Origin: Cryomorphaceae bacterium | GTDB taxonomy: Bacteria > Bacteroidota > Bacteroidia > Flavobacteriales_D > Crocinitomicaceae | Assembly: GCA_021299335.1 (NCBI GenBank) | Contig: JAJTGF010000012.1 | Coordinates: 1 to 50,313, forward strand | Length of the DNA stretch: 50,313 nucleotides | Direction: 5' to 3' | In this document: piece by piece, positions 1 to 50,313 of the stretch | Layout of the letters: each line of letters begins with the position of its first letter | Position numbering within the stretch: the first letter of the stretch is position 1 | The notes under the pieces: model-generated | The model's input: the letters and a program-made list of their open reading frames with translations, nothing else | Told to the model about the DNA's origin: nothing | The model's database searches: none | Position numbers and translations under genes: made by a program

Positions 1-344
1 TCTAAAAAATCGGCGGCGTTATCAAGTGCTGTGCGCATGCGGTCGAGTGCCCAAAATAAATTGACTGCCGTTGGGCGGGAGGCTCTTAAGGTACTAAATG
101 CTTCATCTAGGAACATGCCGTCGTGTCCTTCTTTGATCATTTCGCGCACTGCCAAGAAAATTCCGTAAGCTGCTGTGGCGCCAATGAGTGGGGCTCCGCG
201 AACGGTCATGCTTCTGATGGCGAGGTCTGCATCCTTATAAGTTTGCAAGCGCACGACAACAAATTCATGAGGTAGTTGGCGCTGATCAATAACCTCAATA
301 TCTCTCTCTGGGGTGGTCCAGATGGTTCTAAATGTTGTTGACAT
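1..344 (-). CDS. mtnA: S-methyl-5-thioribose-1-phosphate isomerase, N-terminal part (cut by window edge)
   Basis: MtnA isomerises 5-methylthioribose-1-phosphate to methylthioribulose-1-phosphate in the cytosolic methionine salvage pathway. I translated the reverse strand from the ATG at 344: the frame stays open for about 114 codons to the left edge. It carries the family hallmarks TVRGAPLIGATAAYG (about residues 60-75) and RPTAVNLFWALDRM (about 91-104). Full MtnA is about 340-370 residues, so only the first third is present. It lies downstream of metK in the same direction, separated by a terminator; SAM made by MetK is the source of the methylthioadenosine recycled here. No clear promoter is visible in the short gap. 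The identification is secure; nothing can be said about the C-terminus. Confidence 0.9.
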   Translation of the reverse strand, partial: MSTTFRTIWTTPERDIEVIDQRQLPHEFVVVRLQTYKDADLAIRSMTVRGAPLIGATAAYGIFLAVREMIKEGHDGMFLDEAFSTLRASRPTAVNLFWALDRMRTALDNAADFL

Positions 345-356
345 AGGGCATATAAA

Positions 357-384
357 TGAAAAAAGCCCGTTTGAACGGGCTTTC
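357..384 (-). terminator. Rho-independent terminator after metK
   Basis: An 8-10 bp perfect stem (AAAGCCCGTT / AACGGGCTTT) is followed, reading leftward, by a T-run. It sits between the metK stop and the mtnA start, so it should end most metK transcripts before mtnA. Confidence 0.85.
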
Positions 385-394
385 TAAGTTTGTA

Positions 395-1651
395 TTAAAG
401 GCCGAAAGCCGTTTTGATTTGGTCTACGTAATCTAGTTTTTCCCAAGTGAAGAGTTCTACCTCGCGGCTCACTTTGGTCCCGTCTGGAGCGGTAAAGTGT
501 TTGGTCACTACTTCGTTTTTGCGACCCATGTGTCCGTAGGCGGCAGTTTCTTGGTAAATAGGATTGCGCAATTTGAGGCGCTGTTCGATAAAATAAGGAC
601 GCATGTCGAAGATCTGACCGATTTTGGTCGCCATTTCGCCGTCGCTCATTTCTACTTTTGAGGTGCCGTAGGTGTTGATGTACAAACCACATGGCTCTGC
701 CACGCCAATTGCGTAAGAAACCTGCACGAGCACTTCATCGCAAAGACCTGCAGCAACCATATTCTTGGCGATGTGACGCGTTGCATAGGCTGCAGAACGG
801 TCTACTTTAGATGGATCTTTTCCTGAGAAAGCACCACCGCCGTGAGCACCTTTACCACCGTAGGTATCCACGATGATTTTGCGTCCGGTAAGGCCGGTGT
901 CGCCATGTGGGCCACCAATCACAAACTTGCCTGTTGGATTAATGTGATAAGTGATGGCGTCATTAAATAGTGCTTGTAAAGCGGGCTTGAGCTTCGCTTT
1001 GACGCGTGGAATCACGATTTCTATGATGTCTTTTTTGATTTTAGCCAACATTTCTGCCTCCGGAGCGAAGTCGTCGTGTTGGGTAGAAACAACAATAGTG
1101 TCGATGCGCTGTGGCACGTTGTCATCGGAATATTCGATGGTAACTTGCGATTTGGCATCTGGGCGCAAGTAAGGAATAAGTGCAGACTCGTTGTTGCGAA
1201 TCGCAGACATTTCCTCAAGAATTTTGTGCGCGAGGTCTAGTGCCAATGGCATGTAGTTGTCGGTTTCTTTGGTCGCGTAACCGAACATCATGCCTTGGTC
1301 GCCAGCGCCTTGGTCTTCTGGATTGCTGCGCTCAACGCCTTGATTGATATCGGAAGACTGCTCGTGAATGGCAGACAAGATGCCGCAAGAGTTGGCATCG
1401 AACATATATTCAGACTTCGTGTAGCCGATCTGACGAATGGTTTCACGGGCAATTTTTTGAACATCGAGGTAAACTGTAGACTTCACTTCGCCTGCTAAAA
1501 CAACCTGACCGGTAGTTACGAGGGTTTCGCAAGCTACTTTTGAACTCGGGTCAAAAGCCATAAAGTTGTCGATGAGTGCGTCTGAAATTTGATCAGAGAC
1601 TTTATCTGGGTGCCCTTCTGAAACGGACTCGGAGGTAAATAGGTATGCCAT
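395..1651 (-). CDS. metK: S-adenosylmethionine synthetase (methionine adenosyltransferase)
   Basis: MetK makes S-adenosylmethionine from methionine and ATP in the cytosol. The 418-residue product has the N-terminal [13 protein letters not shown], the adenosine-binding [12 protein letters not shown] near residue 117, and the glycine-rich [19 protein letters not shown] loop near residue 272. E. coli MetK has 384 residues; a length of about 415-420 is usual in Bacteroidota. The ATG at 1651 places GHPDKV at the expected distance from the N-terminus. A -7-like TAACTTTG lies 20 nt upstream and overlaps the paaH stop codon, so metK can be transcribed separately from the operon before it. A strong terminator follows. 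Confidence 0.98.
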
Positions 1652-1671
1652 TAACTTGAAATATTAGGTTG

Positions 1672-1679
1672 CAAAGTTA
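1672..1679 (-). promoter_or_regulatory. Candidate -7 element for metK
   Basis: TAACTTTG on the minus strand fits the Bacteroidota TAnnTTTG consensus and ends 20 nt before the metK ATG. It overlaps the paaH stop codon. I found no good TTG box at the usual 17-23 nt further upstream, so this is only moderate evidence. Confidence 0.45.
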
Positions 1680-2840
1680 CAAAATAAATTTGCTTTGCTC
1701 GCGTGCTTTTCTGCGCAGTAAAGGATTGGGTCTGTAGCGGTCTTCGCCGTATTCGGCAAACAAAATTTCTAGCCGCTCGAGTACCCAGCCTGCACCGAGC
1801 TCATCTGCCCAGGCCAGCAAGCCTTTTGGGTAGTTGACTCCTTTGGTCATGGCGAGGTCTACGGCTGTTGGGCTAGCTACCTGCATGAATACTGCATCGG
1901 CAGCTTCATTGATCAGGAGTACTAGAATACGTTCAAAAATTTGTTGGCCTAAAGCCTCATTGCGGTTAGGAGCTGGTGCTACACTTCCTTCTTGATAATT
2001 GTAAAAACCTCGGCCAGTTTTTCTTCCTAGAAAACCAGCTTCCATGTGTCGTTTTTGCGTAAAGGACGGCTTGAAGCGTGGGTCGAAGTAAAAAGCGGCA
2101 AAAACGGTTTCGGTCACGGTGTAGTTGATGTCGTTGCCAATATAGTCCATCAGCGTGAATGGGCCCATCTTGAATCCGCCAATAGTGGTCATGGCCCAGT
2201 CAATGGTTGCGAAGTCTGCCAAGCCTTCTTCATAGATGCGCAGTGCTTCGCCATAAAATGGACGCGCCACTCGATTGACAATAAAACCAGGCGTGTCTTT
2301 ACATACCACTGCGGTTTTATGCCAACTGGTAATCAATTCTTCAATGTGTTGGGTATTTTCGCTAGATGTCGCAACGCCGGGAATCACTTCAACTAGCGGC
2401 ATGAGCGTTGCAGGGTTAAAGAAATGAATACCCAAAAACCGACTCGGGTCTTGGAGGCAAGAACCGATAGATGCGATTGATAAAGACGAGGTATTGCTCG
2501 CTAAAATACAGGTCGGAGAAACAACTTGTTCCAGTTGTGTAAAAACTTGGTGCTTGACCGCTAAGTTTTCGACGATGGCTTCTATGACAAGCACGGCCTC
2601 TTGGAGCTCGCTGAGTTGGGTAGAATAGGCCATGTTATTTTTGATTTCTTCCGCTTCTTCGGAGCTGAATTTCCCTTTTTCTGTCAATTTCAATAAACTG
2701 GAAGAGATTTGTTGCTCCGCTTTTTTGAGTTGCTCGGGGTTGGTGTCGGTCAATACCACACGATGACCCGCTTGTGCAGCAACCTGAGCAATGCCTGCTC
2801 CCATGGTTCCTGCACCTACTACACCTATTTTTACTTTCAT
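1677..2840 (-). CDS. paaH: 3-hydroxyacyl-CoA dehydrogenase (PaaH-type)
   Basis: This NAD-dependent enzyme oxidises L-3-hydroxyacyl-CoA to 3-oxoacyl-CoA; in phenylacetate catabolism PaaH acts on 3-hydroxyadipyl-CoA. The 387-residue protein opens with the Rossmann motif GAGTMGAGIAQVAAQAGH (residues 9-26). It has the catalytic-His stretch GIHFFNPATLMPLVE (about 136-150) and PGFIVNRVARP at the start of the C-terminal dimerisation domain. It is longer than 280-residue butyryl-type enzymes, consistent with a second 3HCDH C-terminal domain. The start lies 1 bp after the paaG stop, so the two are co-transcribed. The family assignment is firm; the exact substrate is inferred from the PaaG neighbour. 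Confidence 0.88.
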   Translation of the reverse strand: MKVKIGVVGAGTMGAGIAQVAAQAGHRVVLTDTNPEQLKKAEQQISSSLLKLTEKGKFSSEEAEEIKNNMAYSTQLSELQEAVLVIEAIVENLAVKHQVFTQLEQVVSPTCILASNTSSLSIASIGSCLQDPSRFLGIHFFNPATLMPLVEVIPGVATSSENTQHIEELITSWHKTAVVCKDTPGFIVNRVARPFYGEALRIYEEGLADFATIDWAMTTIGGFKMGPFTLMDYIGNDINYTVTETVFAAFYFDPRFKPSFTQKRHMEAGFLGRKTGRGFYNYQEGSVAPAPNRNEALGQQIFERILVLLINEAADAVFMQVASPTAVDLAMTKGVNYPKGLLAWADELGAGWVLERLEILFAEYGEDRYRPNPLLRRKAREQSKFIL

Positions 2841-2841
2841 C

Positions 2842-3618
2842 TTAATTTCCTTTGAATATGGGGTTTCTCTTTTCTAAGAATGCACTGACGCCTTCTTTGA
2901 AATCATGCGTTTGTCCGGCCTCTGTTTGCAAGATTTCTTCCATTTTTAACTGGTTATCCAAGGAATTATACAAACTCATATTCATCGCTCTTTTGGTGAG
3001 ACCTAAACCTTTCGTAGGCATTTGAGCAAGTTGTATAGCGTATTTTTCAATGGTTGCTTCGAAATCAGCATCGGCAACAGCTTTGTAAATCATGTTCATC
3101 TTTTCTGCCTCGACCGCATTTACTTTTTCACCGGTCATCATGAGGGCCATTGCTTTTTGAACGCCTACCAAACGCGGAAGCATAAAGGTTCCGCCCGAAT
3201 CTGGAATGAGTCCGATTTTAGAAAATGCCTGTATAAATGAGGCGCTTTCTTTGGCCAGAACGATATCGCAAGCCAGGGCAATGTTGGCACCTGCGCCAGC
3301 AGCTACACCATTAACGGCAGCTATCACAGGCTTCTCGAGAGCGCGTATTTTCAGGATGATAGGGTTATAGTGTTCGGCAACAATTTGCTGCAAGGCAGGT
3401 CCGTTCGGATCAGTGGCTTCAGAGAGGTCTTGTCCTGCACAAAAAGCTTTCCCTTCTCCGGTCAGGACAACCGCACGAATGTTTTCGTCGCTAGCCGCTC
3501 GATCGAGTTCTGCTTGTAATTGCAAAGCCATAGAACGATTGAATGAATTGAAAACATTTGGTCGGTTCAGCGTGAGGCGAAGCACCCCATTTTCTTGTGT
3601 CGATGCGATTTCGTTCAT
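2842..3618 (-). CDS. paaG: Enoyl-CoA hydratase/isomerase family protein, PaaG-type
   Basis: PaaG isomerises ring-1,2-epoxyphenylacetyl-CoA to the oxepin form in aerobic phenylacetate degradation. The 258-residue crotonase-fold protein has FCAGQDLSE (about residues 61-69), the oxyanion-hole region VNGVAAGAGANIALACD and GLIPDSGGT. An Asp at that last position is the PaaG-type acid/base residue, and overall wording is close to E. coli PaaG from LNRPNVFNSFN to SAFLEKRNP. It is followed 1 bp later by a hydroxyacyl-CoA dehydrogenase, matching paaG-paaH order. The ring-cleaving PaaABCE, PaaZ and PaaK are not in this window, so the pathway as a whole is inferred. A general enoyl-CoA hydratase role is the alternative. 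Confidence 0.85.
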   Translation of the reverse strand: MNEIASTQENGVLRLTLNRPNVFNSFNRSMALQLQAELDRAASDENIRAVVLTGEGKAFCAGQDLSEATDPNGPALQQIVAEHYNPIILKIRALEKPVIAAVNGVAAGAGANIALACDIVLAKESASFIQAFSKIGLIPDSGGTFMLPRLVGVQKAMALMMTGEKVNAVEAEKMNMIYKAVADADFEATIEKYAIQLAQMPTKGLGLTKRAMNMSLYNSLDNQLKMEEILQTEAGQTHDFKEGVSAFLEKRNPIFKGN

Positions 3619-3621
3619 TTG

Positions 3622-4629
3622 TTAAGATTGATAATGTTTGAGTAAGCATTGCGCTCTTTCTTTGAGCGTTTGACGTAAACTAGCAGGTTCGAGCACCTCG
3701 ACTTCGCCCGCATAGCCTAATAAATTTCGGATAAATTCTTCGGTAATTAAAATGCGAAGTTCAAAAATGCTAAATGTTGGCTGTTTCTCAACTAATTTTT
3801 GAGAAGCATGAAAAGCTTGTGTTTCAATGTAGCGCGCCGCAACTGGTTCTGCTTTGATGGTGATTTTGACGGCTTCTCCTTTAAATGCGGTAATGCCAAC
3901 TGCATCTCGAAAGTAGTCGGTGGCGTTGAAGTCTGCGGGGATCTGAGCGGCTTCGTCCAGGAGCTGCAATTCGGTCATGCGGTCGAGGGCAAAGGTGCTG
4001 ATGTCCTTTTTTTGAAGGTCATAGGAGATGAGGTACCAGCGGTTGCGGTATTCCTTCAAGAACAACGGACTTACTTTTCTGGGTTTGGATTGTTGTTGTT
4101 GAAAACTGGTGTACATAAACCACACCCGCTTCTTGGCCTGTATGCCCTCCAAAAGTGTGGGTAGGTATTCATTGCCACCTGCAGAAACAGCGGCTTCAAA
4201 CTGAATGAATTCGGAGAGTTCTTGACTTTGATCCCCAACGGCAACGCGGTCTACGATTTTGTCGATGGCCAAACCAAATTGCTGAAAGAAAGGCACTTCT
4301 CTAAATTGCTGCAGTGTAGAAACCGCAAAGCGAATGGAAGAAAGTTCGTCTTCGGAAAGCGGAACGTCGTTGATACTGAAATCCGGATCCTCGTAGAAAT
4401 AACCCCCGTTTTTTTTGCTGTAACGGATAGGAGCATCGTGTTCCATTTTCATCGTAAAGAGGTCTTTTTCGATGGTGGATGCACAAATATGTGCGCCAGA
4501 TTCCGAACCAAATAAAGCATCCTCACATGCTGATCGCAGCGCCTCTTTTGACGGAAAGGGCTTGTATTTATTGCGCAGCATCCGGTCGATGATGCGGTAG
4601 CGAATCAGCGCATTTTTAATGTGGGGCAT
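3622..4629 (-). CDS. WYL-domain transcriptional regulator
   Basis: A predicted cytosolic DNA-binding regulator of 335 residues. Residues 1-80 look like the winged-HTH usual in this family (IDRMLRNKYKPFPSKEAL and STIEKDLFTMKMEHDAPI). The WYL domain spans roughly 165-235 with RNRWYLISYD at 195-204, followed by a C-terminal ligand-sensing extension. WYL domains bind ligands such as nucleic acids or nucleotides and control DNA-damage, defence or metabolic genes. Its ATG shares a base with the end of the preceding gene at 4629, and paaG begins 3 bp after its stop, so it is translated inside the six-gene operon. It may control the operon itself; the target is unknown. Confidence 0.87.
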   Translation of the reverse strand: MPHIKNALIRYRIIDRMLRNKYKPFPSKEALRSACEDALFGSESGAHICASTIEKDLFTMKMEHDAPIRYSKKNGGYFYEDPDFSINDVPLSEDELSSIRFAVSTLQQFREVPFFQQFGLAIDKIVDRVAVGDQSQELSEFIQFEAAVSAGGNEYLPTLLEGIQAKKRVWFMYTSFQQQQSKPRKVSPLFLKEYRNRWYLISYDLQKKDISTFALDRMTELQLLDEAAQIPADFNATDYFRDAVGITAFKGEAVKITIKAEPVAARYIETQAFHASQKLVEKQPTFSIFELRILITEEFIRNLLGYAGEVEVLEPASLRQTLKERAQCLLKHYQS

Positions 4630-6044
4630 TAGTGTTTTTCCAATTTTTGCTGGTAGCCAAAGAGCTCGAAAAATTTGATGGCTTTTACTACTTCATACGG
4701 AACGTCGTCTTCCCAACTGTGCACATTGGCTTTGATTTTGCTGAGTACGTCGTCGGATAAAATATGGAGCAGACTTGGGTCATATTCTTGTAGTGCCGTG
4801 ATTTTATCGTTGGCTTGCATGTAATTGAGCAGCCCGATCATGTTTTCTGGCAGTTTGATATTGCCAAGGTGGTACAAACTACCGTCTTCCACATTGATTG
4901 CCGGATAAATATACAGTTTCACGTTGTGTCCGAAACCGCGTCCAAAAGCTTCTAATAGACCGCCTGGCAAATTGTCGTAATATTTCTCATCAAAAATGAT
5001 GTGAAGGTTATAGATACCCATAATGACCCCAACGAGATTTCCTCTTGCAATAGAGGAGAGGTACTCGAGCATTTTGTAGTGCTTGAGGTAGTTTGAGACC
5101 ATTACAGTATAGCCCAAAGAACCAAGTAATTCGGCGCGATCGAGGAAGTCTTTGTCCGAGATTTTGCCATCGGCGGTGAGGTCTTTGAGGGTGAGTTCAA
5201 AGACAACCTCTAGTTGCTCTGGCTTGACGCGCTTTTCTTTGGCAAAAGTTGCTCGAGCGCGTTCAATCATGTCGATGTGCACTTTGGTGACCGGTCTGAA
5301 TCGGCCCCTCATGAGCAATATGTTTTTCTTGTAGAGCGCAGTGGAGGGTTGTAATACGTTTTTTGCTAAATCGAACATGGTGGCATTGGTGATGCCGCGG
5401 CGCACTAAATTGAGTGCAATGATGCGGTTGTCCATGTCCTCGAAATCGGGGCCAGAAATGCGGAGCATATCGATTTCCATGCGGTCTGGTGGCAAGCGGT
5501 GTACGATTCCATCTATGAAATCGTTTATGTTGCCCGATTGAAAATAACAAGCGTAAATCAGGTTGACCCCGAGAATTCCCAAAGCTTCTTGTTGGGCTTT
5601 GTGGCTGTTGTCATGCATTTTGATGTGCAAAATGACATCGTTGGGCTTTTTATCGAGGCCTAATTGAAAACGAAGCCCGACCCAACCTTGACCTTGGTTG
5701 GTTTTGTGGTAATTGAGTGCTTCTACCGTATTGCAAAACGCAAAGAAACGAGCCTCTCTATTCTTGACAGGCAAGATGTCTTGCAAGTGCTTGAATTCGG
5801 TTTGGAGCATAGTAAGCAAGCGCTCTTCACAGACGTATCGGACGGTTTCCCCGTACATGGAGTCCGATACTTTCATGTCGTAGGCAGATTGCGTGTAGGC
5901 TATTGTACCGGAGCTTCCGCCCGCTTTAAAGAAATTAGCCGCCACCTCTTGGCCAGCGCCAATTTCGGCAAAACAACCGTAGATATCTTGAGTCAGGTTG
6001 ATTTTAAGGGCTTTGTCTTCGGTTGTTAAACGACTTGCGCTCAT
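4629..6044 (-). CDS. Unrecognised 471-residue protein with a CoaD-like T-x-x-H nucleotidylyltransferase motif
   Basis: I do not recognise a characterised relative. The protein has no signal peptide or membrane segment and looks cytosolic. Residues 242-263 read as a beta strand followed by GRFRPVTKVHIDMIERA. This resembles the nucleotide-binding start of phosphopantetheine or NMN adenylyltransferases (GxFDPxTxGHxDxI, the H/TxGH motif), with Thr253 and His256 kept and the Gly replaced by Val255. The motif sits in mid-chain rather than at the N-terminus, so about 240 residues of unassigned sequence precede it. I see no clear second ISSTxxR motif. The gene starts 1 bp after the di-haem peroxidase stop and touches the WYL regulator start. 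From memory such proteins in Bacteroidota carry unreliable automatic names; function is open. Confidence 0.6.
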   Translation of the reverse strand: MSASRLTTEDKALKINLTQDIYGCFAEIGAGQEVAANFFKAGGSSGTIAYTQSAYDMKVSDSMYGETVRYVCEERLLTMLQTEFKHLQDILPVKNREARFFAFCNTVEALNYHKTNQGQGWVGLRFQLGLDKKPNDVILHIKMHDNSHKAQQEALGILGVNLIYACYFQSGNINDFIDGIVHRLPPDRMEIDMLRISGPDFEDMDNRIIALNLVRRGITNATMFDLAKNVLQPSTALYKKNILLMRGRFRPVTKVHIDMIERARATFAKEKRVKPEQLEVVFELTLKDLTADGKISDKDFLDRAELLGSLGYTVMVSNYLKHYKMLEYLSSIARGNLVGVIMGIYNLHIIFDEKYYDNLPGGLLEAFGRGFGHNVKLYIYPAINVEDGSLYHLGNIKLPENMIGLLNYMQANDKITALQEYDPSLLHILSDDVLSKIKANVHSWEDDVPYEVVKAIKFFELFGYQQKLEKH

Positions 6045-6045
6045 G

Positions 6046-7119
6046 TTAGTGTGGGTCTTTGAAATTCGGATTGGAAATAAAGGAGGTGTCTGTAAGGGTC
6101 AGTAAGAATTTTTTGAGCAAATATTTTTCTTGGGCATTGAGTTGCACACCTCCCTGATTGGCAAATTCGATAAGCGGGTCGATGGTCGGGGAGACGTGCA
6201 CGCCGCTCGAATAGTGCTCAATGACTTCGTCGAGTGTCTGAAAACGTCCGTCGTGCATGTAGGGTGCACTCAAGGCGATATTGCGCAGGGTGGGTACTTT
6301 GAATTTGCCGTAATCTTCTGGGTTGCCTGTTACACCACCGCGGCCCAGATCGGTGAAATTGGCATCTAGCCCGTTGTTGGAGTATTTTTTGACGCGCATG
6401 AGCGGTCCGTTGTGACAATGAAAGCAATCGGCGCCATTTAAACTTTTAAAGAGGTCATATCCCGCCCATTCTTCGACGTCCACAGTTTGAAGTATGTTTT
6501 GTTCTTGGGAGGTTAAGGACATGCCATTTTCGTATTTATACATGACGTCAAATTTGGACGACGCGGAAATCATGGTGCGGATAAATTGCGCGATGGCTTT
6601 GGTTACCTTGATGGAGTCGATGCCGGGTTCGCCAAATGCGCGGTAAAACTTGTTGCGGTAGTTGATATCGAGATTGAGTTTGTAGACGGCGTCGGTCCAA
6701 GTTTGATGCATTTCAATTGGGTTCGGAATAGGTTCGAGAATTTGTTGTTCTAGTGTGGCAGCGCGGCCATCCCAGAAAAAGAAATTGTCCCAACCGAGGT
6801 TGATGAGTGCCATGGAGTTGCGCGTGCCTGCAATCCCGTCGATACCAGTAGAATACTTGTTTGGATCAGAAAAACTGCTCTGCGACAAATGGCAGGAGGC
6901 ACAGCTCATGGAGTCATTGCCCGAGAGTCTTTTTTCGTAAAATAACCAGCGTCCGAGTTCTACGCCTTCCTGCGTCATGGGGTTGTCTGAAGGAATAAGC
7001 ATGTCGGGAAAATGACTCGGGATTTCCAAAGCATAGGGGGTGGGTCGAAAGGTGGTTTTGTCCTTTCTACACGCACTCAAAAAGAGTAATAGGCTTAAGA
7101 AAATCAAGATTCTAAACAT
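6046..7119 (-). CDS. Di-haem cytochrome c peroxidase family lipoprotein (MauG/CcpA/MbnH-type)
   Basis: A 357-residue exported di-haem c protein. A lipoprotein signal ends at FLSAC17, placing it in the periplasm or on a membrane. Two haem-binding motifs are visible: CASCH (73-77) and CFHCH (232-236). FKVPTLRNIALSAPYMHDG in the C-terminal domain is diagnostic of the bacterial peroxidase/MauG superfamily. Members either reduce H2O2 or oxidise protein side chains. Its ATG overlaps the stop of the MbnP-like gene (TAATG), implying coupled translation. MbnH, the MauG-type partner of MbnP, converts an MbnP tryptophan to kynurenine, so a protein-modifying role is a strong alternative to peroxide removal. 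Confidence 0.9.
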   Translation of the reverse strand: MFRILIFLSLLLFLSACRKDKTTFRPTPYALEIPSHFPDMLIPSDNPMTQEGVELGRWLFYEKRLSGNDSMSCASCHLSQSSFSDPNKYSTGIDGIAGTRNSMALINLGWDNFFFWDGRAATLEQQILEPIPNPIEMHQTWTDAVYKLNLDINYRNKFYRAFGEPGIDSIKVTKAIAQFIRTMISASSKFDVMYKYENGMSLTSQEQNILQTVDVEEWAGYDLFKSLNGADCFHCHNGPLMRVKKYSNNGLDANFTDLGRGGVTGNPEDYGKFKVPTLRNIALSAPYMHDGRFQTLDEVIEHYSSGVHVSPTIDPLIEFANQGGVQLNAQEKYLLKKFLLTLTDTSFISNPNFKDPH

Positions 7120-7856
7120 TAGTATGGGCTGATAGCGTTTTTGAAATTATCGATTACTTTTTGCGTGAGTGCTTCTTGACCCGCCGCGGTATGGGTAAGG
7201 TATTCTGTACTGAGGTCGATGCTATTTACCCCTTGGCCCAAGAAAGCCAATAGGTCGAGTTTGAGTTTGAACTGGCGCGTGTTGTTGCCGATGTCGGTCC
7301 AGTTGATGTTGTTGAACTGCAGATTTTGCAGATATGGATCGGTGCCGATATGGAAACTGAAGGATAAATCTGTGTTGGTGGTTGCATCGATGATGGTGTC
7401 CACTTTGCCCTCGATATTCATGAAGATGTAACCTGGGTTCCAGCCCCAGTGCATAGGCCCCGCATTGCTGATGTTGAGCGGGCTTTCGTTAGGAAAAGCG
7501 CTTGGATCGAGGTGGTTGAGTGTTGAATCAACACCGAGAACAGCACTTAGGTTGGTGAATTTGGTGTAGTCACCTTCCTTTTTGAATAAGAGGCTACCCG
7601 TTTCTCGGTAGTCAAGAAGTGCGGCTTGGTGCAGCGCGGTGCTGCCATTGCCAAAGAGCGTAAAGTAGCACTTGAGTTCTGTAAATTTGATTTTGTATCC
7701 CTCTGGTGTTGTATAGATGCTGTCCATGTAAAATGGGAGGGCGCCAAAAACAGGTTGCATGGCTACCTGGAGCTGGGCTTTTGGAGCCTCAGGTTTGTCT
7801 TTATCGCAGGCCACTGTAAGCAGCAACAGCGGAAGGCAAAAAAATATTGTTTTCAT
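7119..7856 (-). CDS. MbnP-like copper-binding lipoprotein
   Basis: A 245-residue exported protein with a lipoprotein signal ending at LTVAC17. The body is a predicted beta-rich MbnP-type domain with KIKFTELKCYF (56-65) and HWGWNPGYIFMNIEG (136-150). In characterised MbnP a tryptophan is oxidised to kynurenine by its partner MbnH to complete a copper site; Trp137 and Trp139 next to His136 are candidates here. The di-haem gene follows with a 1-bp TAATG overlap, the same pairing. I see no methanobactin precursor or biosynthesis genes nearby. The gene heads the six-gene operon, and a TAnnTTTG element ends 4 nt before its ATG. Family assignment is from memory of motifs. Confidence 0.75.
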   Translation of the reverse strand: MKTIFFCLPLLLLTVACDKDKPEAPKAQLQVAMQPVFGALPFYMDSIYTTPEGYKIKFTELKCYFTLFGNGSTALHQAALLDYRETGSLLFKKEGDYTKFTNLSAVLGVDSTLNHLDPSAFPNESPLNISNAGPMHWGWNPGYIFMNIEGKVDTIIDATTNTDLSFSFHIGTDPYLQNLQFNNINWTDIGNNTRQFKLKLDLLAFLGQGVNSIDLSTEYLTHTAAGQEALTQKVIDNFKNAISPY

Positions 7857-7860
7857 CTAA

Positions 7861-7868
7861 CAAAAATA
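7861..7868 (-). promoter_or_regulatory. Candidate -7 element of the mbnP operon, 4 nt from the ATG
   Basis: TATTTTTG matches TAnnTTTG. Only TTAG separates it from the ATG at 7856, which would put the transcription start at or next to the A of the start codon (leaderless mRNA). The upstream TTG box is not convincing. Confidence 0.45.
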
Positions 7869-7925
7869 CGTCAAAACGCTCAAATTGTTCTTAATTTTAG
7901 GAAAAGTTCAGCCCAAATTCATCGA

Positions 7926-10900
7926 ATGCCCCAAACCACCTCTCAAGCCCTCCGCGTTTATGCTGCATCTGCGGGCAGCGGCAAGACCCATCGGCTTGTT
8001 TTAGAGTATCTTAAGATCCTGCTCTCAGACGCCAATTACCGCCAAAAGTTCCGTCATATCGTCGCCATGACCTTCACCAATAAAGCGGCCAATGAAATGA
8101 AGGAGCGCATCCTTCAAACATTGAGTGGTTTGGCCTATCCAGCAAGTGCCAGCCCAAAAACACAGGCGCTTCAGGCAGATTTGCTCAAAGAAACCACCCT
8201 GACAGCAGTTCAGCTTCAGCAGCGCGCGGCAGGTGCCTTACAAGGCATCTTGCATCACTACGAAGATTTCAATATTTCTACCATAGACAAATTCAATTTG
8301 CGCCTGATTCGCTCTTTTAGCCGGGATTTGGATTTGCCCTCAGACTTTGAGGTGGTACTCAACGAAAAACTCGTCCTAGACGAAGTGCTCGACCTCTTGA
8401 TTGCCCGCTTAGGTCAGCCCGATGCCGAAGAACTGACCAGTTGGATGCTCGCCTATGCCCGAACCAAAGTTGCGGAAGGCGAATCCTGGGATTTCAAAAG
8501 GTCCTTGCTCCAATTTTCAGAAGTATTGGGCAAAGAGCGCAATGCCAAAGAAGTGGCCCTTCTTCTCGAGAGCACCTACACCCCAGATGCCTACCAGGCT
8601 TACCAAGACCAAGCAAAACAAATCAAAGATGACTTTTTGGCGCGTTGCGCCGAGGTTCATGCGTTGGCTGCTCCCTTCAAGGGCACTGTTTTCAAAACCG
8701 CCACAGACCAAAAACGCATCGATGCCTTTATCGAAGATCCAAATTGGGGCTTGGGTAAAAAGGAGGGCTCGTTTTATGCCCCCACCTTCAAAGAAAAACT
8801 CGAACAAGGCCAATTTGATCTTCCAAGCCAAGTTTCAGCCGCACTTTTGAGCTTAGAAGAGGCCTACGAAGCTGCTTTGGGCGCTCATAAACTCATCGAA
8901 ACACAAAGAAAGAACTTCTACAATATGGCCTTGTTGCAGTACGTCGCGCAACAAACAAAAGTGCTCATGACTGCTCAGCAGCAAATCCGCATATCGGAAT
9001 TCAACCAATTGATTAGTCAGCTTGTTCAAGGGGAGCAAGCTCCCTATATCTACGAAAGGTTGGGCATCCGTTACGAACATTTCCTACTCGATGAATTCCA
9101 AGACACCTCTCGTTTGCAGTGGGTCAACATGATTCCACTCGTGCTGGAGGCAATTGCCTACGAGCGTCCGAATCTCATTGTGGGCGATGCCAAGCAAAGT
9201 ATTTACCGTTTCAACAACGGCTTGGCCGAACAATTCGTCGCGCTCCCGAGCTTGTACAACCCTGAAAACGACCCCCAAATGGCACGCACGAGTGCGCGCT
9301 TCGAGGCCAGCGGTTTCAAGCAGAGTTTGCTCGACAACTACCGTTCGGCTCCTGAAATCATAGCGTTCAACAACTCGCTTTTCGAGCAATTTGCCCAATC
9401 ATTACCGCCTCAGCACCAAGACTTTTACGCCTCATTAAGGCAGTCTCCGAAATCCGCGAAAACTGGCTATGTGCGCATCGAGAGTTTGGTCAATGACCTG
9501 CCCGACGAACTTCTTTTCGAGAAACTCATCGACACCATTCGCGAAGTTTTACAAGATCATTTCAGGCCTTGTGACATCTGTATTTTAACCGAGACCAATA
9601 AAAAAGGAAATGCAATCGCGCTTGCTTTGACCCAAGCGGGAATGCAGGTGGTATCCCAAGATTCACTCTTGATTCACGCGCATCCACTCGTTCAATTGTT
9701 CTTGCTTTATCTGAAAAAACGAGCAAAACCATCCAATCCAACACTCGGCAAACGCCTCGCAGAGGCTTATTTGAGGGTGAAAGGAAAATTCGATGTAGCC
9801 ACTTATCTTTCTTACTTCAAAACCTACGAAAAAGAAGGCCGTCAAATCCGTTACTTCGATGAACAAGCTTTTTACATAGCCGAATTTGGCTCGGCAGAAG
9901 CGCTCTTCATGCCCTACGAACACTTATTTGATTTGCTGCAAAAAGTCGCTACATGCTTTGACATCAACGATACGCAAGAACCTTACGTACATCATTTTTT
10001 TGACATCGCATTTCAGTACCAACTCAATCGAAATGCAGAGCTCTTGCCCTTTCTAGAGTTTATCGAGCAGAATAAAGAGAAGTTGGCCTTGCAAATGCCA
10101 GAATCTACTGAGGCTATTCGCATCATGACCATCCACAAGGCCAAAGGCCTAGAGTTTCCAGTAGTCCTCATGCCGAGCCTTGACTTCAACATCATTATTT
10201 TTGGTCATTCCAAATTTTTAATGCCTGCGGGTGCTGGTTTGGCCTATTCTTTTCCATCGGATATCATCCCTGAGTTCAAGGCCTTCAAAAATCGAGAACT
10301 CGCTGCCATTTTCTTAGATAAACTCAACCTGCTCTATGTTGCGCTCACCCGACCAGAGCGCAGGCTCTATATCTGGAATCACCATAAAGCAAAGGGTTTT
10401 GGAGCTCAATTTCATAGCCAACTGAGTCAAATATCGCACCTGACCTCACAAGAAGAGCATGTTTTTGTCGCTGGTGCAGCGCTAGCAGATGAACTGACCG
10501 AGGCAGAAAAACAAAAGCGTCTAAACGCGCACACTTCATTTTATCATCCCTATGCCGCACCAGATCAATTGTGGTACCCATCTTTAGTATTCAGAACTCC
10601 CGATACCGAGATGGCACCGGATCAATTATTCGGTATTTCATTCCACAGACTCATGGCGCTCTGTGCTGCTCCTGAACAACTACAGGCGGCCATAGCAACT
10701 GCCTTGCAAGATGGTGTAATTGCCCTAGACGAACTGCCTGAGCTCAAAAAGGCTGCTGAGCATTTTTGGACGCATGTCAGTGCTCAAAACCTTCATTTGG
10801 ATATCATAGAAGAATACAACGAGCAGCGCATCATCGCCGAGGTCAATCAAATCAAGCAACCCGACAAAGTTTGGCTCAAAGCCAATGAAGTTATTGTCAT

Positions 10901-11039
10901 TGATTTCAAAACGGGTCTCAGACAAGACACCCACATGAAGCAAATCATTGCTTATGCAACGCTGCTTGAAAACATTTTTAGTTTACCCGTGCGACCTTTT
11001 CTCTATTATACCCAACTCGATTTATTCTTGGAGCTGTGA
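7926..11039 (+). CDS. UvrD/RecB-type helicase with C-terminal PD-(D/E)XK nuclease (AddA/RecB-like)
   Basis: A 1037-residue DNA double-strand-break processing helicase-nuclease. The frame is open further upstream, but only over the mbnP promoter and coding region. The ATG at 7926 gives a natural N-terminus with the Walker A AASAGSGKTHRL at residues 12-24. Further helicase motifs are MTFTNKAANEMKERI (about 55), LLDEFQDTSRLQW (about 387), MTIHKAKGLEFPVV (about 733) and LYVALTRPERRLYIW (about 802). The tail has GISFHRL (about 902) and VIVIDFKTG (about 987-995) followed by a Q..AYA stretch, the RecB-family nuclease signature. An AddB-like partner would be expected but is not here. The gene diverges from the mbnP operon and its 3' end overlaps the next, convergent gene by 18 bp. 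Confidence 0.9.
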   Translation: MPQTTSQALRVYAASAGSGKTHRLVLEYLKILLSDANYRQKFRHIVAMTFTNKAANEMKERILQTLSGLAYPASASPKTQALQADLLKETTLTAVQLQQRAAGALQGILHHYEDFNISTIDKFNLRLIRSFSRDLDLPSDFEVVLNEKLVLDEVLDLLIARLGQPDAEELTSWMLAYARTKVAEGESWDFKRSLLQFSEVLGKERNAKEVALLLESTYTPDAYQAYQDQAKQIKDDFLARCAEVHALAAPFKGTVFKTATDQKRIDAFIEDPNWGLGKKEGSFYAPTFKEKLEQGQFDLPSQVSAALLSLEEAYEAALGAHKLIETQRKNFYNMALLQYVAQQTKVLMTAQQQIRISEFNQLISQLVQGEQAPYIYERLGIRYEHFLLDEFQDTSRLQWVNMIPLVLEAIAYERPNLIVGDAKQSIYRFNNGLAEQFVALPSLYNPENDPQMARTSARFEASGFKQSLLDNYRSAPEIIAFNNSLFEQFAQSLPPQHQDFYASLRQSPKSAKTGYVRIESLVNDLPDELLFEKLIDTIREVLQDHFRPCDICILTETNKKGNAIALALTQAGMQVVSQDSLLIHAHPLVQLFLLYLKKRAKPSNPTLGKRLAEAYLRVKGKFDVATYLSYFKTYEKEGRQIRYFDEQAFYIAEFGSAEALFMPYEHLFDLLQKVATCFDINDTQEPYVHHFFDIAFQYQLNRNAELLPFLEFIEQNKEKLALQMPESTEAIRIMTIHKAKGLEFPVVLMPSLDFNIIIFGHSKFLMPAGAGLAYSFPSDIIPEFKAFKNRELAAIFLDKLNLLYVALTRPERRLYIWNHHKAKGFGAQFHSQLSQISHLTSQEEHVFVAGAALADELTEAEKQKRLNAHTSFYHPYAAPDQLWYPSLVFRTPDTEMAPDQLFGISFHRLMALCAAPEQLQAAIATALQDGVIALDELPELKKAAEHFWTHVSAQNLHLDIIEEYNEQRIIAEVNQIKQPDKVWLKANEVIVIDFKTGLRQDTHMKQIIAYATLLENIFSLPVRPFLYYTQLDLFLEL

Positions 11040-11720
11040 GTCGAGGCCGGCTGTTTCTGCGGCTAGTTTGAGAAAAGTATAAACCAACGGATGCGGCAGG
11101 TCTCGGGTAGATGAGATTTGCGGACAAAAACTTGTGGCTAAAAAGAAAGGATGTGATTTAAGCGTAATGATCTCGGGGTCGTCGAATTGGTTTACGGCTT
11201 CGATGTCTATAAATTGCCCAATTAATTGTTCCAAGAGTTGTGGATACATGCTGTAGCGCGTTGCGCTTAGCTCCACGGAAGAACAGTTTTCATAAAGCCG
11301 TTCCATTGTGAGCGTGCGCGGCAGTACTTCTATGCGCTCGAAGTGCGCACTATTGACCAAATTTTCTGAGATGAGTTTCTCCCCGTAAGGGTTCATGTTA
11401 TTGGCCGTAATGAGGTAATCTATAAATATACGAAAGCATTCTCCTGTAGCAAAAACAGGTGTTTGTAGGTCGACGAGATTGCGAAAAACACCATTCAAAA
11501 AGAAAGGATTGAGGTAGGGCCCTGGTGCAACCCAAATGCCGTCGTATTGTTCGAGGGTTGGTTTCTTGAATTGTAGGGCCTCGTTGATTTTGATCCAGTA
11601 GTAATTGATTTCAAGATCGAGGAACTCGGCAGCGTGGTCCAAGGAAAGGTTTGTCGCGTGGTGCGAGTTGTAGGTGAAGTTGTAGTCGCCTATGATTGCT
11701 ATTTTGAGTGCTTCACTCAT
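11022..11720 (-). CDS. CTP synthase C-terminal-domain-related protein (degenerate class I glutamine amidotransferase; (seleno)protein family)
   Basis: A stand-alone 232-residue protein resembling only the glutaminase half of CTP synthase: IAIIGDYN (8-14), HHATNLSLDHA (20-30), GIWVAPGPYLNP (61-72), ATGECF (91-96) and HPFFLATSFCPQ (190-201). The nucleophile-position Cys95 is present, but the catalytic His and Glu of the usual FHPE are Cys199 and Gln201, so normal glutamine hydrolysis is unlikely. NCBI, as I recall, names this family CTP synthase C-terminal region-related (seleno)protein; Cys199 (codon TGT at 11124-11126) would then be the Cys counterpart of the Sec position. No synthetase domain is attached. 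The biochemical role is unknown. Confidence 0.75.
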   Translation of the reverse strand: MSEALKIAIIGDYNFTYNSHHATNLSLDHAAEFLDLEINYYWIKINEALQFKKPTLEQYDGIWVAPGPYLNPFFLNGVFRNLVDLQTPVFATGECFRIFIDYLITANNMNPYGEKLISENLVNSAHFERIEVLPRTLTMERLYENCSSVELSATRYSMYPQLLEQLIGQFIDIEAVNQFDDPEIITLKSHPFFLATSFCPQISSTRDLPHPLVYTFLKLAAETAGLDSQLQE

Positions 11721-11744
11721 TCAGGCGTTTTGGTTCAACTTAGG

Positions 11745-12395
11745 TTAGCGTTTGAACCAACCGCGCAGCTTAGCGTTGTTGATCTGAATAGACTCCTCGG
11801 CACTGGTTTGAGGATCTACGTACCACACTTTACAGCTGAAGGTTACTTCAAATAAAGAGTAGTCGCCGTTACCGTCAGAGGCTTGTTTTAAGATGGTAAA
11901 GTTTGCGGTTTGACCTGGGTCTGTTTCGCGAGAAATCCAAAATTTACCGGTATTGTCTGTGTAAGAAACTTGCACACCATTGATAGAGTTAGTGGCTAGG
12001 GTAGCGACATCTTTGAACGGAACTGGATTGCCCGAGTTGGTCATGTGGAAGTCGTTGAACATAGGAAGGGTTGGGGTTGCGCTTCCAGTTGCATCCCATT
12101 CCAATGAGCCAAAAGACAATGAAATATTTTGAGGATTTGCTGTAGATGCCATTCCGAAGGAATAGATGACCTTAGACATCACCGGTGCTACATTGACGAT
12201 TTGAGTGTCCAATGCGAGACCAAGGTAGTTATTGACATTTTGCGTGAGTTCAACTTGGGTACCATTGATATAGCCCACAAAACTTGCGTTGAGGTCCACT
12301 TTATTGCTTGGTGGTGGAATCACTTCGTGTTCGATACAAGCTGAAGAAATCAGTAGAAGTAGGGTAGCTAGAAAGGCAAAGCGCGTCAGTTTCAT
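11745..12395 (-). CDS. Hypothetical lipoprotein
   Basis: I do not recognise the family. The frame is open to 12488, but the ATG at 12395 (MKLTRFAFL) gives a clean lipoprotein signal ending at ISSAC20, and a well-formed promoter lies in what would otherwise be coding sequence. The mature part, about 197 residues, alternates polar and hydrophobic residues typical of an all-beta surface or periplasmic protein. It ends in Arg-rich LRGWFKR. It has its own promoter (12422-12453) downstream of the radA-to-DUF6495 operon. The amidotransferase-like gene follows after 24 bp and may be co-transcribed. Confidence 0.75.
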   Translation of the reverse strand: MKLTRFAFLATLLLLISSACIEHEVIPPPSNKVDLNASFVGYINGTQVELTQNVNNYLGLALDTQIVNVAPVMSKVIYSFGMASTANPQNISLSFGSLEWDATGSATPTLPMFNDFHMTNSGNPVPFKDVATLATNSINGVQVSYTDNTGKFWISRETDPGQTANFTILKQASDGNGDYSLFEVTFSCKVWYVDPQTSAEESIQINNAKLRGWFKR

Positions 12396-12421
12396 GCGTT
12401 TGTGTTTAGGTGATAATGTCT

Positions 12422-12453
12422 CAAATTTAGTTCTATAAACGCAATTGTCCAAA
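12422..12453 (-). promoter_or_regulatory. Promoter for the 11745-12395 lipoprotein gene
   Basis: On the minus strand TTTG (12450-12453), a 20-nt spacer and TAAATTTG (12422-12429) match the Bacteroidota TTTG-N19-21-TAnnTTTG consensus. The -7 element ends 26 nt before the ATG at 12395. The arrangement supports that start over the longer upstream reading. Confidence 0.7.
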
Positions 12454-12484
12454 AAAAGATGCTTTCTCGATGAAAAAATAAACA

Positions 12485-12964
12485 TCATTTTGCATTCAAA
12501 TACTGCAGGAATTCCTGAAGTGCGCTTTGATGAAGTGGCATCGCGCCTTTGGAAATGAGCGTAAATACCTCACTCGACTTGTGTTCAGAACTTTTTTTTG
12601 ATCCGCTGTGAAGGGTTAAATTTTGCCAATTATCATGAAGTAATTTGACGAAATTTTGCGCTGTGACTTGCCCGATTTCTGCTTGTTTTGTCAGTTGGAA
12701 ATGATAGAGTTGCCATGGGTCTTGTCGGAGGTCAAATACACTCACAAAGTTGTCGCCAATTTGAAGTAGCCCTGGCATATGACTGTAGGCTTTTTCCAAA
12801 ACGATATTTGAAAATAGGTCGATAAAGCCCTGAGCCTTGGCAGGGTCTTGACTCGCGAGCGCGCGCCATTCGGCGTCGTAAAGTTCGTTGAGAATAAGAA
12901 ATTGCTTGAACTCGGTTTCGAGTTCGGCAAGTTCTTGAGCAGTAAGTGACCTGAATTTGAGCAT
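12485..12964 (-). CDS. DUF6495-like small cytosolic protein
   Basis: A 159-residue protein without signal peptide or membrane segments. It begins with LKFRSLTAQELAELETEFKQFL and ends FTLISKGAMPLHQSALQEFLQYL. From memory this pattern fits a Flavobacteria-wide family named DUF6495, whose function is unknown. The start codon directly abuts the gldH stop, so it is translated in the radA-rsmI-holB-ricT-gldH run. I see no catalytic motif. The conserved coupling to gldH is the only functional hint. Confidence 0.65.
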   Translation of the reverse strand: MLKFRSLTAQELAELETEFKQFLILNELYDAEWRALASQDPAKAQGFIDLFSNIVLEKAYSHMPGLLQIGDNFVSVFDLRQDPWQLYHFQLTKQAEIGQVTAQNFVKLLHDNWQNLTLHSGSKKSSEHKSSEVFTLISKGAMPLHQSALQEFLQYLNAK

Positions 12965-13431
12965 TATTCTGCTTCGCTGAACTGAACTTCGAGACTGATA
13001 TCGAGCACTTCTGTGACGCTTTTTTCCGTGATGGCTTGTTCGAGCTCAAATTGATATTTGCCTTTGAAGGGAACCTTGCGGCGCTTGAAAATGAGTTGGT
13101 GCTCTACCACTGTCCCCGACTTTTTACCGATCCAGTTGCCGTTTGGATCTGCCATTTTGATTTCATATGGTTCGCGCACACTCTTGCCAAAGGGCGGTGT
13201 GGTGCGCAAGAAAATCCAGAGGTTATTGTAGGGGTAATCGGTGGTGGTGCGGAGTGTAAATATGAAGTCGTAAAGCTTGGTGGTGTCTTGGATGTCGACA
13301 CTGAATTTGGGCTTAACGGCTTGTGTCCATTGTTCGTTTTTAAAACGATAGGCTTTGGTGTAGATGGCATTTTTGGTGCAACTCACCAAAAGAAAGCCCA
13401 CTAAGAAAAGAACACTAATTAGCTTTTTCAT
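12964..13431 (-). CDS. gldH: Gliding-motility lipoprotein GldH
   Basis: GldH is a lipoprotein needed for gliding and type IX secretion function in Flavobacteria. The 155-residue product from the ATG at 13431 has a signal peptide ending at LLVSC18, then IYTKAYRFKNEQW and a beta-sandwich-like body with TTDYPYNNLWIFL and PFGKSVREPYEIKMAD. The frame is open upstream to 13512, but that part only overlaps ricT; the later ATG gives the lipoprotein signal. It overlaps the ricT stop by 17 bp and abuts the DUF6495-like gene. It fits the sorting-domain surface proteins elsewhere in the window. Confidence 0.88.
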   Translation of the reverse strand: MKKLISVLFLVGFLLVSCTKNAIYTKAYRFKNEQWTQAVKPKFSVDIQDTTKLYDFIFTLRTTTDYPYNNLWIFLRTTPPFGKSVREPYEIKMADPNGNWIGKKSGTVVEHQLIFKRRKVPFKGKYQFELEQAITEKSVTEVLDISLEVQFSEAE

Positions 13432-14587
13432 TTTTTGGCCCTCCGGGGTTCGGTTTGCGTGGTTTGCGATTGGGTCTTCTTTTTTTATTGTTGTTGCTGA
13501 AAGACTTCTCAAAGCGCGTTAGGCTGTCTTGACCCACTACATTTTGGTAGCCAATTTCCTCTACCTTTTCTTTGACTTGTGCAAAATCTGCGAGGTCTTT
13601 GGGCTTGACACCTTCTTTGTTGAGTTTTTTGATTTCGGCAACGCGCTCGGGTGAGAGGGCTACCATGCCGGTTTCGCCTTTGTAAGCATACCAAATAATG
13701 CGCTTGAATACATCCGTTTTCATGTGAATGGCATCGCCTTTTTCGGTATGGAGTTTGCCATCGGCCTTTGGCATCGATTTAATGGCATCTAAATACATGT
13801 CGAGCTCGTAATTGAGACAGCATTTGAGTTTGCCACATTGACCAGCCAATTTTTGTGGGTTCAGGGAAAGTTGTTGGTAGCGGGCTGCTGAGGTAGAAAC
13901 AGATCTGAAGTCAGTGAGCCAGGTGCTGCAGCAAAGTTCTCTGCCGCAAGAGCCAATGCCACCTAAACGAGAAGCTTCTTGACGCGAGCCAATTTGACGC
14001 ATTTCTACCCGTACTTTGAAGCGATCTGCCATGTCTTTGATGAGTTGGCGAAAATCGATGCGCCCTTCGGCAGTGTAATAAAAAGTTGCTTTGCTGAGGT
14101 CGGCTTGATATTCGACATCTGAGATTTTCATGTCGAGGCGCAAGTTTTGGGCAAAAGTGCGCGATTGGGTGAGCAAATCGCGTTCAAGTGAACGTCCTTT
14201 GATCCATTTGTCGATTTCTTCTTGATTGGCGATGTGCAAAATCTTTTTGCACTCCATGGTTTTGAGATTGGGTGCTTTTTTCTTGACTTGGATTCTGGCG
14301 AGTTCGCCCAAGGCGGATACCACACCGATGTCCCAACCTGGGCTGGTGTCTACGGCAACAACGTCACCGGTTTGTAAAGAAAGGTGGTCGGCGTTGCGAT
14401 AAAATGCTTTTCGGGCATTTTTGAACCTGACTTCCACGAGTTCGAAAGTACTTTGTCCTTCAGGTAAAGTGATATTGGCAAGCCAATCAAAAACCTCTAA
14501 TTTATTGCATCCGCCGCTGCTGCATGTGCCGTTGTTTTTACAACCTTTTGGTGTTCCTCCACCGCTACTACATGACGCACAACCCAT
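13415..14587 (-). CDS. ricT: PSP1-domain protein RicT/YaaT
   Basis: RicT is part of the Fe-S-containing Y-complex that affects mRNA maturation in Bacillus; the Bacteroidota role is less known. The 390-residue protein from the ATG at 14587 starts MGCASCSSGGG with a Cys/Gly-rich head, followed by the PSP1 core. The conserved cysteine runs GGIGSCGRELCCSTWL and GQCGKLKCCLNYELD lie near residues 200-250. The tail is strongly basic (KKRRPNRKPRKPNP). The frame is open upstream to 14668, but that overlaps holB and lacks family sequence. The gene lies just after holB, as in Bacillus, with rsmI also adjacent. Confidence in the family is high. Confidence 0.9.
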   Translation of the reverse strand: MGCASCSSGGGTPKGCKNNGTCSSGGCNKLEVFDWLANITLPEGQSTFELVEVRFKNARKAFYRNADHLSLQTGDVVAVDTSPGWDIGVVSALGELARIQVKKKAPNLKTMECKKILHIANQEEIDKWIKGRSLERDLLTQSRTFAQNLRLDMKISDVEYQADLSKATFYYTAEGRIDFRQLIKDMADRFKVRVEMRQIGSRQEASRLGGIGSCGRELCCSTWLTDFRSVSTSAARYQQLSLNPQKLAGQCGKLKCCLNYELDMYLDAIKSMPKADGKLHTEKGDAIHMKTDVFKRIIWYAYKGETGMVALSPERVAEIKKLNKEGVKPKDLADFAQVKEKVEEIGYQNVVGQDSLTRFEKSFSNNNKKRRPNRKPRKPNPGGPKNEKAN

Positions 14588-14631
14588 TTGATTTTTTTTT
14601 GTTGTAAAGTTAATAAATAAAGTTGTTTGAA

Positions 14632-15750
14632 CTACGCCTGGTGGATGTAGCGCATCGTTTGAAAACAAAGTTGCGTAAATAAGATGCGGGCATTGGCATT
14701 GCGATCTATTTGATAATAGGCAGCATCGAAGGTACTGATGAATTCTCTGATGTTATTGCCCGATATGAATGGGGCGAATTTTTCTAAAAATGCGGCTTCT
14801 TCATCTGAAACTTTGGTCAGTACATCGCCCATGTAGTTCGTCAAGAGGCTTTGGCGCATCATGTGCAGTGCGTATTGAATAAAAAGTTTTTGTCGCTCCT
14901 TACCGATACCCGATATATCGTCGGCCCAATTCATCATGGCGAGGACCTCTTTTTTGTAACAGACGCGCATCAGTTGAATGAACTGCTCGCGCTGTTGGTC
15001 TTGGTCTTCGGAAGTTTCGAGATAAGCCATAGCGGCAAGAACAGAGCCGTCTGCAAAAGCAGCCACGGCATCTGCGTTGGTGCGGCTTTGGCTTTTGGCT
15101 TGTTGTAGGTAGGCGCTGAGGTCTTCGGTCTTGATTTTAGGAACTCGAATGAGCTGAGTTCTGGATTGAATGGTGATCATGAGCTTGCTGGCATCTTCGC
15201 TCACGAGTAAAAAAAGGGTACGCGCGGGTGGTTCTTCTAAGATTTTGAGCAGTTTATTGGCGCAGTCTGTATTCATTTCTTCTGGCTGCCAAATGATCAT
15301 TACTTTATAGCCGCCTTCGTAGCCTTTGAGGCTCAGTTTGCGAATGATATCCTTGCTTTCTTCAGTCCCGATGATTGGTTTGCGCAATTTGTTGTCGATG
15401 CGCTCGGTCCATTGAAAAAGGTCAAAATAAGGTGCTTCATCGATTTGTGTACGCCAATCAGCTAAAAAGAGATCGGAAGTTTTGCCAATACTCTGAACTA
15501 CGGGATAAACAAAGTGGAGATCGGGGTGCTGAAGTTGTTGTACTTTGAGACAAGCCGCGCAAAGACCACAGCTATCTTCGGGTTGGCGCGCTGTACAAAA
15601 AAGGTATTGACTAAATGCGAGCGCCAAGGGCAGACCACCGTAGCCAGCAGGTCCCTGCAGTAATTGGGCATGCGCAATTTTGTCCGAATTGATGGCGCGG
15701 ATGAGTTCTTGCTTGAGCTGGGTTTGGCCGATGATTTGCTGAAATTGCAC
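14632..15750 (-). CDS. holB: DNA polymerase III delta-prime subunit
   Basis: The clamp-loader subunit delta-prime. The 372-residue product has FQQIIGQTQLKQEL at the N-terminus and a P-loop-like GPAGYGGLPLA in which the Lys is missing, as expected because delta-prime does not hydrolyse ATP. A zinc-binding CGLCAACLKVQQLQHPD follows, then KLLKILEEPPARTLFLL. No ATG is available near the N-terminus. GTG at 15750 gives the family-like start QFQQIIGQ, while TTG at 15756 would add two residues. It follows rsmI by about 20-26 bp and precedes ricT by 44 bp. Confidence 0.9.
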   Translation of the reverse strand: MQFQQIIGQTQLKQELIRAINSDKIAHAQLLQGPAGYGGLPLALAFSQYLFCTARQPEDSCGLCAACLKVQQLQHPDLHFVYPVVQSIGKTSDLFLADWRTQIDEAPYFDLFQWTERIDNKLRKPIIGTEESKDIIRKLSLKGYEGGYKVMIIWQPEEMNTDCANKLLKILEEPPARTLFLLVSEDASKLMITIQSRTQLIRVPKIKTEDLSAYLQQAKSQSRTNADAVAAFADGSVLAAMAYLETSEDQDQQREQFIQLMRVCYKKEVLAMMNWADDISGIGKERQKLFIQYALHMMRQSLLTNYMGDVLTKVSDEEAAFLEKFAPFISGNNIREFISTFDAAYYQIDRNANARILFTQLCFQTMRYIHQA

Positions 15751-15776
15751 CTTCAAAAATAGCGAAAAAGCCGCAA

Positions 15777-16451
15777 TTATTCGGTGTTTCCCTTCAAGAG
15801 CAAGACGATTTCGCCTTTTGCCTCATTCTGTGAGAAATAAGCCTGAAGTTCGGCTAATGTACCGCGGTGATACGTTTCAAATTTCTTGCTGATTTCGCGC
15901 ACCACACAGGCTTCGCGCTGTGGGTCTAGCCATTCGCACATTTGACTAAGTGTTTTAGCGATGCGATGAGGAGATTCATACAAGACAACCGTTCTGTTCT
16001 CAAGTGCCAATGCCTGGATGCGGGTTTGGCGTCCTTTTTTGTGTGGAAGAAAACCTTCGAAAACAAATTTATCGCAAGGAAATCCGGAGGCAACTAAAGC
16101 GGGCACAAATGCCGTTGGGCCAGGCAGACATTCAACCTCAATCCCTGCCTGAACGCACGCGCGCACTAATAAGAAACCTGGGTCTGAAATACCTGGAGTG
16201 CCTGCATCTGAGACCAACACACAAAATTCGTTTTGAACGATGAGTTCAATGGTCTTTTCTAAAAAGCGATGTTCGTTGTGGGCGTGAAAAGCGAGTACTT
16301 TTTTCTTGATGTCAAAATGATTCAAGAGTTTGTTGGTGACGCGTGTATCTTCGGCAAAAATGAGGGGCGTTTCTTGTAAGATGCGCAAGGACCGAAGCGT
16401 GATATCTTCTAAATTGCCAATTGGGGTCGGGACGAGGATCAGTCTGGGCAT
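15777..16451 (-). CDS. rsmI: 16S rRNA (cytidine-1402-2'-O)-methyltransferase RsmI
   Basis: RsmI methylates the 2'-O of C1402 in the 16S decoding centre using SAM. The 224-residue protein begins LILVPTPIGNLEDITLRSLRIL, with AEDTRVTNKLL and LVSDAGTPGISDPGFLLV, the classic tetrapyrrole-methylase-fold motifs of RsmI. Length is at the short end of the family (about 220-290), as is common in Bacteroidota. The ATG at 16451 follows the radA stop by 3 bp, so the two are co-transcribed. Confidence 0.95.
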   Translation of the reverse strand: MPRLILVPTPIGNLEDITLRSLRILQETPLIFAEDTRVTNKLLNHFDIKKKVLAFHAHNEHRFLEKTIELIVQNEFCVLVSDAGTPGISDPGFLLVRACVQAGIEVECLPGPTAFVPALVASGFPCDKFVFEGFLPHKKGRQTRIQALALENRTVVLYESPHRIAKTLSQMCEWLDPQREACVVREISKKFETYHRGTLAELQAYFSQNEAKGEIVLLLKGNTE

Positions 16452-16454
16452 AGT

Positions 16455-17813
16455 CTAAGCAAAAACCGCGCGCACCACTTCTTCGATTTTGGTGCAGGGG
16501 ATGATTTCTATTTGGTGTTTGTGTCCTTTGATGCCTTTGGAGTATTTGGATACAATGATTTTTTTGTAACCGAGTTTTTCGAGTTCACCCAGGCGTTGCT
16601 CCAGGCGGTTCACCGGACGGAGTTCGCCGCTCAGGCCAATTTCGGCAGCAAAAGAAATGGTTTTGTCGATGGCGAGGTCGGCGTTGGATGATAAAATGGC
16701 CATGGCGACGGCGAGGTCAATAGCTGGGTCGTCTACTTTGATGCCCCCAGCAATATTCAAGAAAACGTCTTTGGCAGCCAAGCGAAAACCGCAGCGTTTT
16801 TCTAGTACTGCTAATAACATATTGAGCCGCTTGACGTCAAAACCAGTAGATGAGCGCTGTGGGGTGCCGTATGCCGCTGAAGAAACCAGCGCCTGCACTT
16901 CGATTAATAACGGCCTGATGCCGTCGACCATGGAGGCGACTGCAACGCCACTGAGGGCTTCTGAACCGATAGAAACAAGAACTTCTGAAGGATTGGCCAC
17001 TGGTATGAGGCCATTGCCTTGCATGCTGTAAATTCCGAGCTCGTTGGTCGAACCAAAACGGTTTTTGATGCTGCGCAGCAAGCGGTAAATATGGTGGCGG
17101 TCTCCTTCGAATTGCAAGACGGAGTCTACCATGTGTTCGAGCACTTTTGGCCCTGCAATGGTGCCATCTTTGGTGATGTGACCAATTAAGAAAATAGGGA
17201 TATCGGTCTGTTTGGCAAAGCGCAATAAATTAGCCGTGCATTCTCGGACCTGTACAACAGACCCTGGCGAACTCTCCACACTATCGGTATAGAGGGTTTG
17301 GATGGAGTCGATGATCAATAGCTGGGGCCTGACTTCTTCAGCTTGTAGCAGTACCTGCTGCAGGTTGGTTTCTGTAAGTAGGTAGCAATTGGGGTTGTCA
17401 AGACCGAGTCTTTCGGCGCGCATCCGGATTTGTTGTTCGCTTTCTTCTCCTGAAACGTAAAGCACTTTGAGTTGTTCTTTGATTGCTAACTGGAGTAGAA
17501 GCGTCGATTTACCGATGCCTGGGTCGCCACCCAGGAGGTTGATGGAGCCCGGAACAATGCCACCACCGAGTACGCGATTGAGCTCAAAGTCATGCAGCGC
17601 AATGCGACTTTCCTCACTTTTTTGAACTTCTTGAATCAGAACAGCCTGTTGGGCCTGCGAGGATCTAGAAAAACTAACTACATGTTTGGGTGTTTTTTCT
17701 GTGCGCTCTTCCACAAAAGTATTCCACTCTTTGCAGCTAGGGCATTTGCCAAGCCACTTTGGAGTTTCATGGCCGCAGTTTTGACAAAAAAAGGCACTTT
17801 TTGCTTTTGACAT
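16455..17813 (-). CDS. radA: DNA repair protein RadA
   Basis: RadA is a RecA-like branch-migration ATPase acting in recombination. The 452-residue protein has an N-terminal C4 zinc finger (Cys10, 13, 24, 27), Walker A GGDPGIGKS (95-103), the RadA-specific KNRFG (250-254) and a Lon-protease-like C-terminal domain. I prefer the ATG at 17813: a reading from TTG at 17834 would place the start codon inside the likely -7 element TACCTTTG (17832-17839). It heads a leftward operon radA-rsmI-holB-ricT-gldH-DUF6495 with gaps of 0-44 bp or overlaps. The neighbour to the right diverges. Confidence 0.96.
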   Translation of the reverse strand: MSKAKSAFFCQNCGHETPKWLGKCPSCKEWNTFVEERTEKTPKHVVSFSRSSQAQQAVLIQEVQKSEESRIALHDFELNRVLGGGIVPGSINLLGGDPGIGKSTLLLQLAIKEQLKVLYVSGEESEQQIRMRAERLGLDNPNCYLLTETNLQQVLLQAEEVRPQLLIIDSIQTLYTDSVESSPGSVVQVRECTANLLRFAKQTDIPIFLIGHITKDGTIAGPKVLEHMVDSVLQFEGDRHHIYRLLRSIKNRFGSTNELGIYSMQGNGLIPVANPSEVLVSIGSEALSGVAVASMVDGIRPLLIEVQALVSSAAYGTPQRSSTGFDVKRLNMLLAVLEKRCGFRLAAKDVFLNIAGGIKVDDPAIDLAVAMAILSSNADLAIDKTISFAAEIGLSGELRPVNRLEQRLGELEKLGYKKIIVSKYSKGIKGHKHQIEIIPCTKIEEVVRAVFA

Positions 17814-17831
17814 GGAATCTTTGGGTTTTGA

Positions 17832-17839
17832 CAAAGGTA
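17832..17839 (-). promoter_or_regulatory. Candidate -7 element for the radA operon
   Basis: TACCTTTG on the minus strand matches TAnnTTTG and ends 18 nt before the radA ATG at 17813. No clear TTG box is seen 17-23 nt upstream. Confidence 0.45.
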
Positions 17840-17933
17840 TTTAAAAAAGTGTGTCTGATGCTGGCTTTTAAGTACTTAATCCGGAAGATTACGGAAAAGA
17901 AAAATATTTTTTTCAAGAATTTGAGGTGAGTTG

Positions 17934-17963
17934 TTTGCCACAATATCAAAAAATATAATTTTG
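17934..17963 (+). promoter_or_regulatory. Promoter for the acidic protein gene
   Basis: TTTG (17934-17937), an 18-nt spacer, then TAATTTTG (17956-17963) give a good Bacteroidota promoter, 23 nt before the ATG at 17987. Confidence 0.65.
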
Positions 17964-17986
17964 CCGTGTAAACAGTTGTCAATCCT

Positions 17987-18337
17987 ATGTCAAAAAGAAG
18001 AGCAATCATCAGTTACGACAAGCTAACCATCGAGCAGAAGAAGCAAATCCTCCGAGATTTTCCAGATGGCTATATCAACCACCTGACCACCATCAAAACG
18101 CCATCTGGCGAGGTGCTTGATGCCCTTGTTTGGGAAACCGACGAAGTGATTTACTTGGTTAAAATCACCAAAGTACAGCCTAAAGCTAAGCCTGTGGTCG
18201 AAGACGACGACTTTGACGACGACTTTGACAAACCAGACGATCTCAAAGACGACGACCTCGACGACGACGACGACGACCAATCAGACGACGACGATTTTGC
18301 CGACGACGAGCCCGCTGACGACGAAGACGAGGATTAA
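17987..18337 (+). CDS. Small protein with poly-aspartate C-terminal tail
   Basis: A 116-residue cytosolic protein of unknown function. Residues 1-65 form a compact conserved-looking domain (YDKLTIEQKKQIL, FPDGYINHL, ALVWETDEVIYLVKI). Residues about 73-116 are almost entirely Asp/Glu, with runs of three to six Asp broken by Phe, Lys, Leu and Ala. The tail is coded by roughly 25 GAC against 3 GAT codons, making a near-triplet repeat. I recall similar short head plus acidic tail proteins in other Bacteroidota but no function. An acidic tail suggests binding to basic proteins, DNA mimicry or metal binding; none is shown. It has its own promoter and diverges from radA. Confidence 0.8.
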   Translation: MSKRRAIISYDKLTIEQKKQILRDFPDGYINHLTTIKTPSGEVLDALVWETDEVIYLVKITKVQPKAKPVVEDDDFDDDFDKPDDLKDDDLDDDDDDQSDDDDFADDEPADDEDED

Positions 18338-18360
18338 ATCCTGAGTGCCCAAGTTTTTTT

Positions 18361-18368
18361 TAACTTTG
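18361..18368 (+). promoter_or_regulatory. Candidate -7 element of deoC, 4 nt from the ATG
   Basis: TAACTTTG matches TAnnTTTG; only GGTC separates it from the ATG at 18373, so a transcript from here would be leaderless. No TTG box is visible at the usual distance, so read-through from the upstream gene is an alternative. Confidence 0.35.
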
Positions 18369-18372
18369 GGTC

Positions 18373-19296
18373 ATGCTACCGCCTCGTAACAATCCAGATT
18401 TATTATCCTTACTTGCCAAATCACCAGCAATTGATCAAACTGGCTCAATTGAACGCGTCGCGCGCATTCAAACCAGGAGTCTAAAGGGCGCTGCCAAACT
18501 ACAAGGTTTACGCATGGCCCTTTCCATGATTGACCTCACCACCTTAGAAGGAAAAGATACCCCGGGAAAAGTGCGGCAACTTTGTTTTAAGGCGCAGCAT
18601 TTACACGATCAAACCCCTGATTTACCAAAAGTAGCAGCCGTTTGCGTTTATCCCTCCATGGTAGGTGTTGCCAAAAAAGCACTTGGCGACTCCGGGATTA
18701 AAGTGGCGAGTGTCTCCACCGCTTTTCCTTCGGGTCAGGCGCCTTTTTCAGTGAAGAAAGACGACACCCTTTTTGCCCTAGAAAATGGTGCGGATGAAAT
18801 CGATATGGTGATTTCCAGAGGTCGTTTTTTGGCAGGTGATTATCAATTTGTTTTTGACGAAATTGCCGCCATTAAAGAATTGTGTACAAGCGCAAGGCTC
18901 AAAGTTATTTTTGAAACAGGTGAGCTCGATTCACTTGATCAAGTTCGTAAAATATCCGATCTCGCCATTGCGGCAGGGGCCGATTTCATCAAAACTTCTA
19001 CAGGTAAAATACAACCAGCAGCCACTTTTCCTGTCGTGCTCACCATGCTGGGTGCCATCAAAGATCATTTCGACAAAACAGGTCAAATGATTGGCATGAA
19101 GCCAGCGGGTGGCATTTCATCCGCAAAATTGGCACTACAACACTTGTTATTGGTCAAGGAAGTTCTGGGTGAAGCCTGGCTGACCAACGAGTGGTACCGC
19201 TTTGGCGCTAGCAGCCTCGCCAACGATTTACTGCTCCAATATCAAAAACAACTGACGGGTAAGTACCAGTCAGCAGCTTATTTTTCAATCGATTAA
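18373..19296 (+). CDS. deoC: Deoxyribose-phosphate aldolase
   Basis: DeoC cleaves 2-deoxyribose-5-phosphate to acetaldehyde and glyceraldehyde-3-phosphate in deoxynucleoside catabolism. The 307-residue protein has VCVYPSMV and VSTAFPSGQ, EIDMVI (the ion-pair Asp region), the Schiff-base lysine Lys207 in FIKTSTGK and Lys243 in GMKPAGGIS. It is about 50 residues longer than E. coli DeoC, mostly at the N-terminus, which is common for the DeoC2 type. The stop overlaps the next ATG (TAATG). A following aldehyde dehydrogenase can oxidise the acetaldehyde produced, so the operon makes metabolic sense. Confidence 0.95.
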   Translation: MLPPRNNPDLLSLLAKSPAIDQTGSIERVARIQTRSLKGAAKLQGLRMALSMIDLTTLEGKDTPGKVRQLCFKAQHLHDQTPDLPKVAAVCVYPSMVGVAKKALGDSGIKVASVSTAFPSGQAPFSVKKDDTLFALENGADEIDMVISRGRFLAGDYQFVFDEIAAIKELCTSARLKVIFETGELDSLDQVRKISDLAIAAGADFIKTSTGKIQPAATFPVVLTMLGAIKDHFDKTGQMIGMKPAGGISSAKLALQHLLLVKEVLGEAWLTNEWYRFGASSLANDLLLQYQKQLTGKYQSAAYFSID

Positions 19297-20747
19297 TGAT
19301 GAGTAATACAACCTGGAATCTCGATCCTTCACTGGAGTCTACTGCACTTGTTCAAATCAAGCCGCAATACGAGCTCTTTATCGATGGAAAGTGGCAAGCT
19401 CCCTTGTCAAAGACCTATTTTGACTCCATCAATCCTGCAGATGAAACCCATCTTGCCAAAATTGCTTGGGCCAACCAAGCCGATGTCGATTTAGCGGTGC
19501 GTGCCGCACGTACAGCCTATACCAATGTCTGGTCTCAACTCAGTGGTGCGGAACGCGGTAAATACCTCTTTCGCATTGCGCGCCTCATGCAAGAAAAAGC
19601 CAGAGAACTCGCTGTTTTAGAAACTTTAGACGGCGGAAAGCCAATTAGAGAAGCAAGAGATGTAGATGTACCACTCGCTTGCAATCATTTCTTTTATTAC
19701 GCGGGTTGGGCCGACAAACTTCTAGAAGCTTTTCCCAGTCAAAATCCTGTTGCGCTCGGTGTGGCTGGTCAAATCACTCCTTGGAATTTTCCGCTGCTCA
19801 TGCTCGCCTGGAAAATTGCTCCAGCGCTTGCTTGCGGCAATACAGTGGTACTAAAGCCAGCTGAAACGACATCCTTGACAGCTCTTAAGTTTGCCGAAAT
19901 TTGCCAAGAAGCTGGTTTGCCTGCAGGGGTAGTTAACATCGTCACCGGATACGGCGATACAGGTGCCGCACTTGTTGCGCACCCAGACCTCGATAAAATT
20001 GCTTTTACAGGTAGTACCGCCGTGGGTAAACAAATTCAAAAAGCTTGCATCGGAACCACTAAAAAACTAACGCTTGAACTTGGTGGCAAATCAGCAAATA
20101 TCATTCTTGAAGATGCACCCATCGATCAGGCAGTTGAGGGTGTCATCAACGCCATCTTCTTCAATCAAGGTCATGTTTGTTGTGCGGGTTCTCGTCTTTT
20201 TGTACAAGAATCAATCGCCACTCAAGTACTTGAAAAATTGAAATTTCGTTTGCAAAGTATTTATGTCGGCAACCCGCTCGACAAAAACACAGATATTGGC
20301 GCCATCAATTCTAAAAAACAACTCCAGACCATTGAACGTTATATTCAACTGGGTTTAGAAGAGGGAGCCGAAATCTATCAACCAACTTGTGAGCTTCCAA
20401 GCTCTGGCTATTATTGTAAACCCACACTGTTCACGGATGTTGCGCAAAGCGCGCGCATTGTGCAGGAAGAGATTTTTGGGCCAGTTCTGACCATTCAAAC
20501 TTTTCGGACCATAGAAGAAGTGGTGCAAAAGGCCAACAATACACCTTATGGTTTGGCTGCTGGTATCTGGACAGACAAAGGCGCGCGCATATTTGGTGTA
20601 AGTCAGCAACTGCAGGCCGGAGTGGTTTGGGCCAATACCTATAACAAATTTGATCCTGCCTCTCCTTTTGGCGGCTACAAAGAAAGTGGCTTTGGCCGCG
20701 AGGGAGGCCTACACGGCCTTCGTGCTTATCTCAAATTCCCGAACTAA
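19296..20747 (+). CDS. NAD(P)-dependent aldehyde dehydrogenase
   Basis: A full-length 483-residue class 1/2-type aldehyde dehydrogenase, cytosolic. Visible motifs: PWNFPLLMLAWKIAPALACGN (cofactor region), VLKPAE, FTGSTAVGKQI, the general-base Glu in LELGGKSANII and the catalytic Cys295 in QGHVCCAGSR, with the usual C-terminal FGGYKESGFGREGG. Translation is coupled to deoC by a TAATG overlap at the start and to the next gene by another TAATG at the end. The likely substrate in this operon is acetaldehyde from deoxyribose breakdown; specificity is inferred from context only. Confidence 0.93.
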   Translation: MMSNTTWNLDPSLESTALVQIKPQYELFIDGKWQAPLSKTYFDSINPADETHLAKIAWANQADVDLAVRAARTAYTNVWSQLSGAERGKYLFRIARLMQEKARELAVLETLDGGKPIREARDVDVPLACNHFFYYAGWADKLLEAFPSQNPVALGVAGQITPWNFPLLMLAWKIAPALACGNTVVLKPAETTSLTALKFAEICQEAGLPAGVVNIVTGYGDTGAALVAHPDLDKIAFTGSTAVGKQIQKACIGTTKKLTLELGGKSANIILEDAPIDQAVEGVINAIFFNQGHVCCAGSRLFVQESIATQVLEKLKFRLQSIYVGNPLDKNTDIGAINSKKQLQTIERYIQLGLEEGAEIYQPTCELPSSGYYCKPTLFTDVAQSARIVQEEIFGPVLTIQTFRTIEEVVQKANNTPYGLAAGIWTDKGARIFGVSQQLQAGVVWANTYNKFDPASPFGGYKESGFGREGGLHGLRAYLKFPN

Positions 20748-21468
20748 TGGAAGTACTCAAAACATACAAATTATATATTGGCGGCCAATTTCCCCGAACC
20801 GAAAGCGGCCGTTCGTACGCTGTTTTTGCTGCAAATGGCAAACACATCGCCAATGCATGCCAAGGCTCTAAAAAAGATGTCCGAAATGCGGTGCAAGTAG
20901 CGCGAAAAGCGCAGGCCGCGTGGTCGCAAAAATCTGCTTTTAACCGCAGTCAGATTATTTACCGCATTGCTGAAATGTTGGAGGCAAGAAAAGGTCAGTT
21001 TCTGGAAGAGCTTCAAGCCCTTGGTTCCGATCTCAAAAGTGCAACGCAAGAAGTTGAAAGTAGTATTGACCGCTGCGTTTATTACGCTGGTTGGGCCGAT
21101 AAATATCAGGCCTTACTCGGGACTGTGAATCCTGTTGCTTCTTCACACTTTAATTTTTCGGTTCCTGAAGCGACGGGTGTAGTAGGGGTAGTTGCTTGTC
21201 AGCAAACCGCAATACTCGGATTCATGTCACAAGTATTACCGGCCATCATCGGAGGAAATTCGGTAGTCGTTATCGCCAACCAAAAATCGCCTTTATGTGC
21301 AATTACTTTTGCAGAAAGGCTGTAGAAAACCTCAAGCGCGTCATGAGTTATAGTATCGATTTTTCGCAGTCAAGGGCCCAAGGGTTGTCCTATATCTCTG
21401 ATTTTCAAGAAATCAAAACCACTTGGCACCCTGTAGAGCAAATTGTAGGTGGCGCCGGTGGGTATTAG
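20747..21468 (+). pseudogene. Second aldehyde dehydrogenase-type gene, broken by an internal deletion/frameshift
   Basis: The first reading (20747-21325, 192 residues) is an aldehyde dehydrogenase N-terminal half: YIGGQFPRTESG, AAWSQKSAFNRSQIIYRIAEML, then VVACQQTAILGFMSQVLPAIIGGNSVVV. It hits TAG right after ITFAERL. In another frame the sequence continues AVENLKRVMSYSIDFSQ, then DFQEIKTTWHP, ending at 21468; this looks like the C-terminal end of the shorter aldehyde dehydrogenase paralogue that I recall following deoC and the first enzyme in other genomes. About 70 codons seem to be missing at the junction near 21312-21330, out of frame. The 5' end still has coupled TAATG. A sequencing error alone would not explain the missing middle. 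Confidence 0.7.
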
Positions 21469-21502
21469 GTCTGCAGACCAGCTAATTTCCTAGAAATAGT
21501 GC

Positions 21503-21916
21503 TTAAATCAACTCTCCCAATAACTGGGTAGATGCTGATACAAAATGTCTGGATTCCGATGGATCAAATTTGGCCAGTTCCCATTGGTCATTTTCTTTTA
21601 CCAACGTATTCATGCGTGCAAAAAAATCAATACCTAACTCGGCTCCCATTTGGCGTACTAAATGATTGATTTTATCCATGGAGCAGCCAGAGGCTTGAAC
21701 ACCTTCTTCATTGGCGACGATGACGAGTGCATGCTTTTCAAATACGAAACCCGTTGCATTCATGGCTTTTCCGTGTGTTTGCCATGTATTGGTGATGGCT
21801 GAAAGTTGCTCATTTGCCCATTGGTTTTCTGTGGCGTCTAGTGGTCTAGCGCCAATGAAAACCCACACACGGCAGTTAGGCCCGAAATGAGCGGGGATGT
21901 TATAGGTCTGCAGCAT
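21503..21916 (-). CDS. Conserved small Bacteroidota protein of unknown function (often misnamed ABC transporter ATPase)
   Basis: A 137-residue cytosolic protein from the ATG at 21916; a TTG at 21922 would add two residues. It contains RVWVFIGARPL, TWQTHGKAMNATGFVFEKHALVIVANEE, and ASGCSMDKINHLVRQMGAELGIDFFARMN. There is no Walker A, signature or Walker B motif, so the ABC-ATPase name that, from memory, such proteins often carry is not supported. SGCSMD with its single Cys is the most conserved-looking stretch. It overlaps the CCG Fe-S gene by 17 bp and is last in the five-gene amidase operon. Function unknown. Confidence 0.8.
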   Translation of the reverse strand: MLQTYNIPAHFGPNCRVWVFIGARPLDATENQWANEQLSAITNTWQTHGKAMNATGFVFEKHALVIVANEEGVQASGCSMDKINHLVRQMGAELGIDFFARMNTLVKENDQWELAKFDPSESRHFVSASTQLLGELI

Positions 21917-22688
21917 TGGCAATGAGTTCGGCGATGTCCATTACTTTGACATCTTCTTCTTTTTCGAAGTGCTTGACGCCATCGGTCATCATGGTGTTAC
22001 AGAAAGGGCAACCAGTAGCGATGATGTTGGCACTTGTTTCAATGGCATCTTCGGTACGTTCGATATTGATTTCTTTGTTGCCTTTTTCGGCCTCCTTGAA
22101 CATTTGAGCACCGCCCGCTCCACAGCACAAACCGTTGGTTTTGCAACGTTTCATTTCTACTAATGCGGCATCGAGCTTTTCGATGAGTTCGCGTGGCGCC
22201 TCATAGACGTCGTTGGCGCGCCCGAGGTAGCAGGGGTCGTGGAAGGTGATTTTTTTGCCTTTGAAAGTGCCGTTGTCGGCGAGGGTGAGTTTGCCAGTAT
22301 TGATGAGGTCTTGGATCAGTTGGGTGTGATGAATGACTTCATAGGTGCCGCCCAAACTGGGATATTCATTTTTGAGAGTATTGAAACAATGCGGGCAGGC
22401 CGTAACGATTTTCTTCACTTCATAGCCATTGAGCAATTCAATGTTCATGAGTGCTTGCATCTGAAAGGTAAACTCATTACCGGCGCGTTTGGCTGGGTCG
22501 CCCGTACAGCTTTCTTCGGTGCCTAATACCGCAAAGTTGACCTTGCAATGGTTTAATATCTTGACCAATGCTTTGGTGATTTTTTTGGCGCGGTCGTCGA
22601 AAGATCCGGCGCAACCCACCCAAAATAAGATATCTGGGCTTTCTCCTGAGGCCATCATGTCGGCCATTGTGCGTACTTGTATACTCAT
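21900..22688 (-). CDS. Cysteine-rich (CCG-domain) Fe-S oxidoreductase subunit
   Basis: A 262-residue cytosolic protein with CCG-type cysteine modules: ACPHCFNTLKNEYP near residue 99, HDPCYLGRANDVYEAPR near 151, CCGAGGAQMFKE near 191 and TGCPFCNTMM near the C-terminus. Such domains bind a [4Fe-4S] cluster in heterodisulfide reductase HdrB/D, GlpC and LutA-type proteins. The membrane ferredoxin-like gene just upstream ends 17 bp away. Together they form a split HdrD-like electron-transfer module, membrane arm plus catalytic arm. The donor and acceptor are unknown. Confidence 0.87.
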   Translation of the reverse strand: MSIQVRTMADMMASGESPDILFWVGCAGSFDDRAKKITKALVKILNHCKVNFAVLGTEESCTGDPAKRAGNEFTFQMQALMNIELLNGYEVKKIVTACPHCFNTLKNEYPSLGGTYEVIHHTQLIQDLINTGKLTLADNGTFKGKKITFHDPCYLGRANDVYEAPRELIEKLDAALVEMKRCKTNGLCCGAGGAQMFKEAEKGNKEINIERTEDAIETSANIIATGCPFCNTMMTDGVKHFEKEEDVKVMDIAELIANAADL

Positions 22689-22704
22689 TGCTAGGTCTTT
22701 TTGA

Positions 22705-24009
22705 CTATTCTTCGTTGGCCCAATTCATGCGTTCTGTGGGTGCAAATTGCCAAGGCGCACCATTGTTTTCAATGTTGGTGAGCATGCCAGTCAGTTCGGT
22801 CGGTACTTTGGACTCTTCCATGACCAAAAAGCGACGCAAATCCATGATAATAGACAACGGATCGATATTGACAGGGCATTCTTGCACACAAGCATTACAG
22901 CTCGTGCAGGCCCAGAGTTCTTCTTCGGTGATGTATGATCCGAGGAGGCTCTTGCCGTCTTCTGCATCTGGTCCGTTTTTGCGCTTGAAATCGCCGAGTT
23001 CCACCATGCGGTCGCGGGTGTCCATCATGATTTTGCGCGGCGAGAGCAATTTGCCTGTCGTATTTGCTGGGCAAGCAGAGGTACAGCGTCCACATTCGGT
23101 GCAGCTGTAGGCATCCATGAGATTTTTCCAGGTGAGATCAGTGACGTCTTTTGCCCCAAAGCGAGAAGGTGCAGCATCTGTAGCTGGCGCAGCATAAGGA
23201 TCTGCATTGGGGTCGAGCATGAGTTTGACTTCATTGGTGACACTCTGCATGTTCGTAAATTGTCCTTTTGGCTCTAATTTGGAATAGTAGGTATTCGGAA
23301 ATGCCATAAAAATATGCAGGTGCTTGGAGTAGGGTAGGTAGTTCATGAAGGTATATACCATAATGATATGACCCCACCAACCAATTTGCTCTAAAACGTG
23401 CAATGTATGCGTACTTTTTCCTTCAAATAAGATAGGACCTAACCAAGAACTAATGGCAAACCCATTTGAATTTCCTGCATAAGTCTGCAATACTTCATCC
23501 GCACCATTCATGGTGAAAATAAAAGAGATCAAGATCAATTCAAAAACAAGAATGAGGTTGGCATCTTGCGTTGGCCAGCCCGCGAGTTCTTTCATGTTGA
23601 GGCGCGGCAATTTGAGCATGTTGCGGCGCGCTAGAAAGGCAACGGTGCCAATAAAAGCCAAGACAGACAGCACTTCAATAAAGCTGATCATGAAGGTATA
23701 AAAACCACCTAGGCCATTTTGAAAGAAACGGTGTGAACCGCTCATGCCATCTACTAAAATTTCGATGAGCTCAATTTGGGTAATCACAAACGAGGCATAC
23801 ACAGCCAAGTGTAAAAGCGCCGGGATGGGCCGCGTGAACATTTTCTTTTGTCCAAGTGCCACAAGTAGCATAGTGCGCCAGCGTTCTGCATTACGGTCTG
23901 AGCGGTCTAAGGGTAGGCCCATGTGGATGTTTTGGGCAATTTTGCGCAAGTTGTATGCAAATAAGCCAAAACTGAGGAGCGTAAGTACGGCAAAAATGAG
24001 TTGTTGCAT
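22705..24009 (-). CDS. Membrane-bound dicluster ferredoxin-type Fe-S protein (HdrD/GlpC-like)
   Basis: A 434-residue protein with about five N-terminal membrane segments (near residues 1-20, 62-90, 102-128, 150-168, 205-228) and conserved-looking His residues resembling a NarI-type haem b arm. A soluble C-terminal half carries two [4Fe-4S] motifs: CTECGRCTSACP (about 304-315) and CTSCNACVQECP (about 367-378). It likely moves electrons between the quinone pool and the downstream CCG-domain protein. The gene lies 9 bp after the MlaD-like gene. The role is inferred from architecture; no direct substrate clue is present. Confidence 0.87.
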   Translation of the reverse strand: MQQLIFAVLTLLSFGLFAYNLRKIAQNIHMGLPLDRSDRNAERWRTMLLVALGQKKMFTRPIPALLHLAVYASFVITQIELIEILVDGMSGSHRFFQNGLGGFYTFMISFIEVLSVLAFIGTVAFLARRNMLKLPRLNMKELAGWPTQDANLILVFELILISFIFTMNGADEVLQTYAGNSNGFAISSWLGPILFEGKSTHTLHVLEQIGWWGHIIMVYTFMNYLPYSKHLHIFMAFPNTYYSKLEPKGQFTNMQSVTNEVKLMLDPNADPYAAPATDAAPSRFGAKDVTDLTWKNLMDAYSCTECGRCTSACPANTTGKLLSPRKIMMDTRDRMVELGDFKRKNGPDAEDGKSLLGSYITEEELWACTSCNACVQECPVNIDPLSIIMDLRRFLVMEESKVPTELTGMLTNIENNGAPWQFAPTERMNWANEE

Positions 24010-24018
24010 GAGCGAGGT

Positions 24019-25056
24019 TTATTCAGGCAAGCTGTCCAACATTTTAAGTAGCTTGTCTTCGTTTTTCTTGGTGAGTTGCAGCCCTTTAGTCTTTCCTCCG
24101 ATTACAGAAAGATGAACGTAGCGCTCGGGATGCGCTTGGAGATCTGTGACCAAACTTTGGAGGTCGTTGTTGGTGGCCACGAGCTCAGCATAGAGTTTGT
24201 CGTCGTGAATGAGTTTGCCGAGTGTACCTTGTCCTTTTTCTACTTCGGAAAGGACCATATTGACTTTTTTGAGCGTTGTTTGAGCCTCGAGAATGGTGCC
24301 TTTGAAATCGGCGGTGACGAGCTCGTCTGTTATCTTGCGCGTATTGCCAACGATAGCAGTGATTTCGTCGTTGCTTTTGCGCAGATTCAGGGTGATGCCT
24401 TCTACATTCGCCATTATTTTGGAGAACTGAGCACGCTCTGAAGCGACAAACCCTTGCAGTTCGTCGGCAACATTGCCCAATTTTTTAATCGTGAGCTTAA
24501 CTTGCTTGAGGCTACCTTCCAACTCAGATGTGGCTGTGGTATCCCAGAAAGAAGAAAGCGAAGTCACCATTTTATCGACAGACAACATCATGGTCTGAAG
24601 TTTTTGAGAAATGGGATCAGCATATGCTTTGACTTGCGTGACCATATCTACAGAGACGCACCCTGGAATGGTGGCACCAACTTTATAAAATGAGCCATTG
24701 CCTGCAGTGGGCAATTGAACCACCAACGCTTTGGTGAAGAAATCTAAGGAGCCAATTTCGACATAGGAACCTTTAGGGAGTCTGATATCGGAATTGTGAA
24801 TGTTGAAGGTCATCTTCACTTTGTGCAGCGAATCTCCGTTTGGATTGGATTGAATGCTGAGCACTTTTCCAATTTCAACGCCATCGAGGGTAACGTTTGA
24901 TGACACCATTAATTGACCTGAGTTTGGAAAATAGGCGGTGTAGACGTCGTCGCCACCAAAAAAGCTATTGCCCTTCAGGAAGTTGATCCCGGCAATGAGC
25001 ACCACGATGGCCACCAGCGCAATTAAAGCGGCTTTGATTTCTTTGGAGAATTTCAA
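24019..25056 (-). CDS. MCE/MlaD-family lipid-transport protein
   Basis: A 345-residue inner-membrane-anchored periplasmic protein. One membrane segment (about residues 8-28, ALIALVAIVVLIAGINFL) is followed by an MCE domain (YTAYFPNSGQLMVSSNVTLDGVEIGKV) and a long helical region to about residue 320. MCE proteins form hexameric channels that carry phospholipids across the periplasm. The start is TTG at 25056: there is no ATG nearby, and LKFSKEIKAALIAL is exactly the family N-terminus. It begins 1 bp after the amidase stop. No MlaE permease or MlaF ATPase is in the window. Confidence 0.88.
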   Translation of the reverse strand: MKFSKEIKAALIALVAIVVLIAGINFLKGNSFFGGDDVYTAYFPNSGQLMVSSNVTLDGVEIGKVLSIQSNPNGDSLHKVKMTFNIHNSDIRLPKGSYVEIGSLDFFTKALVVQLPTAGNGSFYKVGATIPGCVSVDMVTQVKAYADPISQKLQTMMLSVDKMVTSLSSFWDTTATSELEGSLKQVKLTIKKLGNVADELQGFVASERAQFSKIMANVEGITLNLRKSNDEITAIVGNTRKITDELVTADFKGTILEAQTTLKKVNMVLSEVEKGQGTLGKLIHDDKLYAELVATNNDLQSLVTDLQAHPERYVHLSVIGGKTKGLQLTKKNEDKLLKMLDSLPE

Positions 25057-25057
25057 G

Positions 25058-26239
25058 CTAGTTTTTTTCTGCTAATTTAATGGCTTTTTCAATACTGATG
25101 CGTTCTCCGTCGAGGAAAGCTACCACAAAAGCATTCGCAAAGCCTTTTTGAATCAGCTCATTTTTATAATTTTTGGCGCCCTGTAGATCGTTAGGGAATT
25201 TTCCAGCACAGTATTTAAATAACGTATTGTCTTGATATTCAAATATATCTAACCCTTTGAAATGGCTCGATTTTGTGGAAATAGCCTTATTAGAAGTCTC
25301 GATTTGCACCCTGAAAATCAAGCCTTGCTCTTTTGCGATCTCTGTCGGTGTTTCTACGGGTTTGCTCTGATTGCCCTCATCAGATTTGAGTTCAGTTGTA
25401 TTTTGTTGGGCAGTTGTGCCACCCACCACCGTTTTACCTTCAGTAGCGTTTTTGTAATTCACGAAAGCCTGAAACATGGCTAGTGCCATTTTTTGCTGTC
25501 CTTCTGCTGTCCCAATTAATTTTTCTTCGGTTGGGTTGGGTAAAAAGGCGGTTTCGATCAACACACTCGGCATGGTTGTTTTGTACAACACCAAGAATCC
25601 GGCTTGCTTGACCCCGCGGTCGTAGCGGCCAATCCTTTTGAACTCTTTTTGAATCATTTCTGCAAAAAGAATGGATTGTCGGTGAAAAACGGCTAACTGA
25701 AACTGCAGTGCGATAATGCCATCAGGGGTGAGGTCGTAAGAACGGTATTTAGCGCCTTTGTCGTCTTCGAGTGCGATACTCGCGTTTTCGCGCTCAGCTA
25801 CTTTTTGTTGGGCGTCGGTGCGGTGCAAACCGAGTACATAAGTTTCCGAACCATAAGCAGTGGTGCTACCTGCATTGGCATGGATACAAATAAAAAGGTC
25901 GGCATTATTGCGATTGGCAATATTGGCGCGTTCGGCCAACTCGACAAATACATCGGTGCTCCGGGTGTAGATGATTTTGATGTCTGGATAGCGTTCTTTG
26001 ATGAGTGCGCCAAGCTTCAAGGCCATTGACAAACAAACTTCTTTTTCGTTGTTCTGAGCGCCATGACAACCCGGGTCGTGACCGCCGTGGCCGGCATCAA
26101 TCACAATTGTTTTGATCTTATTGTTTTGAGCCCAATAATTGTTGGTCGAAAATAAAAACAACGCTGCCAATAAAAAGACGCCAATTGCGTTTTTTTGCAA
26201 GCCATTGAAAATTGGTAGCTTTGTACGTTTTTCCTGCAT
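25058..26239 (-). CDS. N-acetylmuramoyl-L-alanine amidase (Amidase_3) with SPOR-like C-terminus
   Basis: A 393-residue exported zinc amidase that cuts peptide stems from peptidoglycan. A signal/anchor segment (about residues 18-35) precedes IVIDAGHGGHDPG (zinc His51), Glu65 in NNEKEV, the second zinc His in FICIHANAG (about 117) and the catalytic Glu in SVLIETAFLPN (about 225). Residues about 310-390 (FRVQI, YCAGKFPN, GFANAFVVAF) look like a SPOR-type peptidoglycan-binding domain. It heads a five-gene operon; a TAGATTTG element ends 4 nt before its ATG. It diverges from lptD, with only 22 bp between starts. Confidence 0.93.
   Translation of the reverse strand: MQEKRTKLPIFNGLQKNAIGVFLLAALFLFSTNNYWAQNNKIKTIVIDAGHGGHDPGCHGAQNNEKEVCLSMALKLGALIKERYPDIKIIYTRSTDVFVELAERANIANRNNADLFICIHANAGSTTAYGSETYVLGLHRTDAQQKVAERENASIALEDDKGAKYRSYDLTPDGIIALQFQLAVFHRQSILFAEMIQKEFKRIGRYDRGVKQAGFLVLYKTTMPSVLIETAFLPNPTEEKLIGTAEGQQKMALAMFQAFVNYKNATEGKTVVGGTTAQQNTTELKSDEGNQSKPVETPTEIAKEQGLIFRVQIETSNKAISTKSSHFKGLDIFEYQDNTLFKYCAGKFPNDLQGAKNYKNELIQKGFANAFVVAFLDGERISIEKAIKLAEKN
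26194..26223 (+). promoter_or_regulatory. Promoter for lptD inside the amidase 5' end
   Basis: TTTG (26194-26197), an 18-nt spacer and TAGCTTTG (26216-26223) form a strong Bacteroidota promoter. It overlaps the first codons of the divergent amidase gene, so transcription of the two genes may interfere. Confidence 0.65.
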
Positions 26240-26243
26240 ATTA

Positions 26244-26251
26244 CAAATCTA
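26244..26251 (-). promoter_or_regulatory. Candidate -7 element of the amidase operon, 4 nt from the ATG
   Basis: TAGATTTG matches TAnnTTTG; TAAT separates it from the ATG at 26239, pointing to a leaderless transcript. No convincing TTG box lies 17-23 nt upstream. Confidence 0.4.
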
Positions 26252-26261
26252 AGTAAGCATC

Positions 26262-28787
26262 TTGAGTCAGCGCCAGCGCTTTTTACAACTTTTCTTCGCC
26301 ACATTGTTAATAATGTGTGCCACGGCTTTTGTTACAGCGCAAGACACCCTATATGTCAACGGAGAGAGTCTCAACCAAATAGTGACTTACAAAGCGAGCC
26401 AAAAAATTAGACACGACGTCCAAAACAAAAGAATTCATTTATATGGCAACGCCGAAGTCCAGAGCGAAGGGTTTTCTTTAAAGGCGGGATATATCTTGAT
26501 TGACATCGATTCCAATCAGGTCGAGGCGAGTTACCGTATCGATAGCACGGGCACAAAGGTCGAATTCCCAGAACTCACCGAAGGCACTGAAACCATTCGT
26601 TGCGAGACGCTCAAAATGAACTACAAGACCCAAAAAGCTTACATTCAAGCATTGGCAATCAAGCAAGATGAGTTTTATTTTCGGATGGGTACAGCCAAAC
26701 GCCAAGCCAACGAAGAATTGCATTTGCGCCAGGGCGTTTTAACCACTTGTGATCTAGAAGAGCCTCATTACCATTTTCAGTTGAGCAAAGGCGTTCTCGT
26801 GCCAAATGAAAGAATAGTAACGGGCCCCATGAACTTATGGGTTTCGGGCATCCCGACTCCGCTTGGTTTGCCATTTGCGTTTATCCCGACCAACCAAAAA
26901 GAACGCACGTCAGGCTTGTTGTTCCCGGAGTTCATCCCCTTGTCTGCCTACGGTTTTGGATTTCAAAATCTGGGTTGGTATTTTCCAATCAATGACCGCT
27001 ATCAAACATCGGTTTACGCCAATTTATACAGCCGCGGTTCGTGGGGCTTGCGCAATGACCTTGACTACGCCAAGCGCTATGGTTACAGCGGCCGTTTATC
27101 ACTGGGCTTTCAGCAATTCAATAGTGGCTTTCCGACAAATATCAAGCGCAATAAAGTCACCGTTTCTTGGAACCACCGCAAAGCGCCCAAATCGAATCCG
27201 TTTTGGGATTTTTCATCGAATGTCAACTTCATTTCTGACAACCAATCTAAAAATTCACTCGACCCGATCAACCCCGAGTACTTTTCGAATTCCTTCAATT
27301 CAGATATCAATTTGGCGCGCAATTTTCCTGGAAAACCGATCAACACTGGTCTCAAAATGTCTTTGCGCCAAAACTCACTAGCCAAGAATATTTCTTTCAC
27401 GAGTCCAGTACTCAATGTAAATGTAACGCGTGTTTTCCCGTTCAAAGATCTTTTTGAAACCGCAGACAAAAATTGGAAGAAAACGATACAGCGCATCGGC
27501 ATTACCTACAATCTAGAAGCTCAGAACCGCTCGCAGTTTGCAGATTCTTTGCTCACGAATGGCGATTTCAATGCAATTGGTCAGCGACTCATGAATGGTG
27601 TCAGTCAAGGTATCAGTATTCAAACGAATACAGGTTTGTTTAAAAATGCTGTAAAAATCAATCCTAGTCTCAATTACGGGAATAAAATCAATTTTCAGCA
27701 GATTGTTAAATCTTATGATCCGTTGGCAAATCAAACGCAAATCGACACCCTAAGGCAAATGGCCATGCGCCACGAACTCAATTTTAACCTGACTGCCACA
27801 ACTGTTTTGTACGCGTATTATCGTTTTGTGGGCCCCAAACAAGCCAGATTGCGTCACTTAATGACACCGAATATCGGTTACCGCTACACTCCTGGTTGGA
27901 ATCCTTTGGTCACGGTCAATGCAGGTCCAAACCAAGCACCAATTACCTATTCTCCATTTGAGCGCAGTATTTATTCGGTAGGGTCGGTCAAAGAAGCATC
28001 TTTGCTCACTTTCGGTATCAACAATACAGCTGAACTCAAGTTCAAATCCGAGCAAGACACCCTCACGGGTTATAAAAAAGTGCGCTTGATTGACCAATTT
28101 TCCATCACGGGCTACTACGATTTTACCAAAGACAGCATGCAGCTTTCCGATCTTTCTCTGAATTTGCGCATTAGTCCGGCGAACTGGATCAATTTTGTGT
28201 CCAATGCACAATGGAGTCCTTACGGTTGGGATGCCACTGGAGCGACAGTCGGGACTTACGCTTGGAAAAATAACCAACAATTAGGTCGCTTAACCACGAC
28301 CAACCTGACAACGAGTGTCGTATTGGCACCCAAAAAGGATCGCAAAAAAATCCAAAACCACAGTACCTTATTTAACGAACAAGATTGGAACGCCGACTTC
28401 AATTACTACGCATTGCATCCAGAGCGCGCCATTTACTACGATATTCCTTGGAAGTTGAATTTATCGCATGTGTACGGCATAAGAGCCAATCAAGAAATCA
28501 GTACAAGCAACCCCGATTCTTGGTTATTTATCCAGACCTTAGTACTCAGTGGAGATTTGAGTTTTACGAAGCGATGGAACTTGTCTGGCAACCTCAATTT
28601 CAATTTACAAGAAGGGCGCCTCACCAACGCTTATTTTTCATTGAACCGCAATATGCACTGCTGGGCACTATCTTTTTACTACGTGCCAATCGGAGGAAAC
28701 AAAAGTTTTTTACTGACGATCCGCAATACCTCTAGTATTTTCAGAGACGCCAAAATTGAATTCAGGAAGCCCCCGTCGTTTCTTTAA
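26262..28787 (+). CDS. lptD: LptD-like LPS-assembly outer-membrane protein
   Basis: A predicted 841-residue outer-membrane protein that inserts lipopolysaccharide at the cell surface. The start is TTG at 26262: an in-frame stop lies just upstream (26250-26252) and the first ATG (26313) would remove the n-region of the signal peptide (SQRQRFLQLFFATLLIMCATAFVTAQ). Residues about 35-180 form an OstA/LptA-like periplasmic domain (HLYGNAEVQSEGFSLKAGYI). ERTSGLLFPEF marks the start of the barrel, followed by many aromatic-rich beta strands to the end. The 3' end overlaps the convergent YihY gene by 26 bp. The family call fits Bacteroidota LptD; exact function is by homology. Confidence 0.86.
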   Translation: MSQRQRFLQLFFATLLIMCATAFVTAQDTLYVNGESLNQIVTYKASQKIRHDVQNKRIHLYGNAEVQSEGFSLKAGYILIDIDSNQVEASYRIDSTGTKVEFPELTEGTETIRCETLKMNYKTQKAYIQALAIKQDEFYFRMGTAKRQANEELHLRQGVLTTCDLEEPHYHFQLSKGVLVPNERIVTGPMNLWVSGIPTPLGLPFAFIPTNQKERTSGLLFPEFIPLSAYGFGFQNLGWYFPINDRYQTSVYANLYSRGSWGLRNDLDYAKRYGYSGRLSLGFQQFNSGFPTNIKRNKVTVSWNHRKAPKSNPFWDFSSNVNFISDNQSKNSLDPINPEYFSNSFNSDINLARNFPGKPINTGLKMSLRQNSLAKNISFTSPVLNVNVTRVFPFKDLFETADKNWKKTIQRIGITYNLEAQNRSQFADSLLTNGDFNAIGQRLMNGVSQGISIQTNTGLFKNAVKINPSLNYGNKINFQQIVKSYDPLANQTQIDTLRQMAMRHELNFNLTATTVLYAYYRFVGPKQARLRHLMTPNIGYRYTPGWNPLVTVNAGPNQAPITYSPFERSIYSVGSVKEASLLTFGINNTAELKFKSEQDTLTGYKKVRLIDQFSITGYYDFTKDSMQLSDLSLNLRISPANWINFVSNAQWSPYGWDATGATVGTYAWKNNQQLGRLTTTNLTTSVVLAPKKDRKKIQNHSTLFNEQDWNADFNYYALHPERAIYYDIPWKLNLSHVYGIRANQEISTSNPDSWLFIQTLVLSGDLSFTKRWNLSGNLNFNLQEGRLTNAYFSLNRNMHCWALSFYYVPIGGNKSFLLTIRNTSSIFRDAKIEFRKPPSFL

Positions 28788-29676
28788 TGTCAGTCTGGAT
28801 GCGCTCATTGAAAACCTTACCAATTTGATAGGTAAATTGTGCCCCGAAAAAGACAATTTGCGCCGAGTAGTGGACCCAAGCCAACATGATGAAAATGGAA
28901 TTGGCAATACCGAGTTGTCCCATCACAAAGAAATGCTGTAAATAGTAGCCAATAAGCAACTGACTCACATAGAGTAAAATAGCAGTTGCAATGGCACCAT
29001 TTCGGGCGATACGCCAACTGACTTTTGCATTGTGCATGTATTTAAAAATGAGCGTAAAGATCAATGCATTTGAAAGCAAAGTCAAGATGATTTGAAGTAC
29101 ATGCAGCGAGAAGTTGACAAAACCATTGTTCCAATGAAGCCAACTCGTGAGTGCGGAAAAGATGAAAACCTGAAGAAAGTAAAACAGGATAATCACGAGT
29201 GCAAAAACAGCGAGCAGAAGCACACCCACAAAGCGGAAACCGATAATTTCCATAAATAGATTGGATTCTTGTCTGCTTTTTTTGCCCACATGGAAAAACT
29301 CATTGAGGCTTCGTTTGAGCGAAATCATGAAGGCCGAACACGTGTAAAGTAAGATGCCGATACTCGCAAGCTCTAAAAAGAAATTGGGTTTTTCGATGGA
29401 CATGGTGTCTACGAGTTGTAGAATAGAGCCGCTGTCTTGTAGTCCAAGTCCGGATTGGAGCAGCGACGAAATGATGTCGCGCATGTTTTGCTGACCAATA
29501 ATTCTGCCGTAAATACTGGTTGTTAGGTAAATGATCGGAATGAAGGCAAATAAGGTATAGTAAGCCAGCGCGGCACCATGATGAAAAGCACCTTCTTGCA
29601 CATAAGCTTTGAGTGCCGTCCAAAACGCTTGAAGGGTCAGGCGAATTTTTCCCGATTTATTTTTTGAAGATTTCAA
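28762..29676 (-). CDS. YihY/BrkB family inner-membrane protein
   Basis: A 304-residue multi-pass inner-membrane protein with about six helices. FHHGAALAYYTLFAFIPIIYL near residue 30, SAFMISLKRSLNEFFHVG near 115 and ILLYVSQLLIGYY near 235 are typical of the YihY family, once wrongly called RNase BN. The function is not established. The start is TTG at 29676; no ATG is present until well inside the first helix. It overlaps the ABC ATPase stop by 20 bp and is the last gene of a leftward operon, ending convergently with lptD. Confidence 0.87.
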   Translation of the reverse strand: MKSSKNKSGKIRLTLQAFWTALKAYVQEGAFHHGAALAYYTLFAFIPIIYLTTSIYGRIIGQQNMRDIISSLLQSGLGLQDSGSILQLVDTMSIEKPNFFLELASIGILLYTCSAFMISLKRSLNEFFHVGKKSRQESNLFMEIIGFRFVGVLLLAVFALVIILFYFLQVFIFSALTSWLHWNNGFVNFSLHVLQIILTLLSNALIFTLIFKYMHNAKVSWRIARNGAIATAILLYVSQLLIGYYLQHFFVMGQLGIANSIFIMLAWVHYSAQIVFFGAQFTYQIGKVFNERIQTDIKETTGAS

Positions 29677-30574
29677 TCGCTTTGATTTCAGTTAATGGAT
29701 CGAAGGCATATAATAGAATTCGTTCTTGATGTGCACTCCTCATGTAGTTCAAATAAAGGCCGCCTACGAAAAGTGCTTTTTCAAATTGAACTTGAATCCC
29801 ATTTTGCGCAATTCTGTATTCATCTGGTCTGAAATGAACGAGTTCATCATTGATTTTTAGCGTATTCAATGGCCCAAATAAACGCGCTCGTTCTGGCGCT
29901 TTATAGTGGTAGTAGACTTCTTGTGGCTTGTATTTTTTCGAAAGCTTTCCATTTTGTAAAATGCAGATGTGATCGCAGAGACCCAGCACATCTTGTCCTT
30001 CGTGAGAGACCAAAATAATTCCGGTATCTTCTTCGTCTCGGAGATCCATGAGGTGCGCGCTCAACTTTTGACGCAAATGGGCATCGAGATGTCCGAATGG
30101 CTCGTCGAGCAAGAGGTAGGAAGGCTGATCTGCAATGGCGCGCGCAATGGCTACGCGTTGTTGCTCGCCGCCAGAAATTAGGTGCGCTTTTGTAGTGCTG
30201 ATGTCTTTGAGTCCGAAAATTCGCAAGAGTTTTTGCACGCGTTTATCGCGTTTGTCATAAGGCCAATGCAAAATGGATTCTCGGAGGTTTTCTTCGACGG
30301 TGTGGTAGGGATCGAGTTTGAAATCTTGGTTGACGATGGCAAGCCCTTCAAATCCTGGCACCAATAAATGACGCACTGGCGTTTGTGTTTGACCATCAAT
30401 CACAATTTGACCCTGGTCTGGATCTTGAAGTCCGGCGCATATTTTAAGTAAAGATGATTTGCCCGCTCCGCTTTTGCCGACAAGTCCGAGAATTTCTCCG
30501 CGTTTGACCTGTAAGTTCAGGGATTTCAGAACAGGTTTTTGATAAGTGAGTTGGATGCCTTTGAGTTCGATCAT
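29657..30574 (-). CDS. ABC transporter ATP-binding protein with C-terminal extension
   Basis: A 305-residue ABC ATPase: Walker A GKSGAGKSS (about 33-41), signature SGGEQQRVAIARA (about 138-150), Walker B YLLLDEPFGHLD and H-loop LVSHEG. After residue about 215 comes an 85-residue extension containing APERARLFGPLNTLK, reminiscent of the regulatory domain of PotA/CysA-type importers. No permease or binding protein is encoded next to it. It overlaps the upstream unknown gene by 4 bp and the YihY gene by 20 bp. The transported substrate cannot be told. Confidence 0.9.
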   Translation of the reverse strand: MIELKGIQLTYQKPVLKSLNLQVKRGEILGLVGKSGAGKSSLLKICAGLQDPDQGQIVIDGQTQTPVRHLLVPGFEGLAIVNQDFKLDPYHTVEENLRESILHWPYDKRDKRVQKLLRIFGLKDISTTKAHLISGGEQQRVAIARAIADQPSYLLLDEPFGHLDAHLRQKLSAHLMDLRDEEDTGIILVSHEGQDVLGLCDHICILQNGKLSKKYKPQEVYYHYKAPERARLFGPLNTLKINDELVHFRPDEYRIAQNGIQVQFEKALFVGGLYLNYMRSAHQERILLYAFDPLTEIKAIEIFKK

Positions 30575-30999
30575 CGGATGAGGGCTTTAGGAAAAGCTTT
30601 TGAAGCGATAAAAATACCGGGTACTGGATTGGCCATTGGTTCGTAGTCTTTGAGGAAAATACGGATGGTGTGGCCGTTGCTATCGGTGCTATGCGTGCAA
30701 TGGTCTACGATGCTTTGAGATGCACCTACATAGGCAATCGGGTCTTGGACAGAATGAATTTCAAATAAATGCATGTCTGCAATTTCGTAGGAAAAAAGTG
30801 TATTGTTTTCGTCGTAACCTGCTAGCGTGTAAGTGGCCGCTTGGTGTTCTACTACCGAAGTTACTTCAGAAGTGATTTCTAATTCGTCTTCCCACTCATA
30901 ACGCAAGTTATCGGCTGTTTCTTTGCCATTGTGTTGTGCGTCCGCTAATTCTTGCGAAAAGAGCTCATTGAGCAGGTGGATGTGTATTTTACAGTTCAT
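30571..30999 (-). CDS. Unknown 142-residue protein
   Basis: I do not recognise it. It has no signal peptide or membrane segment. It starts NCKIHIHLLNELFSQELADAQ and contains acidic ETADNLRYEWEDELEIT, HDP-like HSVQDPIAYVGASQSIVDHC and the closing PGIFIASKAFPKAL. It is embedded between the LETM1-like gene (11-bp overlap) and the ABC ATPase (4-bp overlap), so it is clearly a translated member of this operon. Confidence 0.72.
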   Translation of the reverse strand: MNCKIHIHLLNELFSQELADAQHNGKETADNLRYEWEDELEITSEVTSVVEHQAATYTLAGYDENNTLFSYEIADMHLFEIHSVQDPIAYVGASQSIVDHCTHSTDSNGHTIRIFLKDYEPMANPVPGIFIASKAFPKALIR

Positions 31000-32278
31000 C
31001 TTCGGGTTGTTTTTTCTCTACTTCATTGACTTTAAAAGCAGAGGGGATAAGTTCCGGCACGAGTTTCATGACGATGGGAAGCAGGAGGGTGCCGCCAGGC
31101 AAAAGAAATAGAGCCAAAGAAGGCATGGATTTGAGGATATCGTAGAATTGATCTTTGACTTGTTCTTTTTCTTCGAGACTCAGTTCTTCTTTAGTAGATT
31201 TCTGCAATAGCGCCATTAATTCTTTGCTCTCTCTCATTTCTGTGAGCAAGCGTTCCCGGTTGCGTCCGATAATGCGCAGCCAACGCTTACTGGTCTCCTT
31301 GAATGCAAAACTCGCCTCTGTCGACTGCTTGTAAACCAATAGTTCATTTGGGCCACTTTGCGCAATAAAGGCCAGACACATTTCTTCGGATAACTCCATC
31401 TGAGCTGCATTCATCTGAAGTGCCTCGCCAAGCGCGACGAGTTTTTGACGCTCTTCTGCTTGTATGACGTGCGTGCTTTGCAGCAAGAGGTGTCCGAATT
31501 CATAGGTAATTTGCGCAAGCAAGTGATCCGGAACCCATTCTTGTTGCAGTAATTTGAGCGTTATGCCAATCTTACTGCGCTCTTTATAGGTTTTTTGGAG
31601 TGAATGAGGCAATGCGGCTGAGGCAATGAATAATTGGAGTATCTTTTTTTCCTTTTCATCTACCTTTCCGTTGATGTGCGCTACGTAAATCAAGCCATTG
31701 AGAACAGACGATGTATAGCGCTGGTATTTTTCAAGAAAAGGAGAATGGTCTCCTTCGAGGTAAGCCCGAAACAAGATGACGTCTAAAAAAATGAATGCGT
31801 TGGAAAGGTGCTTGAGCCAATAATTGGCACCTAGAAAAGAGCTCTTGATTCCAACCCTAGAGGCCAGCAGAATTTCTAATTTTCTATTTGCTTGCGCCGT
31901 TGTTTTGAACTTAATTTGATCGAGTAAGCCAGCGCCCTCAAAACCTTTATAAAAATCGAGTAAGACAGCAGTGAAATCTGACGCTTTTACAGGTTTTTGT
32001 TGCTTTCTCATGTACGTAAAAAGCAAGGTCTCGAAAAGCAGTAATTGGAGTTGTTCGTCTGTATTGAATCGGCGTTTTTCTAGTGCATTGGAGAAAATAA
32101 ATGATTTTACCGTGCCGTAGATCAGGCCTGTTTGGTGAGAAATGAAGTGGGTAAGATTTGCTTCCTTTTGATGGATGAGGTCTTCGTCAATACTGAGCGC
32201 ACCTTGATCGAGTAGCTCAAAGAATTTGGCAATCCAATTTTTGGATCCGGGAGAAAAGTCAAATTTAGTGGAGGACAT
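30989..32278 (-). CDS. LETM1-like domain protein with central TerB-like region
   Basis: A 429-residue protein. The C-terminal part has the LETM1-like stretch ALFLLPGGTLLLPIVMKLVPELIPSAF (about residues 385-415), a hydrophobic, probably membrane-associated segment. The middle HINGKVDEKEKKILQLFIASAALP (about 197-220) resembles a TerB-type acidic helical module. In mitochondria LETM1 takes part in cation/proton exchange; bacterial members are uncharacterised. It overlaps its neighbours at both ends, by 14 and 11 bp. The charged tail EVEKKQPEDEL follows the hydrophobic segment. Confidence 0.72.
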   Translation of the reverse strand: MSSTKFDFSPGSKNWIAKFFELLDQGALSIDEDLIHQKEANLTHFISHQTGLIYGTVKSFIFSNALEKRRFNTDEQLQLLLFETLLFTYMRKQQKPVKASDFTAVLLDFYKGFEGAGLLDQIKFKTTAQANRKLEILLASRVGIKSSFLGANYWLKHLSNAFIFLDVILFRAYLEGDHSPFLEKYQRYTSSVLNGLIYVAHINGKVDEKEKKILQLFIASAALPHSLQKTYKERSKIGITLKLLQQEWVPDHLLAQITYEFGHLLLQSTHVIQAEERQKLVALGEALQMNAAQMELSEEMCLAFIAQSGPNELLVYKQSTEASFAFKETSKRWLRIIGRNRERLLTEMRESKELMALLQKSTKEELSLEEKEQVKDQFYDILKSMPSLALFLLPGGTLLLPIVMKLVPELIPSAFKVNEVEKKQPEDEL

Positions 32279-32717
32279 AGCGCACGCTTAAGGCCCATGC
32301 AAAGCCTAATTGAAAACGAGGAAGGACGTATAAACCCGGCCCGACATCAAGCGAAACATTCAGAGGAAAATCTGTTAGCGTGTGCTCAATGCCGATTACG
32401 GCATTGACGCCCAAACCTAAGCCGCTGAAGTTGGCCTCAAACTGATTCATTTTACCGATGCCAACATTGGCGCCAAAGCCGTAATAATAATCTAAAATGT
32501 CGTTGAGTTCATTTTGGTAATAGGCATTGCCGTGCACCCAAAGTGCTCCGGTATTGCCACCAAGTCCAATTTCATAGGCTTGTTGGCTGATCCTGTATTT
32601 TGCATTGAGATAGGTCACGCCTGGGCTGCCCCCTCTTAATCCGAGCGCACTGGTATAGCGCTGAGCAGAAAGCGAAAAGGTGACCAAACAAATGAGCAGA
32701 AGAAGCGGCGTTTTCAT
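32265..32717 (-). CDS. Small secreted beta-barrel-like protein
   Basis: A 150-residue exported protein with a signal peptide (MKTPLLLLICLVTFSLSAQ, cleavage after about residue 19). Short alternating strands rich in Gly and Tyr (YEIGLGGNTGALWVHGNAYYQ, GFGANVGIGK, LGLGVNAVIGIEH) end in an aromatic/hydrophobic final strand (WALSVRYVLH). This suggests an eight-stranded outer-membrane barrel. I do not recognise a named family. It overlaps the LETM1-like gene by 14 bp and follows the lamin-tail protein gene by 21 bp. Confidence 0.75.
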   Translation of the reverse strand: MKTPLLLLICLVTFSLSAQRYTSALGLRGGSPGVTYLNAKYRISQQAYEIGLGGNTGALWVHGNAYYQNELNDILDYYYGFGANVGIGKMNQFEANFSGLGLGVNAVIGIEHTLTDFPLNVSLDVGPGLYVLPRFQLGFAWALSVRYVLH

Positions 32718-32738
32718 GACATTGAATTTTCATCAAAT

Positions 32739-35012
32739 TTAACGTTTAATACAGCGCGCAAAACTCAGCCTGCGATTAAAAAATACACTTGACCCTGTTG
32801 AAAAGGCGGAGAAGTCAAGAATATAAATTCCGCTCGAGGCAATTGTGCCATATTCTGTGCTTCCATCCCAAATCAGAACGCCTTTTGTCCCGAATAGTTC
32901 ATTGTAATTGAGCTGTTTAACAAGCTGACCCCCGAGGGTAAAGATGGCTGCTTGAACCAACATGTTGGGTGCGGGCAATTCGTAGTGAATTTCTAAAAAA
33001 TCATGATAGCCATCCTGATCGGGGCTCAATTCAGGATAACTCAAGTATAATTGTCCATTTTCTATGGCAGCAATTTGTTGGGAATTACTCCTGCCAGGGG
33101 TCGCAAAACCTGCACTCTGAGCTGCTGAGAACCAATTATTTGGGTTTTGTGTGGGTGCATTTGGATCTAAGCGTTCTAAGCTCACGCCTTCGCTGTCCAA
33201 TAGGCCTGTTGCATGCCAATCTTTGTGGTATTTGAGTTCATCCAAAACGGAGTCATTACAATTCAGGATACACGTACCGCTGTCGTTATAAAAGTAAGGC
33301 AACTCTTGCGTGGTAATTTGAGTGAGCTGCGTGCTGGGGTAGTAAGACCATAAAAAAGCAGTGTCAGGCGATAGCGCGAGGTACTGTTTTGGCCCAATTA
33401 CACTTTTTTGGAGCAGGTAATTCATAGACCCATTGCCGATGGAACAATTGGCAAGGCTGAGGTATTTGTTGCTGTTGTTGTAGAGCTCGATGAAGTCAGA
33501 ACCAGTGCTCGGAGGGTCAAATAAAATCTCATTGATCAATAGGTCATTCATCTTGGGTTCTTCGCAGCGAATGAAACTCGTTTGTAGGTTACTCGCATTG
33601 GCCCAACAATCCTTTGAGTCAACAATTGTAACCACTATCGGAACACTTTTGGGAATGGTTTGCTCAAATTGCAAAATCAATTGAGCGCCGTTTTGGATTT
33701 GTAGGTAATGGAGCGCCGTTCTTGTGTAAGCCCCCAAATTTTGATCAAACGAGATGGCGCACAGCGCTAAACTGGCACTGTCCATTGGTTCGGAAAAGAC
33801 AAATGCAACTTGGTTGGAATCGCGGACTTCTGTAAAACTAATGAATGGGGCCAATGTGTCTGGAGCGGCTTCAAATACTGAATTTTGTATCCCGGGGGTG
33901 CCGCCAAGCTGCGCTTGCGTCGCACGCCAATTGTCTGCGGCAGAGCAAGGGTCGAGAAGCGAACAACGCTCCAAACTAAAGCCGCCCTCCATCTTGCTCG
34001 AATCTTTATACCAGTATGAATTGTAGGCAACTTGGTCAAGGATCAGGCCTTGCGAGTTTTTGAGCATCAGTAGTTCACCTGTGTTGTTCAAACTTGTAAA
34101 AGCGGTGACTTCTATGGTCTTTGTCGGGTTGAAACCACTGCTTTGCCCCGTTCCTACTATGGTTGCAAATGCACCGGGCTGTAGCCAATAGGAGGGAAGT
34201 GTACAAGAACCTGTGGCATCTGAAAGTTGGAAGCCATTGAGTTGCTGCGCAGTTGTTCCGGCATTGTAAATTTCCAAGAATTCTGTGTTTGGCAGGCCTT
34301 GCTGAGGTTCTGGATCAGCCATGATTTCGGTGAAAACAACCGTGCTCTGTTCCGGACTCACTGGTGGTCCAAAATAAAGATCATCCATAAAAAAACCTTG
34401 CATATTACTCGTTGTAAAAATACAAGCAAAGCCAGCATAGGGGCCAGCTGGCAGCCAGGGCAACTGCCCTGACAACCAAAGGTTGCTTGCGGCCGAAGGA
34501 CTTGTTCGCGTATGAAGTGTAAACAAGCCATTGTCGTACTTGCACGTCAAGAATAGCTGAAATGCGGCCGCAATGCTGCCAGCGGGCCCCACGGCGATTA
34601 AACTGTCAATACCGTTTTGGCGACAAAATAATTTGGGCGCATCTTGGCTTCCCGCTTCTCCAAATTCTAAATACAACGCGTTGGCAGCAGTTAATAAATC
34701 GCTTTGATCGGCCCGTAAATAGTAGCGACAAAAGTTCAGGCTCGAGGGGCTAAAGTTGAGCCTTAGCCAAAACTGAACCTCCCATTGACTCAAATTATTG
34801 AGCTCGTATTGGAAATGAATACTGGCTTCGCCCGGGTTGGCGGCATTGAGCTGAAGCTGCCGGTTGGAATTGGTCTGAAATGCACCAATATCTCCGCCCC
34901 AAAGCAAGCCCTGAAAAAGACTCTGGTCGTGGAAATCGTCGAACACTTGGGCAATTACGGGGCGGGGCGTACAAGCCGAAATCAGGAAAATTAAAGAGAG
35001 CAAGTTTCGCAT
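32739..35012 (-). CDS. Secreted lamin-tail-domain surface protein with C-terminal FlgD/T9SS-like domain
   Basis: A 757-residue exported protein from the ATG at 35012 (signal peptide MRNLLSLIFLISACTPRPVIAQ); a TTG at 35021 would add three residues. The N-terminal part is concanavalin-like (FHDQSLFQGLLWGGD). Two lamin-tail domains follow: FTEIMADPEPQQGLPNTEFLEIYN (about 225-345) and LLINEILFDPPSTGSDFIELYNN (about 490-605). An Ig-like segment sits between them. The C-terminus (LGGQLVKQLNYNELFG, LIWDGSTEYGTIASSGIYIL) resembles FlgD/sorting-type domains of Bacteroidota surface proteins. Probably cell-surface or secreted by type IX secretion; role unknown. Confidence 0.82.
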   Translation of the reverse strand: MRNLLSLIFLISACTPRPVIAQVFDDFHDQSLFQGLLWGGDIGAFQTNSNRQLQLNAANPGEASIHFQYELNNLSQWEVQFWLRLNFSPSSLNFCRYYLRADQSDLLTAANALYLEFGEAGSQDAPKLFCRQNGIDSLIAVGPAGSIAAAFQLFLTCKYDNGLFTLHTRTSPSAASNLWLSGQLPWLPAGPYAGFACIFTTSNMQGFFMDDLYFGPPVSPEQSTVVFTEIMADPEPQQGLPNTEFLEIYNAGTTAQQLNGFQLSDATGSCTLPSYWLQPGAFATIVGTGQSSGFNPTKTIEVTAFTSLNNTGELLMLKNSQGLILDQVAYNSYWYKDSSKMEGGFSLERCSLLDPCSAADNWRATQAQLGGTPGIQNSVFEAAPDTLAPFISFTEVRDSNQVAFVFSEPMDSASLALCAISFDQNLGAYTRTALHYLQIQNGAQLILQFEQTIPKSVPIVVTIVDSKDCWANASNLQTSFIRCEEPKMNDLLINEILFDPPSTGSDFIELYNNSNKYLSLANCSIGNGSMNYLLQKSVIGPKQYLALSPDTAFLWSYYPSTQLTQITTQELPYFYNDSGTCILNCNDSVLDELKYHKDWHATGLLDSEGVSLERLDPNAPTQNPNNWFSAAQSAGFATPGRSNSQQIAAIENGQLYLSYPELSPDQDGYHDFLEIHYELPAPNMLVQAAIFTLGGQLVKQLNYNELFGTKGVLIWDGSTEYGTIASSGIYILDFSAFSTGSSVFFNRRLSFARCIKR

Positions 35013-35025
35013 GACAAACAAAGTT

Positions 35026-35033
35026 TATTTTTG
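35026..35033 (+). promoter_or_regulatory. Candidate -7 element for asd
   Basis: TATTTTTG matches TAnnTTTG and ends 14 nt before the asd ATG. The upstream box is weak (TTTC at about 17 nt). Confidence 0.4.
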
Positions 35034-35047
35034 TAAAAAATTGACAA

Positions 35048-36025
35048 ATGAAAGTTGCTGTAGTAGGAGCCACCGGCATGGTTGGTTCAGTGATGTTAGA
35101 AGTATTGGCAGAACAACAATTTCCTTACACTGAATTGTTATTGGTTGCCTCCGAAAACAGCGTGGGTAAAAAATTAACGTATCAAGGAAAGGAATATGCA
35201 GTCATCGGATTGGCGGCAGCAGTTGAAGCCGCTCCAGATATTGCTATTTTTTCGGCGGGAGGTGACACCTCATTGGAGTGGGCGCCTCGTTTTGCAGAGA
35301 AGGGAACAGTTGTTATTGACAACAGTTCAGCTTGGCGCATGGATCCCACAAAAAAGCTCATCGTTCCGGAAATCAACGGACAACTCCTCACCAAAGACGA
35401 CCTCATTATTGCCAATCCAAACTGTAGCACTATCCAGTTGGTCATGGTATTGGCGCCCCTGCACCGCAAATACGGTGTCAAGCGCGTGGTGGTATCTACC
35501 TATCAGTCCATCACAGGTACAGGCGTCAAAGCCGTTCAGCAATTAGAAAACGAACGCGCTGGTATTCAAGGAGACATGGCCTATAAATACCCAATAGACA
35601 AGAACTGCATCCCGCAATGCGATGTCTTCCTCGAGAACGGCTACACCAAAGAAGAGATGAAGCTCACCAATGAAACTAAAAAAATCTTAGATCCGAACAT
35701 CAACGTCACTGCAACAGCAGTGCGCGTTCCGGTAGTTGGCGGGCATTCAGAGGCAGTCAATATTTCATTTGAAAACGACTTCGATTTACAGGAGGTCCGT
35801 GCGTTGCTTTCTCAAACACCTGGCATTACGCTACAAGATGACCCCGCTAACTACGCGTACCCAATGCCTAGAATGGCAGCAGGTAAAGATGATGTTTTTG
35901 TGGGTAGAATTCGCCGAGACGAAAGCCAGGCGAATACACTCAATTTATGGATTGTTGCCGATAATCTCCGCAAGGGTGCCGCCACCAATGCGGTTCAGAT
36001 TGCCAAAATCATTGCAGCGCGGTAA
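35048..36025 (+). CDS. asd: Aspartate-semialdehyde dehydrogenase
   Basis: Asd reduces aspartyl phosphate to aspartate semialdehyde, the branch point for lysine, diaminopimelate, threonine and methionine. The 325-residue protein has the NADP motif VAVVGATGMVGSVMLEVL, the catalytic Cys126 in ANPNCSTIQLV and the substrate-binding VPVVGGHSEAVNISF. Length and motifs are normal. It is transcribed away from the lamin-tail protein gene, with 35 bp between starts. The next gene carries its own riboswitch leader, so this is likely a single-gene unit; I see no obvious hairpin terminator after it. Confidence 0.97.
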   Translation: MKVAVVGATGMVGSVMLEVLAEQQFPYTELLLVASENSVGKKLTYQGKEYAVIGLAAAVEAAPDIAIFSAGGDTSLEWAPRFAEKGTVVIDNSSAWRMDPTKKLIVPEINGQLLTKDDLIIANPNCSTIQLVMVLAPLHRKYGVKRVVVSTYQSITGTGVKAVQQLENERAGIQGDMAYKYPIDKNCIPQCDVFLENGYTKEEMKLTNETKKILDPNINVTATAVRVPVVGGHSEAVNISFENDFDLQEVRALLSQTPGITLQDDPANYAYPMPRMAAGKDDVFVGRIRRDESQANTLNLWIVADNLRKGAATNAVQIAKIIAAR

Positions 36026-36071
36026 CGGCATCAATATTTTTTATCTTCTCGACAATTAATTTTATTTGAAG

Positions 36072-36105
36072 TTGATTCAGATAGAAGCAAATTCGATTAC
36101 TTTTG
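36072..36105 (+). promoter_or_regulatory. Promoter upstream of the TPP riboswitch
   Basis: TTG (36072-36074), a 23-nt spacer and TACTTTTG (36098-36105) fit the consensus at the long end of the spacer range. The predicted start at about 36109 coincides with the first bases of riboswitch helix P1. Confidence 0.55.
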
Positions 36106-36107
36106 CA

Positions 36108-36188
36108 GCGTCTCTAAGGGGTGCCGAAAGGCTGAGAACATACCCATTGAACCTGATTTGGATAATGCCAGCGAAGGGAAGATGACGC
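36108..36188 (+). ncRNA. TPP riboswitch (THI element) aptamer
   Basis: The leader carries the TPP aptamer signature: AGGGGTGCC (36117-36125), GCTGAGA (36131-36137), ACCC then GAACCTGAT (36149-36157), GGATAATGCCAGCGAAGGGAA (36160-36180). A closing helix P1 can form between GCGTC/TCT (36108-36115) and AGA/T/GACGC (36180-36188). Thiamine pyrophosphate binding should lower expression of the TonB-dependent receptor that starts at 36246. Confidence 0.95.
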
Positions 36189-36207
36189 GCTTAACTTACA
36201 AAACTGT

Positions 36208-36236
36208 CAAGAAGAGCCCCTTATTCTTGTTTAATT
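36208..36236 (+). promoter_or_regulatory. Putative riboswitch expression platform
   Basis: CAAGAA (36208-36213) and TTCTTG (36224-36229) form a 6-bp hairpin followed by a T-rich tract, like a weak terminator. Its loop contains CCCCTTA (36217-36223), which is the exact complement of TAAGGGG (36115-36121) inside the aptamer. Pairing of these would break aptamer helix P2, so the two structures look mutually exclusive. Confidence 0.45.
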
Positions 36237-36245
36237 TTTTAGAAA

Positions 36246-38498
36246 ATGAAAACAAGACTACTGTTTTTACCAAGTTTGCTTCTTGCAACAAGTGTTGCAG
36301 CTCAAAACACCAATTTTTCAGCAATAGATACCAGTAAGCGGATTCAAAGTATCGAAGGAATCATCGTTTCTGGCTTGCGTGCAAAAGACGCGCCGAACAA
36401 CCTTACGGTCACCAAAAAAGACCTGCAGGTCAAGAATTTTGGCCAAGACATGCCAACGCTTTTGGAGTTCACCCCTTCGGTGGTCACCACCAGCGACGCA
36501 GGCGCGGGAATTGGCTACAGCGGTTTGCGCATCCGAGGTGTCGATGCCAGTCGCATCAACGTCACCATCAATGGTGTGCCCGTCAATGATCCAGAGTCTC
36601 ACGACGTCTATTGGGTCAATATGCCAGACCTCGTCGGGTCTATTGAAAGCATTCAAATCCAGCGCGGAGTCGGGTCTTCTACCAACGGAGCAGCAGCTTT
36701 TGGGGCAAGCGTCAATATCAAAACAAATGACCTTAAGTTGCAACCTTTTGCCCGCATGGATTTATCGGGCGGTTCTTTTGGAACGCTTCGCGGAACCCTC
36801 TTGGCCGGAACGGGCTTGTTGAAAGATCGGTTTTCACTTGAGGCTCGGCTTTCTGAGATTCGCTCAGACGGATACCTAGATCGCGCTAGCTCCGATTTGC
36901 GTTCAATGGGCCTTACGGCAAGCTATTTCGCCAATAAATCTGTCTGGAAGGCCGTTGTGTTAACTGGTGCAGAGCGCACCTACCAAGCGTGGTATGGTAC
37001 GCCAGAAAGTCGTTACCGCGGTGACTCTCTTGGTATGCTCGATTATGCAGCGCGCAATGGTCTGAGCGCTGCTGAAACCCAAAATTTATTGGAATCTGGC
37101 CGCACATATAACTATTACACCTATGCCAATCAAGTAGATAACTACAAGCAAGATAACTACCAATTGCATTTCATCCATCGATTTTCTCCAAAACTCGAGC
37201 TCAATTTGGCGGGTCATTACACCTATGGTCGAGGTTACTACGAAGAATTCAGAAATCAAGATGACCTTGCCGAATACGGACTCGAACCAGTGGTAGTGGG
37301 TTCAGATTCCATCCTTTCCACAGACTTGATCAGAAGAAGATGGCTCGACAACCATTTCGTCGGATTGGTTTACGGCCTCAATTACCAATGGAAACCCTAT
37401 TTAAAATTCGCATTTGGTGGTGCGGCCAATCAATACACAGGCTTGCATTTTGGCGAAATCATTTGGGCTGAGTTTGCATCAAACAGCGAGATTTACGACC
37501 GTTATTATGAAAACGATGCCTCAAAATCGGAGCTCAGTTCTTACCTCAAAACCAGTTACAACCGAAATGGTCTGGACCTCGTCCTCGATCTTCAATACAG
37601 AGGTATCGCTTATCAGTTTTTAGGCGTTGATCAAGTGAGTGGTAATTTGGCAGATGTGACCCAGCAGGTCACTTACCATTTCTTTAATCCAAAAGTGGCT
37701 TTTGCGAAGTTATTAGGACCTCACCAACTTTTTGGTTCTTTCGGGATTGCCAATCGGGAGCCCGTGCGCAGAGACTTCCGTGAAAGCACACCCGAAAACA
37801 GACCTACTCCGGAACGCATGTTCGATACAGAATTAGCCTATCGTTTGCAATTCAAAAAATTCAATGCACAGGCCAATCTTTTTTGGATGTACTACCACGA
37901 TCAATTGGTATTAACGGGTCAAATTAACGACGTCGGAGGGTACACCCGTACCAACGTGGATCGTAGTTATCGAGCTGGGCTTGAACTCGAAATGGCTTAT
38001 AAACTGAACGATAAGTTCCGAATTCAGAGCGCAACCACCTTGAGTCAAAACAAAATCCTGAATTTCGTGGAATTTATAGATGTTTATCTCGACGAAGCGC
38101 CTTACTATACCCAGGTTCAGATTCAACATGGCACCACCGACCTTGCCTTTTCGCCCAATTTTATTCAAACCATTGGTTTGCAATTTAGTCCGGTGAAGCA
38201 GCTCGCTCTAGGTGTACAAACAAAATATGTTTCGCGCCAATTTCTAGATAATACCTCGAATGTCGCCCGAAGCTTGGATCCCTTCACTTTTACCAATTTC
38301 ATCTGCAATTATAAAATCAAGCAAAATTTTGCCCAAGAGATGGAAATTGGCTTGATGGTCAATAACCTACTAAACGCACTATATGCCAATAATGGCTATA
38401 CCTTCAGCTATCAGTATGGTGGTCAAACCACCACGGAAAATTTCTATTATCCGCAAGCAGGCAGACATTTCTTGTTGAATATGAACATCCTGTTTTAA
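36246..38498 (+). CDS. TonB-dependent receptor under TPP riboswitch control (putative thiamine-compound transporter)
   Basis: A 750-residue outer-membrane receptor. The signal peptide MKTRLLFLPSLLLATSVAAQ is followed by a plug domain (about 40-170: GYSGLRIRGVDASRINVTINGVPVNDPESHDVYWVN is clear plug sequence) and a barrel ending in FLLNMNILF, with the usual terminal Phe. No N-terminal carboxypeptidase-like domain is present. Because its only leader is a TPP riboswitch, the cargo is most likely thiamine, a phosphate ester or a pyrimidine precursor. A TonB_C-containing protein follows after 27 bp. Receptor identity is firm; cargo is inferred from regulation. Confidence 0.9.
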   Translation: MKTRLLFLPSLLLATSVAAQNTNFSAIDTSKRIQSIEGIIVSGLRAKDAPNNLTVTKKDLQVKNFGQDMPTLLEFTPSVVTTSDAGAGIGYSGLRIRGVDASRINVTINGVPVNDPESHDVYWVNMPDLVGSIESIQIQRGVGSSTNGAAAFGASVNIKTNDLKLQPFARMDLSGGSFGTLRGTLLAGTGLLKDRFSLEARLSEIRSDGYLDRASSDLRSMGLTASYFANKSVWKAVVLTGAERTYQAWYGTPESRYRGDSLGMLDYAARNGLSAAETQNLLESGRTYNYYTYANQVDNYKQDNYQLHFIHRFSPKLELNLAGHYTYGRGYYEEFRNQDDLAEYGLEPVVVGSDSILSTDLIRRRWLDNHFVGLVYGLNYQWKPYLKFAFGGAANQYTGLHFGEIIWAEFASNSEIYDRYYENDASKSELSSYLKTSYNRNGLDLVLDLQYRGIAYQFLGVDQVSGNLADVTQQVTYHFFNPKVAFAKLLGPHQLFGSFGIANREPVRRDFRESTPENRPTPERMFDTELAYRLQFKKFNAQANLFWMYYHDQLVLTGQINDVGGYTRTNVDRSYRAGLELEMAYKLNDKFRIQSATTLSQNKILNFVEFIDVYLDEAPYYTQVQIQHGTTDLAFSPNFIQTIGLQFSPVKQLALGVQTKYVSRQFLDNTSNVARSLDPFTFTNFICNYKIKQNFAQEMEIGLMVNNLLNALYANNGYTFSYQYGGQTTTENFYYPQAGRHFLLNMNILF

Positions 38499-38503
38499 TT
38501 TTC

Positions 38504-38511
38504 TATCTTTG
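38504..38511 (+). promoter_or_regulatory. Candidate -7 element plus palindrome upstream of 38526 gene
   Basis: TATCTTTG matches TAnnTTTG and ends 14 nt before the ATG at 38526. Directly after it lies the perfect palindrome GGAGAA-A-TTCTCC (38511-38523), covering the presumed start site. No good TTG box is at standard distance, so co-transcription with the receptor remains likely. Confidence 0.35.
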
Positions 38512-38525
38512 GAGAAATTCTCCAC

Positions 38526-39707
38526 ATGAAAAAGTTCCTTGTCGCCCTTACATTTTTTGGTTCCGTTTTTTCTTATGCTCAGGTCCTTGAAAAGCCACAA
38601 TTAGTCGAAAAGATTGATACAAGTATTCAAGTCACCACTTTTTCTGGCGATGTTGAAGTAGCTGCTCCCGTAGAAGTTATTGAAACTTTCGGTGCTTCAG
38701 TTATCGATGAAAACCCCAACTCACCTCAATTTCCCGGTGGCCAGGACTCCCTTGATCTATACCTCAAAAATGCTGTTGAACAATTCATTTACGCCGATAC
38801 AAGTGATTCTTTTCCGTGGGGAGAGTCCGTTTATGTTGCATTTGAAATTGCGGCAGATGGCAAGGTGGTCAATCCACTCATCGAGATGGGCTACAATGCG
38901 TCCCTTGACAGCGCAGCATTAGAAATAGTGCGCAATATGCCTCTCTGGATTCCAGCCAAGAACGAAGCCGGAGTTCCAATAGTCTCGACCTACCGTTTGC
39001 AAATCCTCTTTGACCTAGACCTAGATATTGATGGTGATTTCACATTTGACGAAGGCTCAATGCGTGAAAAAGGCCATTGGGCCGGTTTTGAATTGGGTTT
39101 TCAAGCCAACACCATTGGGTTTCTTGACCCGTCAACCACCTTTACTACGACTCCATATTGGGAAAACAACATTACCAAAAGTTTGCTGTTTAACCTCAAT
39201 ACATTCCAATACAAGTTCAACTTAATCAGCGATGTTTTGGGCCTCACTACGGGCTATGGTTTTCAATTTGGCGCCACAGAACTTACTTCTTCATATGTCC
39301 TTGAACACAATGCAGATACTGTTTTTGCCGTCATTAACAATAATCAAGTTTATAAGCGCAACACCCTCTATTCGGCTTACCTGACCGTTCCTTTGCTGTT
39401 GGAACTCACAGTTGGTTCAGATCAGCCTTATAAAAAGATCTTTTATTTGGATGCAGGTGTAGTAGGCGGGGTGCGCTTGTATAGCCATCAGCGCTTTACG
39501 GGCACCTACGAGAATGGCAACGAATTTGAAAACATCACCAAATCGAAATTCAATTTAAATACCTGGATGCTCGATGCCACAGTCCGTGTGGGCTATGGCC
39601 ATTTCGGAGTTTTTGCTAATTACGCACTTTTAAGTATGTTCAAGGAGGGTACGACAGTTGGCGTTTATCCAATGCGCTTTGGTATTTCTTTTAATATTCC
39701 TCAGTAG
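38526..39707 (+). CDS. Exported TonB C-terminal-domain protein fused to a predicted outer-membrane barrel
   Basis: A 393-residue exported protein (signal peptide MKKFLVALTFFGSVFSYAQ). Residues about 64-162 look like a TonB_C domain: PQFPGGQDSLDLYLKNAV, VYVAFEIAADGKVVNP, SLDSAALEIVRNMPLWIPAKN, TYRLQI. There is no N-terminal membrane anchor or Pro-rich spacer of true TonB. From about residue 172 the sequence becomes barrel-like (AGFELGFQANTIGFL onward, ending YPMRFGISFNIPQ). It follows the thiamine-type receptor by 27 bp and may share its transcript. TonB_C-like domains outside TonB are known in Bacteroidota; this combination with a barrel is less usual to me. Function unknown. Confidence 0.75.
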   Translation: MKKFLVALTFFGSVFSYAQVLEKPQLVEKIDTSIQVTTFSGDVEVAAPVEVIETFGASVIDENPNSPQFPGGQDSLDLYLKNAVEQFIYADTSDSFPWGESVYVAFEIAADGKVVNPLIEMGYNASLDSAALEIVRNMPLWIPAKNEAGVPIVSTYRLQILFDLDLDIDGDFTFDEGSMREKGHWAGFELGFQANTIGFLDPSTTFTTTPYWENNITKSLLFNLNTFQYKFNLISDVLGLTTGYGFQFGATELTSSYVLEHNADTVFAVINNNQVYKRNTLYSAYLTVPLLLELTVGSDQPYKKIFYLDAGVVGGVRLYSHQRFTGTYENGNEFENITKSKFNLNTWMLDATVRVGYGHFGVFANYALLSMFKEGTTVGVYPMRFGISFNIPQ

Positions 39708-42050
39708 CTAGCGCTCGAGTTTAAAAAAGCTTTGTAGCGTTTTGTTTAAATCGGGAATAATGAGCTTATAGAAATAAGTTCCTTCCACTAGGTCACCGCC
39801 TTTCCAATCATTTTTATAGTCCAAAGACTCGTACACGGTTTGTCCCCAACGATTCAGCACGACTAAATGCGCATTTGGATAAAAGTCTAGGTATTGAAAA
39901 TACAAAGCATCATTGATTCCGTCGGTATTTGGCGTAATAATATTGATGTTTTCAATGTCTGCCGGAACTACTGTTAAAACCGCACAAGTGCTATCGGTAC
40001 ACCCAAAGCCATCTGATACGTACAAACAAAAGCTGATATTTCCTGGCACGTCATATAGGTTGACGAGCGTATCTTGATAAATAAGCGTATCTGCAAAAGA
40101 CCAATATCCCGATAAATTTGTTCCGGATAAACTCACTGATGCATTTGAAATGATGACCGGATTGGAAACCACCACCGGATTAGGATTCATGGTGATATTG
40201 GCATTGGGCAATGGCACAATTTGAACTGCTGTCTGAACGGTATCAGATAGGCACCCTAACCGCTCTGCCACGAATTGATAAACTTGGGTAATAGTGCTGT
40301 CCGTATTGTTTAGAATCAGCGTATTGATTGAACCAAAACCTGTGTTATTTTGATCGATGAACATGGTTACTCCATCGCTGATACATGGTTCATTTTGAAT
40401 GACTATAGCTGCGCCATTGCAAATGATGCTATCGTAAATGAGCTGTGGTTCTATGGCGGCAGTCAGTGGTTTGTTGGCATTTTGAAGACCGGTAATATAC
40501 GTGCCACAGGCATCGACAATCACGGGGGGCGGTATACTCAATGAGGTATAACTTGAATCGCAGTATACCGGGCAATTGGGCACATCCAAAGTAAAAACGT
40601 AATTACTTGCGCCTGAATTACAACCCATATTTTGACCAGCTGTACCCACGGTAGCAGTCCAGGGATGTGAAAAGGTGTAAGGTGGAACACCATACCTTGC
40701 ATAGGCGGTGGCGGAAACTTCGCATTGATTCGAACAGATGGGGGTTTGAGAAGTATACCATTCATTGCCATATGATTCGGGTGAACGCCCATAGACAATT
40801 ACTTGAAAGGGCCAACTTGTGGTGAGCGGGTCATAGCGGATGTAGTTGGTATTACAGCCGGGACCATTGGCATTTCTGCCGAGGTGCATGCTCACCCAAA
40901 ATTGAATCGGATTACAAGATTTTTGTAGACAGCAAACTAAAGGGTTCATCAAGTTGAAGCTGTCGAGGTAAGCTGTTCCTGCTGAATTTGCGGTGGGGCC
41001 TGTCACGGTAAATGTTTGCGAAGCGCCGCAAGTGGAACTAAAATACATGGATCCCTGTGACATCGTGGCAAATGTAAACGGATTGGCATAAAAGCTGGCA
41101 TCGACATAGACACCTGTCGGCGTGATGCCCGCGGGAATGGTCACCTGAATGCTGTCCTCATTGTAAGCGGGCATAAAGCACGACGGCATTTGGCCACCGC
41201 TCCAGATGCTCGGAATCCCGGCAAGGAGTGGATCAATTGTAATCGGAAAAACACGTTGCGGATCGTTGATCCAAGCGGTGGGAATTTGAATGCGCAACGC
41301 TTGGTCTACGACTTCAAAAACTGTGGCATAGGTGCTTCCGCTTGCATCATAACACAAGATCTCGCTTAAAACTGCCCGGTTGGTTCCCTTGGCATCTCGG
41401 ATATAGCGTTGACCACTTTGTGGACTAGTTGGTTCGCTCAGCGTCCAGTTGACTGGTAAATCGAGTTGTTCTTCGATGCAAAATAGTGGCCCGTTTGTAG
41501 CGAGCGGTTCAGAGATACGGTAATGAAATCCGATCTTGCCGTTACCGACCTCTAATTGTTGTATGACGGGTTGTTCTTCAAAACGAATCGATACATACGG
41601 CCCAACTGGCCCCATTTCTTTTGTGACGTAATCACCATTAATACGTGTATTCCTTCCGATTCGTAGTTGCTCTTCTTGGCTGAAATTTAGAGCAAAGCTT
41701 GCGTCGTTGTATAGGCAGATGGGATGTTCTTGGTTTTCAAAAATAGAGTAGTTGGCGCTTTGGCGAAAGCTTAAATCGTAGGGCAATAACTCGCCATTTG
41801 GCCCTGCGTAGTGCAGCGGTACCGAGCTAAAAATTTGTCGGGTTTGACCATTTTCGTCCGCAAAGAATTTGGAGAAATAGGTGCGCTCTTCTTTGTGCTC
41901 CAACCAGGTGCTTGTCTTTTTCAAATCAGCGGAATCAATGGAGTGTTCCGACGCAACGGGCGCAACGAATTCCCAAGTGCGGCTAGCCTGTTCTTGGGCG
42001 TAGACGCGAACCGATGCCAAGACCACCAGTAAGAGTAGGAATCTGATCAT
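39708..42050 (-). CDS. Large surface protein with C-terminal gliding-motility/type IX sorting (CHU_C) domain
   Basis: A 780-residue secreted protein with signal peptide MIRFLLLLVVLASVRVYAQ. The last about 80 residues (NIITPNTDGINDALYF, LVVLNRWGQTVYE, WKGGDLVEGTYFYKLII) are a clear CHU_C/type B sorting domain directing export by the type IX system. The region before it (about 610-695) is PKD-like (FCLYVSDGFGCTDSTCAVLTV). The middle is Cys-rich with CxxQCEVSATAYARYGVPPYTF and similar stretches, likely disulfide-bonded adhesin-like repeats. The N-terminal 200 residues are unassigned. Its stop abuts the stop of the convergent gene with no spacer. Confidence 0.87.
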   Translation of the reverse strand: MIRFLLLLVVLASVRVYAQEQASRTWEFVAPVASEHSIDSADLKKTSTWLEHKEERTYFSKFFADENGQTRQIFSSVPLHYAGPNGELLPYDLSFRQSANYSIFENQEHPICLYNDASFALNFSQEEQLRIGRNTRINGDYVTKEMGPVGPYVSIRFEEQPVIQQLEVGNGKIGFHYRISEPLATNGPLFCIEEQLDLPVNWTLSEPTSPQSGQRYIRDAKGTNRAVLSEILCYDASGSTYATVFEVVDQALRIQIPTAWINDPQRVFPITIDPLLAGIPSIWSGGQMPSCFMPAYNEDSIQVTIPAGITPTGVYVDASFYANPFTFATMSQGSMYFSSTCGASQTFTVTGPTANSAGTAYLDSFNLMNPLVCCLQKSCNPIQFWVSMHLGRNANGPGCNTNYIRYDPLTTSWPFQVIVYGRSPESYGNEWYTSQTPICSNQCEVSATAYARYGVPPYTFSHPWTATVGTAGQNMGCNSGASNYVFTLDVPNCPVYCDSSYTSLSIPPPVIVDACGTYITGLQNANKPLTAAIEPQLIYDSIICNGAAIVIQNEPCISDGVTMFIDQNNTGFGSINTLILNNTDSTITQVYQFVAERLGCLSDTVQTAVQIVPLPNANITMNPNPVVVSNPVIISNASVSLSGTNLSGYWSFADTLIYQDTLVNLYDVPGNISFCLYVSDGFGCTDSTCAVLTVVPADIENINIITPNTDGINDALYFQYLDFYPNAHLVVLNRWGQTVYESLDYKNDWKGGDLVEGTYFYKLIIPDLNKTLQSFFKLER

Positions 42051-42109
42051 AAAATTGAGTTAGCTCCTACCAAGCTAATCAAATTTCCAATCATTTGCAA
42101 ATCAGCTTA

Positions 42110-43078
42110 TTATAGAGAAGGGTTATTCAAGTAAAAATCGTGCGGGTTGTTTCCTGCCACAAAAGACCGAGCATCCATGCGCTTTTTACCCTCCATCTGA
42201 ATTTCTTTCACGAGTAAAGTGGTTTGTTGGCCACAAGGAAACAATATGCCTTCTTTAATTGCCTTAGGGCCTTCCGTTCTCTCGCAATCAATCGCACTAA
42301 TTTCAGAACTAAAAATTTTAAACTGAACCAGCGCTTGTTTTTGTTCTGACCAAAGTTGGCACCATGCGGCCGGGTATGGGTCTAAGCCCCTAACAAGATT
42401 GTGTATTTCATGAGCAGTCTGCGACCAATCAATTTTTGTGTTTTCCTTGAAAAGTTTCGGCGCTAAAGCACGTTTTCCAAAAAGTGCATTTTGAGCTTGT
42501 GGAACTAGCGTTCCATCGGCCAAGGCGTCACAGGTTTGAAGTGTCAATGAAGCACCAATTTCTTGGAGTGAATCGTGTAATTCACCTGCAGTCATGTTTG
42601 GTGATAGCGCTACTTTTGCTTGCATAAGTATGCTTCCTGCATCTATTTCATCATTGATGAGAAAAGTAGTAACTCCCGTTTGCGTATCTCCGTTGATCAG
42701 GGCCCAATTGATGGGTGCTGCGCCGCGGTAAGCCGGAAGCAAAGAGGCGTGCAAGTTGAATGTGCCAAGTCTAGGCAGCTTCCAAACGACGTCTGGCAAC
42801 ATGCGGAAGGCGACCACAACAAAGAGGTCTGCTTGTAAAGCGTCAAGGGCTTTAAGGAAAGCTTCGTCGCGTAATTTTTCGGGCTGTAAAAGTGCAAGAG
42901 AATGGGCAAGCGCATACTGTTTGACCGCACTTTGGTGCATTTGTTGGCCTCGGCCCGCAGGTTTGTCGGCCACGGTTACAACGCCCACAACTTGGTGATG
43001 GCTTCGATGGAGTTCATCTAAAATACGAACCGCAAAAGAGGGTGTTCCCATAAAAACAATACGCAGTGCTGCACTCAT
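42110..43078 (-). CDS. fmt: Methionyl-tRNA formyltransferase
   Basis: Fmt formylates initiator Met-tRNA using 10-formyltetrahydrofolate. The 322-residue protein has IVFMGTPSFAVRILDEL, the catalytic Asn/His in FNLHASLLPAYRGAAPINWA and the Asp in LINDEIDAGSIL, with an OB-fold C-terminal domain. Length is normal. The ATG overlaps the MATE gene stop by 4 bp, and it is the last gene of a three-gene leftward unit. Usual partner def (peptide deformylase) is not here. Confidence 0.97.
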   Translation of the reverse strand: MSAALRIVFMGTPSFAVRILDELHRSHHQVVGVVTVADKPAGRGQQMHQSAVKQYALAHSLALLQPEKLRDEAFLKALDALQADLFVVVAFRMLPDVVWKLPRLGTFNLHASLLPAYRGAAPINWALINGDTQTGVTTFLINDEIDAGSILMQAKVALSPNMTAGELHDSLQEIGASLTLQTCDALADGTLVPQAQNALFGKRALAPKLFKENTKIDWSQTAHEIHNLVRGLDPYPAAWCQLWSEQKQALVQFKIFSSEISAIDCERTEGPKAIKEGILFPCGQQTTLLVKEIQMEGKKRMDARSFVAGNNPHDFYLNNPSL

Positions 43079-44403
43079 ACTTGTTTGCTTTGCCAGTTAT
43101 ACTTCCTTAGATAGGTGATAGATACCAAGCCTAATATACCAAAATAAATGTATTCAACGGTCCAGATCCAATAGACATCGAGTGCCCAAACCTTGATGAA
43201 CAAATAGCAAAAAATGCTATAGACACCCACCGTAAAAAATTCGATCAACATAGAATGGAGGGTATTGCCACTGCCATGAATGGTTTGAAAATAAACCGAA
43301 ATAAAACCGAACAGTAGAATAGAAACTGCGATAAGCCTTAGGATTTCTGCACTTTTTGCCACATAAGCTTCAGCAGGGTTGACCATTCTGATCATCGCTT
43401 CAGGGTAGAGCAGGGCACCGTGAAAAGTAAACAACATAAAGCCTACCGTGAGTAATTGGATTTTTCGCTGAATAATAGGAATTTGCTCTAATTTTTGGGC
43501 GCCTAGATATTGTGAGATATAGGTTTTGGTAGTGCCTGCGAAGCCCCAAATCGGAACAAATGCCAAGAAATAAATGGAGCGAATGTTTTGAGAAACCGTG
43601 AGGTCAAAGGTGCCTTTTTGTTCGAGCCAGGTAAAGAAAAGTGTCCAGGTTGCCAAGGCTGAAAAACCCTGAAGCATCAGGGGACTCCCCACCTTAAGCA
43701 GTTCTTTAATCGAGGAGAAATCTACTTTAAAATAAGCGAGTAGTTGGTATTTTTTTTGCTCGCTGGAGAAGAATAGAAAGCAGAGCATACTGACCATTCC
43801 GATTGCATCGGCAATAGTAGATGCAAGTGCTGCGCCCCTGATGCCCATTTCGGGCAACCCAAAATGTCCAAAAATCAATGCGTAGGCCAATACGGCATTG
43901 GAACTAGCGGTCAGTAGGGATGTAACGAGTACTACCCAAGATTTGCCCTCTGCCAAGAAAAACGCCTGGATTGAAAGCGTAATCATGGCAAAAAACAGAG
44001 AAAAGCTTCTTTGTTCAATGTAGATTCCCTGAAGCCGAGCTATGTCGCTTTGCTCCGAGTAGGCAAGAACTAAATTGGGCATGACAAAGTAAAGCAGTCC
44101 AAAAAGTGCAAGCGCTAAAATGCAAAGTACCCAGACGGTGCTACCAAAAACTTGACCTATGAGATCGGGCTTATCTTGACCAATGCGTCGTGCAATAATG
44201 ATCTGAGCGCCGTCGGCCATTCCGGCTAAACACATAAATAGCGTAACATAAAGCAAGCCGGCGTTGCCAACGGCATCAAAAGCTGCCGTAGAGTGCCGAG
44301 CAATTAATGACGCATCGGTGAGCAATACAATAGACTGAATAAATCCAGTGACCATCATGGGGAGCGCAACCCCTAAAATTGTCTTGTAGTTGAGTGCGAG
44401 CAT
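43075..44403 (-). CDS. MATE-family multidrug/metabolite efflux transporter
   Basis: A 442-residue inner-membrane protein with about twelve helices in the MATE arrangement (two six-helix bundles). The start NYKTILGVALPMMVTGFIQSIVLLTDASLIAR and AGMADGAQIIIARRIGQ (about 61-77), then GAALASTIADAIGM, are typical. MATE proteins export cationic drugs or metabolites in exchange for Na+ or H+; substrate unknown. Its ATG lies right at the end of the methyltransferase gene and its stop overlaps fmt. Confidence 0.9.
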   Translation of the reverse strand: MLALNYKTILGVALPMMVTGFIQSIVLLTDASLIARHSTAAFDAVGNAGLLYVTLFMCLAGMADGAQIIIARRIGQDKPDLIGQVFGSTVWVLCILALALFGLLYFVMPNLVLAYSEQSDIARLQGIYIEQRSFSLFFAMITLSIQAFFLAEGKSWVVLVTSLLTASSNAVLAYALIFGHFGLPEMGIRGAALASTIADAIGMVSMLCFLFFSSEQKKYQLLAYFKVDFSSIKELLKVGSPLMLQGFSALATWTLFFTWLEQKGTFDLTVSQNIRSIYFLAFVPIWGFAGTTKTYISQYLGAQKLEQIPIIQRKIQLLTVGFMLFTFHGALLYPEAMIRMVNPAEAYVAKSAEILRLIAVSILLFGFISVYFQTIHGSGNTLHSMLIEFFTVGVYSIFCYLFIKVWALDVYWIWTVEYIYFGILGLVSITYLRKYNWQSKQV

Positions 44404-45579
44404 TTAATCAATTTGAATGACTAAGCCTTTGAGGTAAGCACCTTCGGGATGAAAAGCTTGAATGGGGTGATCTGCGGGTTGGTGCAACTGCTCAAGTATG
44501 CGACAAGAACGACCTGCTTCAATGGCCGCAGCAATGATTGTATTGGTGAAGAGTAGGGTATCTACCACCTGAGAACAAGAAAAAGTAAAAATGAGGCCAC
44601 CGGGTTTTATTTGTCTGATGGCGTGGGCATTGAGTCTTTTGTACCCTTGTATTGCTTGGTGGCGTTTGTCGCGGTGTTTGGCGAACGCCGGCGGATCCAA
44701 TACGATTATGTCGTAGTCCTCGGGTAAGTTTTTCATGTAGTCCATGGCGTCGTCAACGATAGAGCCGTGTCGGTCTTCAAATGCATTGAGCGTCACGTTC
44801 GCATCGGTCAGGGCGATTGCTTTTTTGGAGCTATCTAGCGAATGCACAAGAAGTGCGCCATGCTGGAGTGCTTGCAAACTAAAGCCACCCGAATAGCAAA
44901 ATGTGTTCAAGACTTTTTTACCTTGTGCATATTTACCGAGCAGCGCACGGTTTTCGCGTTGGTCGATGAAAAAGCCCGTTTTTTGTCCGTTGACCCAATC
45001 AATATGGTATTTGACGCCGTTTTCAAGTGCGAGATGTGGTACCGAAACTTCACCGTATAAGTACCCATCTGAAACTAATTCTCTTTTGGGTAAGGTTTCA
45101 CTTGATTTGTGGTAAATTGCTTTCAAGTCATTACCAATGACACTTTTGAGCGCTTCGGCAATGAGCTCAACTTGTCTGAACATACCGTAAGAATGGCATT
45201 GAATCACGGCTACACCATTGTAGAAGTCGATGATGAGCCCGGGCAATAAATCGCCTTCGCCATGACACAAACGAAAGATATTGTTTTCGGGGTTGAGTAA
45301 ACCAATGCGCAAACGCAACTGGTAAGCATTCGCCAAGCGTTTTTCATAAAAGGGGAGGTCGATGCTTTCGTAATCAAAAGTCAGCATGCGCACCGCAATG
45401 GTGGCGTGCTGAAAATGACCGATGCCTAGAATTTGTTGTTTTTTAGTGGTCAGGCATACGAGGTCGCCGTCTTGGAGTTCGGAGCTATCTGTTGCAATGG
45501 CTCCCGAGAATACCCAAGGGTGTTTGCGCTGGATTGAATGCTCTTTGCCTTTGGCTATGGTCAGGAGGGGATAAGACAT
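44404..45579 (-). CDS. PUA-domain class I SAM-dependent rRNA methyltransferase (RlmI-like)
   Basis: A 391-residue cytosolic methyltransferase; E. coli RlmI makes m5C1962 in 23S rRNA. The N-terminal PUA region (KHPWVFSGAIA, DLVCLTTKKQQILGIGH) is followed by GQKTGFFIDQRENRALL, the SAM-binding LNTFCYSGGFSLQAL and the catalytic IIVLDPPAFAKHRDK and FTFSCSQVV. I choose the ATG at 45579 (MSYPLLTIAKGKEHS); the frame runs up to 45615 but that would cover the promoter element. A TATTTTTG sits 3 nt before this ATG. It heads the rlmI-MATE-fmt unit. Confidence 0.9.
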   Translation of the reverse strand: MSYPLLTIAKGKEHSIQRKHPWVFSGAIATDSSELQDGDLVCLTTKKQQILGIGHFQHATIAVRMLTFDYESIDLPFYEKRLANAYQLRLRIGLLNPENNIFRLCHGEGDLLPGLIIDFYNGVAVIQCHSYGMFRQVELIAEALKSVIGNDLKAIYHKSSETLPKRELVSDGYLYGEVSVPHLALENGVKYHIDWVNGQKTGFFIDQRENRALLGKYAQGKKVLNTFCYSGGFSLQALQHGALLVHSLDSSKKAIALTDANVTLNAFEDRHGSIVDDAMDYMKNLPEDYDIIVLDPPAFAKHRDKRHQAIQGYKRLNAHAIRQIKPGGLIFTFSCSQVVDTLLFTNTIIAAAIEAGRSCRILEQLHQPADHPIQAFHPEGAYLKGLVIQID

Positions 45580-45582
45580 GTG

Positions 45583-45616
45583 CAAAAATAGCCCGAAAAA
45601 GCGTACATTTGTCAAA
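45583..45616 (-). promoter_or_regulatory. Promoter of the RlmI-like gene, with -7 element 3 nt from the ATG
   Basis: On the minus strand TTTG (45613-45616), a 22-nt spacer, then TATTTTTG (45583-45590), followed by CAC and the ATG at 45579. The transcription start would fall at or next to the start codon, implying a leaderless mRNA. Confidence 0.55.
45604..45611 (+). promoter_or_regulatory. Candidate -7 element for the 45628 gene
   Basis: TACATTTG matches TAnnTTTG and ends 16 nt before the ATG at 45628. It is interleaved with the divergent promoter at 45583-45616. No clear TTG box is seen. Confidence 0.4.
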
Positions 45617-45627
45617 AAATAAGAGTT

Positions 45628-45888
45628 ATGGCCAACAAACGAATCCTCAAAAGAAACATCAATGAAATGGTTTTTGATGTCGTAGAAGAATGCTTCTTTT
45701 TTGAAATGACAGCCCCAGACAAAGCGGGTCGTTCAGCCAAACTTATAGACGAAGCTGCCGATTTTCAAGATCAAATGCTCTCTAAAATGAATCAAGCCAA
45801 AGGCAAAGCCGCTTTCCGTGCCATTGCCCAAGAAGTAGAGGCCAAAGCGATCTATTTTGTAGATTCACTCAACGCACTCAACAAATAA
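45628..45888 (+). CDS. Small conserved helical protein, function unknown
   Basis: An 86-residue cytosolic protein, predicted all-helical: NKRILKRNINEMVFDVVEECFFFEM, then KAGRSAKLIDEAADFQDQMLSKMNQAKGKA and a C-terminal helix ending VDSLNALNK. I recall similar short proteins in Flavobacteria but no function. There are no catalytic or metal motifs beyond one Cys. It is followed directly by a transporter gene. Confidence 0.78.
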   Translation: MANKRILKRNINEMVFDVVEECFFFEMTAPDKAGRSAKLIDEAADFQDQMLSKMNQAKGKAAFRAIAQEVEAKAIYFVDSLNALNK

Positions 45889-45900
45889 TTGCTGAGCCCA

Positions 45901-47205
45901 ATGTGGGTTTTTGACGGTTTTACACTTTCCTTGTTGCTCGCTGGGCTCATGGTAGTACTCTGGATTTCCGAATGGATTCCAGTCTACCTCACAGCCCTTT
46001 TTCCCTTGTTGTTTGCAGTTCCAATGGGCCTGCTCACGCCAAAAGATTTAGCGCAGTGTTATGGCGACGCCAACATCTTTTTGTTTTTCGGGGGCTTTGT
46101 ATTGGCATTAGGTTTAGAGAAATGGGGCGTTCACGAGCAAATCGCAAGGCGTATCATCGCTGTTGTTGGCGACAAAAAATCTAATATTCTTTTGGGTTTC
46201 ATCCTGAGCACTGGTATGATTTCTATGTGGATATCCAATACCGCAACAGCCCTCATGATGCTCCCAATGGCAATTGCAGTGATCGAAGCCATGCCTCCTT
46301 CACACCGCCATTCGCGCTTCAGTGTCTTTTTAATGCTTTCGATTGCCTACGCCTCAAACATTGGCGGAGTAGGCACACTCATTGGCTCTCCGCCCAATAC
46401 CCAAATGGCCAGTATTTTGTCTGAGAGTTTTCAAGTAGAAATCAGCTTTTTTGACTGGATGAAGATAGGGATGCCATTAGCAATCTTATTATTGCTTTTG
46501 ATGTTCCTGATTTTTAATATGCTCTTAGGTGCCGAACGCAAAGATGTTCACGACCTACATTTTCATACCTTGCCTTGGACAAAAGCGCAAAAAAGGGTGC
46601 TTTGGATCTTTTCAATGGTCGCTTTTTTGTGGATTTTCCGGGAGGTTTTTGTTGGGTGGGGGATCAATTATCGCGATGAGAATGCCGCAATTTTAGGTGC
46701 ACTTGCTATGTTTTTGATGCCTAGCGGTGACGGACAAAAAGAAAAAATCTTGCGTTGGTCCGATACCGAAAAATTACCTTGGGGTATTTTATTGCTTTTC
46801 GGAGGCGGACTTGCATTAGCCGCTGTACTAGAGAAAAACGGCGTGCTGCAATTTTTGGCGCAATCCTTTGAATCTTTTGATGGGATTGGGCTTACAGCTG
46901 CGGTGTTGATGTTAACTACACTCGCTATTTTTATTTCCGAAGTTTTATCCAATTTAGCGATGGTGACCTTATTTGTGCCGGTTGTTGGCATTTTTGCGAC
47001 CCAAACAGGCTTGCCCCTTGTTCCTATGGCTATGGCACTCACGCTGGGCGCTAGTTTGGCCTTCATGATGCCTGTCGGCACGCCACCGAATGCCATTGTT
47101 TTTGGTTCAGGTTACCTCCGCATCAAAGACATGATGCGCTATGGCTTCATCCTCAATTTGATCAGCTTGGCCTTGATCAGTCTTTTTGTGATTTTGTTTC
47201 TTTAA
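45901..47205 (+). CDS. DASS/SLC13-family anion:Na+ symporter-type transporter
   Basis: A 434-residue inner-membrane transporter with about eleven to twelve helices. Two family hallmarks are present: SNTATALMMLPMAIAVIE (about 113-130) with VGTLIGSPPNTQMASIL, and the mirrored VGTPPNAIVFGSGYL near the C-terminus. These SNT and TPPN motifs bind Na+ and substrate in SLC13 proteins, which move dicarboxylates, citrate or sulfate. The ATG at 45901 (MWVFDGF) is preferred; TTG at 45889 right after the previous stop would add four residues. Substrate not determinable. Confidence 0.9.
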   Translation: MWVFDGFTLSLLLAGLMVVLWISEWIPVYLTALFPLLFAVPMGLLTPKDLAQCYGDANIFLFFGGFVLALGLEKWGVHEQIARRIIAVVGDKKSNILLGFILSTGMISMWISNTATALMMLPMAIAVIEAMPPSHRHSRFSVFLMLSIAYASNIGGVGTLIGSPPNTQMASILSESFQVEISFFDWMKIGMPLAILLLLLMFLIFNMLLGAERKDVHDLHFHTLPWTKAQKRVLWIFSMVAFLWIFREVFVGWGINYRDENAAILGALAMFLMPSGDGQKEKILRWSDTEKLPWGILLLFGGGLALAAVLEKNGVLQFLAQSFESFDGIGLTAAVLMLTTLAIFISEVLSNLAMVTLFVPVVGIFATQTGLPLVPMAMALTLGASLAFMMPVGTPPNAIVFGSGYLRIKDMMRYGFILNLISLALISLFVILFL

Positions 47206-47245
47206 TTGAAACAATATTGCTATTTTTCGTCCCTAAACCTATTGT

Positions 47246-49012
47246 ATGCTAACCATAGATCGTTTATTCGATGTCCCTAGACATCAGTTAAAGAATTACC
47301 CCAACCCCAACATGTTTGTCACCAAGACAAAAGGGATATGGGTGCCGCTTTCAACCGCAGATTTCTTAGAGGCTGCCATGAATGTTTCACGTGGCTTGAT
47401 CGCTATGGGTGTTCAGGCCGGCGACCGCGTTGCAGTGGCCAGCTCCAACCGCTACGAATGGAACATACTCGATATCGCCGTACAGCAAGCCGGGGCTATT
47501 TTAGTGCCGTTGTACCCCAATATTTCAGAGTCTGATTACCGCTTCATCCTCAACGACGCTGGGGTAGAGATATGTGTGGTGTCCAATCAAGAACTCGTAG
47601 ACAAAATCAGTTCGGTTCGCAAAGATGTGCCCAGTCTGAAACATTTGTTTTCTTTTGATCAAATTCCAAATTGCCCCCATTGGTCAGAAATTGAAGCTAA
47701 TAAAGGACAGATTGAAATTGAGACAGTTGAGCAGCGCATGCGCGAGGTCAAAACGACCGATTTAGTCACCATCATTTACACTTCCGGAACCACCGGAAAT
47801 CCGAAAGGCGTAATGCTATCACATTCGAATATATTATCGACCGTTTCGTCTTGTATAGTGCCCATTCCTGCCGATAAAAACTCAAAGGTCTTGAGTTTTC
47901 TCCCGGTCTGTCATATTTACGAGCGCATGTTGCATTACCTCTACATGTATATCGGGTGCTCGATCCACTTTGCAGAGTCCATGGATACCATCGGAGACAA
48001 CATCCGCGAAGTTCAACCAGATGTATTCTCTGCTGTGCCACGCCTTATTGAAAAAGTCTTTGACAAAATCATGGCTAAGGGCGAAGACCTTACGGGTGTC
48101 AAGCGCGCCCTTTTCTTCTGGGCGGTCGGCCTTGCAGAGGAATACGACGTCGTTGGCAAATCGGCATTCTACAAGATGAAATTAGCCATTGCCCGCAAAC
48201 TCATCTTTTCAAAATGGCAAGAAGCACTTGGCGGTAACGTCAAGGCCATTGCTTCAGGTTCGGCTGCCTTGCAACCGCGTTTGGCCCGAATTTTCTTGGC
48301 GGCAGACATTCCTATTTTAGAGGGTTACGGGCTCACCGAAACTTCGCCGGTTGTGTCGGTCAATAATTTTGTAACGGGTATTCGAATCGGTTCTGTGGGC
48401 CCGCTCGTCGACAACGTTCAAGTAAAAATCGCTCCCGATGGCGAAATTTTGGTCAAGGGCCCAAATGTCATGATGGGCTATTATAAAAATGAAGAAGCGA
48501 CCAATGAAGTTTTTGATGCCGACGGTTGGTTTTGCACTGGCGATATCGGAACTTTCCAAGAAGACAAGTTCTTGAAAATTACCGATCGCAAAAAAGAAAT
48601 TTTCAAGACCTCAGGCGGAAAGTATATCGTGCCACAAGCCATGGAAAACCGACTCAAGCAATCTCGTTTTATCGAACAAGCAATGGTGATTGGAGAGGGC
48701 GAGAAGTTTCCGGCGGTATTTATTGTGCCCAATTTTGCTTTTGTCAAAGAATGGGCACTGCGCCACAATCTCGATTTTAGTCAGCTTTCGAATGATGAAA
48801 TAATCGCCAATCAAAGCTTAATAGATCGCATCAATGAGGAAATTTCCGAGATTAATCTTGAATATGGATCTTGGGAGCAACTCAAGAAAGTCAAATTATT
48901 GCCTCAAGAATTTACCATTGAAGGAGGTGAATTAACACCTACGCTCAAATTCAAGCGCAAAAAAATATTGGAGAAATACCAAGCGCAATATCAAGCGATC
49001 TACAGCGCTTGA
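47246..49012 (+). CDS. Long-chain fatty acid--CoA ligase (AMP-forming)
   Basis: A 588-residue AMP-binding ligase that activates fatty acids to acyl-CoA via acyl-AMP. Motifs in order: the P-loop IIYTSGTTGNPKGVM (about 176-190), LSFLPVCHIYERM (about 213-225), GYGLTETSPVVS (about 358-369), GWFCTGDIG and TDRKKEIFKTSGGKYI (about 448-463) in the C-terminal domain. The long-chain type is suggested by the HIYERM region. The product could feed beta-oxidation. It ends in a strong bidirectional terminator. Upstream TATTTTTC (47221-47228) is a near-match -7 element. Confidence 0.94.
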   Translation: MLTIDRLFDVPRHQLKNYPNPNMFVTKTKGIWVPLSTADFLEAAMNVSRGLIAMGVQAGDRVAVASSNRYEWNILDIAVQQAGAILVPLYPNISESDYRFILNDAGVEICVVSNQELVDKISSVRKDVPSLKHLFSFDQIPNCPHWSEIEANKGQIEIETVEQRMREVKTTDLVTIIYTSGTTGNPKGVMLSHSNILSTVSSCIVPIPADKNSKVLSFLPVCHIYERMLHYLYMYIGCSIHFAESMDTIGDNIREVQPDVFSAVPRLIEKVFDKIMAKGEDLTGVKRALFFWAVGLAEEYDVVGKSAFYKMKLAIARKLIFSKWQEALGGNVKAIASGSAALQPRLARIFLAADIPILEGYGLTETSPVVSVNNFVTGIRIGSVGPLVDNVQVKIAPDGEILVKGPNVMMGYYKNEEATNEVFDADGWFCTGDIGTFQEDKFLKITDRKKEIFKTSGGKYIVPQAMENRLKQSRFIEQAMVIGEGEKFPAVFIVPNFAFVKEWALRHNLDFSQLSNDEIIANQSLIDRINEEISEINLEYGSWEQLKKVKLLPQEFTIEGGELTPTLKFKRKKILEKYQAQYQAIYSA

Positions 49013-49032
49013 TACGCAAGTTAGATCAGGGC

Positions 49033-49062
49033 AAAAAAAAGCCGGCGTGAGCCGGCTTTTTT
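49033..49062. terminator. Bidirectional rho-independent terminator
   Basis: A GCCGGC-GTGA-GCCGGC stem-loop (49041-49056) is flanked by an A-run on the left and a T-run on the right, so it can end both the rightward acyl-CoA ligase and the leftward 49083-49301 gene. Confidence 0.92.
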
Positions 49063-49082
49063 AGTTACACAAAGGCAACGAA

Positions 49083-49301
49083 TTAGTGCTGACCTCCAGA
49101 GCAAGACTTTTGAGTCGTGTTGCTAGAAGAGCAAGATTTTTGTTGTGAGCTAGAAGAGCAGCAGCTACCGCTTTTCTTTTTCTTTTTGCGCTTGTCGTCG
49201 TCTTTCTTAACGATTTGCGTTCCGTTTACAGCTGCATAAGCTGTTGTTGCCATAGAACCTACGAATGTGGTAAGGGCAATTGCTACAAATACTTTTTTCA
49301 T
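49083..49301 (-). CDS. Tiny exported Lys- and Ser/Cys-rich protein
   Basis: A 72-residue product with a clear Sec signal peptide (MKKVFVAIALTTFVGSMATTAYA, cut after about residue 23). The 49-residue mature part has an acidic-to-basic switch (KKDDDKRKKKKKSG), then a Ser/Cys tail SCCSSSSQQKSCSSSNTTQKSCSGGQH with four Cys and QKSCS twice. I do not recognise a named family. Four thiols and a terminal His could bind metal or form disulfides; the Lys run could bind phospholipid or nucleic acid. It is a small separate unit before a terminator, downstream of psd. Confidence 0.75.
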   Translation of the reverse strand: MKKVFVAIALTTFVGSMATTAYAAVNGTQIVKKDDDKRKKKKKSGSCCSSSSQQKSCSSSNTTQKSCSGGQH

Positions 49302-49327
49302 GGCGTTTTTTTTTATAAAGTTACAAA

Positions 49328-49993
49328 TTAATTTAATGTGCCAAGCTTGGTGATTTTAGCTTGAACTTTTTGTCCGATTTGCACATCAATTTTCGTGCCT
49401 AAAGGTAAGAACAAATCGACGCGTGAACCAAATTTAATAAAGCCAAATTCTGCCCCTGCTTGTGCTTTGTCGCCAACTTGGGCATAATAACAAATTCTAC
49501 GCGCCAATGCACCAGCTATTTGTCTGAATAAGACCTCTGTTCCGTTATTGTGTTTCACGACACAAGTACTGCGTTCGTTGTCGGTGCTGCTTTTCGGGTG
49601 CCAAGCAACTAAAAACAAACCCGGGTGGTATTTGGTATAAGTCACTTCTCCGCTCATTGGATAGTAATTGGCGTGCACATTCAGCGGTGACATAAAAATT
49701 GAAACTTGTATGCGCTTGTCTTTAAAATATTCTGTTTCTTCGACTTCTTCAATGACCACGACTTTGCCATCGGCAGGGCAGATGATATCTTCCGGACCAC
49801 CAATGCAAGTTCTTTGCGGGATTCTAAAAAACTGAATGATCAGGTAAAGCAAGACGATAAATCCAACTTGAAGAAAAAGAAAAAGACCGAAAATAGAGCA
49901 GGCTAATAAATAGTAATTCAAGGCACTCAGGCCAAGAAAAATAACAATGCTGCCGAGCATAATAGAGCGTCCTTCGCGGTGAAAAGTCATCAT
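49328..49993 (-). CDS. psd: Phosphatidylserine decarboxylase proenzyme (short type)
   Basis: Psd converts phosphatidylserine to phosphatidylethanolamine at the inner membrane. The 221-residue proenzyme has a hydrophobic N-terminal region (about 8-50), HANYYPMSGEV, the His-containing region of the family and the self-cleavage site GS in FIKFGSRVDLFLP (Gly189-Ser190), where the Ser becomes the pyruvoyl group. The short archaetidylserine-decarboxylase-like type is usual in Bacteroidota. I choose the ATG at 49993, which overlaps the cdsA stop (ATGA); the frame is open to 50023 but MMTFHREGRSI is the family N-terminus. Confidence 0.93.
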   Translation of the reverse strand: MMTFHREGRSIMLGSIVIFLGLSALNYYLLACSIFGLFLFLQVGFIVLLYLIIQFFRIPQRTCIGGPEDIICPADGKVVVIEEVEETEYFKDKRIQVSIFMSPLNVHANYYPMSGEVTYTKYHPGLFLVAWHPKSSTDNERSTCVVKHNNGTEVLFRQIAGALARRICYYAQVGDKAQAGAEFGFIKFGSRVDLFLPLGTKIDVQIGQKVQAKITKLGTLN

Positions 49994-50313
49994 TTCCAGT
50001 AAAGATAAATTATTGACCAACAATAGAAAAATGGAATGGTAAAAAGAGCGGCATCAAAGCGATCCAAAACCCCGCCGTGTCCTGGTAATATTTTACCGCT
50101 GTCTTTGATGTTCAAACTTCTTTTGAACAAGGATTCAAGTAAATCGCCGAAAATTGCACCTGGTGCAATTATAAGCGCCGAAACCATCCAGAATAATACT
50201 TCGCCTTTGTTGATATACGCCCCGATAATGAAACCGAGTAGCAGGGTAAATAAGATGCCACCAATGGTTCCTTCCCAGGTTTTTTTTGGTGAAATGCGCT
50301 CAAATAGTTTGCG
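49990..50313 (-). CDS. cdsA: Phosphatidate cytidylyltransferase, C-terminal part (cut by window edge)
   Basis: CdsA makes CDP-diacylglycerol from phosphatidate and CTP in the inner membrane. Only the last about 107 residues are in the window: RKLFERISPKKTWEGTIGGIL, membrane segments, then FGDLLESLFKRSLNIKDSGKILPGHGGVLDRFDA, the CDS signature with its metal-binding Asp residues. The N-terminal half lies beyond 50313. The stop overlaps psd (ATGA), joining two consecutive steps of phosphatidylethanolamine synthesis in one transcript. Confidence 0.95.
   Translation of the reverse strand, partial: RKLFERISPKKTWEGTIGGILFTLLLGFIIGAYINKGEVLFWMVSALIIAPGAIFGDLLESLFKRSLNIKDSGKILPGHGGVLDRFDAALFTIPFFYCWSIIYLYWK

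Follow-up and report, generated by a model that had tools for sequence, protein, structure and literature searches.

The window analysed here, the whole stretch of 50,313 nucleotides from a Cryomorphaceae bacterium (contig JAJTGF010000012.1), carries a gene that runs from position 6044 to position 4629 on the minus strand, starts with ATG and encodes a protein of 471 aa, called the window protein below. The gene is part of a tight run of same-strand genes that encode an MbnP-family protein, a MauG/MbnH-like di-haem protein, the window protein, a WYL/WCX-domain regulator and an enoyl-CoA hydratase/isomerase, and its stop codon shares one base with the ATG of the WYL gene (TAATG). From their translations, read by eye, the next protein in the run after the hydratase/isomerase (387 aa) resembles a 3-hydroxyacyl-CoA dehydrogenase, and one further along (418 aa) resembles an S-adenosylmethionine synthetase. 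The window protein is a conserved bacterial protein that falls outside existing classes and, judged from predicted models, appears to join the folds of two NAD-recycling enzymes. The features discussed below are the following.

3622..4629, minus strand: WYL/WCX-domain regulator gene, directly downstream of the window gene
4629..6044, minus strand: the whole window gene, 471 aa, with a predicted PncC-fold domain, a linker and a predicted NMNAT-fold domain
5523..6035, minus strand: predicted CinA-C/PncC-fold domain, residues ~4-174 (VIA-align match to 6l19_A in both models)
5946..5972, minus strand: FAEIGAGQE, residues 25-33, at the place of the PncC ESCTGG nucleophile block in a non-significant alignment
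5862..5888, minus strand: SAYDMKVSD, residues 53-61, at the place of the PncC YxNxxK motif
5334..5522, minus strand: linker, a small alpha/beta segment by model secondary structure, residues 175-237, outside the ranges matched by VIA-align
4647..5333, minus strand: predicted NMNAT/NadD-fold domain, residues ~238-466 (VIA-align match to 1nup_A and profile match to NadD)
5268..5309, minus strand: degenerate T/HxGH motif RGRFRPVTKVHIDM, residues 246-259, the motif that had first drawn attention to the gene
4743..4763, minus strand: ILSDDVL, residues 428-434, counterpart by alignment of the NadD C-terminal Ser/Arg motif

The first-pass annotation had singled out GRFRPVTKVHIDMIERA as a CoaD-like nucleotide-binding motif in the middle of an unrecognised chain, and both the open reading frame and the motif, at residues 247-263, are where it placed them. 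By sequence alone the match is weak, with the Pfam and NCBIfam scores both below cut-off: CTP_transf_like (PF01467) matched residues 245-269 of the window protein at an E of 0.2 (12.3 bits, gathering cut-off 21) and the coaD model TIGR01510 gave an E of 0.058 (13.4 bits, cut-off 103.3). Across 23 members of the family, PF01467 matched only one, again at an E of 0.2, and PF02464 was missing from the Pfam matches of all 23 (E up to 1). The NadD model TIGR00482 matched neither the window protein (E up to 10) nor any of the 23 (E up to 1), and in the window's genome it picked only the separate NadD. When these members were scanned singly, the best Pfam (E 0.0047) and NCBIfam (E 0.0013) matches both carried unrelated names, and four members matched an archaeal NMN adenylyltransferase model, at best with an E of 0.059. 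The window protein found no match in the PDB as a sequence query, and a profile search with the 23 members gave an unrelated protein as its best match (E 0.017), with the CoaD structure 3f3m at an E of 0.16. No DNA-binding domain was recognised in the window protein. In the databases its orthologues may carry the name "nicotinate-nucleotide adenylyltransferase." No description of a PncC-NMNAT fusion was found in the titles and abstract openings of the literature covered, a coverage that takes in few subscription papers; one study of CinA mentions occasional fusions of its domains to others, cases that were set aside there (PMC3855486).

The predicted structure was more informative. The model of the window protein has a pLDDT of 88.0 and a pTM of 0.85, and a second model was made for L140, a homologue that is 44% identical to the window protein and has Asn at position 256 (pLDDT 84.3). 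Compared with the PDB by VIA-align, whose lists do not exclude a fold that is missing from them, both models show a CinA-C/PncC fold followed by an NMNAT/NadD fold. In the N-terminal domain of the window model, 152 residues aligned with 6l19_A (Z 16.1, rmsd 2.9, target of 164 residues) and 150 with 2a9s_A (Z 15.5, rmsd 2.7), and both structures gave a Z of 16.0 with L140. For the C-terminal domain, 201 residues aligned with 1nup_A (Z 16.3, rmsd 3.7, target of 213), with a Z of 15.8 for L140, and the best Foldseek E-value of the window model (5.8e-6) was to a NadD. The two models are not fully independent, since each was built on an alignment of 40 sequences (the window protein and 39 non-redundant ones out of 80 candidate loci) and these have most rows in common, which counts against the reading that we favour below. 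The roughly 240 residues ahead of the motif, thought earlier to be unassigned, thus consist of a predicted CinA/PncC-fold domain at residues ~4-174 and then the linker, and the Rossmann-like nucleotidyltransferase (HUP) domain that had been anticipated near residue 242 is predicted to start at ~238. PncC converts NMN to NaMN and NadD converts NaMN to NaAD (PMC4246079), so that the two predicted folds belong to consecutive steps of NAD recycling and are united here in one chain. Both the two predicted folds and the replacement of the known catalytic residues are supported by the models and alignments.

Conservation was assessed on an alignment of 153 of the 182 matches, those left after removal of identical sequences and of fragments shorter than 350 aa. 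Because this set is weighted towards close relatives, 22 or 23 representatives were used for some counts; two broken or N-containing genes (L179 and L180) are among the 153 and were excluded from the C-domain profile.

For the N-terminal domain, four profile-profile comparisons with CinA by hhalign gave E values of 0.50 to 0.88, none of them significant, so that the kinship to CinA rests on the predicted fold and the residue mapping is approximate. Although non-significant, the alignment is consistent with the succession of secondary-structure elements; the CinA comparison sets were the 14 of 30 and 10 of 30 fetched loci that passed a motif filter. The catalytic dyad of PncC consists of Ser31 and Lys63, its phosphate is bound by Ser48, Tyr58 and Arg145, and activity was undetectable in the S31A, K63A, Y58A and R145A mutants (PMC5384747). 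In this mapping the ESCTGG block of PncC corresponds to EIGAGQ in the family, with E27 to Q32 each found in 152 of 152 sequences (one gap) and the catalytic Ser replaced by Ile. The position that aligns with Lys63 in this approximate mapping is Ser60, in all 153 sequences, as are S53, A54, Y55 and D56; Lys occurs nearby at position 58 in 90 of 153 and at position 57 in 50. K11, in the first helix, is the one Lys that never varies in this domain, and it counts against our preferred reading. At the places of the phosphate-binding Tyr58 and Ser48, again with approximate mapping, are Y55 (153/153) and S45 (144/153), and no conserved Arg was found at positions 148-150 of the 153 sequences, near the approximately mapped place of R145. 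The family thus resembles PncC and CinA-C (PF02464, for example A. tumefaciens CinA, 2A9S) in its predicted fold, over ~150 of 164 to 167 residues, and apparently, as far as the approximate mapping goes, in the Ser and Tyr at two phosphate-binding places, but differs in having Ile for the catalytic Ser, Ser for the Lys and no conserved Arg at the R145 place, and in its lack of a significant sequence match.

The C-terminal domain could be linked to NadD by its profile as well as by its predicted fold. Against the NadD of its relatives (28 Bacteroidota sequences, from 28 of 30 fetched loci), the profile gave a collinear alignment of 195 columns (score 20.6, P 6.1e-4). Run with defaults, the comparison had as its best local match a stretch of 114 columns at residues ~326-462, outside motif 1, which scored 36.6 (P 1.1e-4), compared with a maximum of 22.9 against 30 column-shuffled NadD alignments. 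The comparison with CoaD (30 of 30 fetched loci) gave only 28 columns at motif 1 (P 0.0056), with a score of 24.6 that slightly exceeds the shuffled maximum of 22.9, the shuffles having been made from NadD and not from CoaD. The domain shares with CoaD (pantetheine-phosphate adenylyltransferase, TIGR01510) the Thr at the first position of the motif and these 28 columns, but the rest of it fits NMNAT better, and with library scores below the cut-offs we rejected its assignment as a CoaD or CTP_transf_like enzyme. The suggested CoaD identity accordingly gives way to a domain that is NMNAT/NadD-like along its length.

In place of the canonical T/HxGH the family has the pattern R-G-x-F-R-P-x-T-x-V-(H/N)-x-D. 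The motif is beyond chance in view of the conserved Thr, the NMNAT fold in both models and the profile match to NadD above the shuffles: R246 is found in 153 of 153 sequences, T253 in 142, which makes it nearly invariant, and Val at the Gly place (V255) in 146. His256, whose invariance had been set as a test of the original proposal, is variable, so that the proposal fails on this residue, with 87 His, 62 Asn, 3 Thr and 1 Gln among the 153 and 15 Asn, 3 His, 3 Thr and 1 Gln among 22 diverse representatives. On a tree of 32 members residue 256 needs at least six changes, and Asn occurs even beside the branch of the window protein (L053). The motif is nevertheless partly kept, with His256 in the window protein itself and T253 in most members, and this counts against the reading that we prefer. 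The C-terminal motif of NadD is Ser/Thr-x-x-Arg, and at its Arg the family has Leu in 143, Phe in 3, Ile in 1 and a gap in 6 of 153 sequences (position 434). The place of NadD Asp109, position 345, is taken by Tyr in 89 and Asn in 43, with Asp in only 3 of 153. In E. coli NadD, the alanine exchange of Asp109 leaves 0.038% activity and that of His19 of the T/HxGH motif 0.62% (PMC1249556). At the place of Asp13 there is an Arg (Arg250, 147/153), a change that carries less weight because the canonical NadD of the relatives has Asn there. The likeness to NadD/NMNAT (1NUP, 2H29) therefore lies in a predicted fold of ~200 residues and a collinear profile alignment with Bacteroidota NadD, while the differences are TxV(H/N) for T/HxGH, the altered Asp109 and C-terminal Arg places, the position of the fold behind a PncC-fold domain and the missing TIGR00482 match.

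The gene is widespread and constrained. It was found in 33 of 40 close genomes (24 of the 28 more complete ones), and a sample of 392 genomes from across Bacteroidota had it in 79. Whole-gene dN/dS was 0.012 to 0.026 in seven of eight close-relative pairs, the eighth being saturated; these values are rough since synonymous sites are near saturation, and they were taken from closer relatives because at 74-89% identity the synonymous sites are saturated. Such low values indicate strong purifying selection on the gene. Canonical CinA was found above its curated cut-off in 39 of 40 relatives, and canonical NadD and CoaD each in 38 of 40, in all three cases with the window's genome included, which excludes that the window protein is the sole NadD, CoaD or CinA of its genome and hence the missing enzyme of any such step. 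A mobile or defence gene was also considered and rejected, as there were no matches to plasmid or phage records and only single weak PHROG (E 0.037) and PADLOC (E 0.013) matches. Viral contigs were scanned twice, with two loci found each time; one of these loci, L140, is a full-length copy whose 58-kb contig is probably cellular DNA. The scan of genome contigs retained the best 80 of 197 relatives. Overall, this is a conserved chromosomal family.

Conservation is very unevenly spread over the chain. Among 23 representatives below 70% identity, 42 of 168 columns of the N-terminal domain are invariant, whereas the linker has 1 such column out of 65 and the C-terminal domain 8 out of 229. In 7 of the 79 genomes, belonging to two families, the match stops short of the C-terminal helices. 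In the five of these that were read, motif 1 is RTKxxQKSxPN or near to it, without any T/HxGH-like motif, and the N-terminal set is intact, including FAEIGAGQE, SAYD and RYV. The C-terminal half is thus decaying in places and the N-terminal half is intact, and the contrast in invariant columns together with the lost helices points to the N-terminal pocket as the important part.

Taken jointly, the picture would be of a Bacteroidota protein, widespread and strongly selected, in which two consecutive NAD-recycling enzymes have been fused and both re-purposed, with a wholly new invariant pocket on the PncC fold (EIGAGQ, T47, SAYD, S60, RYV, T106, GW, H140 and Q151), and which is either a pyridine-nucleotide sensor assembled from two enzymes that have lost their activity or a new class of enzyme on that fold; we consider this joint picture evenly poised between right and wrong. 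Our preferred specific reading, put forward tentatively and with somewhat less than even confidence, is that the fusion of PncC and NMNAT/NadD folds has given up both textbook reactions and now acts, by binding a pyridine mononucleotide or a similar ligand, as a sensor or buffer. The N-terminal pocket, presumably the working site, would have been re-made with a new invariant set that includes E27, Q32, T47, S53, Y55, D56, S60, R69, T106, W121, H140 and Q151, while apparently retaining the Ser of the PncC phosphate loop and the PncC Tyr. It would bind NMN, NaMN or a close relative, and the NMNAT half may be a secondary ligand-binding or scaffold domain that is being lost in some lineages. The protein would then report or buffer the levels of NAD precursors through partners instead of making NaMN or NaAD. 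We infer ligand, partner and function alike.

The main rival, which we regard as a serious if less probable possibility, is that the PncC fold of the N-terminal domain carries out new chemistry as an enzyme, by means of the invariant set E27/Q32/Y55/D56/S60/R69/H140/Q151, while the NMNAT-like domain helps to bind the substrate or has a structural role. So large a number of invariant columns in this domain, many of them polar, would suit a catalytic site better than a simple scaffold, but a conserved ligand-sensing pocket would look alike. A hint of phosphoribosyl chemistry comes from the gene neighbourhood, where 21 of the 41 loci from outside the close relatives have a gene for a PhnP-like MBL-fold hydrolase close by and oppositely oriented; in 20 of these 21, by our reading of the gene listing, it is the direct neighbour. 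The PhnP-like assignment rests on two proteins with scores below the curated cut-offs. The window's genome itself has a 46% identical homologue of this hydrolase, cut by a contig end.

An active bifunctional enzyme, with NMN deamidase and NaMN adenylyltransferase in one chain, would fit the fact that the two folds correspond to consecutive pathway steps, but we think it improbable, as the Ser/Lys dyad was not found, the NMNAT residues are altered and the genomes also hold canonical CinA and NadD. Marginally harder still to sustain is the original proposal of a new working CoaD/NMNAT-type nucleotidyltransferase with an altered motif. Thr253 and R246 are conserved, His256 is present in more than half of the sequences, and Asn for the second His of T/HxGH may be tolerated in related folds, but such an enzyme family is unlikely because other catalytic positions are changed as well: Val stands at the Gly place in 146 of 153 sequences, Leu at the Arg place in 143 and a residue other than Asp at the Asp109 place in 150, and the C-terminal helices are lost in seven genomes. 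The nucleotidyltransferase idea was half right, in that the predicted fold holds up, while the CoaD identity does not and a working enzyme is unlikely.

Least probable of all is that the protein senses a nucleotide solely on behalf of the adjacent WYL regulator: alongside the one-base overlap, 69 of the 72 loci from close relatives (73-98% identical, from records mostly titled Crocinitomicaceae or Flavobacteriales) have the WYL gene next to this one on the same strand, but it is a neighbour in 0 of 40 loci outside them, where the protein itself is conserved, so that a role tied to WYL is not general. The MauG-like neighbour has a similar distribution, with 68 of 72 and 0 of 40 loci, respectively.

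A sensor or buffer re-purposed from a PncC and an NMNAT fold, as we tentatively prefer, has partial parallels among known systems. Full-length CinA (COG1058-PncC), found in the same genomes, likewise fuses a PncC-fold domain to a second nucleotide-acting domain, but its partner is an N-terminal pyrophosphatase domain (PMC4246079), while that of the window protein is a C-terminal NMNAT fold. Purely by analogy, and with no homology claimed, NrtR, a Nudix-related regulator of NAD synthesis, is likewise an NAD-pathway enzyme fold employed in regulation; unlike NrtR, the window protein has no recognised DNA-binding domain.

In conclusion, the window protein would add an unlisted protein family to the NAD metabolism of Bacteroidota and would be a natural case of a pair of metabolic enzymes turned to another use, with the residues involved sharply defined. 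If NMN or NaMN is what is sensed, the protein would be a candidate for the control of NAD levels in these bacteria.

Upstream of the family gene (4629-6044, minus strand), which encodes a predicted PncC-fold and NMNAT-fold fusion, the window carries a gene pair:

6046-7856, minus strand: neighbouring genes for a MauG/MbnH-like di-haem protein and an MbnP-family protein

From its sequence, this pair is predicted to be of the MbnH/MbnP copper-protein type, with a TIGR04039 match of 252 bits, under the cut-off of 363.

Among the homologous loci, L161 (4899-6281, plus strand) holds a second family copy, 33% identical and on a very long branch in the tree of family members, in a genome that also has a 57% identical copy. 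At L179 and L180, in two genomes, the family gene appears as two separate matches each, reflecting either a frameshift or an assembly gap; L180 contains an unread stretch, and both sequences were kept as found. Among the best 80 of 197 relatives, orthologues 95% and 74% identical occur in metagenome-assembled genomes titled Sphingomonadales (L036) and Kuenenia (L088), respectively, which suggests that these bins are mislabelled.

Outside the close relatives, a gene for an MBL-fold hydrolase, labelled PhnP-like from two proteins scoring below curated cut-offs, is found close to the family gene, and oriented oppositely to it, at 21 of 41 loci (L140 and L142-L181); a functional link between the two is possible.
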